Positions 1 to 64,000 of a stretch of 64,000 nucleotides of DNA are shown here, one piece after another. This stretch comes from Phytoactinopolyspora halophila. GTDB taxonomy: Bacteria > Actinomycetota > Actinomycetes > Jiangellales > Jiangellaceae. The notes under the pieces are model-generated. The model had not been told where the DNA came from, did no database searches, and was given only the letters and a program-made list of their open reading frames with translations. The translations under genes and the position numbers were made by a program. How positions within the stretch are numbered: position 1 is the first letter of the stretch; each line of letters begins with the position of its first letter. The stretch is from the NCBI RefSeq assembly GCF_003287285.1, contig NZ_QMIG01000009.1, positions 1 to 64,000 on the forward strand. The letters are read 5' to 3'.

Positions 1-2
1 AC

Positions 3-56
3 GACGGTGGCGATGACGGCGGTGGCGACGGTGGCGATGAAGGTGGCTGGAACTGA
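3..56 (+). CDS. C-terminal Gly/Asp tail of an upstream protein (partial)
   Basis: Only the last 17 codons of a gene that begins before the window are present, ending in TGA at 54-56. The tail is almost entirely Gly and Asp and ends EGGWN. Such tails are common on actinobacterial class A penicillin-binding proteins, and in many actinomycetes a PBP gene precedes the GT87 gene found next here. The PBP assignment is inferred from that gene order, because no catalytic domain is visible. Confidence 0.5.
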   Translation, partial: DGGDDGGGDGGDEGGWN

Positions 57-83
57 TCGCCAGGGAACGGCCATTCCAGCCCG

Positions 84-1520
84 TTGCGACACGATAGGCG
101 GGTGAACGCACACCCCATCTGGCCAAGTCGCGACGATCCGACGGTTGCCGCTGCGAGCGAATGGATCGGTGGCCCCGCGGGTCGTCACGCGACGGTGGGT
201 TCTCGCTGGTGGAACCCGCTGCGGATCATGCTGGCCGTCGCGTGCACGGTCTTCGCGCTGGGCGTGTTGCTCGACGAGCCGTGTCATGACGCATCCTGGG
301 AACGACGCGACGATTCCACGCTGTGGACGTCGCTTTGTTACAGCGACGTGCCCTTCCTCTATCGGGAACGCGGTTTCTCCGACGGTGACCTTCCGTATTG
401 GGACACCGCACTCGAGTACCCGGTACTCACCGGCGTCGTCATGCAAGGCTCGGCCATTGCGGCGCGGGCCGTGCAGTCGTTCGTCGATTCGGAACCCGCA
501 GATCCGGCCGTGGCGGAAAGTGTGCGATTCTACGAGGTCACGACGTTGCTTGTGGGCCTCTCTGCGCTCGTTGTGGTGGCCGCTACGGCGCTGACCGTGC
601 CGCAGCGGCCGTGGGACGCGATGTTGGTGGCCGCATCACCGATCATGCTGCTGAGTGCAACGATCAACTGGGATCTCCTCGCGGTGGCTGCGGCAAGCGT
701 TGCCATACTCGCGTGGACACGAGAACGACCAGGCTGGGCTGGGATCCTCATCGGGGTCGGGGCGGCGGTCAAGCTCTATCCGGTCCTGCTCCTCGGCCCC
801 CTGGTGCTCGTCGCCCTTCGCGCCCCCGGGCGGCTACGTGAGCTGCGAAAGGTCGGTGTCTGCGGCGGGGTCGCCGTGGCGACGTGGAGCCTGATCAACG
901 CGCCGTTCGCGCTATGGGCGCGGGACGGATGGCTGACGTTCTTCGAGTTCAATGCTGCCCGTGAGGCCGACTTCGGTTCGATCTGGTACGCCCGCCAGCT
1001 ACTCGCGCCCGAGCTGCTTCCCGGCGACGTCGATCGGCTGGCCTTGGGCGCAGCGCTCGTCCTGTTGGGTGCCATCATCCTGCTGGCCATGCTCGCGCCC
1101 CGTCCGCCCCGCCTGGCCCAGCTCGCCTTCCTCGCGGTGGCGGCGTTCGTGCTGATCAACAAAGTGTGGTCGCCACAATACTCACTGTGGCTGCTACCGC
1201 TGGCGGCACTCGCCATTCCGCGCTGGCGGGAACTGTTGATTTGGCAGGCGGCAGAAGCTATCTACGTCGTCTCGGTCTGGTTCTATCTGTCCGGCTTCTT
1301 CGCCGATCACATGATCTCAGATGAGGTCTATGCGTGGTCCATTGTCCTCCGGGCCGTAGTGCTGATCTGGCTGTGCAGCATGGTGGTTCGCGATATGTTC
1401 GCCCCTGACCGTGATCCGGTGCGCAACACGAACATGCCCCCATCGCCGGTTCCGGACCGGCTGGAGCACGCCGGCGCATCGGCACCGACGGGCGCAGGTG
1501 AGAGGCACCGTTCGGCATGA
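84..1520 (+). CDS. Polytopic glycosyltransferase, GT87 (DUF2029) family
   Basis: A 478-residue integral membrane protein with about ten hydrophobic segments from residue 47 on. GT87 enzymes are GT-C fold mannosyltransferases that use polyprenyl-phosphate-linked sugar donors outside the membrane to build cell-envelope glycans. The acidic loop LPYWDTALEYP (residues 103-113) and the GAAVKLYPVLL stretch (about 227-237) are typical of the family. The start is uncertain: TTG at 84 gives the longest frame, and GTG at 102 is an alternative; neither has a clear ribosome site. The 3' end overlaps the next gene by ATGA, so the two are probably translationally coupled. Sugar and acceptor cannot be told from sequence. 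Confidence 0.85.
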   Translation: MRHDRRVNAHPIWPSRDDPTVAAASEWIGGPAGRHATVGSRWWNPLRIMLAVACTVFALGVLLDEPCHDASWERRDDSTLWTSLCYSDVPFLYRERGFSDGDLPYWDTALEYPVLTGVVMQGSAIAARAVQSFVDSEPADPAVAESVRFYEVTTLLVGLSALVVVAATALTVPQRPWDAMLVAASPIMLLSATINWDLLAVAAASVAILAWTRERPGWAGILIGVGAAVKLYPVLLLGPLVLVALRAPGRLRELRKVGVCGGVAVATWSLINAPFALWARDGWLTFFEFNAAREADFGSIWYARQLLAPELLPGDVDRLALGAALVLLGAIILLAMLAPRPPRLAQLAFLAVAAFVLINKVWSPQYSLWLLPLAALAIPRWRELLIWQAAEAIYVVSVWFYLSGFFADHMISDEVYAWSIVLRAVVLIWLCSMVVRDMFAPDRDPVRNTNMPPSPVPDRLEHAGASAPTGAGERHRSA

Positions 1521-2692
1521 GTTGGCGAGACACCGAAAGCGTGGCTGTGGAGACGGCAGACTCGCCGGGCCGGGGGCCGTCGTCGGTGCTCATACGCCGA
1601 CGCGTGGACAACGATGCGATCGGCATCTGGATACTGAGCCGGATCTCCATGGTGGTCGTGGCGGCAGCGACCGGGTGGCTGTTCGCTGTGAACGGGCAAG
1701 ACGTGATCGGCTGGCTGGATCGCTGGGCACAGTGGGACGTCCATCATTATCGGGGCATCGCCATCCACGGCTACGAAGGTCAGCCCACCGGTGTGCCGAA
1801 CGAGGCATTCTTTCCGGGCCTTCCCGCGTTGTTGTGGCTCGGGGCGCAGATAGGGCTGCCGCACGTGCTGACCGGACTGCTCGTCTCGTTCGTGGCCGGT
1901 GGAATCGCTGCGATAGCCCTGGCACGGCTGGGAGAGCTCGAAGGTGGGCGACATGCCGGGCGTCTCGCCGTCGTGCTCTGGGTGTGCGCACCACCGGCCG
2001 TGTTCCTCGCAGCGCCTTACACGGAGGCCTTGTTCCTGGGTCTGGCGTTGCCGGCCTGGTTGGCCGCGCGTCGTGGTCACTGGCTGGCGGCCAGCTCGTT
2101 GACCGCGCTGGCGTGCACGGTTCGCGTAAGTGGAATCTTCCTGGCGGCCGCCGTGGGCGTTCATTGGCTCGTGACCCGGAGACGTCACAGGAACTGGTCC
2201 GGATTCGGCTGGCTCTTCCTCCCGCTCGTTCCGCTGGCTGGCTGGATGTTCTACCTCAAGCAGCTCACCGGGAATTGGCTGGCCTGGATGGATGCTCAGG
2301 CACAGGAATGGAACCGGGAACTCACACCACCGTGGGAGGCACTGAGCAATACCTGGCAGGCGGCCTTCGGCGGCACGCAATCCCCCGGCTTCGCATGGAT
2401 GTTCGGTGCCGAATTGGTCGCGATGCTGGCCGGAACGTTGCTGACGGCCGCATTGCTCTGGTGGCGGCGATGGGGTGAAGCGACCTGGGTCGGGCTGCAG
2501 GTGGTTGCGTTCGCGACGTCGTTCTGGTTCTTCTCCGTTCCCCGGGCGATGCTGCTGTGGTGGCCACTGTGGGTGGGCCTGGCCGTGCTCGCTTCGCGTC
2601 GCCGCTGGGTGCTGTGGCTATATCTGGCAGTGAGCGCGCCGTTGATGGTGGTCTGGGCGGCAACCTTCCTCACCGGTCGCTGGGCGGGTTGA
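1517..2692 (+). CDS. PIG-V-like mannosyltransferase family membrane protein
   Basis: A 391-residue polytopic protein resembling the PIG-V/GT76 mannosyltransferase family. Its first large external loop has W-D-x-x-H-Y-R-G (residues 73-80) followed by a [10 protein letters not shown] segment (98-107), as in actinobacterial 'mannosyltransferase family' proteins. About eight to ten membrane segments can be counted, with a basic charged cluster (RRRHR) around residue 205. The ATG lies inside the ATGA overlap with the GT87 gene, so both enzymes likely act together in extracytoplasmic glycan assembly. The last 23 bases overlap the tail of the convergent thiamine-binding gene on the other strand. The substrate is unknown. 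Confidence 0.8.
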
Positions 2693-2984
2693 GGTGGCGT
2701 TCCACTGATTGCACCTTCGTTTCGAGCGCGCCGGATAGGCCGGGGCGATAGTCCGCCTTGATGACGGTGCTCACGCGTGGTGCGCGGCTGGCGACCGCGT
2801 CGACGGCCTGTCGCACTACGTCCATGACCTCGTCCCAGGACTCACCCTCGATCGTGGTGAACATGGCATCGGTCCGGTTGGGGAGCCCGGAGGCGCGCAC
2901 GACCCGGACGGCCTCGGCGACGATCTCGCCAACTCCCTCGCCGACGCCGAGTGGTGTCACGGAGAATGCGACGACGACGGACAT
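2670..2984 (-). CDS. Thiamine-binding protein, MTH1187/YkoF-like
   Basis: A 104-residue protein starting [13 protein letters not shown] and ending HLNPPSDR. It has the length and pattern of the MTH1187 family (PF01910): a small ferredoxin-like fold that forms tetramers and binds thiamine or a related ligand. Family hallmarks visible are the N-terminal beta strand with VTPLG, the repeated VAEAVRVV helix and the [16 protein letters not shown] segment. The reading frame stays open far upstream, but similarity begins only at this ATG. The gene converges with and overlaps the upstream glycosyltransferase gene. No thiamine operon lies nearby, so the physiological role is inferred from the family. 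Confidence 0.8.
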
Positions 2985-3074
2985 GCCGGCCTCCTCGATA
3001 CGGTTCGGGCGAACTGACGAGCTCCATGATTCCTCATCCATCATCGAACGATCGCCGATGTCGGGTGGGTGCGA

Positions 3075-3080
3075 TAGCGT
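3075..3080 (+). promoter_or_regulatory. -10 box (TAGCGT), leaderless endonuclease IV gene
   Basis: TAGCGT fits TANNNT and ends exactly 6 nt before the ATG of the endonuclease IV gene. This is the spacing expected when transcription starts at the start codon itself. No purine-rich ribosome site is present. No convincing -35 is seen. Confidence 0.5.
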
Positions 3081-3086
3081 CAAGTC

Positions 3087-3887
3087 ATGCCCGAGCCAGA
3101 TCACGTTCGTATCGGTGCCCATGTCGGCTCCGAAGACCCCGTGGGCGAAGCGCAAGCGCGCAGCGGCGACGCAGCCCAATTCTTCCTCGGGGATCCGCAA
3201 GGCTGGAAGGCACCCACCGTCGCCTACCCCGACGGCGCGGAGGCATTGCGGAAGGCTGCCGAGGACGCCGATGTCGAGCTCTACATCCATGCGCCATACG
3301 TGCTCAACGTCGCCACGACCAACAACCGGATCCGGATCCCGAGCCGCAAGATCTTGCAGCAGCAGGTGGATCTCGCGGCGGAGGTCGGGGCCAAGGGCCT
3401 GGTGATACACGGCGGCCACGTCCTCAAGGGCGATGATCCCGACGTGGGTGTGGACAACTGGCGCAAGTGCGCCGAGCGGCTCGATGCGAAGGTTCCCGTA
3501 TTCATCGAGAACACGGCAGGCGGAGACTACGCCATGGCCCGCACGCTTGATCGGCTGGCCCGCGTGTGGGACGCGGTGGCCGAGCATGGCCTCGGTTTCT
3601 GCCTCGATACGTGTCATGCGTTTGCCGCCGGTATCGATCTCGCCGAGGTTGTCGATCAGATCATGGCTATCACGGGCCGCATCGACCTGGTGCATGCAAA
3701 TGACAGCCGTGACCCCTTCGGTTCCGGCGCGGATCGGCATGCCAATCTCGGTGACGGCACCATCGGACTGGCGGCGATCGCCGAGGTCGTCCGTGCGGCG
3801 GGTGCCCCGGTGATTCTGGAGACTCCGGGAGCCAAGAGCGGCGAGAGCGACGACGTCACTCGGTTGCGGGAGTACCTGCGGAGCTGA
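3087..3887 (+). CDS. nfo: Endonuclease IV (AP endonuclease)
   Basis: A 266-residue TIM-barrel protein of the Nfo family, which cleaves DNA 5' to abasic sites in base excision repair using three zinc ions. The metal-binding residues can be seen in order: IGAHVG (His12), [37 protein letters not shown] followed by D-x-H ([10 protein letters not shown]), and ILETPG near the C-terminus. The length is close to the family norm of 250-290. It is a single-gene unit, probably leaderless from the TAGCGT box. It is divergent from the thiamine-binding gene. Confidence 0.93.
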
Positions 3888-3987
3888 CGCGTTCGGCGTC
3901 GCCGTTCACGTGGCGTCGACGCCCGGCGGTGGCCTGACCGACGGTGGTCATGGCGGAGGCAGGATCGGACGTGTGATGATCGCCAGG

Positions 3988-3993
3988 TACGCT
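3988..3993 (+). promoter_or_regulatory. -10 box (TACGCT), leaderless femX-like gene
   Basis: TACGCT lies 6 nt before GTG 4000. A weak -35 (TCGGAC, 3965-3970) is 17 bp upstream. The spacing suggests a leaderless transcript and decides the start codon of the following gene in favour of GTG 4000. Confidence 0.5.
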
Positions 3994-3999
3994 CGGCCC

Positions 4000-5139
4000 G
4001 TGACGAACGCGCCTGCACTCACCGTCCGATCGATCTCTGCTGAACAGCATCTGACCGCGATCGCCGAGCGTCCGTCCGTCAGCTTCTTGCAGACTCCCGC
4101 GTGGGGGCTCGTCAAACAGGGATGGGTGGCCGAGTCGGTCGGCTGGTTTGACGGTCAGACCATTGTCGGAGCCGGCCTCGTTCTCTACCGAAAGGCTCCT
4201 CGGTTACGGAAATACCTGGCCTACGTCCCCGAAGGTCCGGCGATCGACTGGGAGTCGGCCGCCAAAGCCGGAGATCTTCACCGGTGGCTCGATCCGCTCG
4301 TCGAACATGTGAAGTCTGCCGGAGCGTTCGGCCTGCGGGTGGGAGCCCCGGTCGTCACGCGGATCTGGCAGAACGCCACCTTGAAGACCGCGCTGGCCGA
4401 CGACGCCGTGAAGCGCCTCCGGGACGTTACCGCAGACGAGGTGACCGAGGTGGGGGAATCCCTGGCGGCGCAGCTGACCAGTGCTGGCTGGCGACCTCCG
4501 CCGGAGGAGGAGGGCTTCGCTGCTGGACAACCTCGTCACGTGTTCCAACTTCCGCTGCACGGCCGTTCGGCCGATGATGTGCTCCGCGGTTTCAACCAGC
4601 TGTGGCGGCGCAACATCAAGAAGGCCGACAAGGCCGGAGTGACAGTGAGCTACGGCACTGAAGACGACCTTCCGGTATTCCACGAGCTCTACACCGAAAC
4701 GGCACGACGGGACGACTTCACACCCCGGCCACTCGAGTATTTTCAGCGCATGTGGCGCACCATGAGCGCTGAAGACCCGGAGCGATTCCGGCTGTATCTC
4801 GCCCACCACGACGGCGACCTGGTGGCAGCGACCATCATGGTGCAGGTCGGCGTGCACGCGTGGTACTCGTACGGGGCGTCGTCGACCGAGAAACGCGAAG
4901 TACGTGGTTCGAACGCCGTCCAGTGGAGGATGATCGAGGACGCTCTGGCTGCCGGGTGTGAGATCTATGACCTGAGGGGGATCACGGACACGCTGGACGA
5001 GTCCGATCCGCATGCCGGTCTGATCCGGTTCAAGCTCGGTACCGGCGGCCAAGCTGTCGAATACCTCGGTGAATGGGATTTGCCGATTTCCCGCCTCATG
5101 TACAACGCGTTCGAGCTCTACATGAAACGCAGGAGCTGA
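4000..5139 (+). CDS. FemX/FemAB-family aminoacyl (peptidyl)transferase
   Basis: A 379-residue protein of the FemABX family (GNAT-like double domain). Members add amino acids from aminoacyl-tRNA to the lipid II stem peptide, forming the cell-wall crossbridge. Family segments include FLQTPAWGLVKQGW near the N-terminus, the basic RGFNQLWRRNIKKADK region in the middle, and YSYGASS with YDLRGI in the second GNAT half. GTG 4000 is preferred over ATG 3976 because a TACGCT box sits 6 nt upstream and homologues begin at this point. The alanine-racemase homologue follows 7 bp downstream, which supports a cell-wall role. Which amino acid is transferred cannot be read from sequence. Confidence 0.88.
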   Translation: MTNAPALTVRSISAEQHLTAIAERPSVSFLQTPAWGLVKQGWVAESVGWFDGQTIVGAGLVLYRKAPRLRKYLAYVPEGPAIDWESAAKAGDLHRWLDPLVEHVKSAGAFGLRVGAPVVTRIWQNATLKTALADDAVKRLRDVTADEVTEVGESLAAQLTSAGWRPPPEEEGFAAGQPRHVFQLPLHGRSADDVLRGFNQLWRRNIKKADKAGVTVSYGTEDDLPVFHELYTETARRDDFTPRPLEYFQRMWRTMSAEDPERFRLYLAHHDGDLVAATIMVQVGVHAWYSYGASSTEKREVRGSNAVQWRMIEDALAAGCEIYDLRGITDTLDESDPHAGLIRFKLGTGGQAVEYLGEWDLPISRLMYNAFELYMKRRS

Positions 5140-5146
5140 TCTGCCG

Positions 5147-6184
5147 ATGTCGCTGACCTTGCATGTCGATGCGTCCCGGTGGCGCGAGCACCTGCGTCGA
5201 TTTGTGGACACCGGTCGGGTGGCTGTCGTTCCGGTGGCGAAAGGCAATGGATACGGCTTCGGAAACGAGACACTGGCTGCGGAAGCCGGCGCGCTGGGTG
5301 TGGAAACGCTCGCGGTGGGGACCTACGAAGAATTGGCTCGCCTCGACGATGCATTCGCTGGCGATCTTCTGGTCCTGACCCCGTGGCGGCCATGGATGAA
5401 CGCCCGGCTCGGCGACGAGCGGGTCATTCACACCGTATCCCGGCCGTCCGATCTTCATGCACTGGTCGAGCGGGGAGGGCGTCCCCGGATCGTGCTCGAG
5501 GTGCTGACAAGTATGCGGCGCCACGGCGTCGATCCCACGCAGCTCGAGGCTATAGCCGAGCCGTTGGCCGAGACCCGGTTCGAAGGCTTTGCACTACATC
5601 TCCCGCTTGCCGGAGATCATCGAGACGAGGCACGTGAGCTTGCGGAAATGGCGTTTGGCGCGGTGGCGTCATCCCCGGTGCGCCGGATCTGGGTCAGTCA
5701 TCTGTCGAGGCAGGCCGCATCGGACGTGGCGTCTGCGATCGATGCCGATGTGCGCGTGCGCGTCGGGTCCGACCTGTGGCTCGGAGACCGCAGCGCGTTG
5801 AGCATGCGGGCGACGGTGCTCGATGTCCACTCTCTTCAGCGCGGTGAACGCTACGGTTATCGCCAGCGCCCCGCCAGGAGAGCCGGCCACATCGTCGTCG
5901 TCGCCGGAGGCACCGCCCACGGTGTCGCCCTCGAGGCGCCGTCCGCTGTGACGAGCATCCGGCAGCGCGCCGTCTCGGTTGCCAAGGGCGGACTCGAAGC
6001 TACGGGTCGCGCGTTGTCGCCCTTCCGGATCGGTGGGAAGCAGCGATGGTTCGCCGAGCCACCCCACATGCAGTGTTCGATGCTTTGGTTGCCGCGCGAC
6101 GTCGCGCCGCCCGAACCCGGTGATGAGGTGGAGCTCGACGTCCGTTTCACGACGACAACTGCCGATCGGATCGTCTGGGAGTGA
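5147..6184 (+). CDS. Alanine racemase-family PLP enzyme
   Basis: A 345-residue homologue of alanine racemase. The N-terminal barrel holds the PLP-lysine motif VAKGNGYGFG (residues 29-38), followed by a beta-rich C-terminal domain with GERYGYRQRP. Canonical Alr would convert L-Ala to D-Ala for the peptidoglycan stem peptide. The sequence is divergent and a little short of the usual 370-390 residues, so it may be a paralogue rather than the main Alr. It starts 7 bp after the FemX-like gene and is probably co-transcribed with it, a pairing seen in other actinomycetes just before rpsF. Substrate specificity is an inference. Confidence 0.75.
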   Translation: MSLTLHVDASRWREHLRRFVDTGRVAVVPVAKGNGYGFGNETLAAEAGALGVETLAVGTYEELARLDDAFAGDLLVLTPWRPWMNARLGDERVIHTVSRPSDLHALVERGGRPRIVLEVLTSMRRHGVDPTQLEAIAEPLAETRFEGFALHLPLAGDHRDEARELAEMAFGAVASSPVRRIWVSHLSRQAASDVASAIDADVRVRVGSDLWLGDRSALSMRATVLDVHSLQRGERYGYRQRPARRAGHIVVVAGGTAHGVALEAPSAVTSIRQRAVSVAKGGLEATGRALSPFRIGGKQRWFAEPPHMQCSMLWLPRDVAPPEPGDEVELDVRFTTTTADRIVWE

Positions 6185-6343
6185 AACTAGGCGGTGCGGC
6201 GGAATCTGTCGGCCGTCGCTGGTACGCTTACACGCGGTCTGGTTGTCGGTGGGCGATTCACCAGACAGCACAGACCGGCAGACGTACAGCCCTCCTGCTG
6301 CGGAAAGACCGCGGCCGTGAAGACCACGGGAGGTGAAACCGGC

Positions 6344-6634
6344 ATGCGTCATTATGAGGTAATGGTCATCCTCGACCCGGAGGCCGAGGAGCGCACCGTC
6401 GCTCCGACTCTCGAGCAATATCTGGAGATCGTACGCAAGGCCGGCGGCACGGTCGAGAACGTCGACATCTGGGGCCGTCGCAAGCTTGCCTACGAGATCA
6501 ACAAGAAGAGCGAAGGCATCTACGCGGTGTTCGATGTGAATTGCGAAGCCGACACCGTATCCGAGCTCGACCGTCAGCTCGGACTCTCCGAATCCGTGCT
6601 GCGCACCAAGGTCGTCCGGCCCGTAGCGCGCTAG
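6344..6634 (+). CDS. rpsF: 30S ribosomal protein S6
   Basis: A 96-residue S6 protein beginning [10 protein letters not shown] and containing the usual [10 protein letters not shown] and KSEGIYAVF segments. It binds 16S rRNA together with S18, which is encoded two genes downstream. The ATG is preceded by GGGAGG at 6328-6333. It heads the rpsF-ssb-rpsR-rplI operon. The 160 bp upstream probably hold the operon promoter and leader. Confidence 0.97.
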
Positions 6635-6690
6635 GTCGTCGGGCGTCGGCGCTCGTACCGCACGACATTCCCGGAGCAAAGGGAGCATCC

Positions 6691-7209
6691 ATGGCAGGCG
6701 AGACCGTCATCACCCTCATCGGCAATTTGACCGATGATCCCGAGCTGCGCTTCACGCCGAGTGGCGCGGCCGTCGCCAACTTTCGGGTCGCGTCCACCCC
6801 ACGCACGTTCAACCGGCAGACGAATACGTGGGAGGACGGCGAGCCGCTGTTCCTCTCGTGCTCGGTCTGGCGGCAAGTGGCGGAGAACGCGGCCGAGACC
6901 CTTCAGCGGGGTATGCGCGTGATCGTGAGCGGCCGGTTGAAGCAACGCTCGTTCGAAACGCGCGAAGGAGAGCGGCGTACGGTTTTCGAGGTCGACGTCG
7001 ACGAGGTCGGCCCGAGCCTGCGCTATGCCACGGCCAAGGTCACCAAGACACAGCGTCAAGGTGGCGGAGGATTCGGTGGCGGTGCACCGCAAGGAGGCGG
7101 TGACCCCTGGGCCAGCCAGGCTGCTCCGGCGGCACCGCAGGGTGCCCAAGCACCGGCGAACGATCCATGGTCGACGAACGCCCCGGCGGCTGACGAGCCT
7201 CCGTTCTGA
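6691..7209 (+). CDS. ssb: Single-stranded DNA-binding protein
   Basis: A 172-residue SSB with an N-terminal OB fold (about 1-110; [20 protein letters not shown]) and a disordered Gly/Gln/Ala/Pro-rich tail. It ends in the acidic tip ADEPPF, which docks repair and replication partners. It coats single-stranded DNA during replication, recombination and repair. The ATG has a GGGAG ribosome site at 6681-6685. Its place between rpsF and rpsR is the standard bacterial arrangement and marks it as the essential SSB rather than a plasmid or phage copy. Confidence 0.97.
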
Positions 7210-7280
7210 CCATACCTGTACCCGTCCATCCACCCATCCCGGTCGACCGGCCGGGCTCTTCGTCAAGGAGGAGCACCACG

Positions 7281-7517
7281 ATGGTGAAGTCCCCAGTACG
7301 CAAGCCGAAGAAGAAGGTTTGCGCCTTTTGTCAGGAGAAGATCGACTACGTCGACTACAAAGACACGGCGTTGCTGCGCAAGTACATCTCTGATCGGGGC
7401 AAGATCCGCGCCCGCCGTGTCACGGGTAACTGCACGCGGCATCAGCGTGATGTGGCGACGGCGATCAAGAACGCGCGCGAGATGGCGCTGCTGCCGTACA
7501 CCTCGACGGCCCGCTGA
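7281..7517 (+). CDS. rpsR: 30S ribosomal protein S18
   Basis: A 78-residue S18 with CAFCQ at residues 14-18 and a third Cys in GNCTRHQRD, so it is the zinc-binding (C+) form. Actinobacteria often also carry a zinc-free paralogue under Zur control; this operon copy is the zinc-dependent one. It binds the central domain of 16S rRNA with S6. GGAGG lies just upstream (7268-7272). Confidence 0.96.
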
Positions 7518-7533
7518 GAAAGGTGCGGAGAGC

Positions 7534-7980
7534 ATGAAACTCATTCTCAAGCAGGAAGTCTCCGGTCTGGGATCGGCTGGTGACGTCGTCGAGGTGCGCG
7601 ACGGCTATGGCCGTAACTACTTGATCCCCCGTGGGTACGCCATGGCGTGGACCAAGGGCGCGCAGAAGCAGATCGACGCGATCCAGCGCGCACGCGAGAG
7701 CCGGGAGATCGCCGATCGCGACACCGCGCGGGCGATGAAGGAACGCCTCGAGGCGGGTCCCATCCAGCTGAAGGCCAAGGCCGGCGAATCGGGCCGGCTC
7801 TTCGGTTCGATCACGCCGGCGGATATCGCGTCGGCGGTCGTGGACGCTGGCGGGCCGCAAGTCGACAAGCGGCGTATCGAGGTTGGCACGCCCATCAAAT
7901 CCGTCGGTGAGCACACGGTTACGGTCCGGCTCCACGAGGACGTCTCCGCCAAGATCAAGATTAACGTCGCTGCCGCCTGA
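7534..7980 (+). CDS. rplI: 50S ribosomal protein L9
   Basis: A 148-residue L9 beginning MKLILKQEVSGLG, with DGYGRNYLIPRGYA in the N-terminal rRNA-binding domain, a long charged connecting helix (about 40-75) and a C-terminal domain with GRLFGSIT. It binds 23S rRNA near the L1 stalk and affects reading-frame fidelity. The start is the ATG at 7534, inside the open frame, 16 bp after the rpsR stop, and it closes the rpsF operon. Confidence 0.96.
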   Translation: MKLILKQEVSGLGSAGDVVEVRDGYGRNYLIPRGYAMAWTKGAQKQIDAIQRARESREIADRDTARAMKERLEAGPIQLKAKAGESGRLFGSITPADIASAVVDAGGPQVDKRRIEVGTPIKSVGEHTVTVRLHEDVSAKIKINVAAA

Positions 7981-8058
7981 TCACTCCTCGCCCTGGCGGG
8001 GAGGGTCCGTGCTGTACGGCAAGAGTCAGTACGGCGGGGAACCACGTCAGGCAGAATC

Positions 8059-9408
8059 GTGGGCGTGATCCTCAGGTACGTGTGGGCGCCGCTGGTCAGC
8101 AAGTCCACGTTCCGGCGAGGTATTCACCTGCTGCTCGGCGGCGTCATCCTGATTCCGTACCTGCTCTTGGCGTTCGGGTTCGCGCAGATGTATGCGGACC
8201 CCGACGTGCCGGTCGTGCCCATCTCCGTGTTGGTGGCGGTCACCGTCGCCATCGTCGCGGTGCCGCCGTTCTTGCCGGTGATGCGCGGGCTGGAGATCTC
8301 GGCCGCACAGAGCCTGTTGGATGTGGGGCTTCCGGAACCGGCGCGGCATCCGTCCTGGGACGCCCGTCTACGTGGCGCCACATGGTACGTGCTGCACCTC
8401 CTCGGGGGCGGCGCCGCCATGGGAACGTTGCTCTACTGCGTGCCGGCGGCAGTTGTTTCGATCATCAGAGGGCTGGGTGCGGAGGACCAGCTGCCGGCCG
8501 ACGCCAGCGTGCCTCCGTTCGGCGGCGTGCATGGGCCGGCATCGGTAGCACTCGGCGCGCTCATGCTGCTACTGGTGGCCTACGTCGTCGCCGGAATCGG
8601 TGGTGCTCTTGCTCGGGTGGCGCCGTTCTTGCTCGGACCGTCGCCCGCGGAACGCATCGCCGCACTCGAGGACGAGACACGGCGGCTCGCGGAGCGCAAT
8701 CGACTGGCCCGGGAGCTGCACGATTCGGTCGGTCATGCGTTGACGGTCAGCACGATGCAGGCGGCTGCGGCCCGCCAGGTACTGCGATCCGACCCGGATA
8801 CGGCGGAACAGGCATTGACGGCGATCGAGGAGGCCAGCCGCTCAGCGGCGGAAGATCTCGACCATGTCTTGGGATTGCTCCGGGACGATCGCACAGCTGA
8901 CGAGCGTGCAGCTGACGAGCGTGCGAATCGCCGTGTCGATCGTGAACCGGAGCATAGTGGCTCGCGAGGCCGTGACCCCGTTTACGGGCTGGATGAACTC
9001 GAGAATCTGGTCGAAGATGTGCGTGCAGCCGGCATGGAGGTCGACGCTGAACTCGATTTTGAAGGCCGGATGGTTCCTGCTATCACATCGCGGGAGGCGT
9101 ATCGGCTGGTTCAGGAGGGACTGACCAACGCCGTACGACATGCCGCGGCACCGTCCGTCGTGGTGCGAGTACGCGGTGACCACACGGGCGTGACCATCGA
9201 ACTGTCCAACCCCCTGCGTCCGGCCGAGTCTGCGACCGGCGGTGCGGAGACCGATGGTCGGGGCCTGCGCGGTATGCGGGAGCGTGTCAGCATGTTGGGC
9301 GGGGCCTTCTCCGCTGGCCCGGCGGAGGACGGCGTCTGGCGTGTGCGGATCTGGTTGCCGGGCCGGAAGACGCCTGGCAGTAGGGCATCGGCACGAGGCA
9401 GGGAGTGA
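8059..9408 (+). CDS. Membrane sensor histidine kinase, NarL/DesK type
   Basis: A 449-residue two-component sensor. The N-terminal half has about four to six membrane segments (residues 20-190). A HisKA_3 dimerisation domain follows with the phosphoacceptor His221 in RELHDSVGHAL, and then a linker with a short duplicated TADERAADER. The C-terminal HATPase_c domain has the N box EGLTNAVRHA and G box GRGLRGMRERV. It should phosphorylate the response regulator encoded 22 bp downstream. The start is GTG 8059 or GTG 8065; the second sits 7 nt after a CAGAAT box and may be leaderless. The signal sensed is unknown. Confidence 0.9.
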   Translation: MGVILRYVWAPLVSKSTFRRGIHLLLGGVILIPYLLLAFGFAQMYADPDVPVVPISVLVAVTVAIVAVPPFLPVMRGLEISAAQSLLDVGLPEPARHPSWDARLRGATWYVLHLLGGGAAMGTLLYCVPAAVVSIIRGLGAEDQLPADASVPPFGGVHGPASVALGALMLLLVAYVVAGIGGALARVAPFLLGPSPAERIAALEDETRRLAERNRLARELHDSVGHALTVSTMQAAAARQVLRSDPDTAEQALTAIEEASRSAAEDLDHVLGLLRDDRTADERAADERANRRVDREPEHSGSRGRDPVYGLDELENLVEDVRAAGMEVDAELDFEGRMVPAITSREAYRLVQEGLTNAVRHAAAPSVVVRVRGDHTGVTIELSNPLRPAESATGGAETDGRGLRGMRERVSMLGGAFSAGPAEDGVWRVRIWLPGRKTPGSRASARGRE

Positions 9409-9430
9409 GTTCGGTGGGAGAGTGCCGCTG

Positions 9431-10099
9431 ATGGCGGAGAACGCGATCAGGGTACTCCTGGTGGACGACGAGGAGCTCGCTCGCGCTGGACTCCGTGTGA
9501 TCATCGAGTCGCAGGGTGACATGACCGTGGCGGGTGAGGCTGCTGACGGTGCGCAGGCCATCTCGATGGTGTCCACGTTGCGGCCCGACGTCGTGATGAT
9601 GGATGTGCGGATGCCATCCATCGACGGTATCCAGGCGACGCACACGTTGATGTCCCGCGCGGACCCACCCCGGATCTTGGTCGTGACGACGTTCGAGAAC
9701 GACGATTACGTTTACGATGCCCTGCGGGCCGGAGCACACGGCTTCGTGCTCAAGCGCACTCCACCTGATCAGATCATGCACGCCGTCCGCACGGTGTTCC
9801 GTGGTGACGGGCTGCTCTATCCGGACGCGATCCGGCGGCTGGCGGCCCGGCGCCGGTCCGAGACGTCGTCGGGTGATCCGGCGCTGTTGCCGGGATCGCG
9901 GCTGACCGACCGCGAAGGTGAGGTCCTGCGGATGATGGCGGCCGGGCTGTCCAATGTCGAGATCGCCGGCGAACTCGTGCTGGGTGTGGAGACCGTGAAG
10001 ACACATGTCGGAAACGTGCTCACGAAACTGGGAGTGCGAGACCGGACACAGGCCGTGATCGCGGCCTACGAGTCCGGCTTCGTCGCCCCCTCCGAATGA
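9431..10099 (+). CDS. Response regulator, NarL/LuxR family
   Basis: A 222-residue regulator partnered with the kinase just upstream. The receiver domain (1-125) has the acidic pair VDDEE, the phosphorylation site Asp58 in VVMMDVRMP, and the conserved TTF and Lys of VLKRT. The C-terminal LuxR-type helix-turn-helix (about 155-215) carries LTDREGEVLRMMAAGLSNVEI and VKTHVGNVLTKLGV. It binds DNA as a phosphorylated dimer; targets are not evident. A very long palindrome begins 10 bp after its stop. Confidence 0.93.
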   Translation: MAENAIRVLLVDDEELARAGLRVIIESQGDMTVAGEAADGAQAISMVSTLRPDVVMMDVRMPSIDGIQATHTLMSRADPPRILVVTTFENDDYVYDALRAGAHGFVLKRTPPDQIMHAVRTVFRGDGLLYPDAIRRLAARRRSETSSGDPALLPGSRLTDREGEVLRMMAAGLSNVEIAGELVLGVETVKTHVGNVLTKLGVRDRTQAVIAAYESGFVAPSE

Positions 10100-10108
10100 C
10101 CTACCTCA

Positions 10109-10200
10109 CCGAATGATCATGTTTGGTACGTTTCCTCGGGCCATGACACGTCTGCAGTCGTGTCATGGCCCGAGGAAACGTACCAAACATGATCATTCGG
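10109..10200. repeat. 92-bp palindromic element 1 (42-bp perfect arms)
   Basis: Two 42-base arms (10109-10150 and 10159-10200) are exact reverse complements, separated by TCTGCAGT, itself nearly symmetric. The outer ends read CCGAATGATCATG, which matches the ends of the elements at 30236 and 54464; the core is unrelated to theirs. It starts 10 bp after the response-regulator stop and could form a hairpin or cruciform, perhaps blocking read-through, but no T-run follows. A mobile or spreading intergenic palindrome is a second reading. Confidence 0.9.
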
Positions 10201-10283
10201 AAGGGGAAATCCCTCGGAAGGGGGAGGGAGTTCCCCGGTGATCGGGATCCCGTGCGCTGCGTCCTCGCCGCAAGCTGGGACGT

Positions 10284-11420
10284 ATGAATCAGTACTCGCT
10301 TCGCGTTCACGACAGCAAGCAGCCTCCGCCGCCGACGAAACCGCCGTCGCCCTGGTCGGGTCCGAACCGCTTGATCGGCGCCGCAGCCGTGTGGTCGCTC
10401 GTCTACGGCGTGATAGCCATATTGTGGACCGTGACCGGCCGGGGTTATCCCCTCGGAGAAAACGATCCACACGCCTCGAGTTCACTCCTGGGAGCGGTGC
10501 CCGCCGACGTCGGGGCGCCGTTGTTCGCCGCGGTAGCTCTGGCGGGGGCAGGCATCGGTGCGCTCATGCTCCGGATGACCGTCGTCTCCCGCGTCGGCCG
10601 GGTGATGATCATCGGTTTCGGAATGGCCTCGGCTATCGGCTGGATGGTGATCGTGCCGGATAGTCGGGCGCTTGCCCTGGTCGGTTACCTGCCGATGGTG
10701 GTCGTCCAGGCACCGTTCGACGCGGAGCTCCGGGGGGAGTTCGTCGATACCATCAACGGTGTCTATGCGAATCATGTCGCTGTACTCGTCGGCGGCTTCC
10801 TCTGGCTTGCCGCCACGGTAATCTTCGCTCGCCGCACAGCCGGAAGGTGCGAGAACTGCGGGCGGGGAAGGCGGCACGCTGCGTGGACGGCACCCGGCGC
10901 GGCCCTTCGCTGGGGCCGGATCGCGGTGGCTGTGGCCGTTGCGGTTCCGGCTCTTTACGCGCTGACCCGTTGGACGTGGATCGCCGGTTTCCCGCTGGGC
11001 ATAGACGACGAGACCCATGCCGAGGGTATGGCCGACGGAACATTGTGGGCCGGTGCCTGGCTGGGTTCGTTCGCGCTGGTGGGAAGCATACTCACGTTGG
11101 GTCTGGTTCAACGTTGGGGTGAGGTCTTTCCTCGGTGGATTCCGGGGCTGCGCGGCCGTCGGGTACCCGTCATGCTGGCGGTCATCCCGGCGTCGCTGGT
11201 GTCCGCGTTGTCGGTTTCGGCTGGACTGAGCATGAACAAGGCTGGATTTGCCGACGGGATGCTCAGGTTGACGTTGGATAGTTGGGCCGTGGCTGGGCCG
11301 GCGATGCTGTGGCCGGTATGGGGTGTCGCGCTGGCCGCCGCTACGTACGCGTACTATCTCCGGCGCCGGGATACCTGCGGTGTGTGCGGTCGCGGCGCGC
11401 TCACCGGACAGCTCCCGTGA
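10284..11420 (+). CDS. Polytopic membrane protein of unknown function with CxxC motifs
   Basis: A 378-residue protein with about eight to nine membrane segments after a Pro-rich cytosolic N-terminus. Two small cysteine knuckles stand out: CENCGRG after the fourth segment or so (about residue 191) and CGVCGRG at the very C-terminus (about 367). They could bind zinc or form a redox pair. Similar uncharacterised proteins are found across actinobacteria. The 3' end overlaps the end of the convergent MATE gene by 20 bp. No function can be assigned. Confidence 0.7.
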   Translation: MNQYSLRVHDSKQPPPPTKPPSPWSGPNRLIGAAAVWSLVYGVIAILWTVTGRGYPLGENDPHASSSLLGAVPADVGAPLFAAVALAGAGIGALMLRMTVVSRVGRVMIIGFGMASAIGWMVIVPDSRALALVGYLPMVVVQAPFDAELRGEFVDTINGVYANHVAVLVGGFLWLAATVIFARRTAGRCENCGRGRRHAAWTAPGAALRWGRIAVAVAVAVPALYALTRWTWIAGFPLGIDDETHAEGMADGTLWAGAWLGSFALVGSILTLGLVQRWGEVFPRWIPGLRGRRVPVMLAVIPASLVSALSVSAGLSMNKAGFADGMLRLTLDSWAVAGPAMLWPVWGVALAAATYAYYLRRRDTCGVCGRGALTGQLP

Positions 11421-12744
11421 TGGCCCATTTGCCTCGCCGTTCTCGGGCCTCGAGCGTGACGAGTCGGGCAAGCGTCCACACGCCGATGGCCGACCAGAGC
11501 CCTACCATGCCGGGGGTGCCGGAGAGGTTCAGGTAATGTACTGCGGCGGCCGCGGGCAGGAAGATGGCGACCGACGCAACCGACGCCCAGGCGAGGTAGG
11601 GGCCGTCCCCGGCGCCGATCAGTACGCCGTCGAGGACGAAGACCCACCCGGCCGCGGGCTGCAACACCGCCGCGACGACGAGTGCGGTGACGAGCAACGA
11701 GCGAACCTCGGGATCCTGGGTGAACAGTACGGGATAGACGGTAGCGACACCGAGGACGACGATGGCCAGGGCGAGCCCGCTGAGTACACCCCACTGGACC
11801 ATACGGCGGGTGACGTCCCGGGCTTGTTCCACATCCGATGCGCCGAGCGCCCGCCCGACGAGCGCTTGAGCCGCGATCGCCACTGCGTCGAGAACTAGTG
11901 CGAGCAGGATCCAGGTGTTGAATGCCACCTGATGCGCGGCGAGTTCGGCGGTGCCGAGGCCGGTGGCCACGACGGTCGTGATGATCAACGCGATCCGCAT
12001 GGCCACGGTCCGGACGATGAGCGGCACCCCGGCGCCGAACGCGCGCCTGACGCCGGGCCAGTGTGGCGCGAGCGATGCTCCCTCGCGGCGTGCCGCACGG
12101 GCAACGACGACGACGAATACCGTGGCCATGCCGACCTGAGAGATCACGGTTCCGATCGCCGACCCCGCGATCCCGAGGCCGATGCCGTGGACGAGCCCGA
12201 TGTTGAGGACGACGTTGCTTCCAGCACCGGTGACAGCGACGTAGAGCGGCGTCTTCGTGTCCTGTAGCCCTCGCAGCACGCCCGTGGCGGCGAGAACGAG
12301 AAGCATGGCGGGTATCCCGAGGAGGCTGATCCGCAAATACGTCTCCGCCTGCTCGGCGACGTCCGGAGCTGGGCCGAAACGCTCGACGATCCATGGTGTC
12401 AGCGGCCATCCCGCAGCGAGCGTTCCCGTCCCGATCACGACGGCGAGCCAGCAGCCGTCGAGGCCGGAATGGAGTGCCCCTCGCATGTCGGAGGCTCCGA
12501 GCATCCGCGCGACAGCGGCGGTGGTCCCGTACGCCAGAAAGATCGAGACGTTGACCAGCGTGGAGAGCACTGTGCTGGCGATGCCAAGCCCGGCGAGTTC
12601 CGGGGTGCCGAGGTGCCCGATGATCGCGGAGTCAGTGAGGAGGAACAGCGGCTCGGCGACGAGCGCCCCGAGCGCGGGCAGGGCGAGGCGCAGGATCTCA
12701 CGGTCGGCCGGATGCCTGTGAAATGCTGCCGGACGGGTGAACAT
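11401..12744 (-). CDS. MATE-family efflux transporter (DinF-like)
   Basis: About 447 residues and twelve membrane segments in two homologous halves, as in MATE exporters that pump drugs or metabolites out in exchange for H+ or Na+. Conserved segments are ALPALGALVAEPLFLLTDSAIIGHLGT in the first helix pair (quoted here as ALPALGALVAEP and FLLTDSAIIGHLGT) and QALVGRALGASD in the second half. The frame is open to 12810; ATG 12744 is chosen because homologues start near here, with ATG 12777 and 12810 as alternatives. The gene lies between rplI and dnaB as in many actinomycetes. The substrate is unknown. Confidence 0.88.
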   Translation of the reverse strand: MFTRPAAFHRHPADREILRLALPALGALVAEPLFLLTDSAIIGHLGTPELAGLGIASTVLSTLVNVSIFLAYGTTAAVARMLGASDMRGALHSGLDGCWLAVVIGTGTLAAGWPLTPWIVERFGPAPDVAEQAETYLRISLLGIPAMLLVLAATGVLRGLQDTKTPLYVAVTGAGSNVVLNIGLVHGIGLGIAGSAIGTVISQVGMATVFVVVVARAARREGASLAPHWPGVRRAFGAGVPLIVRTVAMRIALIITTVVATGLGTAELAAHQVAFNTWILLALVLDAVAIAAQALVGRALGASDVEQARDVTRRMVQWGVLSGLALAIVVLGVATVYPVLFTQDPEVRSLLVTALVVAAVLQPAAGWVFVLDGVLIGAGDGPYLAWASVASVAIFLPAAAAVHYLNLSGTPGMVGLWSAIGVWTLARLVTLEARERRGKWAITGAVR

Positions 12745-12821
12745 AACACTAGTGACAGTAAAGGTTGCTCCTGACATTACGAGGCGTTTCTCAGAACGTG
12801 AGATGTTCACAGGTCAGGGGA

Positions 12822-12985
12822 GAATCCACAGCCCGTGGACGACTATCTGTGCAGTTCACAGCGCACTTTCCACGGTTGCTGTGGGTGCTTCTCCACAGTT
12901 TTCCCCAGTATTGTCCACAGCTGGGGATGATCGATGCGGTGGACACCAGGGGACTGAGGCGCATTGTCCACAGCCCGTGCATAAC
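12822..12985. promoter_or_regulatory. Cluster of DnaA-box-like sequences upstream of dnaB
   Basis: The 422-bp gap between the MATE gene and dnaB contains two exact copies of the actinobacterial DnaA box TTGTCCACA (12911-12919, 12964-12972). It also has a one-mismatch copy TTCTCCACA (12889-12897), the core TCCACA in GAATCCACA (12822-12830), and CGTGCATAA on the reverse pattern (12977-12985). The spacing is irregular. There is no dnaA or dnaN here, so this is unlikely to be oriC itself; regulation of dnaB by DnaA or DnaA titration is more likely. Confidence 0.6.
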
Positions 12986-13166
12986 CGTTGTGTGTGTCGA
13001 ACTTGGTCGCCTGCCCACGACGGCATAACGTCGCTGGAACTGGGACCCGTCGGTCCGTCCACTGGCCGACACGCCGGATGACGTCTCGGTGGTCGCGGCC
13101 AACACATGTCGGTCGCGACTGCTAGAACGTGTGTATGAAGCGTCGGGATGTGAAGGGGGACGGCAG

Positions 13167-14969
13167 GTGAGTGTCACCGAGCTGCCGAACCGCGACGATG
13201 CTCCCGCGGGCGGACCGGGCCTGACCCCACCGCAGGATGTCGCCGCGGAGCAATCGGTGCTCGGCGCGATGCTGCTGTCCAAGGATGCGATCGCCGATGT
13301 GGTGGAGATTCTCCGCGGGCACGACTTCTATCGTCCGGCCCATGAGGTCATCTACGACGCGATCATCGATCTCTACGGCCGCGGCGAGCCGGCCGACGCC
13401 GTCACGATCGCCTCGGTGTTGCAGAAGAACGGGGATATGGGCCGGGTCGGCGGCGCCCCGTATCTGCATACGTTGGTCTCTTCCGTGCCGTCTGCGGCGA
13501 ATGCCGGCTACTACGCCAACATCGTGCGAGAACGGGCCATCTTGCGCCGTCTGGTGGAGGCGGGTACGCGCATCACCCAGATGGGGTACAACGCCGAGGG
13601 CGACGCGGACGATGTCGTCGATCGAGCCCAGGCCGAGGTCTACTCCGTCACCGAACGTCGAGCCTCCGAGGATTACCTGCCGCTGTCCGAGATCATGGAG
13701 GGTGCTCTCGACGAGATCGAGGCGATCGGTTCTCGCGCCGGCGAGATGGTTGGTGTGCCAACCGGATTCACCGATCTCGATGCCCTGACGAACGGCCTGC
13801 ACGCCGGACAGATGATCATCGTGGCCGCGCGACCTGCGATCGGAAAGGCGCTGGCTCTGGACACGCCGCTGCCGACGATCACGGGATGGACCACGATGGG
13901 AGAGGTGCGGGTCGATGATCTGTTGATCGGCGCGGACGGCACGCCGACCCGCGTCGTCGCTGCCACCGAGGTCATGCACGATCGCCCGTGCTACGAGGTG
14001 GAATTCTCCGACGGCGGTGTCATCGTCGCCGATGCGCAGCATCAGTGGGCCATCACGGACGGCGACGTCATGACGACAGAACAGCTGGCGTCGGCACCGG
14101 GCGGTCATCACGTGATTGAGCTGGCCGAATCGTTCGAATGCCCCGATGTCCTCGCTGCGGAACCGCCCGCGGGAACGTGGAAGATCGTGGATGTCCGCTC
14201 AGTCCCGGCCGTCCCGGTGCGCTGTGTGGAGGTCGATGCCGCGGATCACCTGTACCTCGCCGGCAGTTCGTGTGTGCCCACCCACAATTCGACGCTGGGC
14301 CTGGATATGGCCCGCGCCGCGTCGATCAAGCACCAGGTGACGTCGGTCATCTTCTCGCTGGAGATGAGCCGAAACGAGATCACCATGCGGCTGCTGTCGG
14401 CCGAGGCTAAGGTGCCGTTGCATCACATGCGAGCCGGGCAGATGACGGATGACGACTGGAACCGCATCGCTCGCAGCACCGGTGAGGTCTCCAGCGCGCC
14501 GCTGTTCATCGACGACTCACCGAACATGACCATGATGGAGATCCGGGCCAAGTGTCGTCGGCTCAAGCAGCGTCACAACCTGCGCATGATCATTGTCGAC
14601 TACATGCAGCTACTGACCAGTGCGAAGAAGGTCGAGAGCCGTCAGCAGGAGGTCTCGGAGTTCTCCCGGGCGCTGAAGTTGCTCGCCAAGGAACTCGATG
14701 TGCCAGTGATCGCGGTCTGCCAGTTGAATCGGGGACCGGAACAGCGCACCGACAAGAAACCGATGCTCAGCGACCTCCGAGAGAGTGGTTCGCTGGAGCA
14801 GGATGCCGACATGGTGCTCCTGCTGCACCGTGAGGATGCCTACGAGAAGGAATCACCGCGTGCGGGTGAGGCCGATCTGATCGTGGCCAAGCACCGAAAT
14901 GGCCCGACAGCGACGATCACCGTGGCGTTCCAGGGGCATTACAGCCGCTTCGTCGACATGGCGCAGTAG
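13167..14969 (+). CDS. dnaB: Replicative DNA helicase DnaB, intein-containing precursor
   Basis: A 600-residue precursor; removing the intein (precursor residues 228-374) leaves a 453-residue DnaB, the normal length. The N-terminal domain (about 20-150) and RecA-like ATPase core are complete. The Walker A motif is split: RPAIGK before the intein and STLGLD after it. Walker B is MIIVDYMQLL, followed by QLNRGPEQR and the arginine-finger region DLRESGSLEQDADMV. DnaB unwinds the chromosome fork as a hexamer. GTG 13167 is chosen (MSVTELPN) with GAAGGGGGACGG upstream. Because the intein breaks the P-loop, the enzyme should be inactive until splicing. Confidence 0.96.
   Translation: MSVTELPNRDDAPAGGPGLTPPQDVAAEQSVLGAMLLSKDAIADVVEILRGHDFYRPAHEVIYDAIIDLYGRGEPADAVTIASVLQKNGDMGRVGGAPYLHTLVSSVPSAANAGYYANIVRERAILRRLVEAGTRITQMGYNAEGDADDVVDRAQAEVYSVTERRASEDYLPLSEIMEGALDEIEAIGSRAGEMVGVPTGFTDLDALTNGLHAGQMIIVAARPAIGKALALDTPLPTITGWTTMGEVRVDDLLIGADGTPTRVVAATEVMHDRPCYEVEFSDGGVIVADAQHQWAITDGDVMTTEQLASAPGGHHVIELAESFECPDVLAAEPPAGTWKIVDVRSVPAVPVRCVEVDAADHLYLAGSSCVPTHNSTLGLDMARAASIKHQVTSVIFSLEMSRNEITMRLLSAEAKVPLHHMRAGQMTDDDWNRIARSTGEVSSAPLFIDDSPNMTMMEIRAKCRRLKQRHNLRMIIVDYMQLLTSAKKVESRQQEVSEFSRALKLLAKELDVPVIAVCQLNRGPEQRTDKKPMLSDLRESGSLEQDADMVLLLHREDAYEKESPRAGEADLIVAKHRNGPTATITVAFQGHYSRFVDMAQ
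13848..14288 (+). other. Class 3-type mini-intein in the DnaB P-loop
   Basis: A 147-residue in-frame insertion between GK and ST of the Walker A motif. Block A starts with Ala (ALALDTPLPTITG) instead of Cys or Ser. Block B has His65 and Trp67 in ADAQHQW, block F has Cys126 in VRCVEVDAADHLYLAG, and block G ends PTHN with Ser as the +1 extein residue. Ala1 with the Trp/Cys/Thr triad (W67, C126, T145) is the signature of class 3 inteins, where the block F Cys makes the first attack. There is no room for a homing endonuclease between blocks B and F, so it is immobile by itself. Confidence 0.92.
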
Positions 14970-14983
14970 CGCCATGGGCTCGT

Positions 14984-16246
14984 TCACGATGCGTCGAACA
15001 AGTACCGATCGGTGAAATCGTTGCGGAACTTCCTATCGGGGTCGTAGCGATTCACCAGCTCGCGGAAGTCGGGTAGCCGGGGGTAGCGAGGTCGCAGGCG
15101 CTGCGCCGGCATGGTGAAGACCTTGCCCCAGTGCGGCACGGGGTCGAACGGGTCCAGCGCGTCCTCGATCACGGGAAGCACGGTATGCACGGCGCGGGGA
15201 TCGTCGATCCACGTGAAGTGAACGGCCACGACATCCTTCTGGTACGCCGGGCTGAGCCATAGATCGTCGGCGGCGATGGTGCGGATCTCGGAGATTTGCA
15301 GTACGGGCGCGATCACGTCGCGTATGCGATCCAGCGCGTGGATGGCTTCGACGGCCCGGGAACGCGGCACGAAGTACTCGGATTGCAGTTCCTCGCCGCT
15401 GCTCGGGGTGAATCCGAGCCGGAAGTGCGGTAGCCGCTCGTGCCAGGGGCCGCGCTGGCCGGCTTGCTCGGTGCAATGTTCGGGTGACATGCCGGGTACG
15501 GGATGTCGGGCGGCGCGGGCCATGCGTGCTCCGAACCACTCCTCCCTGGCTGTCCAGGGTCCACGATCGGCGCGATGCTTTACCCAGACTTGATCGAATT
15601 TCTGGCTGCGCCAACGGGTGAACAGGCTCACGCTGTAGGCGGCAGACACGATCGTGTCGAAGTGCTCGGTGAGCGCCTCGTGCGGCAGGTCCTCGAATAC
15701 GTACTGCTCGACGTCATATGCGGGCTCGACGGTGAGCGTCACGTTGACGACGGCGCCGAGCGCGCCCAGCCCGACGACGGCACCGGGAAAGGCGTCGTCC
15801 TGCGCGGTGAGTGTGACCATCTCGCCATCTCCGGTGACGAGATCGATCGCGGAGACGGCGGTCGCGAGGTTTCCATTGGTGACGCCGGAGCCGTGGGTGG
15901 CCGTGGCACATGAACCGGCAACGGAAATATGGGGAAGCGAGCCGAGGTTGTGCAGCGCGTATCCTTCGGCGTGCAAACGCTGGCTCACCTCGCCGTATGG
16001 CATCGCCGCGCCCACGGTCACCGACGTTCCGTCGGCGTTGACAGTCACGTCTTCGGGCATGCCGGCGAGCGAGATCAGCTCACCGTCGGTGTCGGCTATC
16101 GAGTTGAACGAGTGGCCGCTGCCGAGGACCCGGATTCGATCGGCCCGGGCAACCAGCTTCTGTAACTGTTCGAGGGACGACGGGCGGTGGACATGTTCCA
16201 CGTGGAACGTCACGTTGCCTGCCCAATTCGCCGGACGCTGGCCCAT
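14984..16246 (-). CDS. FAD-linked alditol/sugar-lactone oxidase (AldO-like)
   Basis: A 420-residue VAO-family flavoprotein close in length and order of motifs to Streptomyces alditol oxidase and xylitol oxidase. VAO-type FAD-binding residues include RVLGSGHSFN, whose His is the likely covalent FAD anchor, and SLPHISVAGSCATATHGSG. The C-terminal D-arabinono-lactone oxidase domain ends FRNDFTDRYLF. It would oxidise polyols or sugar lactones with O2, releasing H2O2. ATG 16246 is chosen because NWAGNVTF follows at once, as in AldO. It converges on dnaB with 14 bp between. The exact polyol is unknown. Confidence 0.85.
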   Translation of the reverse strand: MGQRPANWAGNVTFHVEHVHRPSSLEQLQKLVARADRIRVLGSGHSFNSIADTDGELISLAGMPEDVTVNADGTSVTVGAAMPYGEVSQRLHAEGYALHNLGSLPHISVAGSCATATHGSGVTNGNLATAVSAIDLVTGDGEMVTLTAQDDAFPGAVVGLGALGAVVNVTLTVEPAYDVEQYVFEDLPHEALTEHFDTIVSAAYSVSLFTRWRSQKFDQVWVKHRADRGPWTAREEWFGARMARAARHPVPGMSPEHCTEQAGQRGPWHERLPHFRLGFTPSSGEELQSEYFVPRSRAVEAIHALDRIRDVIAPVLQISEIRTIAADDLWLSPAYQKDVVAVHFTWIDDPRAVHTVLPVIEDALDPFDPVPHWGKVFTMPAQRLRPRYPRLPDFRELVNRYDPDRKFRNDFTDRYLFDAS

Positions 16247-16274
16247 CCGTGCCCCCTTGTGCCTGAACCGCATC

Positions 16275-16348
16275 CATCTGATCACAGGGGTATCGCGCGT
16301 CGCCAGTGTCGATGATCGATTCTTCGCATCATCCCGTGATCAGATGGA
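16275..16348. repeat. Inverted repeat with TGATCA ends, 12-13 bp arms
   Basis: CCATCTGATCAC (16275-16286) is repeated inverted at 16337-16348, with one further base pair outside, around a 50-bp loop. It lies between the NmrA-type gene and the alditol oxidase gene on the same strand. It resembles the outer ends of the long palindromes elsewhere in the window (TGATCA inside a CC..GG frame) and may be a decayed relative or simply a terminator stem. Confidence 0.6.
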
Positions 16349-16360
16349 CGACGCGCTGGT

Positions 16361-17164
16361 TCAGTGGAACTCGTCGGCGTGCTCGGCCGCCCACTCGGCG
16401 AACGTGGTGCCGCGAGCGCCAGTGATCGTCTCGGTCGTCTGGACCGCGGCCTGCGGTTGGTCGACGAGCTCGGCACGGGCATCGACGTACCATTGCGCGT
16501 ACTCGCCCATGAGTGGTTGGAGGATCGCGATCCCTTCTTCGCGTGATACCTCGATGCACGGGATGTCACGGCCGAGCGCTCGACCGAGGTCGCTGACTTG
16601 GTCGTAGCGGTTGATGGTCTCCGGGCCGGTGAGCTCGTAAGCCTTTCCGGCGTGACCGTCGCCGAGCAGGATCGACGCGGCGACGGCCGCAATGTCGTCC
16701 ATGGCGATCGGGGCGTTGGCCGCCTCGGGATACGGGTCTCGCACCTGACCAGTCGAACGGATTTGTGGGGCGAGGATCGTGGAGTTCTCCATGAACTCCC
16801 CGGCCCACAGATGCGTCCAGTCCACGCCGCTCGTCTCGACGGCGCGCGCGACATCGCCCCACCAGCTCTCGTAAGGGCCGGAGAGGTCGACGATATGGCG
16901 AACGCCTGTCTGTGCAGCAAGCGTGGTGACCTGTTCGACGGTCTCGGGCAACGGCGCCAAGTACATCCGATCGACGCCGTGGAGCGCCGCGGGAAGAGTA
17001 TCGGGCTGGCCGACATACCCGACGACGACGTCGACGTTGCCGGGTAGTGCTGCCTTCTCCGGATTGGTGGTGAGGGCGCGCACGTCATCTGCGCCCTGCT
17101 GGAGCAGATGATCGACGACGCGGCGGCCGATGTTGCCGGTAGCACCTGTGACGAGAATCTTCAT
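16361..17164 (-). CDS. NmrA-like NAD(P)-binding reductase
   Basis: A 267-residue atypical short-chain dehydrogenase. The Rossmann motif GATGNIGRRV lies at residues 7-16 and the central region has YLAPLPE and IVDLSGPYESWW. No Tyr-x3-Lys catalytic pair is evident in the usual place, as in NmrA/HSCARG-like redox sensors and quinone reductase QorB relatives. It is a single gene behind a symmetric promoter/operator, with TACGCT 7 nt before the ATG, so a leaderless mRNA is likely. Such genes are often divergent from an HxlR-type regulator; none is found here. Confidence 0.82.
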   Translation of the reverse strand: MKILVTGATGNIGRRVVDHLLQQGADDVRALTTNPEKAALPGNVDVVVGYVGQPDTLPAALHGVDRMYLAPLPETVEQVTTLAAQTGVRHIVDLSGPYESWWGDVARAVETSGVDWTHLWAGEFMENSTILAPQIRSTGQVRDPYPEAANAPIAMDDIAAVAASILLGDGHAGKAYELTGPETINRYDQVSDLGRALGRDIPCIEVSREEGIAILQPLMGEYAQWYVDARAELVDQPQAAVQTTETITGARGTTFAEWAAEHADEFH

Positions 17165-17165
17165 A

Positions 17166-17214
17166 AACTAAAGCGTACGTTGTACGTAAAATTCGTACAA
17201 CGTACGCTTTAGTT
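17166..17214. promoter_or_regulatory. Perfectly symmetric bidirectional promoter/operator
   Basis: Two 21-base arms (17166-17186 and 17194-17214) are exact reverse complements around the AT-rich spacer TAAAATT. Read toward the NmrA-type gene the sequence gives TTGTAC, 17 bp, TACGCT, then 7 nt to its ATG. By symmetry the same promoter is present on the other strand. The arms also contain the nested half-sites GTACGTTGTAC. This looks like a repressor operator placed over both -35 and -10 boxes. No gene begins at the corresponding point on the plus side. Confidence 0.75.
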
Positions 17215-17595
17215 CTGCGACGAGACACTCTCGTCGCCTTGCTCGAACGTTGAAGGAAGGGGTGGTCCCGAATGGATAGGGAAGAGGTGGTCCCCGAATG
17301 GATTCGGAGGGGCGCGCTCACGTGGCAAGGTCGCGTTCGGTCGAATCGTGGACATGGCAGCGGCATGCCCACCATCGGGACGTGCCGGAATGCTTCCCGC
17401 GTGTGGCGGCGGGAATTCGGCTGAAACCGAGGTGGAGGTAGGTGGGAGCCAAGAACCGAAGTTGGCGGCAACGATAGCGTCAAACTCGGCACGCAGCAGT
17501 TCATGGTCGGAACAGATGAGCTCAGCGAATGCCAAGCGGACCGACGGTTGCTGCATGCCTTTCCGCATCACGACCACACCTCCAGTCACACTCAC
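17209..17595 (-). CDS. Small hypothetical protein, doubtful
   Basis: An open frame of 128 codons. Its first part, containing VRLAFAELICSDHELLRAEFDAIV (given here in two pieces: VRLAFAELICSDHELL, RAEFDAIVAANF), looks like coding sequence and is amphipathic helical. The rest is Pro/Ser-rich and low in structure. It may be a short real gene of about 45-60 residues running on into non-coding sequence, or a gene remnant. Two direct repeats GGTGGTCCC(C)GAATGGAT at 17261 and 17286 lie at its 3' end. Upstream (17625-17645) is an AT-rich TTATAG-N6-CTATAA inverted repeat that could be its promoter. No function is suggested. Confidence 0.3.
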   Translation of the reverse strand: MSVTGGVVVMRKGMQQPSVRLAFAELICSDHELLRAEFDAIVAANFGSWLPPTSTSVSAEFPPPHAGSIPARPDGGHAAAMSTIRPNATLPRERAPPNPFGDHLFPIHSGPPLPSTFEQGDESVSSQN

Positions 17596-17718
17596 CAGAG
17601 TTGTAGATCGCTTCTAGACATTCTTATAGCAGGCACTATAAATATCGTCAAGGCGAGCCGCACAGCACGAGACCGGCGCGAGAGACGAGACTCCGCGCCG
17701 GTCTCGGATGCGCGCATG

Positions 17719-18051
17719 TCATGTCCGAGCCGAGGTCAACTGCCTCACGACCTCGCGATGACCGCGCTGGGCTTCCTGCAGACTGCTCCACGTCCAGCGC
17801 AGGTGCCGGACGTGCGGTGCTGTCCCGGCTTCGTCGATGAACGTCTGAAAAATTGGCGGATCTGTCGTCGTGGTGGCGATTCCCAGCCACGTCGTGATCA
17901 CCCAGGCATCATTGCCATCCACGCAGATCGGATCGCGCGCAATGACGACGTAGTCGGGGCGCGCACTGAGCGCGAGCCAGGTCTGGCGAGCGATCCGACG
18001 TCCGTTCCGGTCGAAGTAGACGACGGCTGGCATGTGCGAGGGTGTAGCGCT
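17719..18051 (-). CDS. Conserved-looking small protein of unknown function
   Basis: About 110 residues (MSATPSHMPAVVYFDRNGRR...), soluble, with a short basic strand-turn start and a Trp/Gln-rich C-terminal helix (WTWSSLQEAQRGHREVVRQL). Codon use matches its neighbours, which supports a real gene. The frame is open four codons further upstream (18063). It lies 25 bp after the Hsp20 gene on the same strand and may be read from it. No family is recognised. Confidence 0.5.
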   Translation of the reverse strand, partial: SATPSHMPAVVYFDRNGRRIARQTWLALSARPDYVVIARDPICVDGNDAWVITTWLGIATTTTDPPIFQTFIDEAGTAPHVRHLRWTWSSLQEAQRGHREVVRQLTSART

Positions 18052-18076
18052 CATCACCCTCACCTCACGCCCAGCT

Positions 18077-18613
18077 TCAGGACGTGTCGGTTCGGTCCTC
18101 GGCCTGGCCGATCGCGGTGGTGGTGCGGCCAGCCGTCACGGGGATCCGGCGGGACGTCGAGCCGCTCGCCTTCGGGGCGTGGATGGTCAGTACCCCGTTG
18201 GACAGCGACGCTTCGATGCGGTCACCGTCCACGGTCCCGGGAAGCGTCACGGAGTAGTTGAACTGCCCGGTACGTCGAGTCTTGTGTCGCAGGAAACCCA
18301 CCCGTTCGCGTTCCTTGACCTCACCGTGGATGAACAACTGGTCCCCGTTCCAGTCGAGCGTGAGGTCGTCGTGGGATACGCCCGGAAGCTCGGCCTCGAC
18401 GATGTAGGCGTCGGGCGTCTCTTCGATGTCCAGCGGCGTCGACCAGCCCCAGCGGTCCAGGTCGTCACTCAGCCCCTGGAAGAGGCTGTCCATGCGCTGG
18501 CGCAGCTCGTCGAGGTACGCGAACGGGTCCAGCGAGGCTTGATGAGCCGGCCTCGTGAAGCCGTTGTCGACGTGGTTCTTCGAACGCCGGATCGGCAGAC
18601 CCATCGTCATCAC
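18077..18613 (-). CDS. Hsp20/alpha-crystallin small heat-shock protein
   Basis: A 178-residue small chaperone. After a variable N-terminal arm (FAYLDELRQRMDSLFQGL) comes the alpha-crystallin domain (about 60-155), with PLDIEETPDAYIVEAELPGV, the VGFLRHKT loop and the terminal GVLTIHAPKA strand. The C-terminal tail has the RIPV anchor that fits the I-x-I/V rule. It holds unfolding proteins in oligomers for refolding by DnaK. A HAIR operator 26 bp upstream shows that it is repressed by HspR and induced by heat. Confidence 0.93.
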   Translation of the reverse strand: MMTMGLPIRRSKNHVDNGFTRPAHQASLDPFAYLDELRQRMDSLFQGLSDDLDRWGWSTPLDIEETPDAYIVEAELPGVSHDDLTLDWNGDQLFIHGEVKERERVGFLRHKTRRTGQFNYSVTLPGTVDGDRIEASLSNGVLTIHAPKASGSTSRRIPVTAGRTTTAIGQAEDRTDTS

Positions 18614-18638
18614 CTCCCTCGATCACCGTACGACCAAA

Positions 18639-18659
18639 CTTGAGTGTCATCGACTCAAT
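18639..18659. promoter_or_regulatory. HAIR operator (HspR binding site)
   Basis: CTTGAGT-N7-ACTCAAT matches the HAIR consensus CTTGAGT-N7-ACTCAAG with a single mismatch. It lies just upstream of the Hsp20 gene and probably overlaps its promoter. HspR, a MerR-type repressor, binds this element in Streptomyces and mycobacteria; no hspR gene is in the window. Confidence 0.85.
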
Positions 18660-18865
18660 CATTGCAACGCGACGACGTGAGACTCTATTCCGCACGGACG
18701 GATCATTTTGGGGGTGACATCACGGCGAGCTCGGTTACCGTCGTCCGGATACTGGGGAAGCTAGGAGAGGACGTGATGAGTTCGCGGGATGCCGAGAACG
18801 ATGCGTGGCACGATCAGTGTGCGTGGCGATACGGAGCGAATCCACCTGTGATCTTTCGGGCGGCA

Positions 18866-19696
18866 TCACGTCCGTTGTGCAACGGTGTAGCGCACCGGTG
18901 TGACCATGTGGAGGCGACCGTCGGCATCGACCATGTCCCGGAGGGCCGCGCGGGTATCGTCACGGGCAGCGGGAAGCTTCTCCGTGGGTATGGCGTCCCA
19001 GAAGGCACGCGCTCCGTGCGAGCGGTTCCAGGCGAGCCATTCGTCGGCGGATGCATAGACCACGTCGTATGTGATCGTCTCGTGCTGGACGGCCGTGAAT
19101 CCGGCGTCATCGAGCAGTTCGGTGATGCTCTCGTCGGTACTGAACGCGTCTCGTGACGGCAGGATTGTCGGCGTCGAACCCTCCGGAATGTGGCGAAACA
19201 ATGCCTGATAGACGGGCTTCCAGGCGGGGTCGTTCGGGCCCCATGTCGAGAAGGCGAGCGTGCCGCCCGAAGTGAGTATCTGGTGATAGCGCGCCAGTGC
19301 GGATTCCGGAGCTGGCAAGAAGAACAGCACGTGTGCGGCGAGGATGCAATCGAGTTCCGGCTCGGTGACGGGTGGGTCCTCGGCGTCTCCAAGGCGGACG
19401 TTCACGTGCTGCCATCCTCGGCCCGCCACGGCCCGGCCGACGCGATCGATCATTCCTGGGGCGAGATCGATTCCGAGGACGCGTCCGGTGGGCCCGACCG
19501 CTTCGGCAGCGGGGAGCAGCGCGGCTCCCGTGCCGCATCCGACGTCAAGTACCCGCATTCCCGGCGCGAGGCCCGCACGATCGACGAGAGCCCGCCCGAA
19601 GAGTTCGAAGAACTCGGGGCCGATCGTCTCGTATTCGCCGGATGCCCCGTCGAACGCGTCAGCGATGGTCGCCTTGGTCCCGGCAGCCGGGTGCAT
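18866..19696 (-). CDS. Class I SAM-dependent methyltransferase
   Basis: About 276 residues. The Rossmann core has motif I VLDVGCGTG with the acidic strand end GIDLAPGMI, followed by GDAEDPP and LDCILAAHVLFFLP (motif post I to IV), as in UbiE/Methyltransf_11-type enzymes. The C-terminal part (SADEWLAWNRSHGARAFWDAIP) forms the variable cap. ATG 19696 (MHPAAGTKATIADAFD) is chosen; the frame is open 17 codons further but those run through an AT-rich operator-like site. It is divergent from the DJ-1/PfpI gene. The acceptor is unknown. Confidence 0.82.
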   Translation of the reverse strand: MHPAAGTKATIADAFDGASGEYETIGPEFFELFGRALVDRAGLAPGMRVLDVGCGTGAALLPAAEAVGPTGRVLGIDLAPGMIDRVGRAVAGRGWQHVNVRLGDAEDPPVTEPELDCILAAHVLFFLPAPESALARYHQILTSGGTLAFSTWGPNDPAWKPVYQALFRHIPEGSTPTILPSRDAFSTDESITELLDDAGFTAVQHETITYDVVYASADEWLAWNRSHGARAFWDAIPTEKLPAARDDTRAALRDMVDADGRLHMVTPVRYTVAQRT

Positions 19697-19727
19697 CGTC
19701 GTCTCGTCACTCGCCAACGCCAAACTT

Positions 19728-19747
19728 ATGAGAATAATAATTATCAT
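19728..19747. promoter_or_regulatory. AT-rich inverted repeat, Fur-family-like operator candidate
   Basis: ATGAGAAT-AATA-ATTATCAT has 8-base arms with one mismatch and is the most AT-rich stretch nearby. It lies between the divergent methyltransferase and DJ-1/PfpI genes. The half-site TGA(G/T)AAT resembles Fur/Zur family half-sites, but the spacing of 4 differs from the usual 7-1-7 form. Confidence 0.4.
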
Positions 19748-19788
19748 TAATTCTACATGCTCCAGGATCGGGCAACACGCGGGGATGA

Positions 19789-19794
19789 GATACT
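19789..19794 (+). promoter_or_regulatory. -10 box (GATACT), leaderless DJ-1/PfpI gene
   Basis: GATACT ends 6 nt before GTG 19801, and no ribosome site is present. Together with the AT-rich repeat upstream this supports a leaderless start. Confidence 0.4.
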
Positions 19795-19800
19795 GACCCG

Positions 19801-20409
19801 GTGGCGAAGCGGATACGAGTAGCGTTGTTGGTGTTCGACGAGGTCGACCTGCTCGACGTCGGTGGACCGTACGAGGTTTTCCTGACGGCTAACCGCCTGG
19901 CGGAACGGCGCGGCAAAACGGCCCCGTTCGAGGTGGTCACAGTAGCGGCAGAATCCGGTCTGAAGACGTCCTACGGTGGGCTCGATCTGGCCGCGCAGCA
20001 GAGTTTCGACGTGCTCGGTGACGATGATGTGCTGATCGTTCCTGGAGCGATCGATATCGTCACCGTGCTCAAGGACGAGCAGCTACTGCGTATGGTGTCC
20101 GGACACGCCCAGCGCGGGCTGGTCGCCTCGGTATGCACCGGAGCGTTCATCTTGGCTGCCGCAGGAGTTCTCGACGGCCGTCCGTTCACCACCCATTGGG
20201 AGGACGTCGGCGATCTGGCGGAGCGCGTGCGTGGCGGGGAACCGCGGGCTGACGTGCGGTGGGTTGACGACGGCAACATCGTGACGTCGGGCGGGCTGTC
20301 CTCGGGGATCGCGATGGCATTGCATCTCGTCGCCCGGTTGGTCGATCCGGACCTGGCCCAGGCGACGGCAGACCAGATCGACTACGTGTGGACCGAACGC
20401 CGCGGGTGA
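19801..20409 (+). CDS. DJ-1/PfpI family protein (isocyanide hydratase-like)
   Basis: A 202-residue single-domain glutamine-amidotransferase-like protein. It starts with the strand VALLVFDEVDLLDVGGPYEVF, given in two parts as VALLVFDEVDLLD and VGGPYEVF. The nucleophile elbow is SVCTGAFILAAAGVLDGR, with the Cys at about residue 112, followed by TTHWEDV. This arrangement matches the isocyanide hydratase (InhA) and transcription-factor-like branch of the family, where the acidic residue near the start (Asp or Glu) tunes the Cys. There is no AraC DNA-binding domain, so it is an enzyme or stress protein. The reaction is not certain. Confidence 0.85.
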   Translation: MAKRIRVALLVFDEVDLLDVGGPYEVFLTANRLAERRGKTAPFEVVTVAAESGLKTSYGGLDLAAQQSFDVLGDDDVLIVPGAIDIVTVLKDEQLLRMVSGHAQRGLVASVCTGAFILAAAGVLDGRPFTTHWEDVGDLAERVRGGEPRADVRWVDDGNIVTSGGLSSGIAMALHLVARLVDPDLAQATADQIDYVWTERRG

Positions 20410-20416
20410 GAGTTCG

Positions 20417-21949
20417 TCATACGGCCAACGGCCGGTCTGAGGCACGGACGGGCGCGGGAAGCGTCGTCGAGCCATTGAGATAGCGATCCACGGCAGCCGC
20501 CGCCGCACGGCCCTCGGCGATCGCCCACACGATCAGCGACTGGCCTCGACCCGCGTCACCAGCGACGAAGACTCCGTCGGCGTCGGTGCTGAACTCGTCC
20601 GTGCGCGTGAAGTTTCCGCGTCCGTCCAGGCCAAGGCCGAGCTGTTCCACCAAGCCGCTGTCCGGTTCCGGTCCCGAGAATCCCAACGCGAGCAAGACCA
20701 GGTCGGCTGGCAATTGCCGTTCGGTGCCCGGTTGTGGTCGACGCCGTTCCGGCTCGACGCCCGCCAGGTTCAGCGCGCGGACGTGGCCATGTGCATCTCC
20801 GTCGAAAGCCAGTGTGGAGGCAGAGAAGACCCGCACGTCCCCGTCCGGGCCCGGGAGCGGCACGCTGGACTCGGGCCATCCTGGCCGCGCTGGGGGTGCC
20901 CCGTAGCGTTCCCGGGCCTCCTCATGAGCCGGGGAGACACGGTAGACCTTCGGATGTGTGGGCCATGGCTCGTGCGGGGCGCGGTCCGCGCCCGGCAACG
21001 GGTTGATGTCGAGCTGGGCGATCGATGCGGCCTTCTGCCGCACGGCCGTACCCAGGCAGTCTGCCGCAGTGTCACCACCGCCGATAATCACGACGTTGCG
21101 GCCTGCGGCGTTGATCGGCGAGGGTCCGTCGAAGTCGCCTTCACAAGCGTGATTTGCCAGCGTCAGGTATTCCATGGCCTGATAAATGCCGGCCAGCTCC
21201 CGGCCCGGGACAGGCAACTCCCGCGCGGACAGAGCACCCACGGCAACGACCACGGCGTCATATCGTTGTCGCAGCTCGGCAGCGTCGACGTCCTTCCCAA
21301 CAGCGACGCCCGTCCGGAACCGGGTGCCTTCGGTGCACATCTGGTCGATACGTCGATTGATATGGTGCTTCTCCATCTTGTATTCCGGAATGCCGTAACG
21401 CAGCAGCCCGCCGAGGCGATCGTCGCGTTCGTACACGGTCACGGTGTGACCGATCCGGGTCAGTTGCTGCGCACAGGCCAATCCGGCGGGTCCCGAGCCG
21501 ATGACGGCGACGGTCTTGTCAGACATGCGGTCCGGGATGATCGGAGCCACGTCGCCATCGACCCAGGCCCGATCTGCGATGGCCACTTCGACGTTCTTGA
21601 TGGTGACGGCGGGTTGGTTGATCGCGAGCACGCATGCCGTCTCGCACGGAGCGGGGCACAGCCGCCCGGTGAACTCGGGAAAGTTGTTGGTGGCGTGCAG
21701 CCGTTCGCTGGCTGCCGACCAGTCGTCTCGGTAGACGAGGTCGTTCCAGTCGGGAATGAGATTTCCGAGTGGGCAACCCTCATGGCAGAACGGGACGCCG
21801 CAGTCCATGCAGCGGCCTGCCTGCGCACCGATGATCGGGAGCAGGCTCTGCCCGTCGTAGACTTCGTTCCAGTCTTCGACGCGCTCCTCGACAGGGCGGC
21901 GAGTGCATTCCTGCCGAGGTGTGGTGAGAAATCCCTTGGGATCGGCCAT
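20417..21949 (-). CDS. gltD: Glutamate synthase small subunit (GltD-like)
   Basis: A 510-residue FAD/iron-sulfur oxidoreductase. The N-terminal domain has the two [4Fe-4S] Cys clusters, CMDCGVPFCHEGCPLGN and CPAPCETACVLAI. The FAD-binding site is VAVIGSGPAGLACAQ and the NAD(P)H site is VVIIGGGDTAADC. GltD passes electrons from NADPH to the large subunit GltB, which makes two glutamates from glutamine and 2-oxoglutarate. ATG 21949 is the usual start (MADPKGFLTT). No gltB lies beside it in this window, which is unusual, so it may serve a distant gltB or another partner. Confidence 0.92.
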   Translation of the reverse strand: MADPKGFLTTPRQECTRRPVEERVEDWNEVYDGQSLLPIIGAQAGRCMDCGVPFCHEGCPLGNLIPDWNDLVYRDDWSAASERLHATNNFPEFTGRLCPAPCETACVLAINQPAVTIKNVEVAIADRAWVDGDVAPIIPDRMSDKTVAVIGSGPAGLACAQQLTRIGHTVTVYERDDRLGGLLRYGIPEYKMEKHHINRRIDQMCTEGTRFRTGVAVGKDVDAAELRQRYDAVVVAVGALSARELPVPGRELAGIYQAMEYLTLANHACEGDFDGPSPINAAGRNVVIIGGGDTAADCLGTAVRQKAASIAQLDINPLPGADRAPHEPWPTHPKVYRVSPAHEEARERYGAPPARPGWPESSVPLPGPDGDVRVFSASTLAFDGDAHGHVRALNLAGVEPERRRPQPGTERQLPADLVLLALGFSGPEPDSGLVEQLGLGLDGRGNFTRTDEFSTDADGVFVAGDAGRGQSLIVWAIAEGRAAAAAVDRYLNGSTTLPAPVRASDRPLAV

Positions 21950-22062
21950 GGTGGTGCTCCGGCGAGATGAATTCCCAGGTGAGATGCTCAGAAGGTACTC
22001 CTGACACTGTATGTTGCCTCCTCGGCCGACGTCATGAGCCGGCGAATTGCCAGGATGGGGGC

Positions 22063-22548
22063 ATGAACGTCGGTGACACCGTGGACGACTTCGAGCTTCC
22101 CGATCAGCAGGGCGAGCGGCAGCGGCTGCGCGGCCTGCTCGCGAACGGACCCGTTGTCCTGTTCTTCTACCCGTTGGCCATGAGCCGCGGCTGCACGGCG
22201 CAGGCATGCCATTTCCGGGACCTGGCTGACGAATTCCGCGCAGTCGGTGCGCAGGCCGTTGGTGTCAGCGCGGATCCGGTCGAGCGGCAAGAAGAGTTCG
22301 CCCGGCGTCACCAGCTCGGCATGATGCTTCTCAGCGACCCGGACAAGACGGTTGCCCAGCGCTTCGGGGTACAGCGGGGACCGAGCATGCTCCGCGGTCT
22401 GCTGCCTGACAAGCTGTTGCCCACCAAGCGGCACACGTTCGTCATCGACACGGACCTCCGCGTCGTCGAGATCATTCGAAGCGAGCTGAACATGGACGCT
22501 CATGCTGACCGGGCATTGGAAACGTTGCGCGGCCGTAGATCGTCATGA
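22063..22548 (+). CDS. Peroxiredoxin, AhpC/TSA-BCP type
   Basis: A 161-residue thioredoxin-fold peroxidase. The peroxidatic Cys is in PLAMSRGCTAQACHFRD (about residue 45), and a second Cys five residues later (C-T-A-Q-A-C) suggests a BCP/PrxQ-type intramolecular disulfide. It reduces H2O2 and organic hydroperoxides, probably with thioredoxin. The Thr usual in PxxxTxxC is replaced by Ser/Arg, with Met-Ser-Arg before the Cys, which is a variant seen in some actinobacterial homologues. It is a single gene, divergent from gltD. Confidence 0.87.
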   Translation: MNVGDTVDDFELPDQQGERQRLRGLLANGPVVLFFYPLAMSRGCTAQACHFRDLADEFRAVGAQAVGVSADPVERQEEFARRHQLGMMLLSDPDKTVAQRFGVQRGPSMLRGLLPDKLLPTKRHTFVIDTDLRVVEIIRSELNMDAHADRALETLRGRRSS

Positions 22549-22709
22549 TGGCGGGCACGCCACGATTGTGTTGTGGATCACGAAAATGAGGTGTGCCGGT
22601 GACAGGTGCGTAACGGTTCTGAAAACCGGATGAGAATCGCCTGTCGAACGGCCATTTCCCAGGGGCTTTACGTAGTGATCTCACGTGTCGTGTGACAAGC
22701 TAGGCGGTC

Positions 22710-23717
22710 ATGGACAGAAGACGAACGCTACATGTGGTCGGCGCGGCAGGCTTGGCCCTGACCCTGTCGGCTTGCTTCAAAATGGACGTCGATCTCGAGC
22801 TGAACACGGACGACACCGTGGACGGCTCGATGGTCGTAGCTGTGAGCTCGGAGTTTCGCGACATGGCGGAAACGATGGGCGAAGACGTCGACATGTTGGA
22901 CGAGATGTTCGGCGAAGGCTTCGGGGGCGTCGAAGAGGAGGCACCTGACTACGCTTCGATCGAACCATATGACGATGGCGAGTTCATGGGCCAGGAGATC
23001 GTCTTCGACGAGGCTCCGCTCTCCGAGTTCGAGGGCGGCGAGGCTGAAGGTCTGTCGATCGTGCGTGACGGCGAGGAGTTCGTGGTCGAGGGCGCCATGG
23101 ACATGACCGACGCCGATCCGGAAGCGGGCCAGATGGAGGACCTCCCACCTGGCATGGCCGACCAGATGGATATCGATGCCCGGGTGAGCATCACCTTCCC
23201 AGGTGAGGTCCTCGACCACAATGGTTCGCTCGACGGCACGACGGTGACCTGGGAGCCACAGATCGGTGAGTCCAACGAGATATTCGCTCGCGCGGAAGAT
23301 TCCGGCGCCGGGGGTGGCTTCCCCGTGTGGCTGTGGATCGTGATCGGCGTCGTGGTCGTTGCGGGAATCGCCACCCTGCTCTTCGTTCTCTTCCGGAACA
23401 AGGGAGAACCGGCGCCGGCGGCGACGGGAGGCGACGTTCCGCCGCCCGCGAGTACCGGTGCCGGAACTCCGGCGCCTGCTGCGGACGCGGGAGCGTCCAC
23501 GACGGCTGCGGCCGCGTCGGCGCCGCCCGCTCCCTCGACGGACGAGTCGGTGCCGCCTCCGCCGTCCGAGCCAGCCGTATCGAACGGATCGGAGGAATCG
23601 GACGAGCTGGACGACTCGGCCGAGTCGGCTCAGTCGGCTGAGTCGGCTGAGTCGGATGACGCTCAGGACCGTACCGAGCCTGGCAGCGACGCTCCGGAAT
23701 CACCAGAATCGCGATGA
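22710..23717 (+). CDS. LppM-type lipoprotein with C-terminal membrane anchor
   Basis: A 335-residue exported protein. A lipoprotein signal (residues 1-22, lipobox LSAC, Cys22) is followed by an acidic LppM domain (FKMDVDLELNTDDTVDG...). A single membrane segment (about 206-231; WLWIVIGVVVVAGIATLLFV) follows, then a disordered Pro/Ala/Ser/Asp tail. The tail has a short 9-bp tandem repeat coding for AES/AQS units near 23620-23655. LppM proteins occur on the actinobacterial cell surface; in mycobacteria they affect host interaction, but the biochemical role is unknown. The hairpin at 23790 ends transcription. Confidence 0.82.
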   Translation: MDRRRTLHVVGAAGLALTLSACFKMDVDLELNTDDTVDGSMVVAVSSEFRDMAETMGEDVDMLDEMFGEGFGGVEEEAPDYASIEPYDDGEFMGQEIVFDEAPLSEFEGGEAEGLSIVRDGEEFVVEGAMDMTDADPEAGQMEDLPPGMADQMDIDARVSITFPGEVLDHNGSLDGTTVTWEPQIGESNEIFARAEDSGAGGGFPVWLWIVIGVVVVAGIATLLFVLFRNKGEPAPAATGGDVPPPASTGAGTPAPAADAGASTTAAAASAPPAPSTDESVPPPPSEPAVSNGSEESDELDDSAESAQSAESAESDDAQDRTEPGSDAPESPESR

Positions 23718-23789
23718 GTGGTCGCCGTCGGCTTTTCGCCGGGTGATCAGCCAGTCGGGCACGGTGAGGCCCATGACTGGGCACGCGCG

Positions 23790-23820
23790 GTGTGGGGCCG
23801 CTCGTCGAGCGGCCCCACAC
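23790..23820. terminator. Bidirectional hairpin terminator
   Basis: GTGTGGGGCCGCTCG at 23790-23804 is exactly complementary to 23806-23820. The GC-rich stem lies between the convergent LppM-type and YceI-type genes. It is placed to stop transcription from both sides. Confidence 0.8.
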
Positions 23821-23826
23821 GTGTAT

Positions 23827-24522
23827 CTACTCCCTGGTCAACGAGAGCGAGAACTCGACGAATCCCTCGTCTTCCACCCGGACGAAGGCAAGGTCGGGAG
23901 GCTCGATGTCGAAGTCGGTGAACGTGATCGGGATAGATCCCGCAGCTCGGACAGAGTCGCCTTGTGCCTGGAGTGCCAGCTCGACCTCGACCTCCCGGGT
24001 GACGTCGCGCAGCGTCAGTTCGCCGCGTACGGTGTGCTCGGTGGGTTCCGGCGAATTTCTCAGCTCGCCGAGCGGTACGGTCTCGAGCAGCGTGAACCTC
24101 GACGTGGGGTACTCGTCGGTGTTCATGATCGAGTCGCGGAATTGACCGTCGCGGCTGTCGCTGTCGGTCGTGACGCTGGCCATCTCGACGACGATCTCTG
24201 CTGCCGTGGCGGTGTCGTCGCTCACGGTGATCTCACCGGTGACGTCGCTGGTGCGACCGACGACGGTGTTGTCCATTCCGTTGAGCACCTCGTCGACCCG
24301 ATAGCCTGCCTCCGAGCCGGTGTCGACGGTCCACGTGCCGTCGAGTACGGCATCGTCGCCCAGCGCTTCCCCGGAGCCGGCCTCAAGGCCGAAGGGCTCG
24401 GCGGCTTCGTCGGAAATGACGTTGATATATATCCACGTGCCGAGTACGGCAAGGATGGCGATGGCGGCTATGCTGCCCGCGATCACGAGCAGGCGGCGCG
24501 AGACGTTTGACGGCCACGGCAT
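23827..24522 (-). CDS. Membrane-anchored YceI-family protein
   Basis: A 231-residue protein with one N-terminal membrane segment (about 10-34; LLVIAGSIAAIAILAVLGTW), which anchors an extracytoplasmic YceI domain (about 60-231). The domain is a lipocalin-like barrel that binds isoprenoid chains; typical pieces are GTWTVDTGSEAGYRV, the FRDSIMNTDEYPTSRF helix-turn and ELTLRDVTREVEV. Such proteins are linked to isoprenoid quinone handling or stress. A GGAG ribosome site lies 5 nt before the ATG. The ligand here is not known. Confidence 0.85.
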   Translation of the reverse strand: MPWPSNVSRRLLVIAGSIAAIAILAVLGTWIYINVISDEAAEPFGLEAGSGEALGDDAVLDGTWTVDTGSEAGYRVDEVLNGMDNTVVGRTSDVTGEITVSDDTATAAEIVVEMASVTTDSDSRDGQFRDSIMNTDEYPTSRFTLLETVPLGELRNSPEPTEHTVRGELTLRDVTREVEVELALQAQGDSVRAAGSIPITFTDFDIEPPDLAFVRVEDEGFVEFSLSLTRE

Positions 24523-24734
24523 CAGTACTCCAATTCATCAGATGGGTCGGGTGTGATTGTGCTACGGCTGTCGGTGTCCGTGGGATTGCCGGCCGTACTC
24601 GCCAGCGCGTGCGGATGAGAGCGTAACTAGACCTCTTGACATGCCGTCGGCCGAGATAAACAGGAAATATTCCAGTCTTCTGTGGGATGGCTGCGAGCAT
24701 TGCGTTAACTGTGGCGATCCGACGCAAGAATATG

Positions 24735-24762
24735 TTGAATCAGGGCAGACAAGAGGTATAAC
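24735..24762 (+). promoter_or_regulatory. Candidate promoter for the M15 peptidase gene
   Basis: TTGAAT (24735-24740) and TATAAC (24757-24762) are 16 bp apart, in a 313-bp gap between the YceI and peptidase genes. Transcription would start near 24769, leaving a leader of about 65 nt with a GGGAGG ribosome site before GTG 24836. I see no riboswitch motif in the leader and no gene in the rest of the gap. Confidence 0.45.
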
Positions 24763-24835
24763 TCCTGGCATGCTGTGGCAAAGTCCACCGTGAATCCCTG
24801 TCACAGGCAGGGTCACCCACCCGGGAGGTATTGCT

Positions 24836-25603
24836 GTGGTACCCGAACCCGAACCTCGCACGAACCACACGCTGAGCCGTCGGACCATGATCGGCGGAGT
24901 GGCCGCGGCAGCAGGAGCCGCCACGGTCGGAGCCGTGGCCGTGGCCGTGGCACCTGCGGCACATGCCTACAACTGGACCCGGACGATGCGCAACGGGGAC
25001 TCCGGCAGCGACGTTCGCGAGTTGCAAATTCGCGTGGCCGGTTGGGCAGCAGACAGCGCCCGGCAGACATACGTGTCGGTCGATGGCGTCTTCGGCCCGG
25101 AGACCGAGGCCGCGGTGCGGCGATTCCAGTCGGCCTACGGGTTGACCGTCGACGGTATCGCCGGTCCGGAGACCCACGGCCAGCTCAATTGGCTGGAGTC
25201 GTCCGACGGTTCGACTCGCCACTTCGCCTGGAGCGAGTTCCACTCGAAGGACGGGAGTGGCTTCAGCGGCGGCAAGGTGGGGTCGTCCACCGTCCAGGAG
25301 AACGTACGTCGCCTCATGTACAAGCTGGAAGCGGTTCGGCGCAAGGGCGGCAACAACCCTTGCATCATCAACTCCGGCTTTCGCAGCGTGAGCCATAACA
25401 GCAGCGTCGGGGGAGCCTCCAACAGCCAGCACATGTATGGCATCGCCGCGGACATCCGGATCAGCAACCGATCGGTGTCGCAGGTCATCTCGTACAGCCA
25501 GACCAGCGGCTTCAGCGGCATCATCCGCTACAGCACGCACACCCACGTGGACAGCAGGGTCGAGTACCCCTACGGTGCCCGGTCCTGGTACTGGGCCACC
25601 TGA
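24836..25603 (+). CDS. Tat-exported peptidoglycan-binding M15 peptidase
   Basis: A 255-residue secreted cell-wall hydrolase. The Tat signal has the twin arginines in SRRTMIGG (Arg15-Arg16) and ends near AHA. A PG_binding_1 domain follows (about 50-120; GDSGSDVRELQIRVAGW, VDGVFGPETEAAVRRFQ). The catalytic part is an M15A zinc D-Ala-D-Ala carboxypeptidase-like domain, with SGFRS, SQHMYGIAAD (zinc ligands about His199 and Asp206) and HTHVD (about His237). It should trim peptidoglycan stem peptides outside the cell. Export folded through Tat fits a metal enzyme. Confidence 0.88.
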   Translation: MVPEPEPRTNHTLSRRTMIGGVAAAAGAATVGAVAVAVAPAAHAYNWTRTMRNGDSGSDVRELQIRVAGWAADSARQTYVSVDGVFGPETEAAVRRFQSAYGLTVDGIAGPETHGQLNWLESSDGSTRHFAWSEFHSKDGSGFSGGKVGSSTVQENVRRLMYKLEAVRRKGGNNPCIINSGFRSVSHNSSVGGASNSQHMYGIAADIRISNRSVSQVISYSQTSGFSGIIRYSTHTHVDSRVEYPYGARSWYWAT

Positions 25604-25626
25604 GAAAACGACGGAGCCGGCGGCGT

Positions 25627-25657
25627 GCGGGGCGGGATCCCGTGAGGCTCGCCCCGC
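25627..25657. terminator. Possible hairpin terminator
   Basis: GCGGGGCG (25627-25634) pairs with CGCCCCGC (25650-25657). It lies 24 bp after the M15 peptidase stop and before the end of the convergent small ORF. There is no T-run, as is usual in high-GC actinobacteria. Confidence 0.35.
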
Positions 25658-25677
25658 GGGCCGCTGGAGCGATGGCG

Positions 25678-25788
25678 CTACAGCTGAGACAGGAGTAGTC
25701 CGATGAGCACGGCGACGTAGCCAACGGCGAGTGCGGCTACGGCGACGACGTGCACGGCCTCGTGACGCCGGGGTGGGTGTTTGAACAT
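25678..25788 (-). CDS. 36-residue small membrane protein
   Basis: A short frame encoding MFKHPPRRHEAVHVVAVAAL followed by AVGYVAVLIGLLLSQL and a TAG stop. A basic N-terminus and one membrane segment of about 20 residues make it look like a small inner-membrane protein. A GGGGGTGAG ribosome site lies just before the ATG. It is downstream of the superoxide dismutase gene on the same strand, 144 bp away. No function is known; similar short ORFs are often missed. Confidence 0.55.
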   Translation of the reverse strand: MFKHPPRRHEAVHVVAVAALAVGYVAVLIGLLLSQL

Positions 25789-25931
25789 CGCTCACCCCCG
25801 GATGGCAAGGGAAGTTCGGCGACCCGAACTTTGCTCTTCGCATCTCCATAGTGACACATCGAGGCCGGGCGGCGACATCGAGGTGTGGCCAGCGGGTGAG
25901 AACGGCTGGCCACACCCCATCGCTTGCCAAA

Positions 25932-26558
25932 TCAGTGCGGCGTGAGCAAACCGCTGGTCTTGGACCGCGCCTTGCTGAACCGGTCGGCGACGTCCGCCCA
26001 GTTCACGATGTTCCAGAAGGCCGCGACGTAGTCGGGCTTGACATTCTTGTACTGCAAGTAGAACGCATGCTCCCACATGTCGAGCATGAGCAACGGAACT
26101 GTGCCGGCGGCGAGATTTCCCTGGTGATCGTAGAGCTGCTCGATCACCAGGCGCTCGCCGAGGCTTTCCCACGCCAGAATCGCCCAGCCAGACCCCTGGA
26201 TACCCAGAGCGGCGGCCGTGAAGTGGCCGCGGAAGCCGTCGAAGGAGCCGAAGAACTCGTCGATGGCCGCACCGAGCTCACCATCTGGCTTGTCGCCACC
26301 CTCGGGTGACATGTTGTTCCAGAAGACCGTGTGATTGACGTGACCGGCGAGGTTGAAGGCGAGGTTCTTCTGCAGCTGGTTGACGATGTCGAACTTGTTC
26401 GACGCCCGGGCCTCTTCCATCTGCTCCAGGGCGGTGTTGGTTCCGTTGACGTAGGTCTGGTGATGCTTGGAGTGATGCAGCTCCATGATCTGACCAGAGA
26501 TGTGGGGCTCGAGAGCTCCGTAGTCGTACGGAAGGTCGGGGAGCGAGTAGGTAGCCAT
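25932..26558 (-). CDS. sod: Superoxide dismutase, Fe/Mn family
   Basis: A 208-residue cytosolic SOD that turns superoxide into O2 and H2O2. The metal ligands are visible: His28 in [13 protein letters not shown], the His of GHVNHTVFW, and Asp and His in [12 protein letters not shown]. The N-terminal helical hairpin and C-terminal alpha/beta domain are complete. The metal cannot be decided from the motifs; the [10 protein letters not shown] segment is compatible with Mn, Fe or cambialistic enzymes. It is a single gene. Confidence 0.95.
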
Positions 26559-26686
26559 GCGTAATCCTCTCGTCGATGAGCGCTCGTACTATATGCTCAT
26601 TGCCAAATTACGCCTCAGTATTCCCTCTCAATGCACCCGGGCCCGCAGATATGCCGAGGATCACGACGTGGGTCGGCGCCAGCAAG

Positions 26687-27325
26687 TCACGTGTCGGGCT
26701 CGCTCAACTCGATGCGCACGGCGCGGAACGTGTCGGGTGCTTCCCGCAACACCGCGAGCCGCGGATCGGGCACGGGCAGAAACGGTGCTACTACCAGATC
26801 ACGGAGCTCGGAGAGGCGCGCGTCGGCCAGCACGTGATTGACGGCTGCTCGGTCACCACCGCAAACGACGGCGTCGAGCGAACTCACATGCGGCAGGACG
26901 ATCCGTGCCGCGACATCGGCGGCTGCATCGAAGGCCTCCCGAGCCTGCTTGTCACGCCTGCGCGCAAAGCGCTGCTGGGAACGCCCTCCGGCAGCGGTGC
27001 GGCCTTGGACATGTCGCGACCCGACCTTCGACGAGACGAGCTCGCGTCCCTCGAAGATCCCGGCCGCGTAGCCTCCTCGGCGCACGAGGACTACGCCCAC
27101 GCGCCGGTCACGGCGCGCGTGCTCGATCAACCCGCCATATGGTGCGTGTTCGTCGACCGCCAGTGGCGCCAGCGGTACGGTGCAGCGCGCGCACGCTCCG
27201 TCCGCTGCCGACACCGTCACGACGTCGGGCGTGGCTTCGTGCCCGGCCGGTCCGTGCCGGTCGGCGAAACCCGCCAGCCAGCGTTCCAGCCGCTCTGGCG
27301 GTATCGAGAGGCGTTTGGTCGGCAT
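26687..27325 (-). CDS. acVLRF1-type peptidyl-tRNA hydrolase / release-factor homologue
   Basis: A 212-residue protein of the actinobacterial VLRF1 family, related to archaeal-eukaryotic release factor 1. The loop GSRHVQGRTAAGGRSQQRFARRR, given in parts as GSRHVQGRTAAGG and RSQQRFARRR, corresponds to the catalytic GGQ-like loop and contains the Gln pair. These proteins are thought to release nascent chains from stalled 50S subunits in ribosome quality control. ATG 27325 (MPTKRLSIPPERLERW) is chosen over the upstream frame because family members begin here. Assignment rests on that loop and overall length. Confidence 0.8.
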   Translation of the reverse strand: MPTKRLSIPPERLERWLAGFADRHGPAGHEATPDVVTVSAADGACARCTVPLAPLAVDEHAPYGGLIEHARRDRRVGVVLVRRGGYAAGIFEGRELVSSKVGSRHVQGRTAAGGRSQQRFARRRDKQAREAFDAAADVAARIVLPHVSSLDAVVCGGDRAAVNHVLADARLSELRDLVVAPFLPVPDPRLAVLREAPDTFRAVRIELSEPDT

Positions 27326-27423
27326 CCTTCGAGGATGCCAAGGGGACCAGTGCCGACCGTGACCGCCCCGCACGAAGCCCGAAATTACCGGGATCCCGAA
27401 ATGCCGGGACCCGAAATAACGGC

Positions 27424-27645
27424 TTAGAGGCGAGTGACTTTGGGATTCGGAAGCGTGATGGTCCGGGCTCCGCCGCCGAAATCGACATGGATCTTGTTAT
27501 CCGGTCCGACTGCGACGACACGGCCCATCCCGTGACGATCGTGCGTCAAAAGATCGTTTACTTCGAATGGTTCGATGGGCTCCGGCGCTGCGGATTGGAA
27601 GGGACTCGTAGACAGGACTCGTCGATTGGTCGTGCTAGAGGTCAT
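27424..27645 (-). CDS. Small conserved protein with SH3-like barrel (DUF3553/CarD-like)
   Basis: A 73-residue protein. The C-terminal part, VNDLLTHDRHGMGRVVAVGP then NKIHVDFGGGARTITLP, is a small beta barrel of the kind found in CarD/UvrD-tail-like domains that bind RNA polymerase or DNA. The N-terminal 25 residues are disordered. The ATG follows a CACACT box by 6 nt, so the mRNA may be leaderless. Function is unknown; the fold assignment is from pattern only. Confidence 0.6.
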   Translation of the reverse strand: MTSSTTNRRVLSTSPFQSAAPEPIEPFEVNDLLTHDRHGMGRVVAVGPDNKIHVDFGGGARTITLPNPKVTRL

Positions 27646-27684
27646 AAGGCTAGTGTGCTCTACGACACAGCAGTTGTGTAGCCC

Positions 27685-28614
27685 TCATCGGTATGAATCT
27701 TCGTGGCCAGCCTTTTTATCGACCGCCCGCACCGGACCAGGGCGGCTCGCGAGCTGGTGTACGACGAGGATGGCCGCGAAGACGACGGCCGTGATGCTGA
27801 TCACTCCGAATGCCCCGCCGGTGTAAGCGCGGACGAGCTCGTCGCGTGAGGCCAGCGAATCGCCGGCGGCGAGCAGGTCACTGGCGTCGGTCAGGGCGGA
27901 CATGGCCAACAAACCGGTGACCAGAGCGACGACCGCCATCAGGCCACTGGCGAGTGCCGTGGGGACGATCGCGGGATCGGCACGGCGGATCCGCTCGGGG
28001 GTGCCGAGTCCGGTGACGATCATCGTCAGGCCGGCCCAAGCCAGCACGACCATCATGGCCGCGACGACATCGGAGGGACGGTGCCACTGCCCGATCATGG
28101 TGGCCACACCTGTGACAGCGGCGTAGCCCGCTGTCAGGACCGCGACGGCCGGCCGAGTGTAACGCGGCACGACGAGGACCAGCGCCGCGGCGACACTGGC
28201 CGCAACGGTGGTATGCCCGCTGGGCAGAGAATTGGCGATTGCTCCCTGCGTGGGAGCCAGATCGGGTCGTTCGAAAACCACGTACTTCAGCAGCTGTGTC
28301 GTGATATTGGCACCGCCGACCAGGACCGTCACCTGGATGGCAAGCATCCACCGTTGCCGCATCAATGCGATGATCGCGGCGGCGCCGAGCACGATGACGA
28401 TGAACGGGACGGAGACGATGTCCAGTACCGGTTCGGCTCCCCTCCACAGGGTGCTCTGGCCGATCTCCGCTCCGCGGAAAGCGGCGTCGTCGAGGCGCTG
28501 CCCGGTCGGGGTCTGCACGAAATAGCGCCAGGTCAGGTATGTTCCCGCGACTCCGGCGGCGAACATGACGAACCCCAGGAACGAGGCGCCGAAGCGTGGG
28601 GCGGAACTGTGCAC
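27685..28614 (-). CDS. PAP2-family membrane phosphatase
   Basis: A 309-residue protein with about eight membrane segments, extended at the C-terminus beyond the usual six. The phosphatidic acid phosphatase type 2 signature is complete in three parts: KYVVFERPDL, SLPSGHTT (catalytic His) and GQWHRPSD (nucleophile His). It would remove phosphate from lipid phosphates such as undecaprenyl-PP or phosphatidic acid. GTG 28614 is preceded by TACGCT at a 6-nt spacing, so the mRNA is probably leaderless. Confidence 0.87.
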   Translation of the reverse strand: MHSSAPRFGASFLGFVMFAAGVAGTYLTWRYFVQTPTGQRLDDAAFRGAEIGQSTLWRGAEPVLDIVSVPFIVIVLGAAAIIALMRQRWMLAIQVTVLVGGANITTQLLKYVVFERPDLAPTQGAIANSLPSGHTTVAASVAAALVLVVPRYTRPAVAVLTAGYAAVTGVATMIGQWHRPSDVVAAMMVVLAWAGLTMIVTGLGTPERIRRADPAIVPTALASGLMAVVALVTGLLAMSALTDASDLLAAGDSLASRDELVRAYTGGAFGVISITAVVFAAILVVHQLASRPGPVRAVDKKAGHEDSYR

Positions 28615-28620
28615 GGTACG

Positions 28621-28626
28621 AGCGTA
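28621..28626 (-). promoter_or_regulatory. -10 box (TACGCT), leaderless PAP2 gene
   Basis: On the minus strand TACGCT is followed by 6 nt and the GTG start of the PAP2 gene. There is no ribosome site. Confidence 0.5.
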
Positions 28627-28651
28627 AAGAACCCGGTCGCGAAAGTCGTGA

Positions 28652-29161
28652 TTACGGTGCCGTAGCCAGCCGGCGTGCTGCGGTGGCGTACCGCCGGATG
28701 GCCATGCCCTGCACGATTCTCGTCACGGGTCCAGCGAGCCTGGCGTACCACGCGTGCGGACGGCTGACGACGGTAGTGGCGAACCATACGTCATCCGCGT
28801 CGTCGATCTCGACCATCAAGAGTTCCTCACCGCTGAGGGGATGACCGGTGAGCGTGCCGTAGGCGAACCCGACGCGGTCCTGTTCGTTGATCGTCCACAC
28901 CACGCGGGCGTAAAAGCGCATCCGGAGCGGACCGAGGCCGAGGCCGCTGGCGAGTTCCACGTCGGGCGCGGCGTAGTCGTGGCTGGCTTGCACCCACAGG
29001 CCGGCGCGGCGGTGGACGTTCCAGCTCATCAGCCCTTCGGTCGCCGCGTGGAACGCCTCGCGTCCGCGGGCGATGCGAAATCGCGCGCTGCGGTGGTGAT
29101 ATCCGGCCGGCCGGCGCCCTTCTCGGGTGGCGCCGACGTCGGGATAGGTGAAGGATCGCAT
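28652..29161 (-). CDS. DUF1990 family protein
   Basis: A 169-residue soluble protein matching the DUF1990 pattern: MRSFTYPDVGAT, YHHRSARFRIARG, the central VVWTINEQDRVGFAYGTLTG (20 residues) and GHPLSGEE. Members occur in plants and actinobacteria and have no established activity. It starts 6 bp after the stop of cobC on the same strand and could be part of the tail of the cobalamin operon by read-through, although no functional link is known. Confidence 0.82.
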   Translation of the reverse strand: MRSFTYPDVGATREGRRPAGYHHRSARFRIARGREAFHAATEGLMSWNVHRRAGLWVQASHDYAAPDVELASGLGLGPLRMRFYARVVWTINEQDRVGFAYGTLTGHPLSGEELLMVEIDDADDVWFATTVVSRPHAWYARLAGPVTRIVQGMAIRRYATAARRLATAP

Positions 29162-29167
29162 GGCCGT

Positions 29168-30217
29168 CTATTCTGCCTGGTGGCCGTCACGGTGCAGCAC
29201 CGCGCCGAGACGGGCGACGAATCGGTTCATCGTGGGTTCGTCCCGGAGCGCGATGCGCATCCACTCCGGGCCGAGCCCGGGAAAGGTGTCGCCACGGCGA
29301 AGCGCCCAGCCGAGGTCGCGCAAGAGCTGCCGGAGACGGTCACCGTCGTCGAACCTGACGAGGACGAAGGGCGCCCGGGGATGGGGAACCACCTGGCCTC
29401 CGAGACGTCGTAGCTCGCTCGTGAGCCGCTCGCGGACCGGCGCGTCGGCGCGCGCGAGCCGCTCGGCTTCGGCGACGGCCGCGGGCTCGACGCAGGCCTG
29501 GATCGCCTCGACCGCGAGGCTCGATACCGACCATGGTGGCTGCACCTGGCGTAGCGCCCGGATGATCGGTTCCGGTCCTGCGACGTAACCGGCCCGCAGC
29601 CCGGCCAGTCCCCACGTCTTCGTCAAGCTACGCAAGACCACGAGCCCGGGGATGTCCGGCCGCCCCGCGAGGGATTCGGGTTCGGCGGGCACGGCATCCA
29701 TGAACGCCTCGTCAACGACGAGAATCCGGCCGGGGCGGGCCAGGCCCGTGAGGACATCGGCGGGGTGGAGAACGGAGGTGGGATTGGTCGGATTGCCGAC
29801 GACGACGAGGTCGGCGTCGCCCGGTACGTGCTCGGGCCGCAGCCGGAAGCCGTCGTCGGCGGAGAGGATCACCCGTTCCACGCCGTGCCCGGCAGCACCG
29901 AGGGCCGCTTCGGGTTCGGTGAACTGGGGATGCACGACGACCGGCCGACGGACGTCGACGCCGGGACGGAGCGCCCGGGCGAGCAAGGTGAACGCCTCGG
30001 CCCCGCCTGCGGTGGGGAGGACGTCGTCCACGGACCGGCCGTGCCGGCCAGCGATCGCGTCTGCCGCGGGGCGGGCGTCGGGGTAGGTGGCGATCCCGTC
30101 GATCGCGGACGCCAGCCGTTGGCGAAGCCAGCCCGGTGGCATGCCGGTGCGGACGTTGACGGCGAGGTCAACCATCCCGGGCGCGACCTCCGCGTCGCCG
30201 TGATGGCGCAGATCCAC
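29168..30217 (-). CDS. cobC: CobC-type PLP aminotransferase/decarboxylase
   Basis: A 349-residue fold-type I PLP enzyme related to histidinol-phosphate aminotransferase and threonine-phosphate decarboxylase. In cobalamin synthesis it supplies or attaches the aminopropanol arm of the nucleotide loop. The PLP-binding lysine is in RSLTKTWGLAGLRAGY; other family pieces are VVGNPTNPTS and ILVVDEAFMD. GTG 30217 is chosen: GGGGGAGGA ends 7 nt before it, and MDLRHHGDAEVAPG is a typical start. The frame is open to 30316 only because palindromic element 2 contains no stop. It is the last cobalamin gene of the operon headed by riboswitch 1. Confidence 0.85.
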   Translation of the reverse strand: MDLRHHGDAEVAPGMVDLAVNVRTGMPPGWLRQRLASAIDGIATYPDARPAADAIAGRHGRSVDDVLPTAGGAEAFTLLARALRPGVDVRRPVVVHPQFTEPEAALGAAGHGVERVILSADDGFRLRPEHVPGDADLVVVGNPTNPTSVLHPADVLTGLARPGRILVVDEAFMDAVPAEPESLAGRPDIPGLVVLRSLTKTWGLAGLRAGYVAGPEPIIRALRQVQPPWSVSSLAVEAIQACVEPAAVAEAERLARADAPVRERLTSELRRLGGQVVPHPRAPFVLVRFDDGDRLRQLLRDLGWALRRGDTFPGLGPEWMRIALRDEPTMNRFVARLGAVLHRDGHQAE

Positions 30218-30235
30218 ACCCCCGTCCTCCCCCAC

Positions 30236-30292
30236 CCGCTGATCATGAACACTAGTCGCCCTATGTGCCTGACTAGTGTTCATGATCAGCGG
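30236..30292. repeat. Palindromic element 2 (22-bp perfect arms)
   Basis: Arms 30236-30257 and 30271-30292 are exact reverse complements around a 13-base loop. The outer sequence CCGCTGATCATGAACACT matches element 3 closely (TGATCATGAACACT is identical) and shares TGATCATG with element 1. It lies between the cobO stop and the cobC ribosome site, inside the operon, so the hairpin will be in the mRNA and may affect processing or expression of cobC. Confidence 0.9.
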
Positions 30293-30299
30293 ATGATGG

Positions 30300-30914
30300 T
30301 TACCACTCGATGCCACGTTGGCCCTTCTGCCCGGCGTCCATCGGGTGCTTGATCTTGGTGGTCTCCAGGACGAGATCGGCGGCGTCGATGAGCCGGGGAT
30401 GCGCGTTGCGTCCGGTGATGACGACGTGCTGATGGCCCGGCCGCTCGGCGAGTACCTTCACCACGTCGTCAACGTCCACCCATCCCCAGTGGATCGGGTA
30501 GGTGAACTCGTCCAGCACGTACATCGTGTGTCGCCCGGCGTTCAGCCGGGACGCGATCTCCCGCCACCCCTCGGCGGCGGCCGTCGCGTGATCCTCCTCG
30601 GTGCCCTTCTTGCGGGCCCAGGACCAGCCCTCGCCCATCTTGTGCCACTCGACAGGACCACCCTCACCCGTCTCGTCGTGCACGCGGCCGAGCGCACGAA
30701 GCGCCGACTCCTCGCCGACGCGCCACTTCGCGGACTTGACGAACTGGAATACCCCGATGTCCCATCCCTGGTTCCAGGCCCGCAGCGCGAGCCCGAACGC
30801 GGAGGTCGACTTTCCCTTCATCTCGCCGGTGTGGACGATCACCAGCGGGCGGTTGCGGCGCTGGCGAGTGGTGAGGCCGTCGTCAGGAACGGCGCTCGGC
30901 TGGCCTTGAGGCAT
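30300..30914 (-). CDS. cobO: Corrinoid adenosyltransferase CobO
   Basis: A 204-residue CobA/CobO-type ATP:cob(I)alamin adenosyltransferase, which attaches the 5'-deoxyadenosyl group to cobalt during de novo synthesis. The P-loop is HTGEMKGKSTSAFGLALR, and downstream pieces are EWHKMGEGWSW, VLDEFTYPIHWGW, VVITGRNAHP and the terminal KIKHPMDAGQKGQRGIEW. The ATG is separated by a single base from the stop of the ChlID gene, which indicates coupling. Length and motifs are standard. Confidence 0.95.
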   Translation of the reverse strand: MPQGQPSAVPDDGLTTRQRRNRPLVIVHTGEMKGKSTSAFGLALRAWNQGWDIGVFQFVKSAKWRVGEESALRALGRVHDETGEGGPVEWHKMGEGWSWARKKGTEEDHATAAAEGWREIASRLNAGRHTMYVLDEFTYPIHWGWVDVDDVVKVLAERPGHQHVVITGRNAHPRLIDAADLVLETTKIKHPMDAGQKGQRGIEW

Positions 30915-30915
30915 G

Positions 30916-33102
30916 TCAGGCTGCCCTCCTGTGGGTTGAATGTGCGTGAACGGTGGACGTGAGGGTGGATGCCGCGTTGCCCGCGTCGATGCCCTCCAGA
31001 ACCAGATGTTCCGCGCCGACGTGCGTGGCGAGAGAGGAGGCGAGGCCGAGCCGGATCGGTCCGGTCTCGCAGTCGACGACGACGGACGTTCCGCGGACTC
31101 GTTGGAGCTCGCGGGCGAGCTTCGTGCCGGCGACACGCGAGCGCGGCAGCGCGTCCGTCCCGCTGGTCGCCCGGCCGTCGGTGACGATCACGAGCAGGGG
31201 GCGCCTGCGGGGATCGCGTACCGCCTCCAGGGCGACGACGCGGGCGGCCTCGCCGAGACCCTCGGCCAGCGGAGTCCGGCCGCCCGTGGGTAACGATTCG
31301 AGCCGGGCTGCGGCGGCCTCGACGCTGGACGTCGGGGGGAGGGCGAGGCTGGCCTCTTGTCCCCGGAACGTCACCAGGCCGACCTTGTCTCGCCGCTGGT
31401 AGGCGTCGAGGAGGAGCGACAGGATCGCGGTCTTGACGTCGCGCATCCGCTGGCGTGCTCCCATCGACCCGGAGGCGTCGACGCAGAACAGCACGAGATT
31501 GCCCTCGCGGCCTTCGCGTACCGCCAGGCGCAGGTCCTCGCGCCGGAGGTGAACGGCGGGCGATGACCCGGCGGTCCCGGGCGAAGGGAAACGGAGGGCG
31601 TCATCTGCCGATGCGCGACGATACGGCTGATGCGGCGCGGCAGCGATGAGCGTCGCGACCAGATGCGGGCTGGACGAGCCGCCGTCGTCGCCGTTGCCGG
31701 GCCCGCGTGCACCGATCGTCCGGCCGCTGGTGGTGATCGCGCGCGAGCGGCGGCCCGCGGCCCCCGCCCCCTGCCCGGCGACGGTCAGCAGCCGGGCCCG
31801 GAACGGGGTCCCGGCCTCCTGCACGGTGCCGTTGCCGGCTGGCGTCGACGACGAGCTGGCGGTGCGCTGGTTCCCGATCGAGTCGTGTTGCCGATCGGGA
31901 CCGTCGTCCGTGGTGTCGCCACCGGTACCGGGTCCGGGCTGGCTGTCGGGTTCGCTCTCGGGCTGTGCGCCTTCGGGACCGCCCTCGGGCGGTGGATCAC
32001 CGTTTCCGGAGCCGCCCGGGCCCGGGTCGTCGCCACCGGGATCGTCGGGACCGGAACCATCTGGATCGGGATCGTCGGGCCCCGGGTCGGGGCCGGAATC
32101 GCGTAGTACCTCGTCGAGCTGCTCGTCGTCGATACCGGGCGCGTCGAACGGGTTGCGCCGGCGCCGATGGGGAAGGGCCAGCCGGGCGGCGGCGCGAACG
32201 TCCTCGGTCTCGACGACGGTGCGCCCGGCCCAGGCGGCGTGTGCGATGGCCGTCTGGGCCGTCACCAGATCGGCACGCAGCCCGTCGACCTCGAAGGCCG
32301 CGCACACCTCGGTGATCTGCCGCAACGCGGCCTCGGTGAGCATGACGTCACCCAGCCGTTCCCGTGCCGCGGCGATCCGCCGGGAGAGCTCCTGCTCCGC
32401 CTCGGCGTACCGGGCGGCGAACGATGCCGGGTCGGACTCGTAGGCGAGCCGCGCCTGGACGACCTCGGCCCGCAGCTCCGGATCGCGCGATGCGGTGACC
32501 TCGACGGTCAGGCCGAACCGGTCGAGCAGTTGGGGTCGCAGTTCGCCTTCCTCCGGGTTCATGGTTCCCACGAGGACGAATCGGGCGGCGTGGGAGACGG
32601 AGACGTGTTCGCGTTCCACCTTGACCTGGCCCATCGCGGCGGCGTCCAGCAGCACGTCCACGAGGTGATCGTGCAGCAGGTTGACCTCGTCGACGTAGAG
32701 GATTCCGCGATGCGCGCCCGCGAGAAGTCCGGGTTCGTACGCCGTGACGCCCTCGCTGAGCGCGCGTTCCAGCTGGATTGACCCGAGGACCCGGTCTTCC
32801 GAGGCGCCCACCGGGAGCTCCACGAGGCGGGCCGGGCGGTTGAGCACGTCGTCGGCGTCGGAATGCGGGCCGTCCGGGCACTCGGGATCGGGATCCTTCG
32901 GTGCGCAGGAGAACCGGCACCCGGCGACGACGTCGACGGGCGGCAGCAGGTCGGCGAGCGCGCGGACCATCGTCGACTTGGCCGTGCCCTTCTCTCCGCG
33001 CACCAGCACCCCGCCGGTGGCGGGAGAGACGGCAGACAGGATCAGCGCCAATCGCAGATCGTCCATGCCGACGACGGCGGTGAACGGGTATCCGTATCTC
33101 AT
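30916..33102 (-). CDS. ChlI/ChlD-type chelatase subunit fusion (AAA+ and VWA)
   Basis: A 728-residue protein joining an AAA+ ATPase domain (Walker A GEKGTAKST at 36-44, Walker B ILYVDEVNLL) to a C-terminal VWA domain (MIDAS DASGSM at about 540). A very acidic Pro/Gly/Asp-rich linker (about 355-430) lies between them. This is the magnesium-chelatase I+D arrangement; with CobN it should form the ATP-driven cobaltochelatase in place of CobS/CobT. The ATG overlaps the end of the CbiX-like gene (ATGA). The homologous frame continues upstream but has no similarity there. Confidence 0.9.
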   Translation of the reverse strand: MRYGYPFTAVVGMDDLRLALILSAVSPATGGVLVRGEKGTAKSTMVRALADLLPPVDVVAGCRFSCAPKDPDPECPDGPHSDADDVLNRPARLVELPVGASEDRVLGSIQLERALSEGVTAYEPGLLAGAHRGILYVDEVNLLHDHLVDVLLDAAAMGQVKVEREHVSVSHAARFVLVGTMNPEEGELRPQLLDRFGLTVEVTASRDPELRAEVVQARLAYESDPASFAARYAEAEQELSRRIAAARERLGDVMLTEAALRQITEVCAAFEVDGLRADLVTAQTAIAHAAWAGRTVVETEDVRAAARLALPHRRRRNPFDAPGIDDEQLDEVLRDSGPDPGPDDPDPDGSGPDDPGGDDPGPGGSGNGDPPPEGGPEGAQPESEPDSQPGPGTGGDTTDDGPDRQHDSIGNQRTASSSSTPAGNGTVQEAGTPFRARLLTVAGQGAGAAGRRSRAITTSGRTIGARGPGNGDDGGSSSPHLVATLIAAAPHQPYRRASADDALRFPSPGTAGSSPAVHLRREDLRLAVREGREGNLVLFCVDASGSMGARQRMRDVKTAILSLLLDAYQRRDKVGLVTFRGQEASLALPPTSSVEAAAARLESLPTGGRTPLAEGLGEAARVVALEAVRDPRRRPLLVIVTDGRATSGTDALPRSRVAGTKLARELQRVRGTSVVVDCETGPIRLGLASSLATHVGAEHLVLEGIDAGNAASTLTSTVHAHSTHRRAA

Positions 33103-33899
33103 GTGTTCTCCGTAGTGGACGTGTTGCCAGGTGCGCCGGTGGCGCGGCCAGGGGCGGGCGAGGCGATGGTCCGCGGAACGCGCAACTCCTCGACGACGCG
33201 GCCTTCGTGCAGGTGCTCCTCGACGATGCGGGCGGTGTCCTCGGGATCGACGGACGTGTACCAGACGTCGTCGGGCTGGACGACGACGATCGGACCGAGG
33301 TTGCACGGCACGAGGCATCCGGTATTGGTGATCAGGACGTCCTCGTGGCCGACCGGCCCCTCCTGCAGCCGACTTCCGAGTGCCCGAGCGACGGCAGGAG
33401 CGCCGTGCGACGAGCAGCGTGGTCCCCGGCACACCAGGACGTGATAGCGGTGGGCGCCGATCTGTGACCAGTTCGCGCTCCGGTACGCCTCGGGTGATTC
33501 CGACACCGGGCGACTCGGCTCGTTCGTGACCGAGCGCAGTGCGTCTACCAGGGCGTCGCTCCCGCCCACGGCGCGAGCGAGGCCGATCCGTGGCAGGGGG
33601 ACGGGCCCGTCTATCCGTTCCTCGCGGCGCCGTTGCATCCAGTGCGCCGCGGCTTTGGCCACCCACGTCTCCACGTACCGGTCCCGGGGGACCTGGACGG
33701 GGAGGATCAGCACGTCCCTGGAGCCGTCGTCCGCGCACGCGTCGAGGGCGTCGTGGACCGAGCGCTCGCCGTGGTCCAGCATCGCCGCCCGCACCGGCGC
33801 GCCCGCGCGGTCGGCCAACCGTTGGGCAAGGTCACCGAGCGCGCGATCGGCCGTCGGCGCTCCGAGTGCGCGCCCCACGAGAACAATCTGGCGATTCAT
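33099..33899 (-). CDS. CbiX-like domain fused to a [2Fe-2S] thioredoxin-like ferredoxin
   Basis: A 266-residue two-domain protein. The N-terminal part (1-125) follows the CbiX/SirB chelatase pattern (MNRQIVLVGRALGAP ... ILPVQVPRDRYVETW). The C-terminal part (about 150-240) is a thioredoxin-like [2Fe-2S] ferredoxin with HVLVCRGPRCSSHG and TNTGCLVPCNLGP (Cys pairs C-x4-C and C-x3-C). The usual CbiX metal-binding His residues (HGSR and the GGH or GxH on the other side) are replaced by Arg, so it may not be an active chelatase. Overlaps at both ends place it in the same translational chain as the transporter and ChlID. Confidence 0.82.
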   Translation of the reverse strand: MNRQIVLVGRALGAPTADRALGDLAQRLADRAGAPVRAAMLDHGERSVHDALDACADDGSRDVLILPVQVPRDRYVETWVAKAAAHWMQRRREERIDGPVPLPRIGLARAVGGSDALVDALRSVTNEPSRPVSESPEAYRSANWSQIGAHRYHVLVCRGPRCSSHGAPAVARALGSRLQEGPVGHEDVLITNTGCLVPCNLGPIVVVQPDDVWYTSVDPEDTARIVEEHLHEGRVVEELRVPRTIASPAPGRATGAPGNTSTTENT

Positions 33900-34819
33900 G
33901 ACCTCCCCCTCGCGACCGTTTCCGGTGTAGCGCTCGCCCCGGGTATCCAGGGTTCCGCAGTGTCCGGCAACACCTCGTCGGGTGGGTGGAAGGTCAGGAG
34001 TGGCCGGCCGGTGCGGGGATGTACCCCGACGTCCGCGTCGACCTCGTAGACGTCGCGCAGCAGCTGCGGCGTCAGGACCTCGTGTGGCGTGCCGCTGGCT
34101 CGCACGCGTCCGCGATCCAGAACGACGAGATGGTCACAGAACGTGGCGGCGAGGTTGAGGTCGTGCAGTGCAGCGAACGTGGTGAGACCGGAACGGCGTA
34201 CCAACGACATGAGCGACAGGGCGTGGGCGATGTCGAGATGGTTCGTCGGCTCATCCAGGACCAGCAGGGCGGGCTGCTGGGTGAACGCCCGGGCCAGGTG
34301 GACCCGTTGCTTCTCGCCACCCGAGAGCGTGCTCCAGCGGCGTTCGGCGAAGTCCAGCATGTCGACCTGTGCGAGTGCCTGCCGGGCGAGCGCGCGGTCG
34401 TCGCTCGAATCGCCCTGCAATGCCGACCGGTACGGGGTGCGGCCGAGAAGGACGACGTCGAGCACGGTCACGTCGTGATCGGTGCCGGCGTGCTGTTCGA
34501 CGACGGCCAGCCGCTGGGCGAGGTCGCGGCGGCGCAGCCGGGCGAGGTCGACGCCGTCGAGGTGGACGACGCCGCGATCCGGTGCTGCCAGGCGGGCAAC
34601 GGCGCGCAGCAGGGTGGTCTTGCCGGATCCGTTCGGGCCGAGCAATCCGGTGATCTTCGTCGCCGGTGCGGTGAGCTCGATGCCGTCGACGATGACGGTC
34701 CCCTTGACCGACCAGCTGACGTCGTGGACGTCGAGTCCGTGCCGGATGGGCGAGTGCCCGGCCCGAGCTGGGGTATGGCCGGCGTCGCGAGATCCGGCGT
34801 CGTGCGGCGTGCTCGTCAT
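33896..34819 (-). CDS. ABC transporter ATPase, corrinoid/siderophore type
   Basis: A 307-residue FecE/BtuD-type ATPase. Walker A is GLLGPNGSGKTT, signature TLSGGEKQRVHLARA, Walker B LLVLDEPTNHLD, and the switch His is in ALHDLNLAATF. About 70 C-terminal residues beyond the ATPase core are unusual but are seen in some relatives. It energises the permease encoded just upstream, overlapping by 4 bp (ATGA). Riboswitch control and the cobalamin context make a corrinoid or cobalt-related substrate likely; the sequence alone would also fit iron-siderophores. Confidence 0.88.
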   Translation of the reverse strand: MTSTPHDAGSRDAGHTPARAGHSPIRHGLDVHDVSWSVKGTVIVDGIELTAPATKITGLLGPNGSGKTTLLRAVARLAAPDRGVVHLDGVDLARLRRRDLAQRLAVVEQHAGTDHDVTVLDVVLLGRTPYRSALQGDSSDDRALARQALAQVDMLDFAERRWSTLSGGEKQRVHLARAFTQQPALLVLDEPTNHLDIAHALSLMSLVRRSGLTTFAALHDLNLAATFCDHLVVLDRGRVRASGTPHEVLTPQLLRDVYEVDADVGVHPRTGRPLLTFHPPDEVLPDTAEPWIPGASATPETVARGRS

Positions 34820-35958
34820 GCTCTCACCTGCCGTTTGCGCAGGATCCAGATGAACGCGGGGACGCCGAGCATCGCGGTGACCACGCCGACCGGCAGCTCG
34901 CGCGGGTCGAACACGGTGCGTGCCACGGTGTCCACCCACAACAAGAACATCCCGCCAAGAAGGGTCGACAGGGGAAGGACGATCCGGTGGTCCGGGCCCA
35001 CGAGGAACCGGACGGCATGCGGGAGCAGCAGCCCGACGAAGCCGATCGCCCCGCTGACGGCTACGAGCACGCCGGTGAGCAGGGCGCAGGTGACCAGCAG
35101 CACCCACCGGACGCGGTTGACGTCCACACCCAGCGACGCGGCGGCGTCCTCCCCGAACGTGAACGCGTTCAGCGATCGGGCGTGCCAGAGAAACAGCAGC
35201 AAGGCGACGACGAGGATCACCGCGGCGATGCGCATCGACGACCACCGGGAGGCCGCCAGCGAACCGGAGAGCCAGAACTGCACGTCCTGGGTGGCGTGCG
35301 GGTCAGCAACCCACAGGATAACGAACGAGGTCACCGCCCCGCAGAACTGCCCGATCGCGATGCCGGCCAGGATCATCCGGACCGGAGTCAACGTTCCCGA
35401 TCGCTGCCCGATCATGAGTACCAGGAGGAACGCTGCCAAGGCACCGGCGAACGCGCCGGCGGATACGCCGACGAGGCCGGACCCGAGGCCGGCGACGATG
35501 ACGAGCACGGCTCCCAGTGACGCTCCCGAGGAGATGCCCAGGAGATACGGATCGGCCATCGGGTTGCGTGTCAACGTCTGCATGATCGCGCCGACGATGG
35601 CCAGACCGGCGCCGACGACCACGGCGTTCAGCGCCCGGGGTAACCGCATTTCCCAGATGACCTCCGCGTGGATCTGGCTGGGATGCCGGGCGCCGAGTCC
35701 GAGAGCGTCGACCTGGAGGGCGGCCAGCCCCAGCCGGTCGCTCATGACGGTCCAGGACTCGCGGATCGAGATGTCGGCCTGCCCGATGGTGACCGCGACC
35801 AGGACCGAGCCGACCAGGAGAGCTGTCGCCAGGACCACGATCCCGCCGGCCCCGATGCTCCGCCAGGACGGCCGGTGCGATTCCTGCGGTACGGCTCCGT
35901 CCTCGCCCTGGTGCGTGGAACGTGGCGGCGGGGATTCGGTGACGGGCGGGCCACTCAT
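34816..35958 (-). CDS. FecCD/BtuC-type ABC permease
   Basis: A 380-residue permease with about ten membrane segments after a 35-residue cytosolic start. Family segments are EVIWEMRLPRALNAVVVGAG, TRNPMADPYLLGISSGASLG and GAIGFVGLLLPHAVR (each at most 20 residues as quoted). Two copies would form the channel with the ATPase encoded downstream. The start overlaps the end of the binding-protein gene by 4 bp. It is part of the riboswitch 1 operon, so uptake of cobinamide or cobalamin is the best guess. Confidence 0.9.
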   Translation of the reverse strand: MSGPPVTESPPPRSTHQGEDGAVPQESHRPSWRSIGAGGIVVLATALLVGSVLVAVTIGQADISIRESWTVMSDRLGLAALQVDALGLGARHPSQIHAEVIWEMRLPRALNAVVVGAGLAIVGAIMQTLTRNPMADPYLLGISSGASLGAVLVIVAGLGSGLVGVSAGAFAGALAAFLLVLMIGQRSGTLTPVRMILAGIAIGQFCGAVTSFVILWVADPHATQDVQFWLSGSLAASRWSSMRIAAVILVVALLLFLWHARSLNAFTFGEDAAASLGVDVNRVRWVLLVTCALLTGVLVAVSGAIGFVGLLLPHAVRFLVGPDHRIVLPLSTLLGGMFLLWVDTVARTVFDPRELPVGVVTAMLGVPAFIWILRKRQVRA

Positions 35959-37043
35959 GATACGTCCAGGTTCCTGGCCGCCTCGGCCAGGACGCCGATC
36001 GTGGCGACCGTCTGGATGCCCGGTGTTGTCCGGGCGAACGGCAGCGTGACGATCGCGTCCTCCTGAACCGCCCGCAACTGGCTCAGGGCGGGATCCGACG
36101 TCAGGAAGTCGAGCTTGGTGTCGATGTCACCGTCGCCGAAGTCGGCGATGACGATCATGTCCGGATCCCGCTCGATGACTTGCTCCCAGCTCGCGTCCGC
36201 CCAGTGGCCCGGGATGTCGTCGAAGATATTCGCGAAGCCGAGCGACTCGATGATCATTCCGGGCGCGCCGCAGCAGGCGCCGACGAAGGGCGCGTCGGTC
36301 TTCATGTCCCACCAGAAGACCGACATCGGGGGAAGATCGTCGAGCGAGGCCAGCGTGTCCTCGTAGGTCTTTCGCTGCTGCTCGATGAGCGCGGCCGCCC
36401 GGTCCTCCACTCCGAAGATGGTGCCGATCTCTTCGATCTCGGCCCAGATCTCCTCGATGCTCATCGGCTCGCTCTCGTCCCGATCCGGGCACCGGCCGTG
36501 CGAGAGGAACGTGGGGATGCCGAGGTCACGGAACGTGTCCCGGCTGGCCACGCCCTCGTCGTCCTCGCGGTAGGCACTCGGGTAGGCGGCGTAGACGAAG
36601 TCGGGTTCGAGGTCGAACAGGGTTTCAGCGCTCGGATACCCGCTCTCCACCATGATGTCGAGCTGCTCGAACGAGTCGGCTACTTCGGGCGCCACGTGCT
36701 CGTCGGGCTCGCCTGCCGCCGCAGCAATGCGGTCTTGCAGGCCGAGGGCGAGCAGGATCTCGGTGGCTGGCTTGTTGAGCGGGACGACCCGCTCGGGCGG
36801 GCGTTCGATGGTGATCTCGACACCGCAATTGTCGATGGTGAGCGGGGTGTTGCTGCCACTCAGCGGCGTCGTGTCCCCTTCTTGTGGCTGCTCGACCGCG
36901 CCATTCTGGGTGGCACCGGAGCTACTTTCACTTCCGGCGCAGGCGCTCGCCACGGCGGCGGCCAGCAGGAGGCTGCCGACGAGGACCGGATGTCGCGGGC
37001 GAGGAGCGGAAGCGCCGGTGCGGAGGGTGCGGTTCGTGCTCAA
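35955..37043 (-). CDS. ABC substrate-binding lipoprotein B (cobalamin operon)
   Basis: A 362-residue periplasmic-binding-protein-like lipoprotein of the class III (BtuF/FepB) type, with lipobox VASAC (Cys35). Near the start of the mature domain come NCGVEITIERPPERVV and the family pair SWEQVIERDPDMIV. A striking GACCGAPGM motif is shared with the neighbouring paralogue. The start is TTG 37043, which overlaps the TGA of the upstream gene (TTGA) and has GGAGG 8 nt before it; the frame remains open further but without similarity. Together with the paralogue it feeds the permease. Confidence 0.87.
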   Translation of the reverse strand: MSTNRTLRTGASAPRPRHPVLVGSLLLAAAVASACAGSESSSGATQNGAVEQPQEGDTTPLSGSNTPLTIDNCGVEITIERPPERVVPLNKPATEILLALGLQDRIAAAAGEPDEHVAPEVADSFEQLDIMVESGYPSAETLFDLEPDFVYAAYPSAYREDDEGVASRDTFRDLGIPTFLSHGRCPDRDESEPMSIEEIWAEIEEIGTIFGVEDRAAALIEQQRKTYEDTLASLDDLPPMSVFWWDMKTDAPFVGACCGAPGMIIESLGFANIFDDIPGHWADASWEQVIERDPDMIVIADFGDGDIDTKLDFLTSDPALSQLRAVQEDAIVTLPFARTTPGIQTVATIGVLAEAARNLDVS

Positions 37044-38077
37044 CGCAGCACCTCCAGCTCCTCCGCGAGGTCCACGATCGCGCCCGCGTTGCGCACGCCG
37101 GGGGTGGTGGCGGAGAACGGGACCTCGACGAACCGTTGCTCCCGCACGGCTGGCAGCTCGCTCACGGCGGGCGTCGACGCGATGACGTCGCGTTTCTCGT
37201 CCGCCGGACTCCACTCGGCATCGATCAGGACGATCACATCCGGGTCGCGTTCGACAACCTGCTCCCAGCTGACGTCGGTCCAGCTGCCGTCGATGTCGCC
37301 GAAGACGTTCTCGGCGCCGGCGGCGTCCATCATCATTCCCGGCGCGCCGCAGCACGCGCCGACGCGGGGTGCGTCGGAACCGCCGTCCCACCACATCACC
37401 GTGGGCGGCGGACGGCCGTCGTCCGTGGGTACGGCAGCCTTGAGCGCGTCCTCCTGCTCGGCAATGAGCTCATCGGCCCTCTCCGAGACGCCGAAGATGG
37501 TGCCGATCTCCCGGATCTCCTGCCACACGAGCTCGATGTCGAGCGGCTCGTCACTCGGCGTCTCCGGGCAGGCGCTCGGAGACAGGTAGCTCAGGATGCC
37601 CAGCTCGGCCAGCTCCGACCGATCACCCGCGTGCTCCGGGTCGAACGCGCTCGAATACGCGGCATACACCGCATCCGGCTCGGCGTCGAGAAGGGTCTCG
37701 GTGGACGGGTACTCGTCCGCGAGGACGGGAACGGACGCGTACGCGTCGGCGTACTCCGGCAGGATCTCGTCATCCAGGTACGCCGTCCCGACCAGACGAT
37801 CTTCGAGCCCCAGGGCGAGCATCACTTCCGTCGCCGCCTGGTTCATGGTGACGACCCGTTCCGGAGCACCATCGAGCGGAACGTCGACGCCGCAGTTGTC
37901 GATCGTGTCGGTATCGGCGTCGCCGGGAGTTGAGCCGTCGTCGTCGGACGCCGTCGCGCTCTCCGTCGAACTGTGGGCGCCGCCGCAACTTGCGAGCAGA
38001 ACGGCGCCGCACGCGAGGCCGATCACGCGAAATGTTCGAGAGAACCGGAAACGGGGGGCACGTGCAGATACGGCCAT
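37040..38077 (-). CDS. ABC substrate-binding lipoprotein A (cobalamin operon)
   Basis: A 345-residue class III binding lipoprotein, the first gene after riboswitch 1. The lipobox is LLASC (Cys31). It parallels the next gene along its length: DNCGVDVPLDGAPERVV, YPSTETLLDAEPDAVYAAY, EIREIGTIFGV, VGACCGAPGM, SWEQVVERDPDVIV. The two are therefore a tandem duplication. Binding proteins with this ACCGAPGM segment form an actinobacterial subgroup; relatives have been linked to F420 precursors in some annotations, but the B12 riboswitch here argues for corrinoids or cobalt. Confidence 0.87.
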   Translation of the reverse strand: MAVSARAPRFRFSRTFRVIGLACGAVLLASCGGAHSSTESATASDDDGSTPGDADTDTIDNCGVDVPLDGAPERVVTMNQAATEVMLALGLEDRLVGTAYLDDEILPEYADAYASVPVLADEYPSTETLLDAEPDAVYAAYSSAFDPEHAGDRSELAELGILSYLSPSACPETPSDEPLDIELVWQEIREIGTIFGVSERADELIAEQEDALKAAVPTDDGRPPPTVMWWDGGSDAPRVGACCGAPGMMMDAAGAENVFGDIDGSWTDVSWEQVVERDPDVIVLIDAEWSPADEKRDVIASTPAVSELPAVREQRFVEVPFSATTPGVRNAGAIVDLAEELEVLR

Positions 38078-38097
38078 GGGGACCGCCTTCCATCACC

Positions 38098-38290
38098 TCG
38101 TGGAATCGGACTATCCAGTGCCGTGGCCGGTCTCCTGGCTAACGGGTCTACACCCTCCGGCTTGCCTTCCCAGACAGCGCGCTGTCCAGTGGCTCTCCTG
38201 TGCAGGAGATGAGGCCGGGAGCTTCCCGATCACAGTGGCGAGGGCCGCTCCGGCATTGCACCGGATTCCCGTACACCACGGCGGCTCATA
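38098..38290 (-). promoter_or_regulatory. Cobalamin riboswitch 1
   Basis: On the minus strand the region has GGGAATCCGGTGCAATGCCGG, quoted here as GGGAATCCGGTGCAAT, then the B12 box CTCGCCACTGTGATC. AGCCACTGG, GGGAAGGC and GCCAGGAGACCGGCC follow in the right order for the Cobalamin family. The 3' part ends ACGAGGTGATGGAAGGCGG just before the ATG of binding protein A, so adenosylcobalamin probably hides that ribosome site. Its 5' end reaches almost to the cobB stop. It controls the eight-gene operon down to cobC. Confidence 0.93.
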
Positions 38291-38292
38291 CT

Positions 38293-39735
38293 CTACCGGT
38301 GCCGGGCGGCCGCGGCGAACCGGCGGGCCATGTGGGGGTGTCCGGCCCAGTGGACGTGCAGGTACGACGCGTGAACGCGGCTGGTCGCGAACCCTTCGGC
38401 GTGGCCGTCCCACTGCCAGGCCGCCGGGTCACCATGGCCCGGCGTGACCCGGGTGCGGTGGAACTCGTGCGCGGTGACCTGCTGGCTCGCTGGTGCGAGC
38501 AGGTTGTCGGTGGCGGCGACGGCGCTGCGATACCCGAGCGTGCGCCGTTCTGTCATCTGTGCCGACGCGTCGAGCACGCCAGCCATCGGTAGCCCGTCGA
38601 GCTCCCGGCACAGGTAGGTGAGCCCGGCACACTCGGCGACGACGGGGCCGGTTCGCGCGATTTCCGCGACGGCCGTGCGCAGCGGCTCGTTGGCACTCAG
38701 CAGCTCGGCATGGACCTCCGGAAATCCGCCGCCGAAGTACAACCCGGAACATCCGGCAGGTAGCGCGTCGTCGGTGAGGGGATCGAGGTCGACGACGTCG
38801 ATCCCTGCGGCGTCGAGCAGTTCCATGTTCTCGGCGTAGCGGAAGGTGAAAGCGGGCCCGGCCGCGGCAGCGATCACGGGGCGGGCTCGCCGATCACCGG
38901 TGGTGAGCCCGTCGGAGCGGTGCCCGCGATCATCAGAGACGGTTCCCGCGTCGTCGCCGTTCGAAGCGGCGATCTCGGCGCGCGGATCCCATGCCGATCC
39001 CGCGAGTGCCGGCGCGGTGCGGGCGGCCTGGACGACGGCGTCGAGGTCGATGCCGCGGCCGATCCGCTCGCGCAGGGCGTCGAGCACGCGCCCGGATTCC
39101 GGCTCCCTCTCCGCCACGGGGACCAGGCCCAGGTGCCGGCTGGGCACCTCGAGATCGTCGGACCTGTACAGCACGCCGAGAACCGGGATGCCGATCCCGT
39201 CGAGGGCGGCCCGCAGCTCCGTCTCGTGGCGTTCGGAGCCAACCTTGTTCAGGATCACCCCGGCCAGCGACACTCGCGTGTCGTAGGTGGCGAATCCGTG
39301 CACCATGGCGGCGATGCTGCGCGAGATCGCGCGGGCGTCGACGACCAGGACGACGGGCGTGTGGGTGATCGTGGCCACGTGGGCGGTCGAGGCGAATCCG
39401 TCGGTGCCAAGCGCGCCGTCGAACAAGCCCATGACCCCTTCGATGATGGCGACGTCGGCAGGGCGCGATCCCGCCTGGGCGCCGTGCAGGAGCAGTGGAA
39501 CGAGACGTTCCTCACCGTGCAGGTGCGGATCGAGATTCCGCCCGGCCCGGCCCGTGGCGAGTGCGTGGTAGCTCGGGTCGATGTAGTCGGGACCGACCTT
39601 GTGCCCGGAGATTTCGAGGCCACGGTGCCGAAGAGCCGCCATCAGACCGGTGGCGATAGTGGTCTTGCCGTGCCCGGATGCGGGCGCCGCGATGGCGAGC
39701 CGGGGAAGTGCCGCCTCCTGTCGAGTGAGGGCCAT
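38293..39735 (-). CDS. cobB: Hydrogenobyrinate/cobyrinate a,c-diamide synthase
   Basis: A 480-residue CobB. The N-terminal dethiobiotin-synthetase-like ATPase domain has the P-loop PASGHGKTTIATG and HKVGPDYIDPSYH. The C-terminal class I glutaminase domain has LYFGGGFPEVH and the nucleophile Cys in VAECAGLTYLC, with the partner His near HEFHRT and VHASYLHVHW. It amidates side chains a and c using glutamine and ATP. It is transcribed alone, divergently from cobL across a 38-bp gap. Length and motifs are complete. Confidence 0.95.
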   Translation of the reverse strand: MALTRQEAALPRLAIAAPASGHGKTTIATGLMAALRHRGLEISGHKVGPDYIDPSYHALATGRAGRNLDPHLHGEERLVPLLLHGAQAGSRPADVAIIEGVMGLFDGALGTDGFASTAHVATITHTPVVLVVDARAISRSIAAMVHGFATYDTRVSLAGVILNKVGSERHETELRAALDGIGIPVLGVLYRSDDLEVPSRHLGLVPVAEREPESGRVLDALRERIGRGIDLDAVVQAARTAPALAGSAWDPRAEIAASNGDDAGTVSDDRGHRSDGLTTGDRRARPVIAAAAGPAFTFRYAENMELLDAAGIDVVDLDPLTDDALPAGCSGLYFGGGFPEVHAELLSANEPLRTAVAEIARTGPVVAECAGLTYLCRELDGLPMAGVLDASAQMTERRTLGYRSAVAATDNLLAPASQQVTAHEFHRTRVTPGHGDPAAWQWDGHAEGFATSRVHASYLHVHWAGHPHMARRFAAAARHR

Positions 39736-39760
39736 ACCGTTCAGTCTGCCGGACGCAAGC

Positions 39761-39766
39761 TACCGT
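39761..39766 (+). promoter_or_regulatory. -10 box (TACCGT), leaderless cobL
   Basis: TACCGT fits TANNNT and is 7 nt before GTG 39774. The whole cobB-cobL divergent promoter region is only 38 bp, so the two promoters must overlap. No riboswitch fits in this gap. Confidence 0.5.
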
Positions 39767-39773
39767 GACTCTC

Positions 39774-41030
39774 GTGAACCCCGTGCCCTCCCCGACGATC
39801 CCACCTGCGGACGTGATCTGCGTCGTGGGCATCGGCGCGGACGGCTGGCCAGGGCTGACGGATCACGCACGCGAGATCGTCGAACGGGCCGACGTGCTGG
39901 TGGGCGGTCAGCGTCACCTGGACATGGTCCCACGCGACGATGTGACGAAGGTCTCGTGGCCGAAGCCGTTACGTGACGGGCTGCCACGCCTGTTCGCGAC
40001 GCACGAGGGCCGCCGTCGGGTGGTGCTGGCCAGCGGTGATCCGCTGGTGAGTGGGGTGGGGACGACGTTGATCGAGCTCTTCGGCAGCGACGCCGTGCGC
40101 ATCGTCCCGGCTGTCTCGTCGGTGGCGTTGGCACGGGCCCGGCTGGGCTGGGCCGCGGACCGTACCGAGGTGATCAGCGTCGTCGGGCGGGAGGTGCGCC
40201 GGATCGCGCGGGCACTGGCGCCGGCCCAGCTGCTGCTGATTCTCAGCTCGGACGAATCCACGCCGGCGCTGGTCGCCTCGCTGCTCACCGAGCACGGCTA
40301 CGGCGCCAGCCGGGTGTGGGTGCTGGAGAACCTGGGCGGTGCCGACGAGCGCTGCGTCAAGGGAACCGCGCGGGACTGGGGGCATCCGGAAGCTGCGCGG
40401 CTCAACGTCGTCGCGGTGGAATGCGAGCCGGACCCCGGAACGTGGCCGCTGGCCACCGTGCCGGGCTTGCCCGACGAGGCGTTCGAGCACGACGGCCAGC
40501 TGACCAAGCGAGACATGCGGGCCAGCTGCCTCGCCCGGCTGAACCCGCTTCCCGGTCAGCTGCTGTGGGACGTGGGCGCGGGTTCGGGCAGCATCGCGAT
40601 CGAATGGATGCGCGCGCACCCCTCCAACCGGGCGGTCGCGGTCGAGCCGCGTACCGAACGGGCCGGGCGTGTCACGCGCAACGCGCAACGTCTGGGCGTG
40701 CCCGGATTGCGGGTCGTCGAGGCGTCGGCGCCACGAGCGTTCACCGAGCTGGACGAGACCGACCGGGCGCCGGACGCCGTATTCGTCGGCGGCGGGGTGA
40801 GCACCCCGGGGCTGATCGACGAGTGCTGGACCGCGCTGCGTCCGGGTGGCCGGATCGTCGCCCACGCCGTGACGCTCGAATCCGAGGCGGCGCTTGTCCG
40901 CGCGCATGCCGCCTACGGTGGCGAGCTGGTGCGGCACTCGCTGGAGCGTGCCGCACCGCTGGGTGGGCTGACCGGCTGGGAACCGGCGCGGGCCGTCACC
41001 CAGTGGAACGCGAGCAAGGAGAATCGTTGA
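39774..41030 (+). CDS. cobL: Precorrin-6Y C5,15-methyltransferase (decarboxylating)
   Basis: About 418 residues in two domains. The N-terminal CbiE-type tetrapyrrole methylase (VICVVGIGADGWPG, VLVGGQRHLD, VVLASGDPLVSGVG) methylates C5. The C-terminal CbiT-type SAM domain (LLWDVGAGSGSIAIEWMR) methylates C15 and decarboxylates the acetate side chain on ring C. GTG 39774 is taken as the start because TACCGT lies 7 nt upstream; GTG 39765, two GTGs earlier in the frame, overlaps that box. The end overlaps cobM by TTGA. Confidence 0.94.
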   Translation: MNPVPSPTIPPADVICVVGIGADGWPGLTDHAREIVERADVLVGGQRHLDMVPRDDVTKVSWPKPLRDGLPRLFATHEGRRRVVLASGDPLVSGVGTTLIELFGSDAVRIVPAVSSVALARARLGWAADRTEVISVVGREVRRIARALAPAQLLLILSSDESTPALVASLLTEHGYGASRVWVLENLGGADERCVKGTARDWGHPEAARLNVVAVECEPDPGTWPLATVPGLPDEAFEHDGQLTKRDMRASCLARLNPLPGQLLWDVGAGSGSIAIEWMRAHPSNRAVAVEPRTERAGRVTRNAQRLGVPGLRVVEASAPRAFTELDETDRAPDAVFVGGGVSTPGLIDECWTALRPGGRIVAHAVTLESEAALVRAHAAYGGELVRHSLERAAPLGGLTGWEPARAVTQWNASKENR

Positions 41031-41788
41031 CCGTCTACTTCATCGGCGCCGGTCCCGGTGCCGCCGATCTGATCACCGTGCGCGGCCGGGACCTGCTTGC
41101 CCAGTGCGGAACGTGCCTGTATCCGGGAAGCTTGACCCCCACGGAGCTGCTGGACCACTGTCCCGAAGGCGCCCACCTGATCGACACCGCCGATCTCACT
41201 CTCGACCAGATCATCGACGAGCTCGCCTCCGCCGATGCGCGGGGCGCCGACGTGGCGCGGCTGTGCTCCGGCGACCCGTCGATCTACAGCGCGGTCGCCG
41301 AGCAGATGCGCCGCCTCGACGCGGCCGGGGTGCCGTATGAGGTCGTGCCCGGGGTTCCCGCGTTCGCCGCTGCGGCGGCACTGCTGAAGCGGGAACTGAC
41401 CGTGCCCGCCGTGGGCCAGAGTGTGGTGCTGACCAGGGCGCAGGCCAGGTCGACGTCCATGCCGGAGGGGGAGGAGCTTGCCACCTTCGCGGCCAGCGGA
41501 GCGACACTCGTGCTGCACCTGGCCGTCAACCGGGTCGAACAGCTGGTGGACGAACTCGTGCCCCACTACGGGACGGACTGTCCCGCGGCCGTCGTGGCAC
41601 AGGCAAGCCAGCCCGGTGAGCAGGTGATCCGCGGGACGCTGGGCGGCATCGCGCGCGCGGTCCGCGACGCGGGGATCACCCGGGCGGCGACCATCTTCGT
41701 CGGGCCGGTGCTGGCCGCCGAAGGGTTCCCCGACAGCTTCCTGTACTCGGCTGACCGTGACCGTTCGAAGCAACCGTCATCGCTGTGA
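41027..41788 (+). CDS. cobM: Precorrin-4 C11-methyltransferase
   Basis: A 253-residue uroporphyrin-III C-methyltransferase-type enzyme (CobM/CbiF). The SAM-binding start is VYFIGAGPGAADLITVRG, and later motifs are ARLCSGDPSIYSAVAEQ and VPGVPAFAAAAALL. It adds the methyl group at C11. The start codon is TTG 41027, overlapping the cobL TGA, with AAGGAG about 6 nt upstream; this is the only in-frame start next to the conserved N-terminus. It converges on cbiD. Confidence 0.94.
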   Translation: MTVYFIGAGPGAADLITVRGRDLLAQCGTCLYPGSLTPTELLDHCPEGAHLIDTADLTLDQIIDELASADARGADVARLCSGDPSIYSAVAEQMRRLDAAGVPYEVVPGVPAFAAAAALLKRELTVPAVGQSVVLTRAQARSTSMPEGEELATFAASGATLVLHLAVNRVEQLVDELVPHYGTDCPAAVVAQASQPGEQVIRGTLGGIARAVRDAGITRAATIFVGPVLAAEGFPDSFLYSADRDRSKQPSSL

Positions 41789-41835
41789 GTGCAGGTACGA
41801 GAGATCCGGAGAGGGTCTCGACGCGCCGGATCTTC

Positions 41836-42918
41836 TCAACCACGGCCGACGACCGCGCCGGCCCGGTCGACGGCCACGACGTCGACGGTGACGGGTGCAC
41901 CACGCAGCACGTCGGCAGCCGCCTCGCGTGCCCGGCGAGCGACGAGCGTGCCGAGGTCGACGCCGGCATCCTGGGCGAGCTCCAGGGCGTGAATGGCGGT
42001 GTTGGCCGCACGGATCGGATCCGCCAGCTGCGGATGCCCCGCCGTGGTGACCAGCTCGGCGAGCAATGTGAAGTCGACCTGCGAGCGCTGGGAGTGCAGA
42101 TCCAGGTGCCCGGCAGCCAGTTTCGACAGTTTGGCGAATCCCCCGGCAATCGTCAGCCGGGGAAGGGGATGGCGGCGCAGGTACTTCAGCACGGCGCCGG
42201 CGAAGTCACCCATGTCGAGCAGGGCACTGTCCGGCAGCGCGTACATCTCCTGCACCACCCGTTCGGATGTGCTCCCGGTCGCGGCCGCCACGTGCGTGAG
42301 CTCCAGGGCCCGGGCGACGTCGATGCCGCGCCGGATGCTGTCGATCCAGGCCGAGCACGAGTAGGGGACGACGACACCGGTCGTGCCGAGCACGGACAGG
42401 CCATCGACGATGCCCAGCCGGGGGTTCCAGGTGTGGCGGGCCATCTCGTCGCCGTGCGGGATGGAGATCTCCACGACGACGTCCGCGCTGCCACCGTGTG
42501 CCGTCGCCACGCGTTCGATCGCCTCGCGCATGAACTGGCGGGGCTTGGGGTTGATCGCCGGTTCGCCGACCGTGAGGGGAAGCCCCGGGCGCGTGACGGT
42601 ACCCACGCCGTCACCGGCGCGGAACGTGACGCCCGAGCCCGGCTCGCCGGCGCGGACGGTCGCGACGATCAGGGCGCCGTGCGTGACGTCCGGGTCGTCG
42701 CCGGCGTCCTTGATCACTCCGGCGCTCGCCGAGTCGGCTTCCAGGCGTTCAGTGGCCAGGGCGAATGCGGGCCGCTTGCCCTTCGGGAGGACGACCTCGA
42801 CTGGATCGGGGAAATCGCCGGTGAGCAGTGCGGTATATGCGGCTGTGGTGGCCGCCGTCGCGCATGCGCCGGTGGTCCAGCCGTAGCGCATGCCCTCGCT
42901 GGTCCGTTCCGTCGTCAC
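41836..42918 (-). CDS. cbiD: Cobalt-precorrin-5B C1-methyltransferase CbiD
   Basis: A 360-residue CbiD. The typical start is RYGWTTGACATAATTAAYTA (20 residues), followed by FRAGDGVGTVTRPGLPLTVG and PGLPLTVGEPAINPKPR (each within the limit as quoted). It methylates C1 with loss of the C20 fragment. In the aerobic pathway this step is usually done by CobF; CbiD takes its place in several actinobacteria. GTG 42918 is chosen (MTTERTSEGMRYG), with GGGAG about 8 nt upstream; the long upstream frame is the antisense of cobK. It is divergent from cobK with 83 bp between. Confidence 0.93.
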   Translation of the reverse strand: MTTERTSEGMRYGWTTGACATAATTAAYTALLTGDFPDPVEVVLPKGKRPAFALATERLEADSASAGVIKDAGDDPDVTHGALIVATVRAGEPGSGVTFRAGDGVGTVTRPGLPLTVGEPAINPKPRQFMREAIERVATAHGGSADVVVEISIPHGDEMARHTWNPRLGIVDGLSVLGTTGVVVPYSCSAWIDSIRRGIDVARALELTHVAAATGSTSERVVQEMYALPDSALLDMGDFAGAVLKYLRRHPLPRLTIAGGFAKLSKLAAGHLDLHSQRSQVDFTLLAELVTTAGHPQLADPIRAANTAIHALELAQDAGVDLGTLVARRAREAAADVLRGAPVTVDVVAVDRAGAVVGRG

Positions 42919-43001
42919 TGCTCGTTCTCCCGCTCCCGGTCCATCGGCCGGGCCGGATCTCGGTCGATCTGTCGGTTCATCCGGCCTTCCTGGAGTATGA
43001 C

Positions 43002-43805
43002 GTGAACGCCGGCGCTCACGAACGTCGCGGCCCCGTTCTCGTGCTCGGGGGAACCTCGGAAGCACGTGCACTGGCCGCCGAGCTCGTGCGCCACGGGGTT
43101 CACGTGGTGTCGTCACTGGCCGGCCGGGTGCGGGCGCCGCGACTGCCCGACGGCGAGGTGCGTATCGGGGGGTTCGGTGGCGCCCGGGGACTGGCGACCT
43201 GGCTGCGGGAAACCGGCGTGCGCTGCGTCGTCGACGCCACGCATCCGTTCGCGTCGCGCATCAGCCAGTCCGCCGCGTCGGGGACCGGGGAAGCCGGTGT
43301 CCCGCTGCTGCGGTTGGAACGTGCCGGCTGGCATGCTGGTGCGGCGGATGACTGGCGGTGGGCCGGCTCGCTCGACGAGGCGGCGCAGCTTTGTGCCCGG
43401 CTGGGAACGCGGATCTTCCTGACGACGGGACGGCAAGGCCTGGCGGCGTTCGCGGGCCTCGACCAGCCATGGTTCCTGATCCGGTGTGTCGACCCGCCGG
43501 ACCCGCCGCTGCCTGCGCGCTGCGAGGTGGTGCTGGACCGGGGACCGTACACGGTCGACGGTGAGATCGACCTCATGCGCCAGCACGGGATCGACCTGCT
43601 GGTCACCAAGGACAGCGGCGGAACGTACACGGCGGCGAAACTCGACGCTGCGCGGCGGCTGGGCGTGCCCGTCGTCGTGGTGCGCCGCCCGTCCCGGCCG
43701 CGAGTCCACACGGTCGAGACGGTGGATGAGGCCGCGGCGTGGGTGCTCGCGCACGCTGGTGCGATCGGGAAGGCATCGAAGGACGAACGAGAGGACGGTA
43801 TCTGA
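43002..43805 (+). CDS. cobK: Precorrin-6A/cobalt-precorrin-6A reductase
   Basis: A 267-residue CobK/CbiJ. It uses NADPH to reduce the macrocycle of precorrin-6A. Motifs are VLVLGGTSEARALAAEL (nucleotide-binding loop), VDATHPFASRIS, RIFLTTGRQGL and VTKDSGGTYTAAKLDAAR. GTG 43002 has GGAG 6 nt upstream. Its TGA overlaps the bluB ATG by one base, so the two genes are coupled. Confidence 0.93.
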   Translation: MNAGAHERRGPVLVLGGTSEARALAAELVRHGVHVVSSLAGRVRAPRLPDGEVRIGGFGGARGLATWLRETGVRCVVDATHPFASRISQSAASGTGEAGVPLLRLERAGWHAGAADDWRWAGSLDEAAQLCARLGTRIFLTTGRQGLAAFAGLDQPWFLIRCVDPPDPPLPARCEVVLDRGPYTVDGEIDLMRQHGIDLLVTKDSGGTYTAAKLDAARRLGVPVVVVRRPSRPRVHTVETVDEAAAWVLAHAGAIGKASKDEREDGI

Positions 43806-44470
43806 TGGTCACGGGTCCGGAACCGGTGGTCGCGAACTTCTACGATGTCGTGACACGTCGCCGGGACGTGCGGGGCGAGTTCACCGGCGCGCCTATCGCG
43901 GACGAGGTGCTGGACCGGGTCCTGGGCGCGGCGCACTCGGCCCCGAGCGTGGGGCTCAGCCAGCCATGGGACTTCGTGCTGGTGCGTGACGAGTCGACGC
44001 GGGCGACGTTTCGCGAGCACGTCATGGAGGAGCGCAAGGTGTTCGCCGATACGCTGTCCGGCGAGCGGGGAGGGACGTTCGCCAAGATCAAGATCGAGGG
44101 AATCCTCGAATCGAGCCTGGGAATCGTGGTCACCTACGACCCCGCGCGCGGAGCTCCGGACGTGCTCGGGCGCCACGCCATCGCCGATGCCGGGCTGTAC
44201 TCGGTGTGCCTGGCCATTCAGAACCTCTGGCTCGCGGCCACGGCAGAAGGATTGGGCGTGGGCTGGGTCAGCTTCTACCGCGAGGAGTTCCTCGCCTCGC
44301 TCGTCGGCCTCCCGGAAGGCGTGCGGCCCGTGGCGTGGCTGTGCCTCGGTCCGGTGTCGGAGCTCGCCTCGACCCCTGATCTGGAACGTGCCGGGTGGCG
44401 CCGTCGCCGTCCGCTCACCGAGGCCGTGCACTACGAGCGTTACGGCGACGTGCGGGACGGTGATCGATAA
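43805..44470 (+). CDS. bluB: 5,6-dimethylbenzimidazole synthase
   Basis: A 221-residue flavin-destroying nitroreductase-fold enzyme. BluB converts reduced FMN and O2 into DMB, the lower ligand of B12. Key pieces are RRRDVRGEF, AHSAPSVGLSQPWDFVLV, VVTYDPARGAPDVLGRH and GVGWVSFY. The presence of bluB fits an aerobic organism that makes true cobalamin. It is the last cobalamin gene before the catabolic cassette. Confidence 0.94.
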   Translation: MVTGPEPVVANFYDVVTRRRDVRGEFTGAPIADEVLDRVLGAAHSAPSVGLSQPWDFVLVRDESTRATFREHVMEERKVFADTLSGERGGTFAKIKIEGILESSLGIVVTYDPARGAPDVLGRHAIADAGLYSVCLAIQNLWLAATAEGLGVGWVSFYREEFLASLVGLPEGVRPVAWLCLGPVSELASTPDLERAGWRRRRPLTEAVHYERYGDVRDGDR

Positions 44471-44577
44471 GGTCAGGCCGAGCGTACTCCGGTCGGCCTG
44501 CTCGCTGACGTGCCCGTGGGCTCCGCATACCATCGACGACGCAACTGGTTCCCCGACGGACGGGAGCGTGTGTAGGC

Positions 44578-46068
44578 ATGAGCACGGCTTCGCAGCGTCT
44601 GGGCCTCGCGTCGCTCGGGCGGGTACGAGCGGGAGGAGTCCCGGGTTACGATCCGCGAGCGATCGAGGCCGGGATCGTGCATCTCGGAGTGGGGGCATTC
44701 TTCCGCGCCCACCAGGCCGCCTACACCCACGAGCTGCTCCAGGAAGGACACCACGCCTGGGGAATCTGTGGCTTCAGCCAGCGAAGCGATACGGTGCCCG
44801 GGCAGCTGGCTCCCCAGGACGGCCTCTATAGCCTGCTGGTGCGGGACGCGATCACCGCACCACGCCTCCAGGTGATGGGCGCGCTGCGTGATGTGCGGTG
44901 CGCCGCCCACGAACCGGAGACGGTCGTCGAGAAGATCGCGGCGCCGTCCGTCCATGCCGTGACCCTGACCGTCAGCGAGAAGGGGTACCGCCAAGATCCC
45001 GCTACGAACGGCCTGCGGATCGACGACGAAGTCGCCGCCGACCTCGGTGGTCAGCCGCCGCGCACCGTCGTGGGCCAGCTGGTGCGCGGCCTCCAGCGGC
45101 GCCGCGCCGGAGGGGGCGCACCCATCGCGATCATCTCGTGCGACAACCTCACGTCGAACGGCGCGATGTTGCGCCGATTGGTCCTCGACTTCGTCGACCG
45201 GCTGCCCGCTACCGAGCGCGGCCCGCTCGGGGACTGGATCGCCACGCAGGTTGCCTTCCCCAACACCATGGTCGACCGCATCGTGCCGGCAACCAGTGAA
45301 CGGGACCGCGCCGAGGTGGAAGAGCTGATGGGCCTCCGCGACGAGGGCGTGGTGGTGGCCGAGCCGTTCACCCAGTGGGTGATCGAGGACGCCTTCACCG
45401 GAGCTCGCCCTCCCTGGGAACTCGCCGGAGCCGTTCTGACCGACGATGTCGAGCGCTACGAGCGGGTCAAGCTGCGGCTGCTGAACGCGGCGCACTCGCT
45501 GGTCGCCTACCTCGGCGTGCTGATGGGCCACGACACCATCGCGGAGGCCGTGGCGGACGAGCGAATTCGGGGTGCCGTGCTGCGGCTGCTGAACGACGAT
45601 CAGATACCGACGGTGACACCGCCCCCGGACGTTGACCTCTCCTCCTACCGCGACGAGGTGCTGCACCGGTTCGCCAACCCGGCACTGGGCCACCGCACTG
45701 CGCAGGTGGCCATGGATGGTAGCAAGAAGCTGCCACAGCGTCTCCTGGGTGCCCTCCGGCAGCGCCGCGCAGACGGGGCGCTGCCCCGTTACGGCGCCCT
45801 GTTGATCGCCGCCTGGATGCGCGCCCTCTCCGCGGAGCGCGCGGACGGCTCTATCGCCGACGTGGGGGATCCGGAAGGCGACACCGTGCGCCGCCTCCTG
45901 GCCTCCGCGCGAAACGACCACGAAGCGGTGCGCGACGTGCTGGGCATTCGCTCCGTCTTCGGGCCAGATCTGTCGGGCGACGAGGAGCTGGTCGAAGCGG
46001 TGGCCGAGTTCTACACCGCGCTTGGCCGCCACGGGGTGGATGGCGCCCTACGGGCCGTCGGCGGGTGA
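44578..46068 (+). CDS. Mannitol/fructuronate dehydrogenase family protein
   Basis: A 496-residue polyol-specific long-chain dehydrogenase. The N-terminal Rossmann motif is IVHLGVGAFFRAHQA (residues about 33-47). The catalytic domain has SCDNLTSNG, FPNTMVDRIVP, LRLLNAAHSLVAYLG and the active-site lysine in MDGSKKLPQRLL. Family members interconvert polyols or aldonates and keto sugars with NAD (mannitol, D-arabinitol, fructuronate-mannonate). It opens the cassette and is followed 4 bp later by the regulator. Which substrate is used cannot be read from sequence. Confidence 0.88.
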   Translation: MSTASQRLGLASLGRVRAGGVPGYDPRAIEAGIVHLGVGAFFRAHQAAYTHELLQEGHHAWGICGFSQRSDTVPGQLAPQDGLYSLLVRDAITAPRLQVMGALRDVRCAAHEPETVVEKIAAPSVHAVTLTVSEKGYRQDPATNGLRIDDEVAADLGGQPPRTVVGQLVRGLQRRRAGGGAPIAIISCDNLTSNGAMLRRLVLDFVDRLPATERGPLGDWIATQVAFPNTMVDRIVPATSERDRAEVEELMGLRDEGVVVAEPFTQWVIEDAFTGARPPWELAGAVLTDDVERYERVKLRLLNAAHSLVAYLGVLMGHDTIAEAVADERIRGAVLRLLNDDQIPTVTPPPDVDLSSYRDEVLHRFANPALGHRTAQVAMDGSKKLPQRLLGALRQRRADGALPRYGALLIAAWMRALSAERADGSIADVGDPEGDTVRRLLASARNDHEAVRDVLGIRSVFGPDLSGDEELVEAVAEFYTALGRHGVDGALRAVGG

Positions 46069-46072
46069 TCCT

Positions 46073-46801
46073 ATGGCGTCTGAATCGCTGCACCTCCGTG
46101 TAGCCGACTCGCTCGGGCGTCGTGTCGCCGGCTACGAACTCCCGGCCGGCAGCGTGGTGAGCCTGGCGGAGTTGGAGAAGGAGTACGGGATCTCCCGGAC
46201 CGTCGCTCGCGAGGCCATGAGGTTGCTGGAATCGTTGGGCATGCTCGAGGCTCGCCGCCGTGTCGGGCTCATCGTCACGGACGAATCCCAATGGAATGTG
46301 CTGAGCCCGCAGGTCATCGAGTGGCGCCTGGCAGGGGCGGGCCGGGACGCCCAGCTCCGTTCGCTGCTCGACCTTCGTATCGCCGTCGAACCGATGGCCG
46401 CACGTGGGGCCGCTCTGCACGCGTCGCCGGACGATCGCCAGCGGCTCGTGGATCTCGCTCGCCGGCTTCGCGAGCTGGGTGAGCAGGGCCTGGGCGAGAC
46501 AGATGAATACCTGATGACCGACGTCGCGTTCCATGAAACGCTTCTACACGTCAGCGGAAACGAGATGCTCGCCGCGCTCGACCAGGTCGTGCGGTCGGTG
46601 CTCGTGGGCCGCACCCGGCTCGGCTTGTCGCCGGCGGTCCCGGTCGCCGAAGTGATCGACTACCACGAAACCACCGCACGGGCGATCGTGGAGCGTATGC
46701 CGGAGGCTGCCGAGCTGTACTCGCGTCAGCTCGTGGTGCGGGTTCGAGCGGAGTTTTCCCTGCCCGATCCACCGGGCGACGCGGGCCGCACGGCTCCGTG
46801 A
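46073..46801 (+). CDS. FadR-type GntR-family transcriptional regulator
   Basis: A 242-residue regulator. The N-terminal winged helix (about 1-70) has LAELEKEYGISRTVAREAMR and LESLGMLEARRRVG. The C-terminal FCD domain (about 95-230) has LLDLRIAVEPMAARGAA, DVAFHETLLHVSGN and IDYHETTARAIVERMP, with the Asp and His residues that bind a metal and an organic acid effector. It most likely controls the sugar-acid cassette around it. A GGTCC-N4-GGACC site before the TRAP genes is a candidate operator. Confidence 0.9.
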   Translation: MASESLHLRVADSLGRRVAGYELPAGSVVSLAELEKEYGISRTVAREAMRLLESLGMLEARRRVGLIVTDESQWNVLSPQVIEWRLAGAGRDAQLRSLLDLRIAVEPMAARGAALHASPDDRQRLVDLARRLRELGEQGLGETDEYLMTDVAFHETLLHVSGNEMLAALDQVVRSVLVGRTRLGLSPAVPVAEVIDYHETTARAIVERMPEAAELYSRQLVVRVRAEFSLPDPPGDAGRTAP

Positions 46802-46869
46802 TGTCTCTCCCATCGCGCAAAAGAGAGTACTTGTGTGCTCGTGCGGGTGGTGGCACTATGGCCTGTACT

Positions 46870-46883
46870 GGTCCGACGGGACC
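46870..46883. promoter_or_regulatory. Candidate GntR operator (GGTCC-N4-GGACC)
   Basis: A short perfect inverted repeat in the 142-bp gap between the FadR-type regulator and the TRAP operon. It has the size and TGGTCC-type half-site common for FadR-subfamily regulators. No second copy was found in front of the dehydrogenase gene, so confidence is low. Confidence 0.35.
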
Positions 46884-46943
46884 CCAATAACCTGGCCAGA
46901 TGACGCTAAAACTGCACGCCCGGCTCTCTCGGGAGGAACGAGC

Positions 46944-47942
46944 ATGCAACGGCGCAGAGTGACACTGATACTATCAATCGGCGTAACCGCGGCTCTGGGG
47001 CTGGCCGCGTGCGACAACGGCTCGGCCGGTGAGGAGACCTACGAGCTCCGTTTCAACCACGTACTCTCCGAATCCGAGCCGTTTCACGAGGGATTCCTCT
47101 CCTGGGCCGAAGCCGTCGAGGAGCGCACCGACGGCGGCCTGACCATCGAGGTGTACCCCTCCGCCGAACTCGGCGTGGAGGAAGACATCATCGAGCAGAT
47201 CCAGGACGGCGCCGCCATCGGGCAGAACACCGATGCCGCACGGCTGGGGCAGTACGTGGAGGACGTGGCCGTCGTCAACGGCCCATACTTCGTCGAAAGC
47301 CTCGACGAAGTCGAGGCCCTGCGCGAGAGCGAGACGATGCAGGGCTATCTGGACGAACTCGAGGACCAGGGGCTGAAGGTCATCTCGTTCAACTGGGTGC
47401 AGACGCACCGGCACTTCTTCACGAACCAGGAGATCAACACCCCCGAAGACCTGAACGGCCTGCGAGTCCGCACACCAGGCGCGCCGATCTGGCAGGAGTC
47501 GATCCGGGCGCTCGGCGCATCGCCAGTGGCCATGGACTTCGGCGAGGTGTATCCCGGCCTCCAGCAAGGCGCCATCGATGGGGCAGAACTGGTCTACGCG
47601 AACATTCCCGCGGGAAGCCTCCACGAGGTCGTGTCCCACGCCACCGAGACCGGTCACATCCTGCTGGTCAATTTCGAGGTGGTCAGCGCCGAGTGGTTCA
47701 ACTCGCTGCCCGACGAGTACCAGGAGATCCTCGTCGAGGAGGCCGACCGTGCCGGGCGCGAGACGTCCCAGGTCATGGAGGAGGAAATCGCAGAGATCAA
47801 GGACGAGCTGGTCGACCAGGGCATGACCATCAACGAGGACCCGGACGTCGAGGCGTTCCGCGAAGCCGGGGAGGCCGCCTACGACGCCCTCGGGCTCACC
47901 GAGGTCAGGGACCAGATCTGGTCGGAGATCGGCAAGGAATGA
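46944..47942 (+). CDS. dctP: TRAP transporter substrate-binding lipoprotein DctP
   Basis: A 332-residue solute-binding protein for a TRAP transporter. It has a lipoprotein signal with LGLAAC (Cys23). Family motifs are RFNHVLSESEPFHEG, TIEVYPSAELGVEED, NGLRVRTPGAPIWQESIRAL (20 residues), the conserved Arg that binds the substrate carboxylate in GLRVRTPG, and PVAMDFGEVYPGLQQGAIDG. The ATG has GGGAGGA at 46931-46937. Its stop overlaps the dctQ ATG. The likely substrate is an organic or sugar acid. Confidence 0.93.
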   Translation: MQRRRVTLILSIGVTAALGLAACDNGSAGEETYELRFNHVLSESEPFHEGFLSWAEAVEERTDGGLTIEVYPSAELGVEEDIIEQIQDGAAIGQNTDAARLGQYVEDVAVVNGPYFVESLDEVEALRESETMQGYLDELEDQGLKVISFNWVQTHRHFFTNQEINTPEDLNGLRVRTPGAPIWQESIRALGASPVAMDFGEVYPGLQQGAIDGAELVYANIPAGSLHEVVSHATETGHILLVNFEVVSAEWFNSLPDEYQEILVEEADRAGRETSQVMEEEIAEIKDELVDQGMTINEDPDVEAFREAGEAAYDALGLTEVRDQIWSEIGKE

Positions 47943-48490
47943 CCGGGACCGGCGGGGCGAGCGGAGCAGACGGTCGCGGCGACGGAGTGCAGAACGGCGA
48001 GGTACGGACAGAGCCGGGACCCTACGGGATGCTCGGACGGGTGGAGCTGCGGTTCGCCCAGATGTGCGTCGCGCTGATAGCCGTGCTCGTACTGGTCTCG
48101 GCGCTCGCGCGCACCGTTGGCCAGCCGGTTGCGTGGGCGGTGGACCTGGCCACGTTCTTCCTCGCGTGGGGAGTGTTCGTGGGCGCAGACGTGGCGTGGC
48201 GGCACAACCGGATGGTGAGCATCGATGTGCTCGTCGAGCGGCTGTCGCCGCGGGTGCGCAGTTGGTTGCAGCTCGTCAATCACTTGCTGATCGCGCTGTT
48301 CCTCCTGGCCTTCGTCGTGCTCGGGACGAGACTCGCTTACACCACCGCCGACCGAAGCTTCGACGGTCTGCCCTGGCTGAGCTACACCTGGGTGACCCTC
48401 GCCGTCCCCACCGGCTGCCTGCTCATGCTGTACACCACGGCACACCGGATCAGGCACACGATGGACGTGCTGCGGCGGAGTGTCACGTGA
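47939..48490 (+). CDS. dctQ: TRAP transporter small membrane subunit DctQ
   Basis: A 183-residue membrane protein with four segments starting at about residue 38 after a Gly-rich cytosolic tail. The conserved WAVDLATFFLAWGVFVGAD and RHNRMVSIDVLVERL pieces fit DctQ. It joins DctM in the membrane. It overlaps dctP by ATGA and dctM by GTGA, so the three are co-translated. Confidence 0.9.
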   Translation: MTGTGGASGADGRGDGVQNGEVRTEPGPYGMLGRVELRFAQMCVALIAVLVLVSALARTVGQPVAWAVDLATFFLAWGVFVGADVAWRHNRMVSIDVLVERLSPRVRSWLQLVNHLLIALFLLAFVVLGTRLAYTTADRSFDGLPWLSYTWVTLAVPTGCLLMLYTTAHRIRHTMDVLRRSVT

Positions 48491-49764
48491 TCACGGTCAT
48501 CGTCGTCTTCCTGGTTCTGGTGGCGATAGGGATGCCCGTGGCGTTCGCCATCGGGATCTCCGGCTTCCTGTTCTTCCTCATGGAGGGCTCGCTCAGCCTC
48601 ACCATCCCACCGCAGGTCACGCTGACGCAGACACAGAACTTCGCCATTCTGGCCATCCCGATGTTCATCTTCGCCGGGAACTGCCTGAACGAGACCGGGA
48701 TGACGCGGCGCTTGCTGGATTTCGCGTCGGCGTTGACGGGGCATCTGCGGGCCGGGCTCGCCCATGTCGGTGTCGTCAGCTCGTTCATGATGGGTGGCGT
48801 CACGGGCTCCGCGATCGGTGACGCCACCATGTACGGCCGCGTACTCGGTCCGGGAATGTTGGAGCGCAAGTACGTCCCCGGCTTCGCGGCTGGTGTCATC
48901 GGCACGTCGGCCGTCATCGTGACGATGGTGCCGCCAGGGACCGGGTTGATCCTGTACGGGACGCTCGGCGAGGTCTCCATCGGCCGGCTGTTCGCCGCGG
49001 GTGTCGTCCCGGGTGTCCTCATGACGGTGGTGCTGATGCTCGCCGTGGTGGTGACGGCCCGCCGCCGGGGGTACGAGCGTGAGCTATCGCGCCGGGCTCC
49101 GCTGGGCACGGTGGTCCGAACCGGGCTCGCCGGCGTATGGGCGTTGATCTTCCCGGTCATCCTCATCGTCGGACTCCGGTTCGGCGTGTTCACCCCTTCG
49201 GAGGCGGGTGCCTTCGCCGTCGCCTATGCCCTCCTGGTGGGGGTGGTCATATATCGCGAGCTCACCTGGGCCAGGTTCACCCGGGCGTTGCAAGACACCG
49301 TCAACGACGTCGGCATGATCATGCTCTTGATCTCGTTGTCCGGCACGTGGGGTCATGGCCTGACATGGGATCGGATCCCGCAGCGCATCATGGAGGCGCT
49401 TCTGGGGATCTCGGAGAATCCGCAGGTGATTTTGATCGTCCTGGTCGTGGCACTCCTGGTGGCCGGGATGTTCATGGACTCCACGGTTCTGATCCTGCTC
49501 CTGACCACGATGCTCATGCCCGTGATCACGGAAGTGGGGATCGACCCGGTCCACTTCGGCATCGTCATGGTGCTGACGCTCACCACGGGCCTGTTGACGC
49601 CCCCGATCGGCGTCATCATGCTCGTCGTCTGCTCGCTCTTCGATACGACGGTCCCGGCCTACCTGCGAGAGTCCGTGTACTTGTTCCTGGCCCTCGTGGG
49701 GCTCATCGTTCTCCTTGCCTTCGTCCCGGAGCTCGCCCTGTGGCTGCCGCAGCTGATCTACTGA
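48487..49764 (+). CDS. dctM: TRAP transporter large permease DctM
   Basis: A 425-residue permease with about twelve membrane segments. It couples Na+ entry to uptake of the DctP-bound acid. Typical pieces are FAILAIPMFIFAGNCLNETG (20), MMGGVTGSAIGDATMYGRVL (20), and near the end HFGIVMVLTLTTGLLTPPIG (20). GTG 48487 overlaps the dctQ stop. Confidence 0.93.
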   Translation: MITVIVVFLVLVAIGMPVAFAIGISGFLFFLMEGSLSLTIPPQVTLTQTQNFAILAIPMFIFAGNCLNETGMTRRLLDFASALTGHLRAGLAHVGVVSSFMMGGVTGSAIGDATMYGRVLGPGMLERKYVPGFAAGVIGTSAVIVTMVPPGTGLILYGTLGEVSIGRLFAAGVVPGVLMTVVLMLAVVVTARRRGYERELSRRAPLGTVVRTGLAGVWALIFPVILIVGLRFGVFTPSEAGAFAVAYALLVGVVIYRELTWARFTRALQDTVNDVGMIMLLISLSGTWGHGLTWDRIPQRIMEALLGISENPQVILIVLVVALLVAGMFMDSTVLILLLTTMLMPVITEVGIDPVHFGIVMVLTLTTGLLTPPIGVIMLVVCSLFDTTVPAYLRESVYLFLALVGLIVLLAFVPELALWLPQLIY

Positions 49765-49776
49765 TAGGAGGTCGTC

Positions 49777-50538
49777 GTGGACTTCAGCGGACGGACCGCG
49801 ATTGTGACCGGTTCCGGTGCCGGAATCGGACGCGAGACAGCGCTGCTGTTGGCATCGCACGGTGCCAACGTGGTCGTGAATTCGAGGAATGGTGCGGGCC
49901 GCGGCCAGGCCACGGTTGACGAGATCGTCGCGTCCGGGGGGCGCGCGGCGTACGCGCCGGGCGACGTCGCGGAACCGGCGACGGCCGCCGGTGCGGTCGA
50001 GATGGCCGTCACCGAGTTCGGCGGCCTCGACATACTGGTGAACAACGCCGGACTCACCATTCCCGGCACCGTGGAGACGACGTCCGAGGACGACGTCCAG
50101 CGCATGCTGGACGTCAATGTCACGAGCACGATCCTCATGTCCCGTGCCGCCATGCCGGCGCTGCGCGCACGCGGCGGCGGGACGATCGTGAATGTGGCGT
50201 CCGTGGCCGGCATCAAGGGCCACCAGGACCGCGCCGTGTACTCCGCCACCAAGGGAGCGATCGTCGCGTTGAGCCGCTCCATGGCAGTGGACCACGTGCC
50301 GGACGGAATCCGTGTCAACTGTGTCTGCCCTGGTACGACGTTGACCCCGGCGATCGAGGAGAAGATCAACTCCAGCCCTGACCCGGACGCAGCCGAGAGG
50401 GCGTTCGTGCATCGTCAGCCCATGGGCAGGCTGGGGTTGCCTCGCGAGATCGCCCACACGATCGCGCACGTCGCATCCGCGGAGGCGGCCTTCATGACCG
50501 GATCCGTCGTGGTGATCGACGGCGGCATGACGATGTGA
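49777..50538 (+). CDS. SDR-family oxidoreductase
   Basis: A 253-residue classical short-chain dehydrogenase. The cofactor motif is TGSGAGIGRE (residues 11-20), followed by NNAG, catalytic Ser in VNVASVAGIKG, and Tyr-x3-Lys in YSATKGA. The C-terminal GSVVVIDGGMTM is standard. GTG 49777 has TAGGAGG 6 nt upstream, 13 bp after dctM. In this context it probably oxidises or reduces a sugar acid (gluconate 5-dehydrogenase-like); that is an inference. Confidence 0.88.
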   Translation: MDFSGRTAIVTGSGAGIGRETALLLASHGANVVVNSRNGAGRGQATVDEIVASGGRAAYAPGDVAEPATAAGAVEMAVTEFGGLDILVNNAGLTIPGTVETTSEDDVQRMLDVNVTSTILMSRAAMPALRARGGGTIVNVASVAGIKGHQDRAVYSATKGAIVALSRSMAVDHVPDGIRVNCVCPGTTLTPAIEEKINSSPDPDAAERAFVHRQPMGRLGLPREIAHTIAHVASAEAAFMTGSVVVIDGGMTM

Positions 50539-50560
50539 CGGATCGGCTCAGGAGCAAGGC

Positions 50561-51610
50561 ATGACCACGGTTCCCTATGTGGAGCTCGAGACCTTTGCAG
50601 CCCAGTGTCTCACCGCGGCCGGAGCCAGCCAGCAGGACGCGCAGGCCACCGCGAGCTTGCTCACCCGCACGGACGCCTTCGGCATCCACTCGCACGGGCT
50701 GAAGAACCTCGCCGGATACCTCGAGAAATCCCGGCGGGGTGCGATCGATCTCACTGCCCGTCCGACGACCGAGGTCGACGGACCGGCCTTCGCCCTGCTC
50801 GACGCCCACCACGCGATCGGTATGGTCAGCGGGACTCAGGCCATGCGAACGGCAACCGAGAAGGCACGCGAGGCCGGCATCGCCGTGGTCGCGGTGCATT
50901 CGTCGACGCATTTCGGAGCGGCCGGACTCTACGCCCTGATGGCAGCGGAGGATGGCCTGATCGGGCTCACGGCGAGCAACGTCGACCCCAACATGACGGT
51001 GCCCGGCGCGCGCGGCAAGGTCCTCGGCAACAACCCCATCGCCTATGCGCTGCCGGCGGGACGGCACCGACCGGTCGTCTTCGACATCAGCCTGAGCGCG
51101 GTCGCCTCCCTCAAGGTGATCCAGGCACGCGAGGACGGCGCCGAGGTTCCCGAAGGGTGGATCGTCGATGGAGCCGGCAGGCCGACCACCGATCCCTCGC
51201 GTTACCCCGGTGAGGGAGCGATGATGCCGATGGCCGGCCACAAGGGCTACGGCCTCGCGCTGCTGGTGGATGCGCTCACCGGCCTGCTGGCGAACGCCGC
51301 CACGTCCGACCAGGTGCCCAGCTGGTACTTCGAGATGGACCGGCCGAACGACGTGTCCCATGCCTTTCTCGCGATCGACCCGAGTCTTTTCGGCGGCTCC
51401 CCGGATTACGCCGCGCGCGTCGAGAGCTTCCTCGACCGGATCCACGCCGCGCCGCTTGCCGACGGCGCCGAGGAGATCCGGCACCCCGGACAGCTCGAAT
51501 GGCGCAACTACGAGAAGGCACGTGACGGTGGTCTCTCGTTGCCTCCCGAGGTCGTCACCACGCTGGAAACGGCAGGGCATTCGGTCGGTGTGCGTCCACC
51601 CTGGGTGTGA
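50561..51610 (+). CDS. Ldh2/malate dehydrogenase-family NAD(P) oxidoreductase
   Basis: A 349-residue member of the Ldh2 family (malate, ureidoglycolate, sulfolactate and 2,3-diketo-gulonate dehydrogenases), a fold unrelated to Rossmann enzymes. Family motifs are TDAFGIHSHGLKNLAGYLEK (20), the catalytic His and Asp region HSSTHFGAAGLYAL, NPIAYALPAG, and PMAGHKGYGLALLVDALTG (19). It closes the cassette, co-directional with the SDR gene and 22 bp after it. A role in keto-acid reduction is likely. Confidence 0.9.
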   Translation: MTTVPYVELETFAAQCLTAAGASQQDAQATASLLTRTDAFGIHSHGLKNLAGYLEKSRRGAIDLTARPTTEVDGPAFALLDAHHAIGMVSGTQAMRTATEKAREAGIAVVAVHSSTHFGAAGLYALMAAEDGLIGLTASNVDPNMTVPGARGKVLGNNPIAYALPAGRHRPVVFDISLSAVASLKVIQAREDGAEVPEGWIVDGAGRPTTDPSRYPGEGAMMPMAGHKGYGLALLVDALTGLLANAATSDQVPSWYFEMDRPNDVSHAFLAIDPSLFGGSPDYAARVESFLDRIHAAPLADGAEEIRHPGQLEWRNYEKARDGGLSLPPEVVTTLETAGHSVGVRPPWV

Positions 51611-51684
51611 GAACGGCCTGGTTACCCAATGGACGGCGTCTCCTCAGATGCCGGAAAGCAGCGGGCAGGCGGGGTCAGGATCGG

Positions 51685-53349
51685 TCAGTCAGTAGGCGAC
51701 TGGCCTGCCGTTGACACGGCGTCTTCCCCGTAGGTTCGCGGTGTCCAGACGCGCACGCTCCCGTCCGGCCGTTCCGTGGTCCGGGTGCGTGAGGAGCCGA
51801 CGATCACCAGGCAGCGCATGTCCACGTCGTCGGCATCGAAGCCTTCGAGCGTGCTCACCTGCACCGATTCGTCGTCGCCGCCGACATCGCGGGCGATGAC
51901 GACAGGCGTGCCCGGTGACCGGTGCCGCGCGAGCACGGCCCGCGCCTTGTCGAGCTGGGCCCGCCGGCTGCGCGATGCGGGGTTGTAGAGGGCGACGACG
52001 AGATCGGCGGCGCCGGCCGCATCGAGGCGTTGCTCGATGACACTCCAGGGCTTGAGGCGATCCGACAGCGAGAGCATGCAGAAATCGTGGCCGAGTGGTG
52101 CGCCGACGCGTGCGGCCGCCGCCTGCGCAGCCGTCACACCGGGGACGACGCGAACATCGACCCCCTGCCACCGCGCGTCGTCGGCTTGTTCGAGCACCGC
52201 GGAGGCCATTGCGAACACGCCGGGATCGCCGGACGAGACCACGGCGACGCGGGTGCCCTGCCTCGCCAGCTCCAGTGCCTGAACGGCGCGGTCGGCCTCG
52301 ACGCGGTTGCCGGAGCTGTGCCGCTGCTGTCCTGCCCGCGTGGGTACTCGTGCGACATACGGGCCGTAACCGACGACGTGGTCAGCCGCGGCCAGTTCCT
52401 GTTCGGCCTCCGGGGTCAGCCATTGCGTACCAGCGGGTCCGAGTCCGACGACGACCACCTCACCGCGCCAGGCTGGATCCGATTGCTCGCCACGGGAGCC
52501 GGTCTCGACGTCGTGGACCTGCTCCGCGGCCCCGTGCGTCGCCCGTTCGTCCCGGGGCACGACAGCGACGGAGAAATACGGCACGGTCTCCGGGTCGACG
52601 TCGGCGATCCGCTGGATGCGGCCCTCGCCCCACGTGGCCCGCTCGACATAGTAGGCACCGTCCAGGCGCCCGGACTCGGCAAGCGCGTCCCGTACGGAGG
52701 TGAACGTGCGCCCGAGTTTGAGGATGGCGGCAGCGTCCGTGTCCGCCAGCCGCCGCGCCAGCTCCGGTTCCGGCAGGGTGCCGGGCAGGACGGTGAACGT
52801 TTCCTCGTGCTGCACGAGTGGGCGACCGAGCTCGGCCGCCGCACCGCTGATGGAGGTCACACCCGGAACGGCGTGCGCCTCGTAACGCTCGCGGAGCCGC
52901 TCGTGCATGTGCATGTAGGAGCCGTAGAAGAACGGATCACCGGCACAGAGCAGGGCGACGTCCCGCCCGGCGTCGAGATGCTCGGCCAGGCGCTTGGCGG
53001 CGTGCTCGTAGAACTCGGCGAGGGCGCCCTCGTAGCCACCGGGATGCCGCGTTCCTTCCGTGGTGACCGGATAGACGAGGGGTTCCTCGATCTGGTCGCC
53101 ACGCAGGTACGGCTCGGCGATCGAGCGAGCGATGCTACGCCCGTGCCGGGCACTGTGGTAGGCGATCACGTCGGCTCGCTCGATCAGGCGGGCTGCCTTG
53201 ATGGTGATCAGTTCGGGATCGCCCGGACCCAGCCCGACACCCCAGAGCCTGCCGACGGTCGAGTCGTCGGGCGAGCCGGTGTGCACGTCGGTATGCGAGT
53301 CCGTGCGCACGTCGGTGTGCGAGTCGCTGCTAGATGCGGCGTCGCTCAT
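51685..53349 (-). CDS. cobIJ: Precorrin-2 C20- / precorrin-3B C17-methyltransferase fusion
   Basis: A 554-residue fusion of two tetrapyrrole methylases. CobI (about 34-270; GRLWGVGLGPGDPELITIK, LCAGDPFFYGSYM, VPGVTSISGAA) methylates C20. CobJ (about 293-550; EVVVVGLGPAGTQWLTPEA, VVSSGDPGVFAMASAV, VVPGVTAAQAAAARVGAPLG) methylates C17 with ring contraction. The first 30 residues are a disordered Asp/Ser/His/Thr-rich tail made of a 24-bp tandem repeat (about 53285-53330). It is the last gene of the cobG operon and overlaps cobH by ATGA. The same fusion occurs in mycobacteria. Confidence 0.94.
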   Translation of the reverse strand: MSDAASSSDSHTDVRTDSHTDVHTGSPDDSTVGRLWGVGLGPGDPELITIKAARLIERADVIAYHSARHGRSIARSIAEPYLRGDQIEEPLVYPVTTEGTRHPGGYEGALAEFYEHAAKRLAEHLDAGRDVALLCAGDPFFYGSYMHMHERLRERYEAHAVPGVTSISGAAAELGRPLVQHEETFTVLPGTLPEPELARRLADTDAAAILKLGRTFTSVRDALAESGRLDGAYYVERATWGEGRIQRIADVDPETVPYFSVAVVPRDERATHGAAEQVHDVETGSRGEQSDPAWRGEVVVVGLGPAGTQWLTPEAEQELAAADHVVGYGPYVARVPTRAGQQRHSSGNRVEADRAVQALELARQGTRVAVVSSGDPGVFAMASAVLEQADDARWQGVDVRVVPGVTAAQAAAARVGAPLGHDFCMLSLSDRLKPWSVIEQRLDAAGAADLVVALYNPASRSRRAQLDKARAVLARHRSPGTPVVIARDVGGDDESVQVSTLEGFDADDVDMRCLVIVGSSRTRTTERPDGSVRVWTPRTYGEDAVSTAGQSPTD

Positions 53350-53969
53350 TCGTCCTCCCTCGCCACGGCGTTCACGGCGGCAGTGGCGATCGCGCTACCC
53401 CCGCGGCGGCCGTGGACGGTCAGATATGGTGCTGGTGCGCGCTTCTCCAGCTCCTCCTTCGACTCGGCGGCCCCCACGAACCCGACCGGCACGCCGATGA
53501 TGACGGCGGGCGCCGGGACGCCGTCGTCGAGCAGCTCGAACAGCCGGAACAACGCGGTCGGCGCGTTGCCGATGGCCACGACGGACCCCGCGAGCTGCTC
53601 GCGCCACAGGTCGAGGGCGGCGGCGCTGCGGGTGGTTCCCACCGTGTGGGCGAGCTCGGGAACACGCGGGTCGGACAGCGTGCAGATGACGTCGTTGTCG
53701 GCCGGCAACCGGGCGCGAGTGATGCCGCTGGCGATCATGTTCGCGTCCGTGAGGATCGGCGCTCCGGCCCGCAAGGCCGCGCGCCCGGCAGAGACCACGT
53801 CGGCGGAGAACGCGATGTCGTCGACCAGGTCGACCATGCCGCAGGCATGGATCATTCGCACGACTACGGTCGCCACGTCGGGTGGAAGGTTCGCGAGGTT
53901 CGCCTCGGCGCGGATGGTCGAGAACGACTGGCGGTAGATCTCGGCGCCGTCGCGGATGTAGTCGTGCAT
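53346..53969 (-). CDS. cobH: Precorrin-8X methylmutase
   Basis: A 207-residue CobH/CbiC. It moves the methyl group from C11 to C12, forming hydrogenobyrinic acid. The catalytic His is in VVRMIHACGMVDLVDDI (about residue 42). Other pieces are GAPILTDANMIASGIT, AIGNAPTALFRLFEL and VIIGVPVGFVGAAESKEEL. One base separates its ATG from the cobG stop, and it overlaps cobIJ. Confidence 0.95.
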   Translation of the reverse strand: MHDYIRDGAEIYRQSFSTIRAEANLANLPPDVATVVVRMIHACGMVDLVDDIAFSADVVSAGRAALRAGAPILTDANMIASGITRARLPADNDVICTLSDPRVPELAHTVGTTRSAAALDLWREQLAGSVVAIGNAPTALFRLFELLDDGVPAPAVIIGVPVGFVGAAESKEELEKRAPAPYLTVHGRRGGSAIATAAVNAVAREDE

Positions 53970-53970
53970 G

Positions 53971-55176
53971 TCAGTCCCTCCCCGGGACGATGGAGGACAG
54001 GCCAGTGGGGGCGCCGCCGTTGACGACGTAGCCCTCGCTCGTGGCCACGACGTCGACGTGTTCGGCCTGCGGCCGTCCACAGCGCCGCTCGCATCCGCTG
54101 ATGTGGATCGGTGGGCCGGCCGGAAGTTCGGCGAGGACGGCGCGCGCATCCGTCCGGACATCGGCAGCCGAGGAGGCGCATCCGGGGCTGCCGATGCACG
54201 CGCTCACGCGCAGTGCCGAATCGCCGGGGTTCAGCAGGAAGCCAGCCTCGTCGAGCCGGGCGGTCACGTCAGCGGCGGCGTCGGGGTCGAGACCCGGCAC
54301 GATGACCGAGCGCCACGGCGTGACGACGGCCCGCTCGGGGGCGAGCTGGGCGAGCAGCCGCAGCTGGGCGCTGGTGAGCGTGCCGAAGGCCACGCCGGCC
54401 ACGATGGCTACGGCGTCGCCGGTGGAGTGCCGGTAGACGCCGACGCTCTCCGCCCCGCCCCCTCTCCGATGATCATGAACACTTATCGACCCCATGGGTC
54501 GATAAGTGTTCATGATCATCGGAGGGAGGCGGTGCAGGGATGTGGGATCGAGCTCGCGCACTCGCCAGGCGCCGCTCCCGTCCTCCGCACGCAGATCCAG
54601 GAAGGCGAGCGCGGCGCTGATCATGGCAGGAACGGCGACGTTCCTCTCGGCATGCAGGCCGCTGGCGGCACCGCCGACGACGAGCGCGCCGCTCGTGTCG
54701 TCGACGGCACGCCAGCCGACGTCGAGGGAGCCCGGCGGGAGATCACCTCGACCGTCGTCGAGGCCGAACTGGAACCGGCCGGGAAGTTCCGTCAACCGGG
54801 GCTCGTTGCAGATCGCCGCGTCGAGCTCGGTGACGAGGTGCCGGACGTCGGTGAGGCCCCCACGGATGCCGCTCATCGGAGAGGCCAGGATGTTGCGCAC
54901 TCGCTCGTGTGGGGGCGCCGGAAGCAAACCGGCCCCACTCAGGCGAGCCGCGAGGTCGTCGACGTCCCGGACGGCGCGTATCTGTACGTTGGCGCGCGAC
55001 GTGAGGTGAAGCTTGCCGGATGCGCACTCGTCGGCGCCCCCGGCCAGGGCGGCTAGCTGCGGGGCGGAGATGGCCCCACCCGGGACGCGGATACGCGCGA
55101 GCGGGCCGTCCGCGGCATGGTGTGTGGTGAGAGCTCCGGGGCAGGCATCGGTGCGCTCGCGTACTGACCGGCCCAT
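53971..55176 (-). CDS. cobG: Precorrin-3B synthase CobG carrying an in-frame palindromic insert
   Basis: A 401-residue protein of the nitrite/sulfite reductase superfamily. CobG uses O2, a [4Fe-4S] cluster and flavin or non-haem iron to make precorrin-3B, so it marks the aerobic route. The first half has IRVPGGAISAPQLAALAG and KLHLTSRANVQIRAV. The second half has GVYRHSTGDAVAIVAGVAFG (20) and the Cys-cluster residues SACIGSPGCASS and SGCERRCGRP. Between the halves, palindromic element 3 codes for MIMNTYRPMGSISVHDHR. ATG 55176 follows riboswitch 2. Confidence 0.92.
   Translation of the reverse strand: MGRSVRERTDACPGALTTHHAADGPLARIRVPGGAISAPQLAALAGGADECASGKLHLTSRANVQIRAVRDVDDLAARLSGAGLLPAPPHERVRNILASPMSGIRGGLTDVRHLVTELDAAICNEPRLTELPGRFQFGLDDGRGDLPPGSLDVGWRAVDDTSGALVVGGAASGLHAERNVAVPAMISAALAFLDLRAEDGSGAWRVRELDPTSLHRLPPMIMNTYRPMGSISVHDHRRGGGAESVGVYRHSTGDAVAIVAGVAFGTLTSAQLRLLAQLAPERAVVTPWRSVIVPGLDPDAAADVTARLDEAGFLLNPGDSALRVSACIGSPGCASSAADVRTDARAVLAELPAGPPIHISGCERRCGRPQAEHVDVVATSEGYVVNGGAPTGLSSIVPGRD
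54464..54524. repeat. Palindromic element 3, inside the cobG coding sequence
   Basis: Arms 54464-54492 and 54496-54524 (29 bp each) are exact reverse complements around CAT. The outer part CTCCGATGATCATGAACACT shares TGATCATGAACACT with element 2. Read with cobG it has no stop and adds about 20 residues to the interdomain linker. It is flanked by GC-rich low-complexity sequence (54451-54463, 54525-54535). Confidence 0.92.
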
Positions 55177-55189
55177 GGACGACCGCCTT

Positions 55190-55384
55190 CCATCACCTCG
55201 TGGAACGTCGCTTGCAGTGCCGTGGCCGGTCTCCTGGCTGACGGATCCACACCCTCCGGCCTGCCTTCCCAGGTGGCGCGCCACCCAGTGGCTCCCTTGA
55301 CGGGACGGCCGGGAGCTTCCCCGATCACAGTGGCGAGGGCCGCTCCGGTTTCACACCGGATTCCCATACGCCACGGCAGTGAAC
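55190..55384 (-). promoter_or_regulatory. Cobalamin riboswitch 2
   Basis: Minus-strand sequence has GGGAATCCGGTGTGAAACCG, the B12 box CTCGCCACTGTGATC, GAGCCACTGGG, GGGAAGGC and GCCAGGAGACCGGCC. Its last part, CACGAGGTGATGGAAGGCGG, is identical to riboswitch 1, and the conserved core is nearly so. It lies right before the cobG ATG and controls cobG-cobH-cobIJ. Confidence 0.93.
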
Positions 55385-55425
55385 AGTGTACCGGATCGGC
55401 ATCCGGCGCCGTTTTTTGGAACTCA

Positions 55426-55491
55426 CTTCTTGGCTCTGCGGAACGTCCAGAGCCCTCGATGCCGCTCTGGACGTTCCGCAAACCCAAGAAG
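55426..55491. repeat. Long imperfect inverted repeat, 27-bp arms
   Basis: 55426-55452 and 55465-55491 pair with a few mismatches in the middle; CTCTGGACGTTCCGCA and its complement form an unbroken 16-bp stem, with CTTCTTGG/CCAAGAAG outside. It lies between riboswitch 2 and the lipoprotein gene, which are divergent. Its ends differ from the TGATCATG palindromes. Possible roles are a transcription block between the divergent units or another palindromic repeat family. Confidence 0.75.
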
Positions 55492-55642
55492 TCGGCCTTG
55501 CTCGCCGTGACGAGGGTGAATCCGTTCCGCGGCGCGCAATCTCCGTCCGGCTTCGCGTCGTACAACCGGTGTCCGAACACCTCGGATGGACACCAGGTCC
55601 GGTGAGACGTGCCCATCCGGACGACCGATGCTTGGAGGTTCG

Positions 55643-56128
55643 ATGAACCGCCGACTACGGATGTCGCTCGCGCTGCTCGGCATTGTCGCGCTGGGTGCGC
55701 TCGGGGCATGCAGCGACGACGACGGCGATGTGGCCGCCCCGGAGGGTCCGCACCTGACCGTGACGGACACCGATGCCGGTGAGATCCTCGTGGACCACGA
55801 GGGACGCACCGTCTACCTGTTCACTGAAGATTCGCCCGGGCAGAGCGCGTGCGTCGACGAGGACTGCCTGAGCGCCTGGCCGATCCTCGAGGGAGAGTTC
55901 GAGGCCGGCGAGGGTGTCGACGCCGACCTGCTCGGCACGATCGAGCGTGACGACGGGATGACACAGGCCACCTACGGCGACTGGCCCCTGTACTACTTCG
56001 CCAGCGACGAGGGCCCGGGTGACATTCAGGGCCAGGGCGTCAACGACGTCTGGTTCGTGCTCGACCCCGCCGGCAACGCGATCGAAGGGGACGTCGCGGT
56101 GGAGGAGGATGGCAACTCCGGATACTGA
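55643..56128 (+). CDS. Secreted-repeat lipoprotein (Lipoprotein_15 type)
   Basis: A 161-residue lipoprotein with lipobox LGALGAC (Cys23). The mature part carries two units of the PF03640 'secreted repeat of unknown function': EILVDHEGRTVYLFTEDS with C-x4-C and AWPILEG, then GDWPLYYFASDEGPGDIQGQ (20). Such lipoproteins are widespread in actinobacteria and sit outside the membrane; the function is unknown, and a redox or metal role has been suggested for relatives. GGAGG lies 7 nt before the ATG. Confidence 0.85.
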   Translation: MNRRLRMSLALLGIVALGALGACSDDDGDVAAPEGPHLTVTDTDAGEILVDHEGRTVYLFTEDSPGQSACVDEDCLSAWPILEGEFEAGEGVDADLLGTIERDDGMTQATYGDWPLYYFASDEGPGDIQGQGVNDVWFVLDPAGNAIEGDVAVEEDGNSGY

Positions 56129-56173
56129 TGCCGGTTCTGGCGGCATGCCACGGGGTAGGCGAGGATTGGGGAC

Positions 56174-57139
56174 ATGGTCGATCTTTCTGATGTTCGTGCC
56201 GCACATGCCCGTATCGACGGTCATATTCGCCGGACCCCGGTCATCGACGTCGAGCCCGACGTCATCGCGCCGGCGGGACGGCTGTGGTTCAAACTTGAGC
56301 AGCTTCAGCACACCGGCTCGTTCAAGGCCCGGGGTGCATTCAACCGGATCCGTGCCGCTCTCGAAGCATCCGCTGCCCCGTCAAGCGAATCGGATCATGA
56401 CCCGGTTCGCGTGATCGTCGCCGCGTCCGGAGGGAACGCCGGCATGGCGCTCGCCCACGCGGCGCGAGTGCACGGCCTACCGGCACAGGTGTTCGTGCCG
56501 GAGAACGCGCCACCGGTGAAGGTGAAGAAGCTCCGGGACCTGGGAGCGGACGTGATGCAGGTGGGCACCAAGTACGCGGACGCGTACGAGGCGGCGACGG
56601 CCCGCGCCGAAGAGCCGGGGGCGCTGTTCTGTCATGCGTACGATCAGCCGGAAATCTGTGCTGGTCAAGGAACGCTCGGGCGGGAGCTGCTCGACCAGAC
56701 GGGTGGTGAGGTGGACACGATCCTGCTCGCCGTCGGGGGCGGCGGATTGATGGCTGGCGTCGCCGCGGCCGTCGAAGGAAGCGCCCGCGTGGTTGCCGTC
56801 GAACCGGCAGCTATCCCCACGCTGCGCACGGCGCTCGACGTGGGTGGCCCCGTGGACGTCGACGTGTCCGGCATCGCAGCCGACTCGCTGGGTGCCTCGC
56901 GGGTGGGCACCATCGCCTACGAGGTCGCGGTACGCACCGGCGTCGACTCGGTGCTCGTGGAGGACGCCGACATCGTCGAGGCACGGCAGATGCTCTGGAA
57001 GGAGTACCGCACGGTGGTGGAGCACGGCACCGCGTCGGCCCTGGCCGCGCTGCTGTCGGGTGCTTACCGACCGGCGGCTGGCGAGCGGGTAGCCGTCGTG
57101 CTGTGTGGTGCCAACACCGATCTGTCGGATCTCGGCTGA
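56174..57139 (+). CDS. Threonine/serine dehydratase family PLP enzyme
   Basis: A 321-residue fold-type II PLP enzyme. The PLP lysine is in LQHTGSFKARGAFNR, the phosphate-binding Gly loop in VGGGGLMAGVAAA, and SGGNAGMALAHAA is the substrate loop. It lacks the C-terminal ACT-like regulatory domain of biosynthetic IlvA, so it is a catabolic-type dehydratase or a serine racemase relative. It would deaminate serine or threonine to the keto acid. Exact substrate not certain. Confidence 0.85.
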   Translation: MVDLSDVRAAHARIDGHIRRTPVIDVEPDVIAPAGRLWFKLEQLQHTGSFKARGAFNRIRAALEASAAPSSESDHDPVRVIVAASGGNAGMALAHAARVHGLPAQVFVPENAPPVKVKKLRDLGADVMQVGTKYADAYEAATARAEEPGALFCHAYDQPEICAGQGTLGRELLDQTGGEVDTILLAVGGGGLMAGVAAAVEGSARVVAVEPAAIPTLRTALDVGGPVDVDVSGIAADSLGASRVGTIAYEVAVRTGVDSVLVEDADIVEARQMLWKEYRTVVEHGTASALAALLSGAYRPAAGERVAVVLCGANTDLSDLG

Positions 57140-57160
57140 GGTGGGTCTGCACGTCGGCTC

Positions 57161-57262
57161 ACGGTGCCGTGCACGCTGAACCCACGTCCCGTGCGCGCTG
57201 AGTCCACGTCGAGGGATCGAGGAAAGCGCTCTCTGAGGTGGACTCAACGTGCACGGCACCGT
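57161..57262. repeat. Tandem and inverted copies of a 22-bp unit
   Basis: CCGTGCACGCTGAACCCACG begins a 22-bp unit at 57167-57188 that is repeated with four changes at 57189-57210. A third, inverted copy lies at 57238-57256. The outer arms ACGGTGCCGTGCACG (57161-57175) and their exact complement (57248-57262) enclose the set. It lies between the convergent dehydratase and cobN genes and may act as a terminator or a protein-binding array. Confidence 0.7.
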
Positions 57263-57294
57263 TGTCTGCGGAACGACCGGCGGCCGCTCGCCTC

Positions 57295-61182
<3,888 letters not shown>

Positions 61183-61199
61183 GATGTCCTCTCTCGGGT

Positions 61200-61445
61200 G
61201 TCACCCGCACCCGGATCGGCGGACGACGCCGGGCAGTGTCCTGGCTTCCGGATCGTCACCTGCCCTCGGCCTTCCCGAGTCGCGTGATCGGTGTGGGCAA
61301 GCGCCAGCGAGTCGAGCAGGCGCCTCCGTCACCGATCCAGCGCCCCAGTGGCTTGCGGTGAGGGCCGGCTCCCCGGTCACAGTCGCGGGACGGCCCCGGT
61401 ATCGGGCACGCGAGGTGCCCTCACCGGCGTTCCTGCCGTGACGTC
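61200..61445 (-). promoter_or_regulatory. Cobalamin riboswitch 3 (divergent type)
   Basis: Minus-strand elements in order: GGCAGGAACGCCGGTGAGGG, the B12-box variant GCGACTGTGACC (instead of GCCACTG), AAGCCACTGGG, GGGAAGGCCGAGGGCAGGTG and AAGCCAGGACACTGCCCGGC. The P4-P6 core is recognisable but the peripheral stem is longer than in riboswitches 1 and 2. It precedes cobN alone. The remaining gap to the OsmC gene holds nothing else I can identify. Confidence 0.9.
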
Positions 61446-61615
61446 GGATGGTCGACTCCGATCCTACGGGACCGTGGAATGTCGAGTCCGCCCCTGTCCC
61501 GGACACGGCGTCCGACTCTCGACTTCGACCTCGAGACATGCGGTAAAAGGGCCCGAACGGCACAGTTCCTGCCTGTCTGGGTGTCGAAGTCGCGCGAACG
61601 CGAGGCGTCGATCAG

Positions 61616-62089
61616 TTAGGCGACCTGTGTCTCGGGAGCGTGGTGGACGGGGAAGTTCACCGATCGGGCGATGAAACACTTGCTCGCGGCATCGTGATGC
61701 AGCTCCTGGGCCTTGTCGGCCATCGCTGTGTCGGTGATGGTGACGACCGGACGCAGTGTGACCTCGGTGAACTGGCCGGATCCAGCGCCGTCCATGACCA
61801 TGGTGCCGAGCGGAGAATCCGTGTAAGCAGTCACGACCACACCAGCGTTAGCAGCCAGGTGCAGATACCAGAGCATGTGGCATTCGGAGAGCGCGGCGAC
61901 CAGGAGCTCCTCCGGATTCCATCGTTCCGCGTCGCCACGGAATGCCGGGTCCGCAGAAGCGGCTATGGAGGTTGACTTCCCCTCAGCACGGATCTCGTGT
62001 GCTCGGCTGAAGGCGCGGTAGTGCGAGGTGCCCGTGCCTTCGTTTCCCGTCCACTCGACCGCGATCTCGTACTGGTGGGTGGCTGGCAT
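61616..62089 (-). CDS. OsmC/Ohr-family protein
   Basis: A 157-residue OsmC-fold protein, which detoxifies organic hydroperoxides with a Cys pair. The Cys residues are in VAALSECHMLWYLHLAA (about residue 71) and ASKCFIARSVNFPV (about 139), and the N-terminal strand is YEIAVEWTGNEGTGTSHYR (19). The spacing fits OsmC-like peroxidases. ATG 62089 follows GGAGGGACACCC, a good ribosome site. Confidence 0.85.
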   Translation of the reverse strand: MPATHQYEIAVEWTGNEGTGTSHYRAFSRAHEIRAEGKSTSIAASADPAFRGDAERWNPEELLVAALSECHMLWYLHLAANAGVVVTAYTDSPLGTMVMDGAGSGQFTEVTLRPVVTITDTAMADKAQELHHDAASKCFIARSVNFPVHHAPETQVA

Positions 62090-62193
62090 GGGTGTCCCTC
62101 CGGTTCACGGCCGCACGTCAGGCATCAGTCTGGCATGCCTTCGCGCGCGGCGCGTCCGGTGTTCGGGGTCACCGCCGCCCAGAACGTCGATGA

Positions 62194-62715
62194 TCAGCGG
62201 GAGCGGAGGCGACGGTAGGCTTCCGCACTGTCGGGGGTCCACGTCCATTCGGAGAACCGCCGGTCCAGCTCGTCGTCGGTCAGGAAGGAGTGCCAGGCGA
62301 TCTCGTCGGCCTGTGGACGAACGGGCACGTCACAGCGTCCCTCGTACACCGCGCACCACCACGTGTGTTCCGCGTCGTCGTAGAGAAACGTGAACAGCCG
62401 CGTCAGCTGGCCGAGTTCGGCCACGCCCAGCTCTTCTCGGGCCTCGCGTACTGCCGCGTCGTCGTAAGACTCGCCGGCATGGACGACGCCGCCGACGAAC
62501 ATGTCGCAGTGCGACGGGAAGATGAGCTTGGAAGCGGTCCGCTGGTGGACGAAGACGCGTCCGAGATGGTCGCGCACCAGGACGAACACGCAGCGATGCG
62601 GGAGTCGCCGGGCGTAGGCATCGCGTCGCGAGGCTCGGCCGACGACCCGATCCCGTTCGTTGACGATGTCGACCAGCTCGTCGCCCGACGATGGCGGATC
62701 ACTCACTTCCAGCAT
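62194..62715 (-). CDS. NUDIX hydrolase (YfcD/IPP-isomerase-like)
   Basis: A 173-residue protein with the Nudix box GGVVHAGESYDDAAVREARE followed by ELG; the two Glu that bind Mg2+ are in REAREELG. The N-terminal ELVDIVNERDRVVGRASR and VFVHQRTASKLIFPSHCDM match the YfcD branch, close to isopentenyl-diphosphate isomerase but without its extended domain. It should hydrolyse a nucleoside or other diphosphate; the substrate is unknown. Confidence 0.88.
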   Translation of the reverse strand: MLEVSDPPSSGDELVDIVNERDRVVGRASRRDAYARRLPHRCVFVLVRDHLGRVFVHQRTASKLIFPSHCDMFVGGVVHAGESYDDAAVREAREELGVAELGQLTRLFTFLYDDAEHTWWCAVYEGRCDVPVRPQADEIAWHSFLTDDELDRRFSEWTWTPDSAEAYRRLRSR

Positions 62716-62767
62716 TCAATCAGCATGCAGCCCTGGTGCGGCAGCCGGGAGGGAACGTCGGGCGGTA

Positions 62768-63043
62768 TTACCTGAGGCACTCGGCGGCCAGCTCCGGCAG
62801 ATCGGAGTCATCGAGCGCCCGCTGTGTCGCGTCCACGGCTGCCGACGCGGTTGCCCACTCCTCCTCGATGGCTGCTGCCACGCTCTCCGCCGCCCGCACG
62901 GCCTCGCGGCACGATTCCGGAAGTGGTGCGCTGGCCCGACCGATCAGTATGCCCGCGACGAGGCCGATGACGATTCCCAGAACGGCCACCATCGTTGTGA
63001 TCAATGTGCCGCGATGCCAGCGAATGCGGTCGGTGCCTTCCAT
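62768..63043 (-). CDS. Small single-pass membrane protein of unknown function
   Basis: About 91 residues. One membrane segment (about 14-36; LITTMVAVLGIVIGLVAGIL) is followed by an acidic Ala/Glu-rich helix with two Cys (SCREAVRAAESVAAAIEEEW ... AAECL). The helix could be a short coiled coil outside or inside the membrane. ATG 63043 (MEGTDRIRW) has GGAAGG about 8 nt upstream; ATG 63049 is an alternative. No family recognised. Confidence 0.55.
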   Translation of the reverse strand: MEGTDRIRWHRGTLITTMVAVLGIVIGLVAGILIGRASAPLPESCREAVRAAESVAAAIEEEWATASAAVDATQRALDDSDLPELAAECLR

Positions 63044-63235
63044 GAGCACGGTTCCTTCCGGAACTGAACTGCGGGCCTTTATTCAAGTTTGCGTGAAGAA
63101 AGGCTTTCGTGCCGCATCGTGGCGTGACTCCCTGTCACAACTGATCATTGACGCTCGTGCACATGTCCATGTCGACGATCGTTGATAATCCGGCGATCAC
63201 GCCGACTCGACGGAGCCCGACGGAGTTAGCCGAGG

Positions 63236-64000
63236 TTAGCCGAGTTCGGCGAGCCGTGACGCGGCCGGGACGCACGTCTTATCGATCCACGCGGCCCCGT
63301 GCGCGTTCGGTGGTATGACGATCACCTGCTGCATGCCCAGGCGGGCGTAGGGCTCTACGGCGGCGATGAAGCCGTCGACGTCTCCGTTGCCGAGTGTCTC
63401 GCCGGTGTAGAGCAAGGTCTTCTTGATCTCCGCATAGTCGCGGCCCACGTCGTCGCAGTGCCGGCGGAGCACGTCGAGCTTGTGTCCGACCTCCTCGGGC
63501 GACGACGCGAACAGATTGCAGGCGTCCCCGTACTGCGCCACGAGACGCAGTGTCTTCTTCTCGCCGCCACCGCCGATGAGGATCGGCGGATGCGGCTGGC
63601 TGACCGGCTGCGGCGTGCAGATGGTCTCGGCGAGCTGGTAGTGCGTGCCGGTGAACGGTCCGTTGTTCTCCGGATCCCACATCTGCAGGCAGATCTGCAA
63701 CGCCTCTTCCAGCCGCTCGAACCGCTCGGCCGTGGGCGGGTAGGGGACCCCGAGGGCGTGGTGCTCCCGTTCGTACCACGCGGCGCCGATCCCGAGCGTC
63801 GCGCGCCCGCCGGAGAGGACGTCGGTGGTGGTGGCGATCTTGGCGAGTATTCCTGGATACCGGTACGTCACGCCGGTGACGAGGAGGCCGAGCTGAGCGT
63901 TCGAGGTGTGCGCGGCCAGGTAGCCGAGCGTGGTGTAGCCCTCCAGCATGGCGTCCTCGGAGAGCCCGACGTGCTCCATCTGGAAAAAGTGGTCCATGAC
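63236..64000 (-). CDS. LLM-class F420/FMN-dependent oxidoreductase (5' end outside window)
   Basis: The 3' part (about 254 codons) of a luciferase-like monooxygenase-family gene whose start lies beyond 64000; the visible frame begins at MDHFFQ, where about 45 N-terminal residues are usually found before. Motifs are LVTGVTYRYPGILAKIATT (19), LSGGRATLGIGAAWYEREHH (20) and HPPILIGGGGEKKTLRLVA (19). Such actinobacterial enzymes mostly use F420H2 and act on diverse organics. The substrate is unknown. Confidence 0.85.
   Translation of the reverse strand, partial: VMDHFFQMEHVGLSEDAMLEGYTTLGYLAAHTSNAQLGLLVTGVTYRYPGILAKIATTTDVLSGGRATLGIGAAWYEREHHALGVPYPPTAERFERLEEALQICLQMWDPENNGPFTGTHYQLAETICTPQPVSQPHPPILIGGGGEKKTLRLVAQYGDACNLFASSPEEVGHKLDVLRRHCDDVGRDYAEIKKTLLYTGETLGNGDVDGFIAAVEPYARLGMQQVIVIPPNAHGAAWIDKTCVPAASRLAELG

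Follow-up and report, generated by a model that had tools for sequence, protein, structure and literature searches.

The palindrome within cobG very probably represents a dispersed repeat that is non-autonomous, can form a hairpin and spans about 50 bp, or about 80 bp once the outer arms are counted; the repeat belongs to a wider class of elements in the Jiangellaceae. It lies in the window, the whole stretch of 64,000 nucleotides analysed here, together with the following features.

54464 to 54524, no strand assigned: the palindrome as first named, with 29-bp perfect arms and a 3-nt centre, CAT.
54470 to 54518, no strand assigned: the 49-bp family core, with invariant arms TGATCATGAACACT and AGTGTTCATGATCA, a lineage-specific inner stem and a short loop.
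54452 to 54531, no strand assigned: the probable full element, its outer arms being rich in C on the 5' side and in G on the 3' side, as judged from long-armed copies such as that in paaD.
53971 to 55176, reverse strand: cobG, encoding precorrin-3B synthase (401 aa); the frame is open across the element, which lies in the linker joining the two enzyme halves.
55207 to 55390, reverse strand: a cobalamin riboswitch 5' of cobG, a context in which cobG looks regulated and intact.
30240 to 30288, no strand assigned: another member of this family, lying between two called genes at distances of 4 and 11 bp.

The perfect arms of the cobG palindrome (54464-54492 and 54496-54524) were confirmed, as was the cobG frame running through them without stop or frameshift, both of which had been described in the original prediction. 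The arms stretch to 54459-54529 (34 bp) at 94%. The fold of the single-stranded DNA was calculated at -43.7 kcal/mol, against -13.4 kcal/mol for shuffled sequences (z = -12.6), and 0 of 200 shuffles equalled it. The proposal that the inserted unit measures 61 bp did not hold; including the C-rich and G-rich outer arms, the unit at cobG is probably about 80 bp, roughly 54452-54531.

The identity of CobG was supported by a TIGR02435 score of 261 bits (curated cut-off, 235), and an AlphaFold model (mean pLDDT 86) resembles nitrite/sulfite reductases along its whole length in structure comparison. The element occupies codons 220-236 in frame (MIMNTYRPMGSISVHDH) and this copy encodes PMIMNTYRPMGSISVHDHR, the peptide from the element region being MIMNTYRPMGSISVHDHR. 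In the model, its residues lie where a helix (211-224) ends and in a segment of low confidence (residues 231-240, about 53). The coding-usage score of the element codons is -0.22, below the cobG average of +0.20, as expected for a guest sequence. The element was absent from every other CobG examined in a protein comparison with relatives. The linker, from the ..VREL end of the first half to VGV.. of the second, is 35 aa here and 33, 33, 35 and 35 aa in the four closest CobG proteins. The expectation of about 20 extra residues in CobG was thus not borne out, and net insertions were found instead in paaD and in an acyl-CoA ligase gene; likewise, alignment of CobG proteins found the insert missing in all relatives, as anticipated, but no clean added length. 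Because the linker matches the 33-35 aa of the four closest relatives, the native linker appears to have been lost: the comparison suggests that the element replaced native residues, or that these dropped out later, so that the copy would have displaced the native linker with the length of the protein unchanged. Alternatively, the element could have entered a linker that was already short. With the element in place of the native linker, CobG is of normal length and presumably still functional.

Two explanations confined to cobG were weighed. The symmetry might be a by-product of a conserved linker peptide, and helix 211-224 of the model does coincide with a linker start that is helix-like in relatives too. 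No such peptide is found in the CobG of relatives, which lack that linker sequence, and the same DNA is mostly extragenic. As the family is dispersed outside genes, a conserved peptide is refuted as the source of the symmetry, and the chance that it accounts for the palindrome is negligible. Neither of the two outcomes that the original prediction had named as refuting it was thus observed. The hairpin might instead be a selected regulator of cobG, for example a message attenuator, rather than a tolerated guest; it is very stable and cobG is under a cobalamin riboswitch, but the element also occurs in three unrelated genes and at over 100 intergenic places, while no other CobG carries it. We regard such a role as very improbable. 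Other cobalamin genes come after cobG, and the window contains three cobalamin riboswitches (38108-38295, 55207-55390 and 61214-61482). An inverted repeat at 55425-55492 (29 bp, 93%), which separates the cobG riboswitch from the neighbouring gene, is unrelated to the TGATCA family.

That the palindrome is a dispersed repeat inserted in frame, as originally proposed, was upheld by copies elsewhere. The host genome contains 133 copies of TGATCATGAAC-N10..40-GTTCATGATCA with exact 11-bp arms, 87 with exact 14-bp arms, and no match to a reversed control pattern, so that the number greatly exceeds chance; three further unrelated genes are hit. The relative noted near 30236 was indeed intergenic and of the same family. 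The same arms were found in 5 of 21 other Jiangellaceae genomes, with exact-arm copies numbering 107 in P. halotolerans, 93 in P. limicola, 46 in G004 (of the host's genus), 35 in P. endophytica and 1 in G003. None were present in the remaining Jiangellaceae genomes or, elsewhere in the class, in any of 275 genomes. On this sequence evidence, the repeat appears specific to the genus of the host genome and Phytoactinopolyspora. The type of inner stem differs by lineage, each having its own.

With a looser pattern, all 22 of 22 Jiangellaceae genomes gave matches, most carrying tens to 215 TGATCAT...ATGATCA palindromes. These are mostly 49-50 bp with differing interiors, for example TGATCATCGGCACTT in Haloactinopolyspora; two other actinomycete genomes held few, 2 and 4 copies. 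By their sequence, the elements belong to a family-wide class of TGATCAT...ATGATCA palindromes of about 50 bp whose interiors are lineage-specific. We found no paper on this repeat family in the literature. A second family of long perfect palindromes, with 40-42 bp arms (AATGATCATGTTTGGTACGTTT...), was observed at 10109-10200 of the window and at G000 C12:167324-167413, C5:104830-104917 and C9:70331-70418. At several other places just the inner ~50 bp of this palindrome (ACGTTTTCTCGGGCC...) is present, as if a hairpin lay within a hairpin.

The occurrence of a short, invariant word as inverted pairs where genes end recalls a DNA uptake sequence whose pairs double as terminators. Uptake words are also present singly, in large excess. 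Here, solitary arms are at about chance level: 0.86 Mb contained 2 exact ones outside elements, 1 of which is a decayed element. This candidate failed, there being no excess of single arms, and its probability is close to nil.

The placement of the elements was surveyed in 1.65 Mb of whole contig stretches, with targeted stretches added in an enlarged set; genes were called by a codon-usage script, so that individual boundaries are approximate. Only 3 of 56 elements were intragenic although 87% of the sequence is coding. Gene 3' ends held 42 of the 53 non-genic copies (37% of random intergenic placements), and 16 of the 53 lay between convergent genes (4.6% at random). In the enlarged set of 87 copies, which was partly chosen by target, 69 of 83 were at 3' ends (p 4.5e-18). 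Among these 3'-end copies, 24 of 69 were convergent (p 1.7e-6), an excess beyond the general 3' preference which favours some use at gene ends. A useful role there, as a two-way stop or an mRNA-end hairpin, is plausible, if somewhat short of probable; the copies at gene ends would persist as harmless or as useful in this manner. A canonical intrinsic terminator was ruled out by the lack of a T-tract after the hairpin, the 3' flank being G-rich (T 0.08-0.18).

The elements also affect how genes end. Two of the three frames through the element contain stops on both strands, which leaves a single open frame. The element supplies TGA in one frame and GAT CAT GAA CAC TAG/TAA in another, which is why -DHEH, or the first codon of the element, forms the end of many genes. 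Only the remaining frame lacks stops, on either strand, and it reads (M/L)IMNT......S.SVHD(H/Q) or close variants. Unrelated proteins with the common tail -DHEH, whose stop codon lies inside the repeat, were observed at G000 C12:317742, C25:90286, C25:90304 and C25:296066, and further tails of this kind at C6:98959, C17:35583, C59:8090 and C77:27611. In the convergent pair at C25:90271, the two stops are drawn from the two arms of one copy.

Four intragenic copies are in frame, and all four use the one open frame of the element and lie in inter-domain linkers. Besides that in cobG, they are as follows.

C12:181399-183039: the acyl-CoA ligase copy, between AMP-binding and AMP-binding_C (Pfam).
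C12:319562-321391: the CydD copy, between the membrane and ATPase domains (Pfam).
C69:61394-61993: the PaaD copy, between FeS_assembly_P and Zn_ribbon_PaaD (Pfam).

In PaaD, relatives read PVPLTLGPTVRRVRCP and the host genome PVPLTLEPAPSP[MIMNTSGPMWSESVHDH]GRGGGSAVRCP; the protein is thereby about 24 residues longer, an addition that includes the 16-bp outer arms. A clean empty site is present in G004, P. limicola, P. alkaliphila and five others. In the acyl-CoA ligase, eight relatives have a short loop, again a clean empty site, and the loop of P. halotolerans and P. endophytica contains an in-frame element with the inner stem of its own lineage (G010:C14 L161:10839 and G012:C22 L162:9919). 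P. alkaliphila has an empty site and nests in the tree among the occupied genomes, those of the host, P. halotolerans and P. endophytica. For the ligase copies of the latter two Phytoactinopolyspora species there are two readings, parallel insertion and the concerted change of an old copy. In the CydD of eight relatives, the linker is variable and lacks the element. At one intergenic site, two species share a copy at the same place with stem changes on both arms, and the site is empty in P. limicola and P. alkaliphila. In P. halotolerans, a further copy lengthens, at its C-terminus, a protein near the cobalamin genes that is predicted to be chelatase-like. Selection would remove nearly all genic copies, those in flexible linkers excepted.

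The stems of the copies were then compared. Arm positions 0-11 are nearly invariant among 52 copies of 49-50 bp. The stem varies both inside and outside this arm, yet several positions are paired beyond shuffle expectation: position 16 is T-A, G-C or C-G, and position -1 is C-G or A-T. Mismatched stem pairs read in the sense orientation were G-U in 49 cases and A-C in 41. As this reveals no bias towards the RNA strand, the stem symmetry may be maintained at the DNA level, and the same counts argue against RNA-level selection on the stem. The outer arms are C/T-rich on the 5' side and G/A-rich on the 3' side. In young-looking copies they are perfectly complementary over 15-22 bp with a sequence that differs in each copy. 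Insertion into pre-existing terminator hairpins was considered as an explanation for these unique outer arms and rejected, the arms being equally unique and perfect in the paaD and cydD copies; at the paaD site in particular, a pre-existing hairpin is contradicted by relatives without those outer arms.

These data bear on a broader alternative, that the repeats are not mobile and are instead fixed functional sites, binding a chromosome-organising or RNA-end protein or serving as two-way terminators, which arose through duplication and conversion on a local scale; translation of the cobG copy would then be incidental. Arms invariant across 11-14 bp, stem changes that come in pairs, the strong 3'-end and convergent enrichment, and a length of 49-50 bp kept between genera despite different interiors all fit such sites. 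They do not account for relatives that differ in empty and occupied sites, nor for copies within coding genes. The lineages moreover differ in their type of interior, each type being present in as many as 133 copies, and this indicates that copies spread. We consider fixed sites rather unlikely and favour the spreading repeat.

The means by which the repeat spreads was approached by comparison with known systems. Like REP/BIME elements, it is a high-copy hairpin, mostly extragenic and at gene 3' ends, and mobilisation by a RAYT (Y1) transposase, as for those elements, was therefore considered. Unlike these, it is fully symmetric, and the foot in its profile is CCGC/CCGA, with neither GTAG nor CGTC. 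A search for Y1_Tnp (PF01797) was negative in the host genome and 13 family members (0 of 22 genomes in the family tally) while positive controls were detected, so that this candidate failed and is highly improbable. MITEs, including ERIC and RU elements, have intragenic copies (PMC2759123, PMC10969869). The present element resembles them in being non-autonomous, with conserved inverted ends and occasional in-frame genic copies, but it is palindromic throughout and neither a parent insertion sequence nor a target duplication was found. No longer element with the same ends was present in the sampled part of the genome, solitary arms being at about chance level in 0.86 Mb, and no direct target duplication was evident at the copies. 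The flanks are inverted, not direct, repeats, and TGATCA, being self-reverse-complementary, could mask a 6-bp duplication. We infer that copies are made by a trans-acting machinery recognising the conserved ends or the hairpin, other than a Y1/REP transposase. SPRITE-type terminator-like repeats and two-way intrinsic terminators share the strong gene-end hairpin, often convergent; in contrast to them, the element has no T-tract, an invariant arm sequence and some genic copies.

Rickettsia palindromic elements (RPEs) are described as in-frame insertions in genes (reviewed in PMC10969869 and PMC3733652). The element shares with them a dispersed palindromic family (133 copies) of which several members are translated in frame within functional genes that are unrelated to each other, a recognisable peptide encoded by the single open frame, and orthologues with an empty site (paaD and the ligase; the cobG orthologues lack the element but the linker is length-neutral). 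It differs in size (about 50 bp, or about 80 bp with arms, against about 150 bp), in being a perfect hairpin chiefly at gene 3' ends with lineage-specific interiors, and in its host, a free-living high-GC actinomycete of another phylum. About 5% of its copies are in genes, compared with nearly half of the R. conorii RPEs as reported. The likeness to RPEs drawn in the original prediction accordingly stands for the in-frame invasion of protein genes and not for a lengthening of CobG, and is best read as analogy rather than kinship. We place the element with the known small hairpin repeats of which some copies insert into genes in frame. The placement at gene 3' ends, the single open frame, the four in-frame linker copies and the empty sites are new beyond that prediction.

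A more specific proposal can be made tentatively, as a possibility well short of an even chance. The elements may constitute a new class of mobile hairpin of the Jiangellaceae, with constant TGATCAT ends and length, a stem rewritten in each lineage and no REP or known transposase, copied onto gene ends with newly made, perfectly complementary outer arms (C/T-rich, of site-specific sequence, up to 22 bp) and supplying -DHEH stop tails and inter-domain linkers.

Most known cases of palindromic repeats invading protein genes in frame come from intracellular bacteria whose genomes are shrinking; weak selection offers a natural explanation there. Here it occurs in an actinomycete with a 5-Mb genome, and the survivors are found only in inter-domain linkers, in four unrelated enzymes. 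These four survivors allow the tolerance of proteins to be measured and suggest a source of new linker sequence. With its constant ends and lineage-specific interiors, the family offers a natural experiment on how hairpin repeats spread without a REP transposase.
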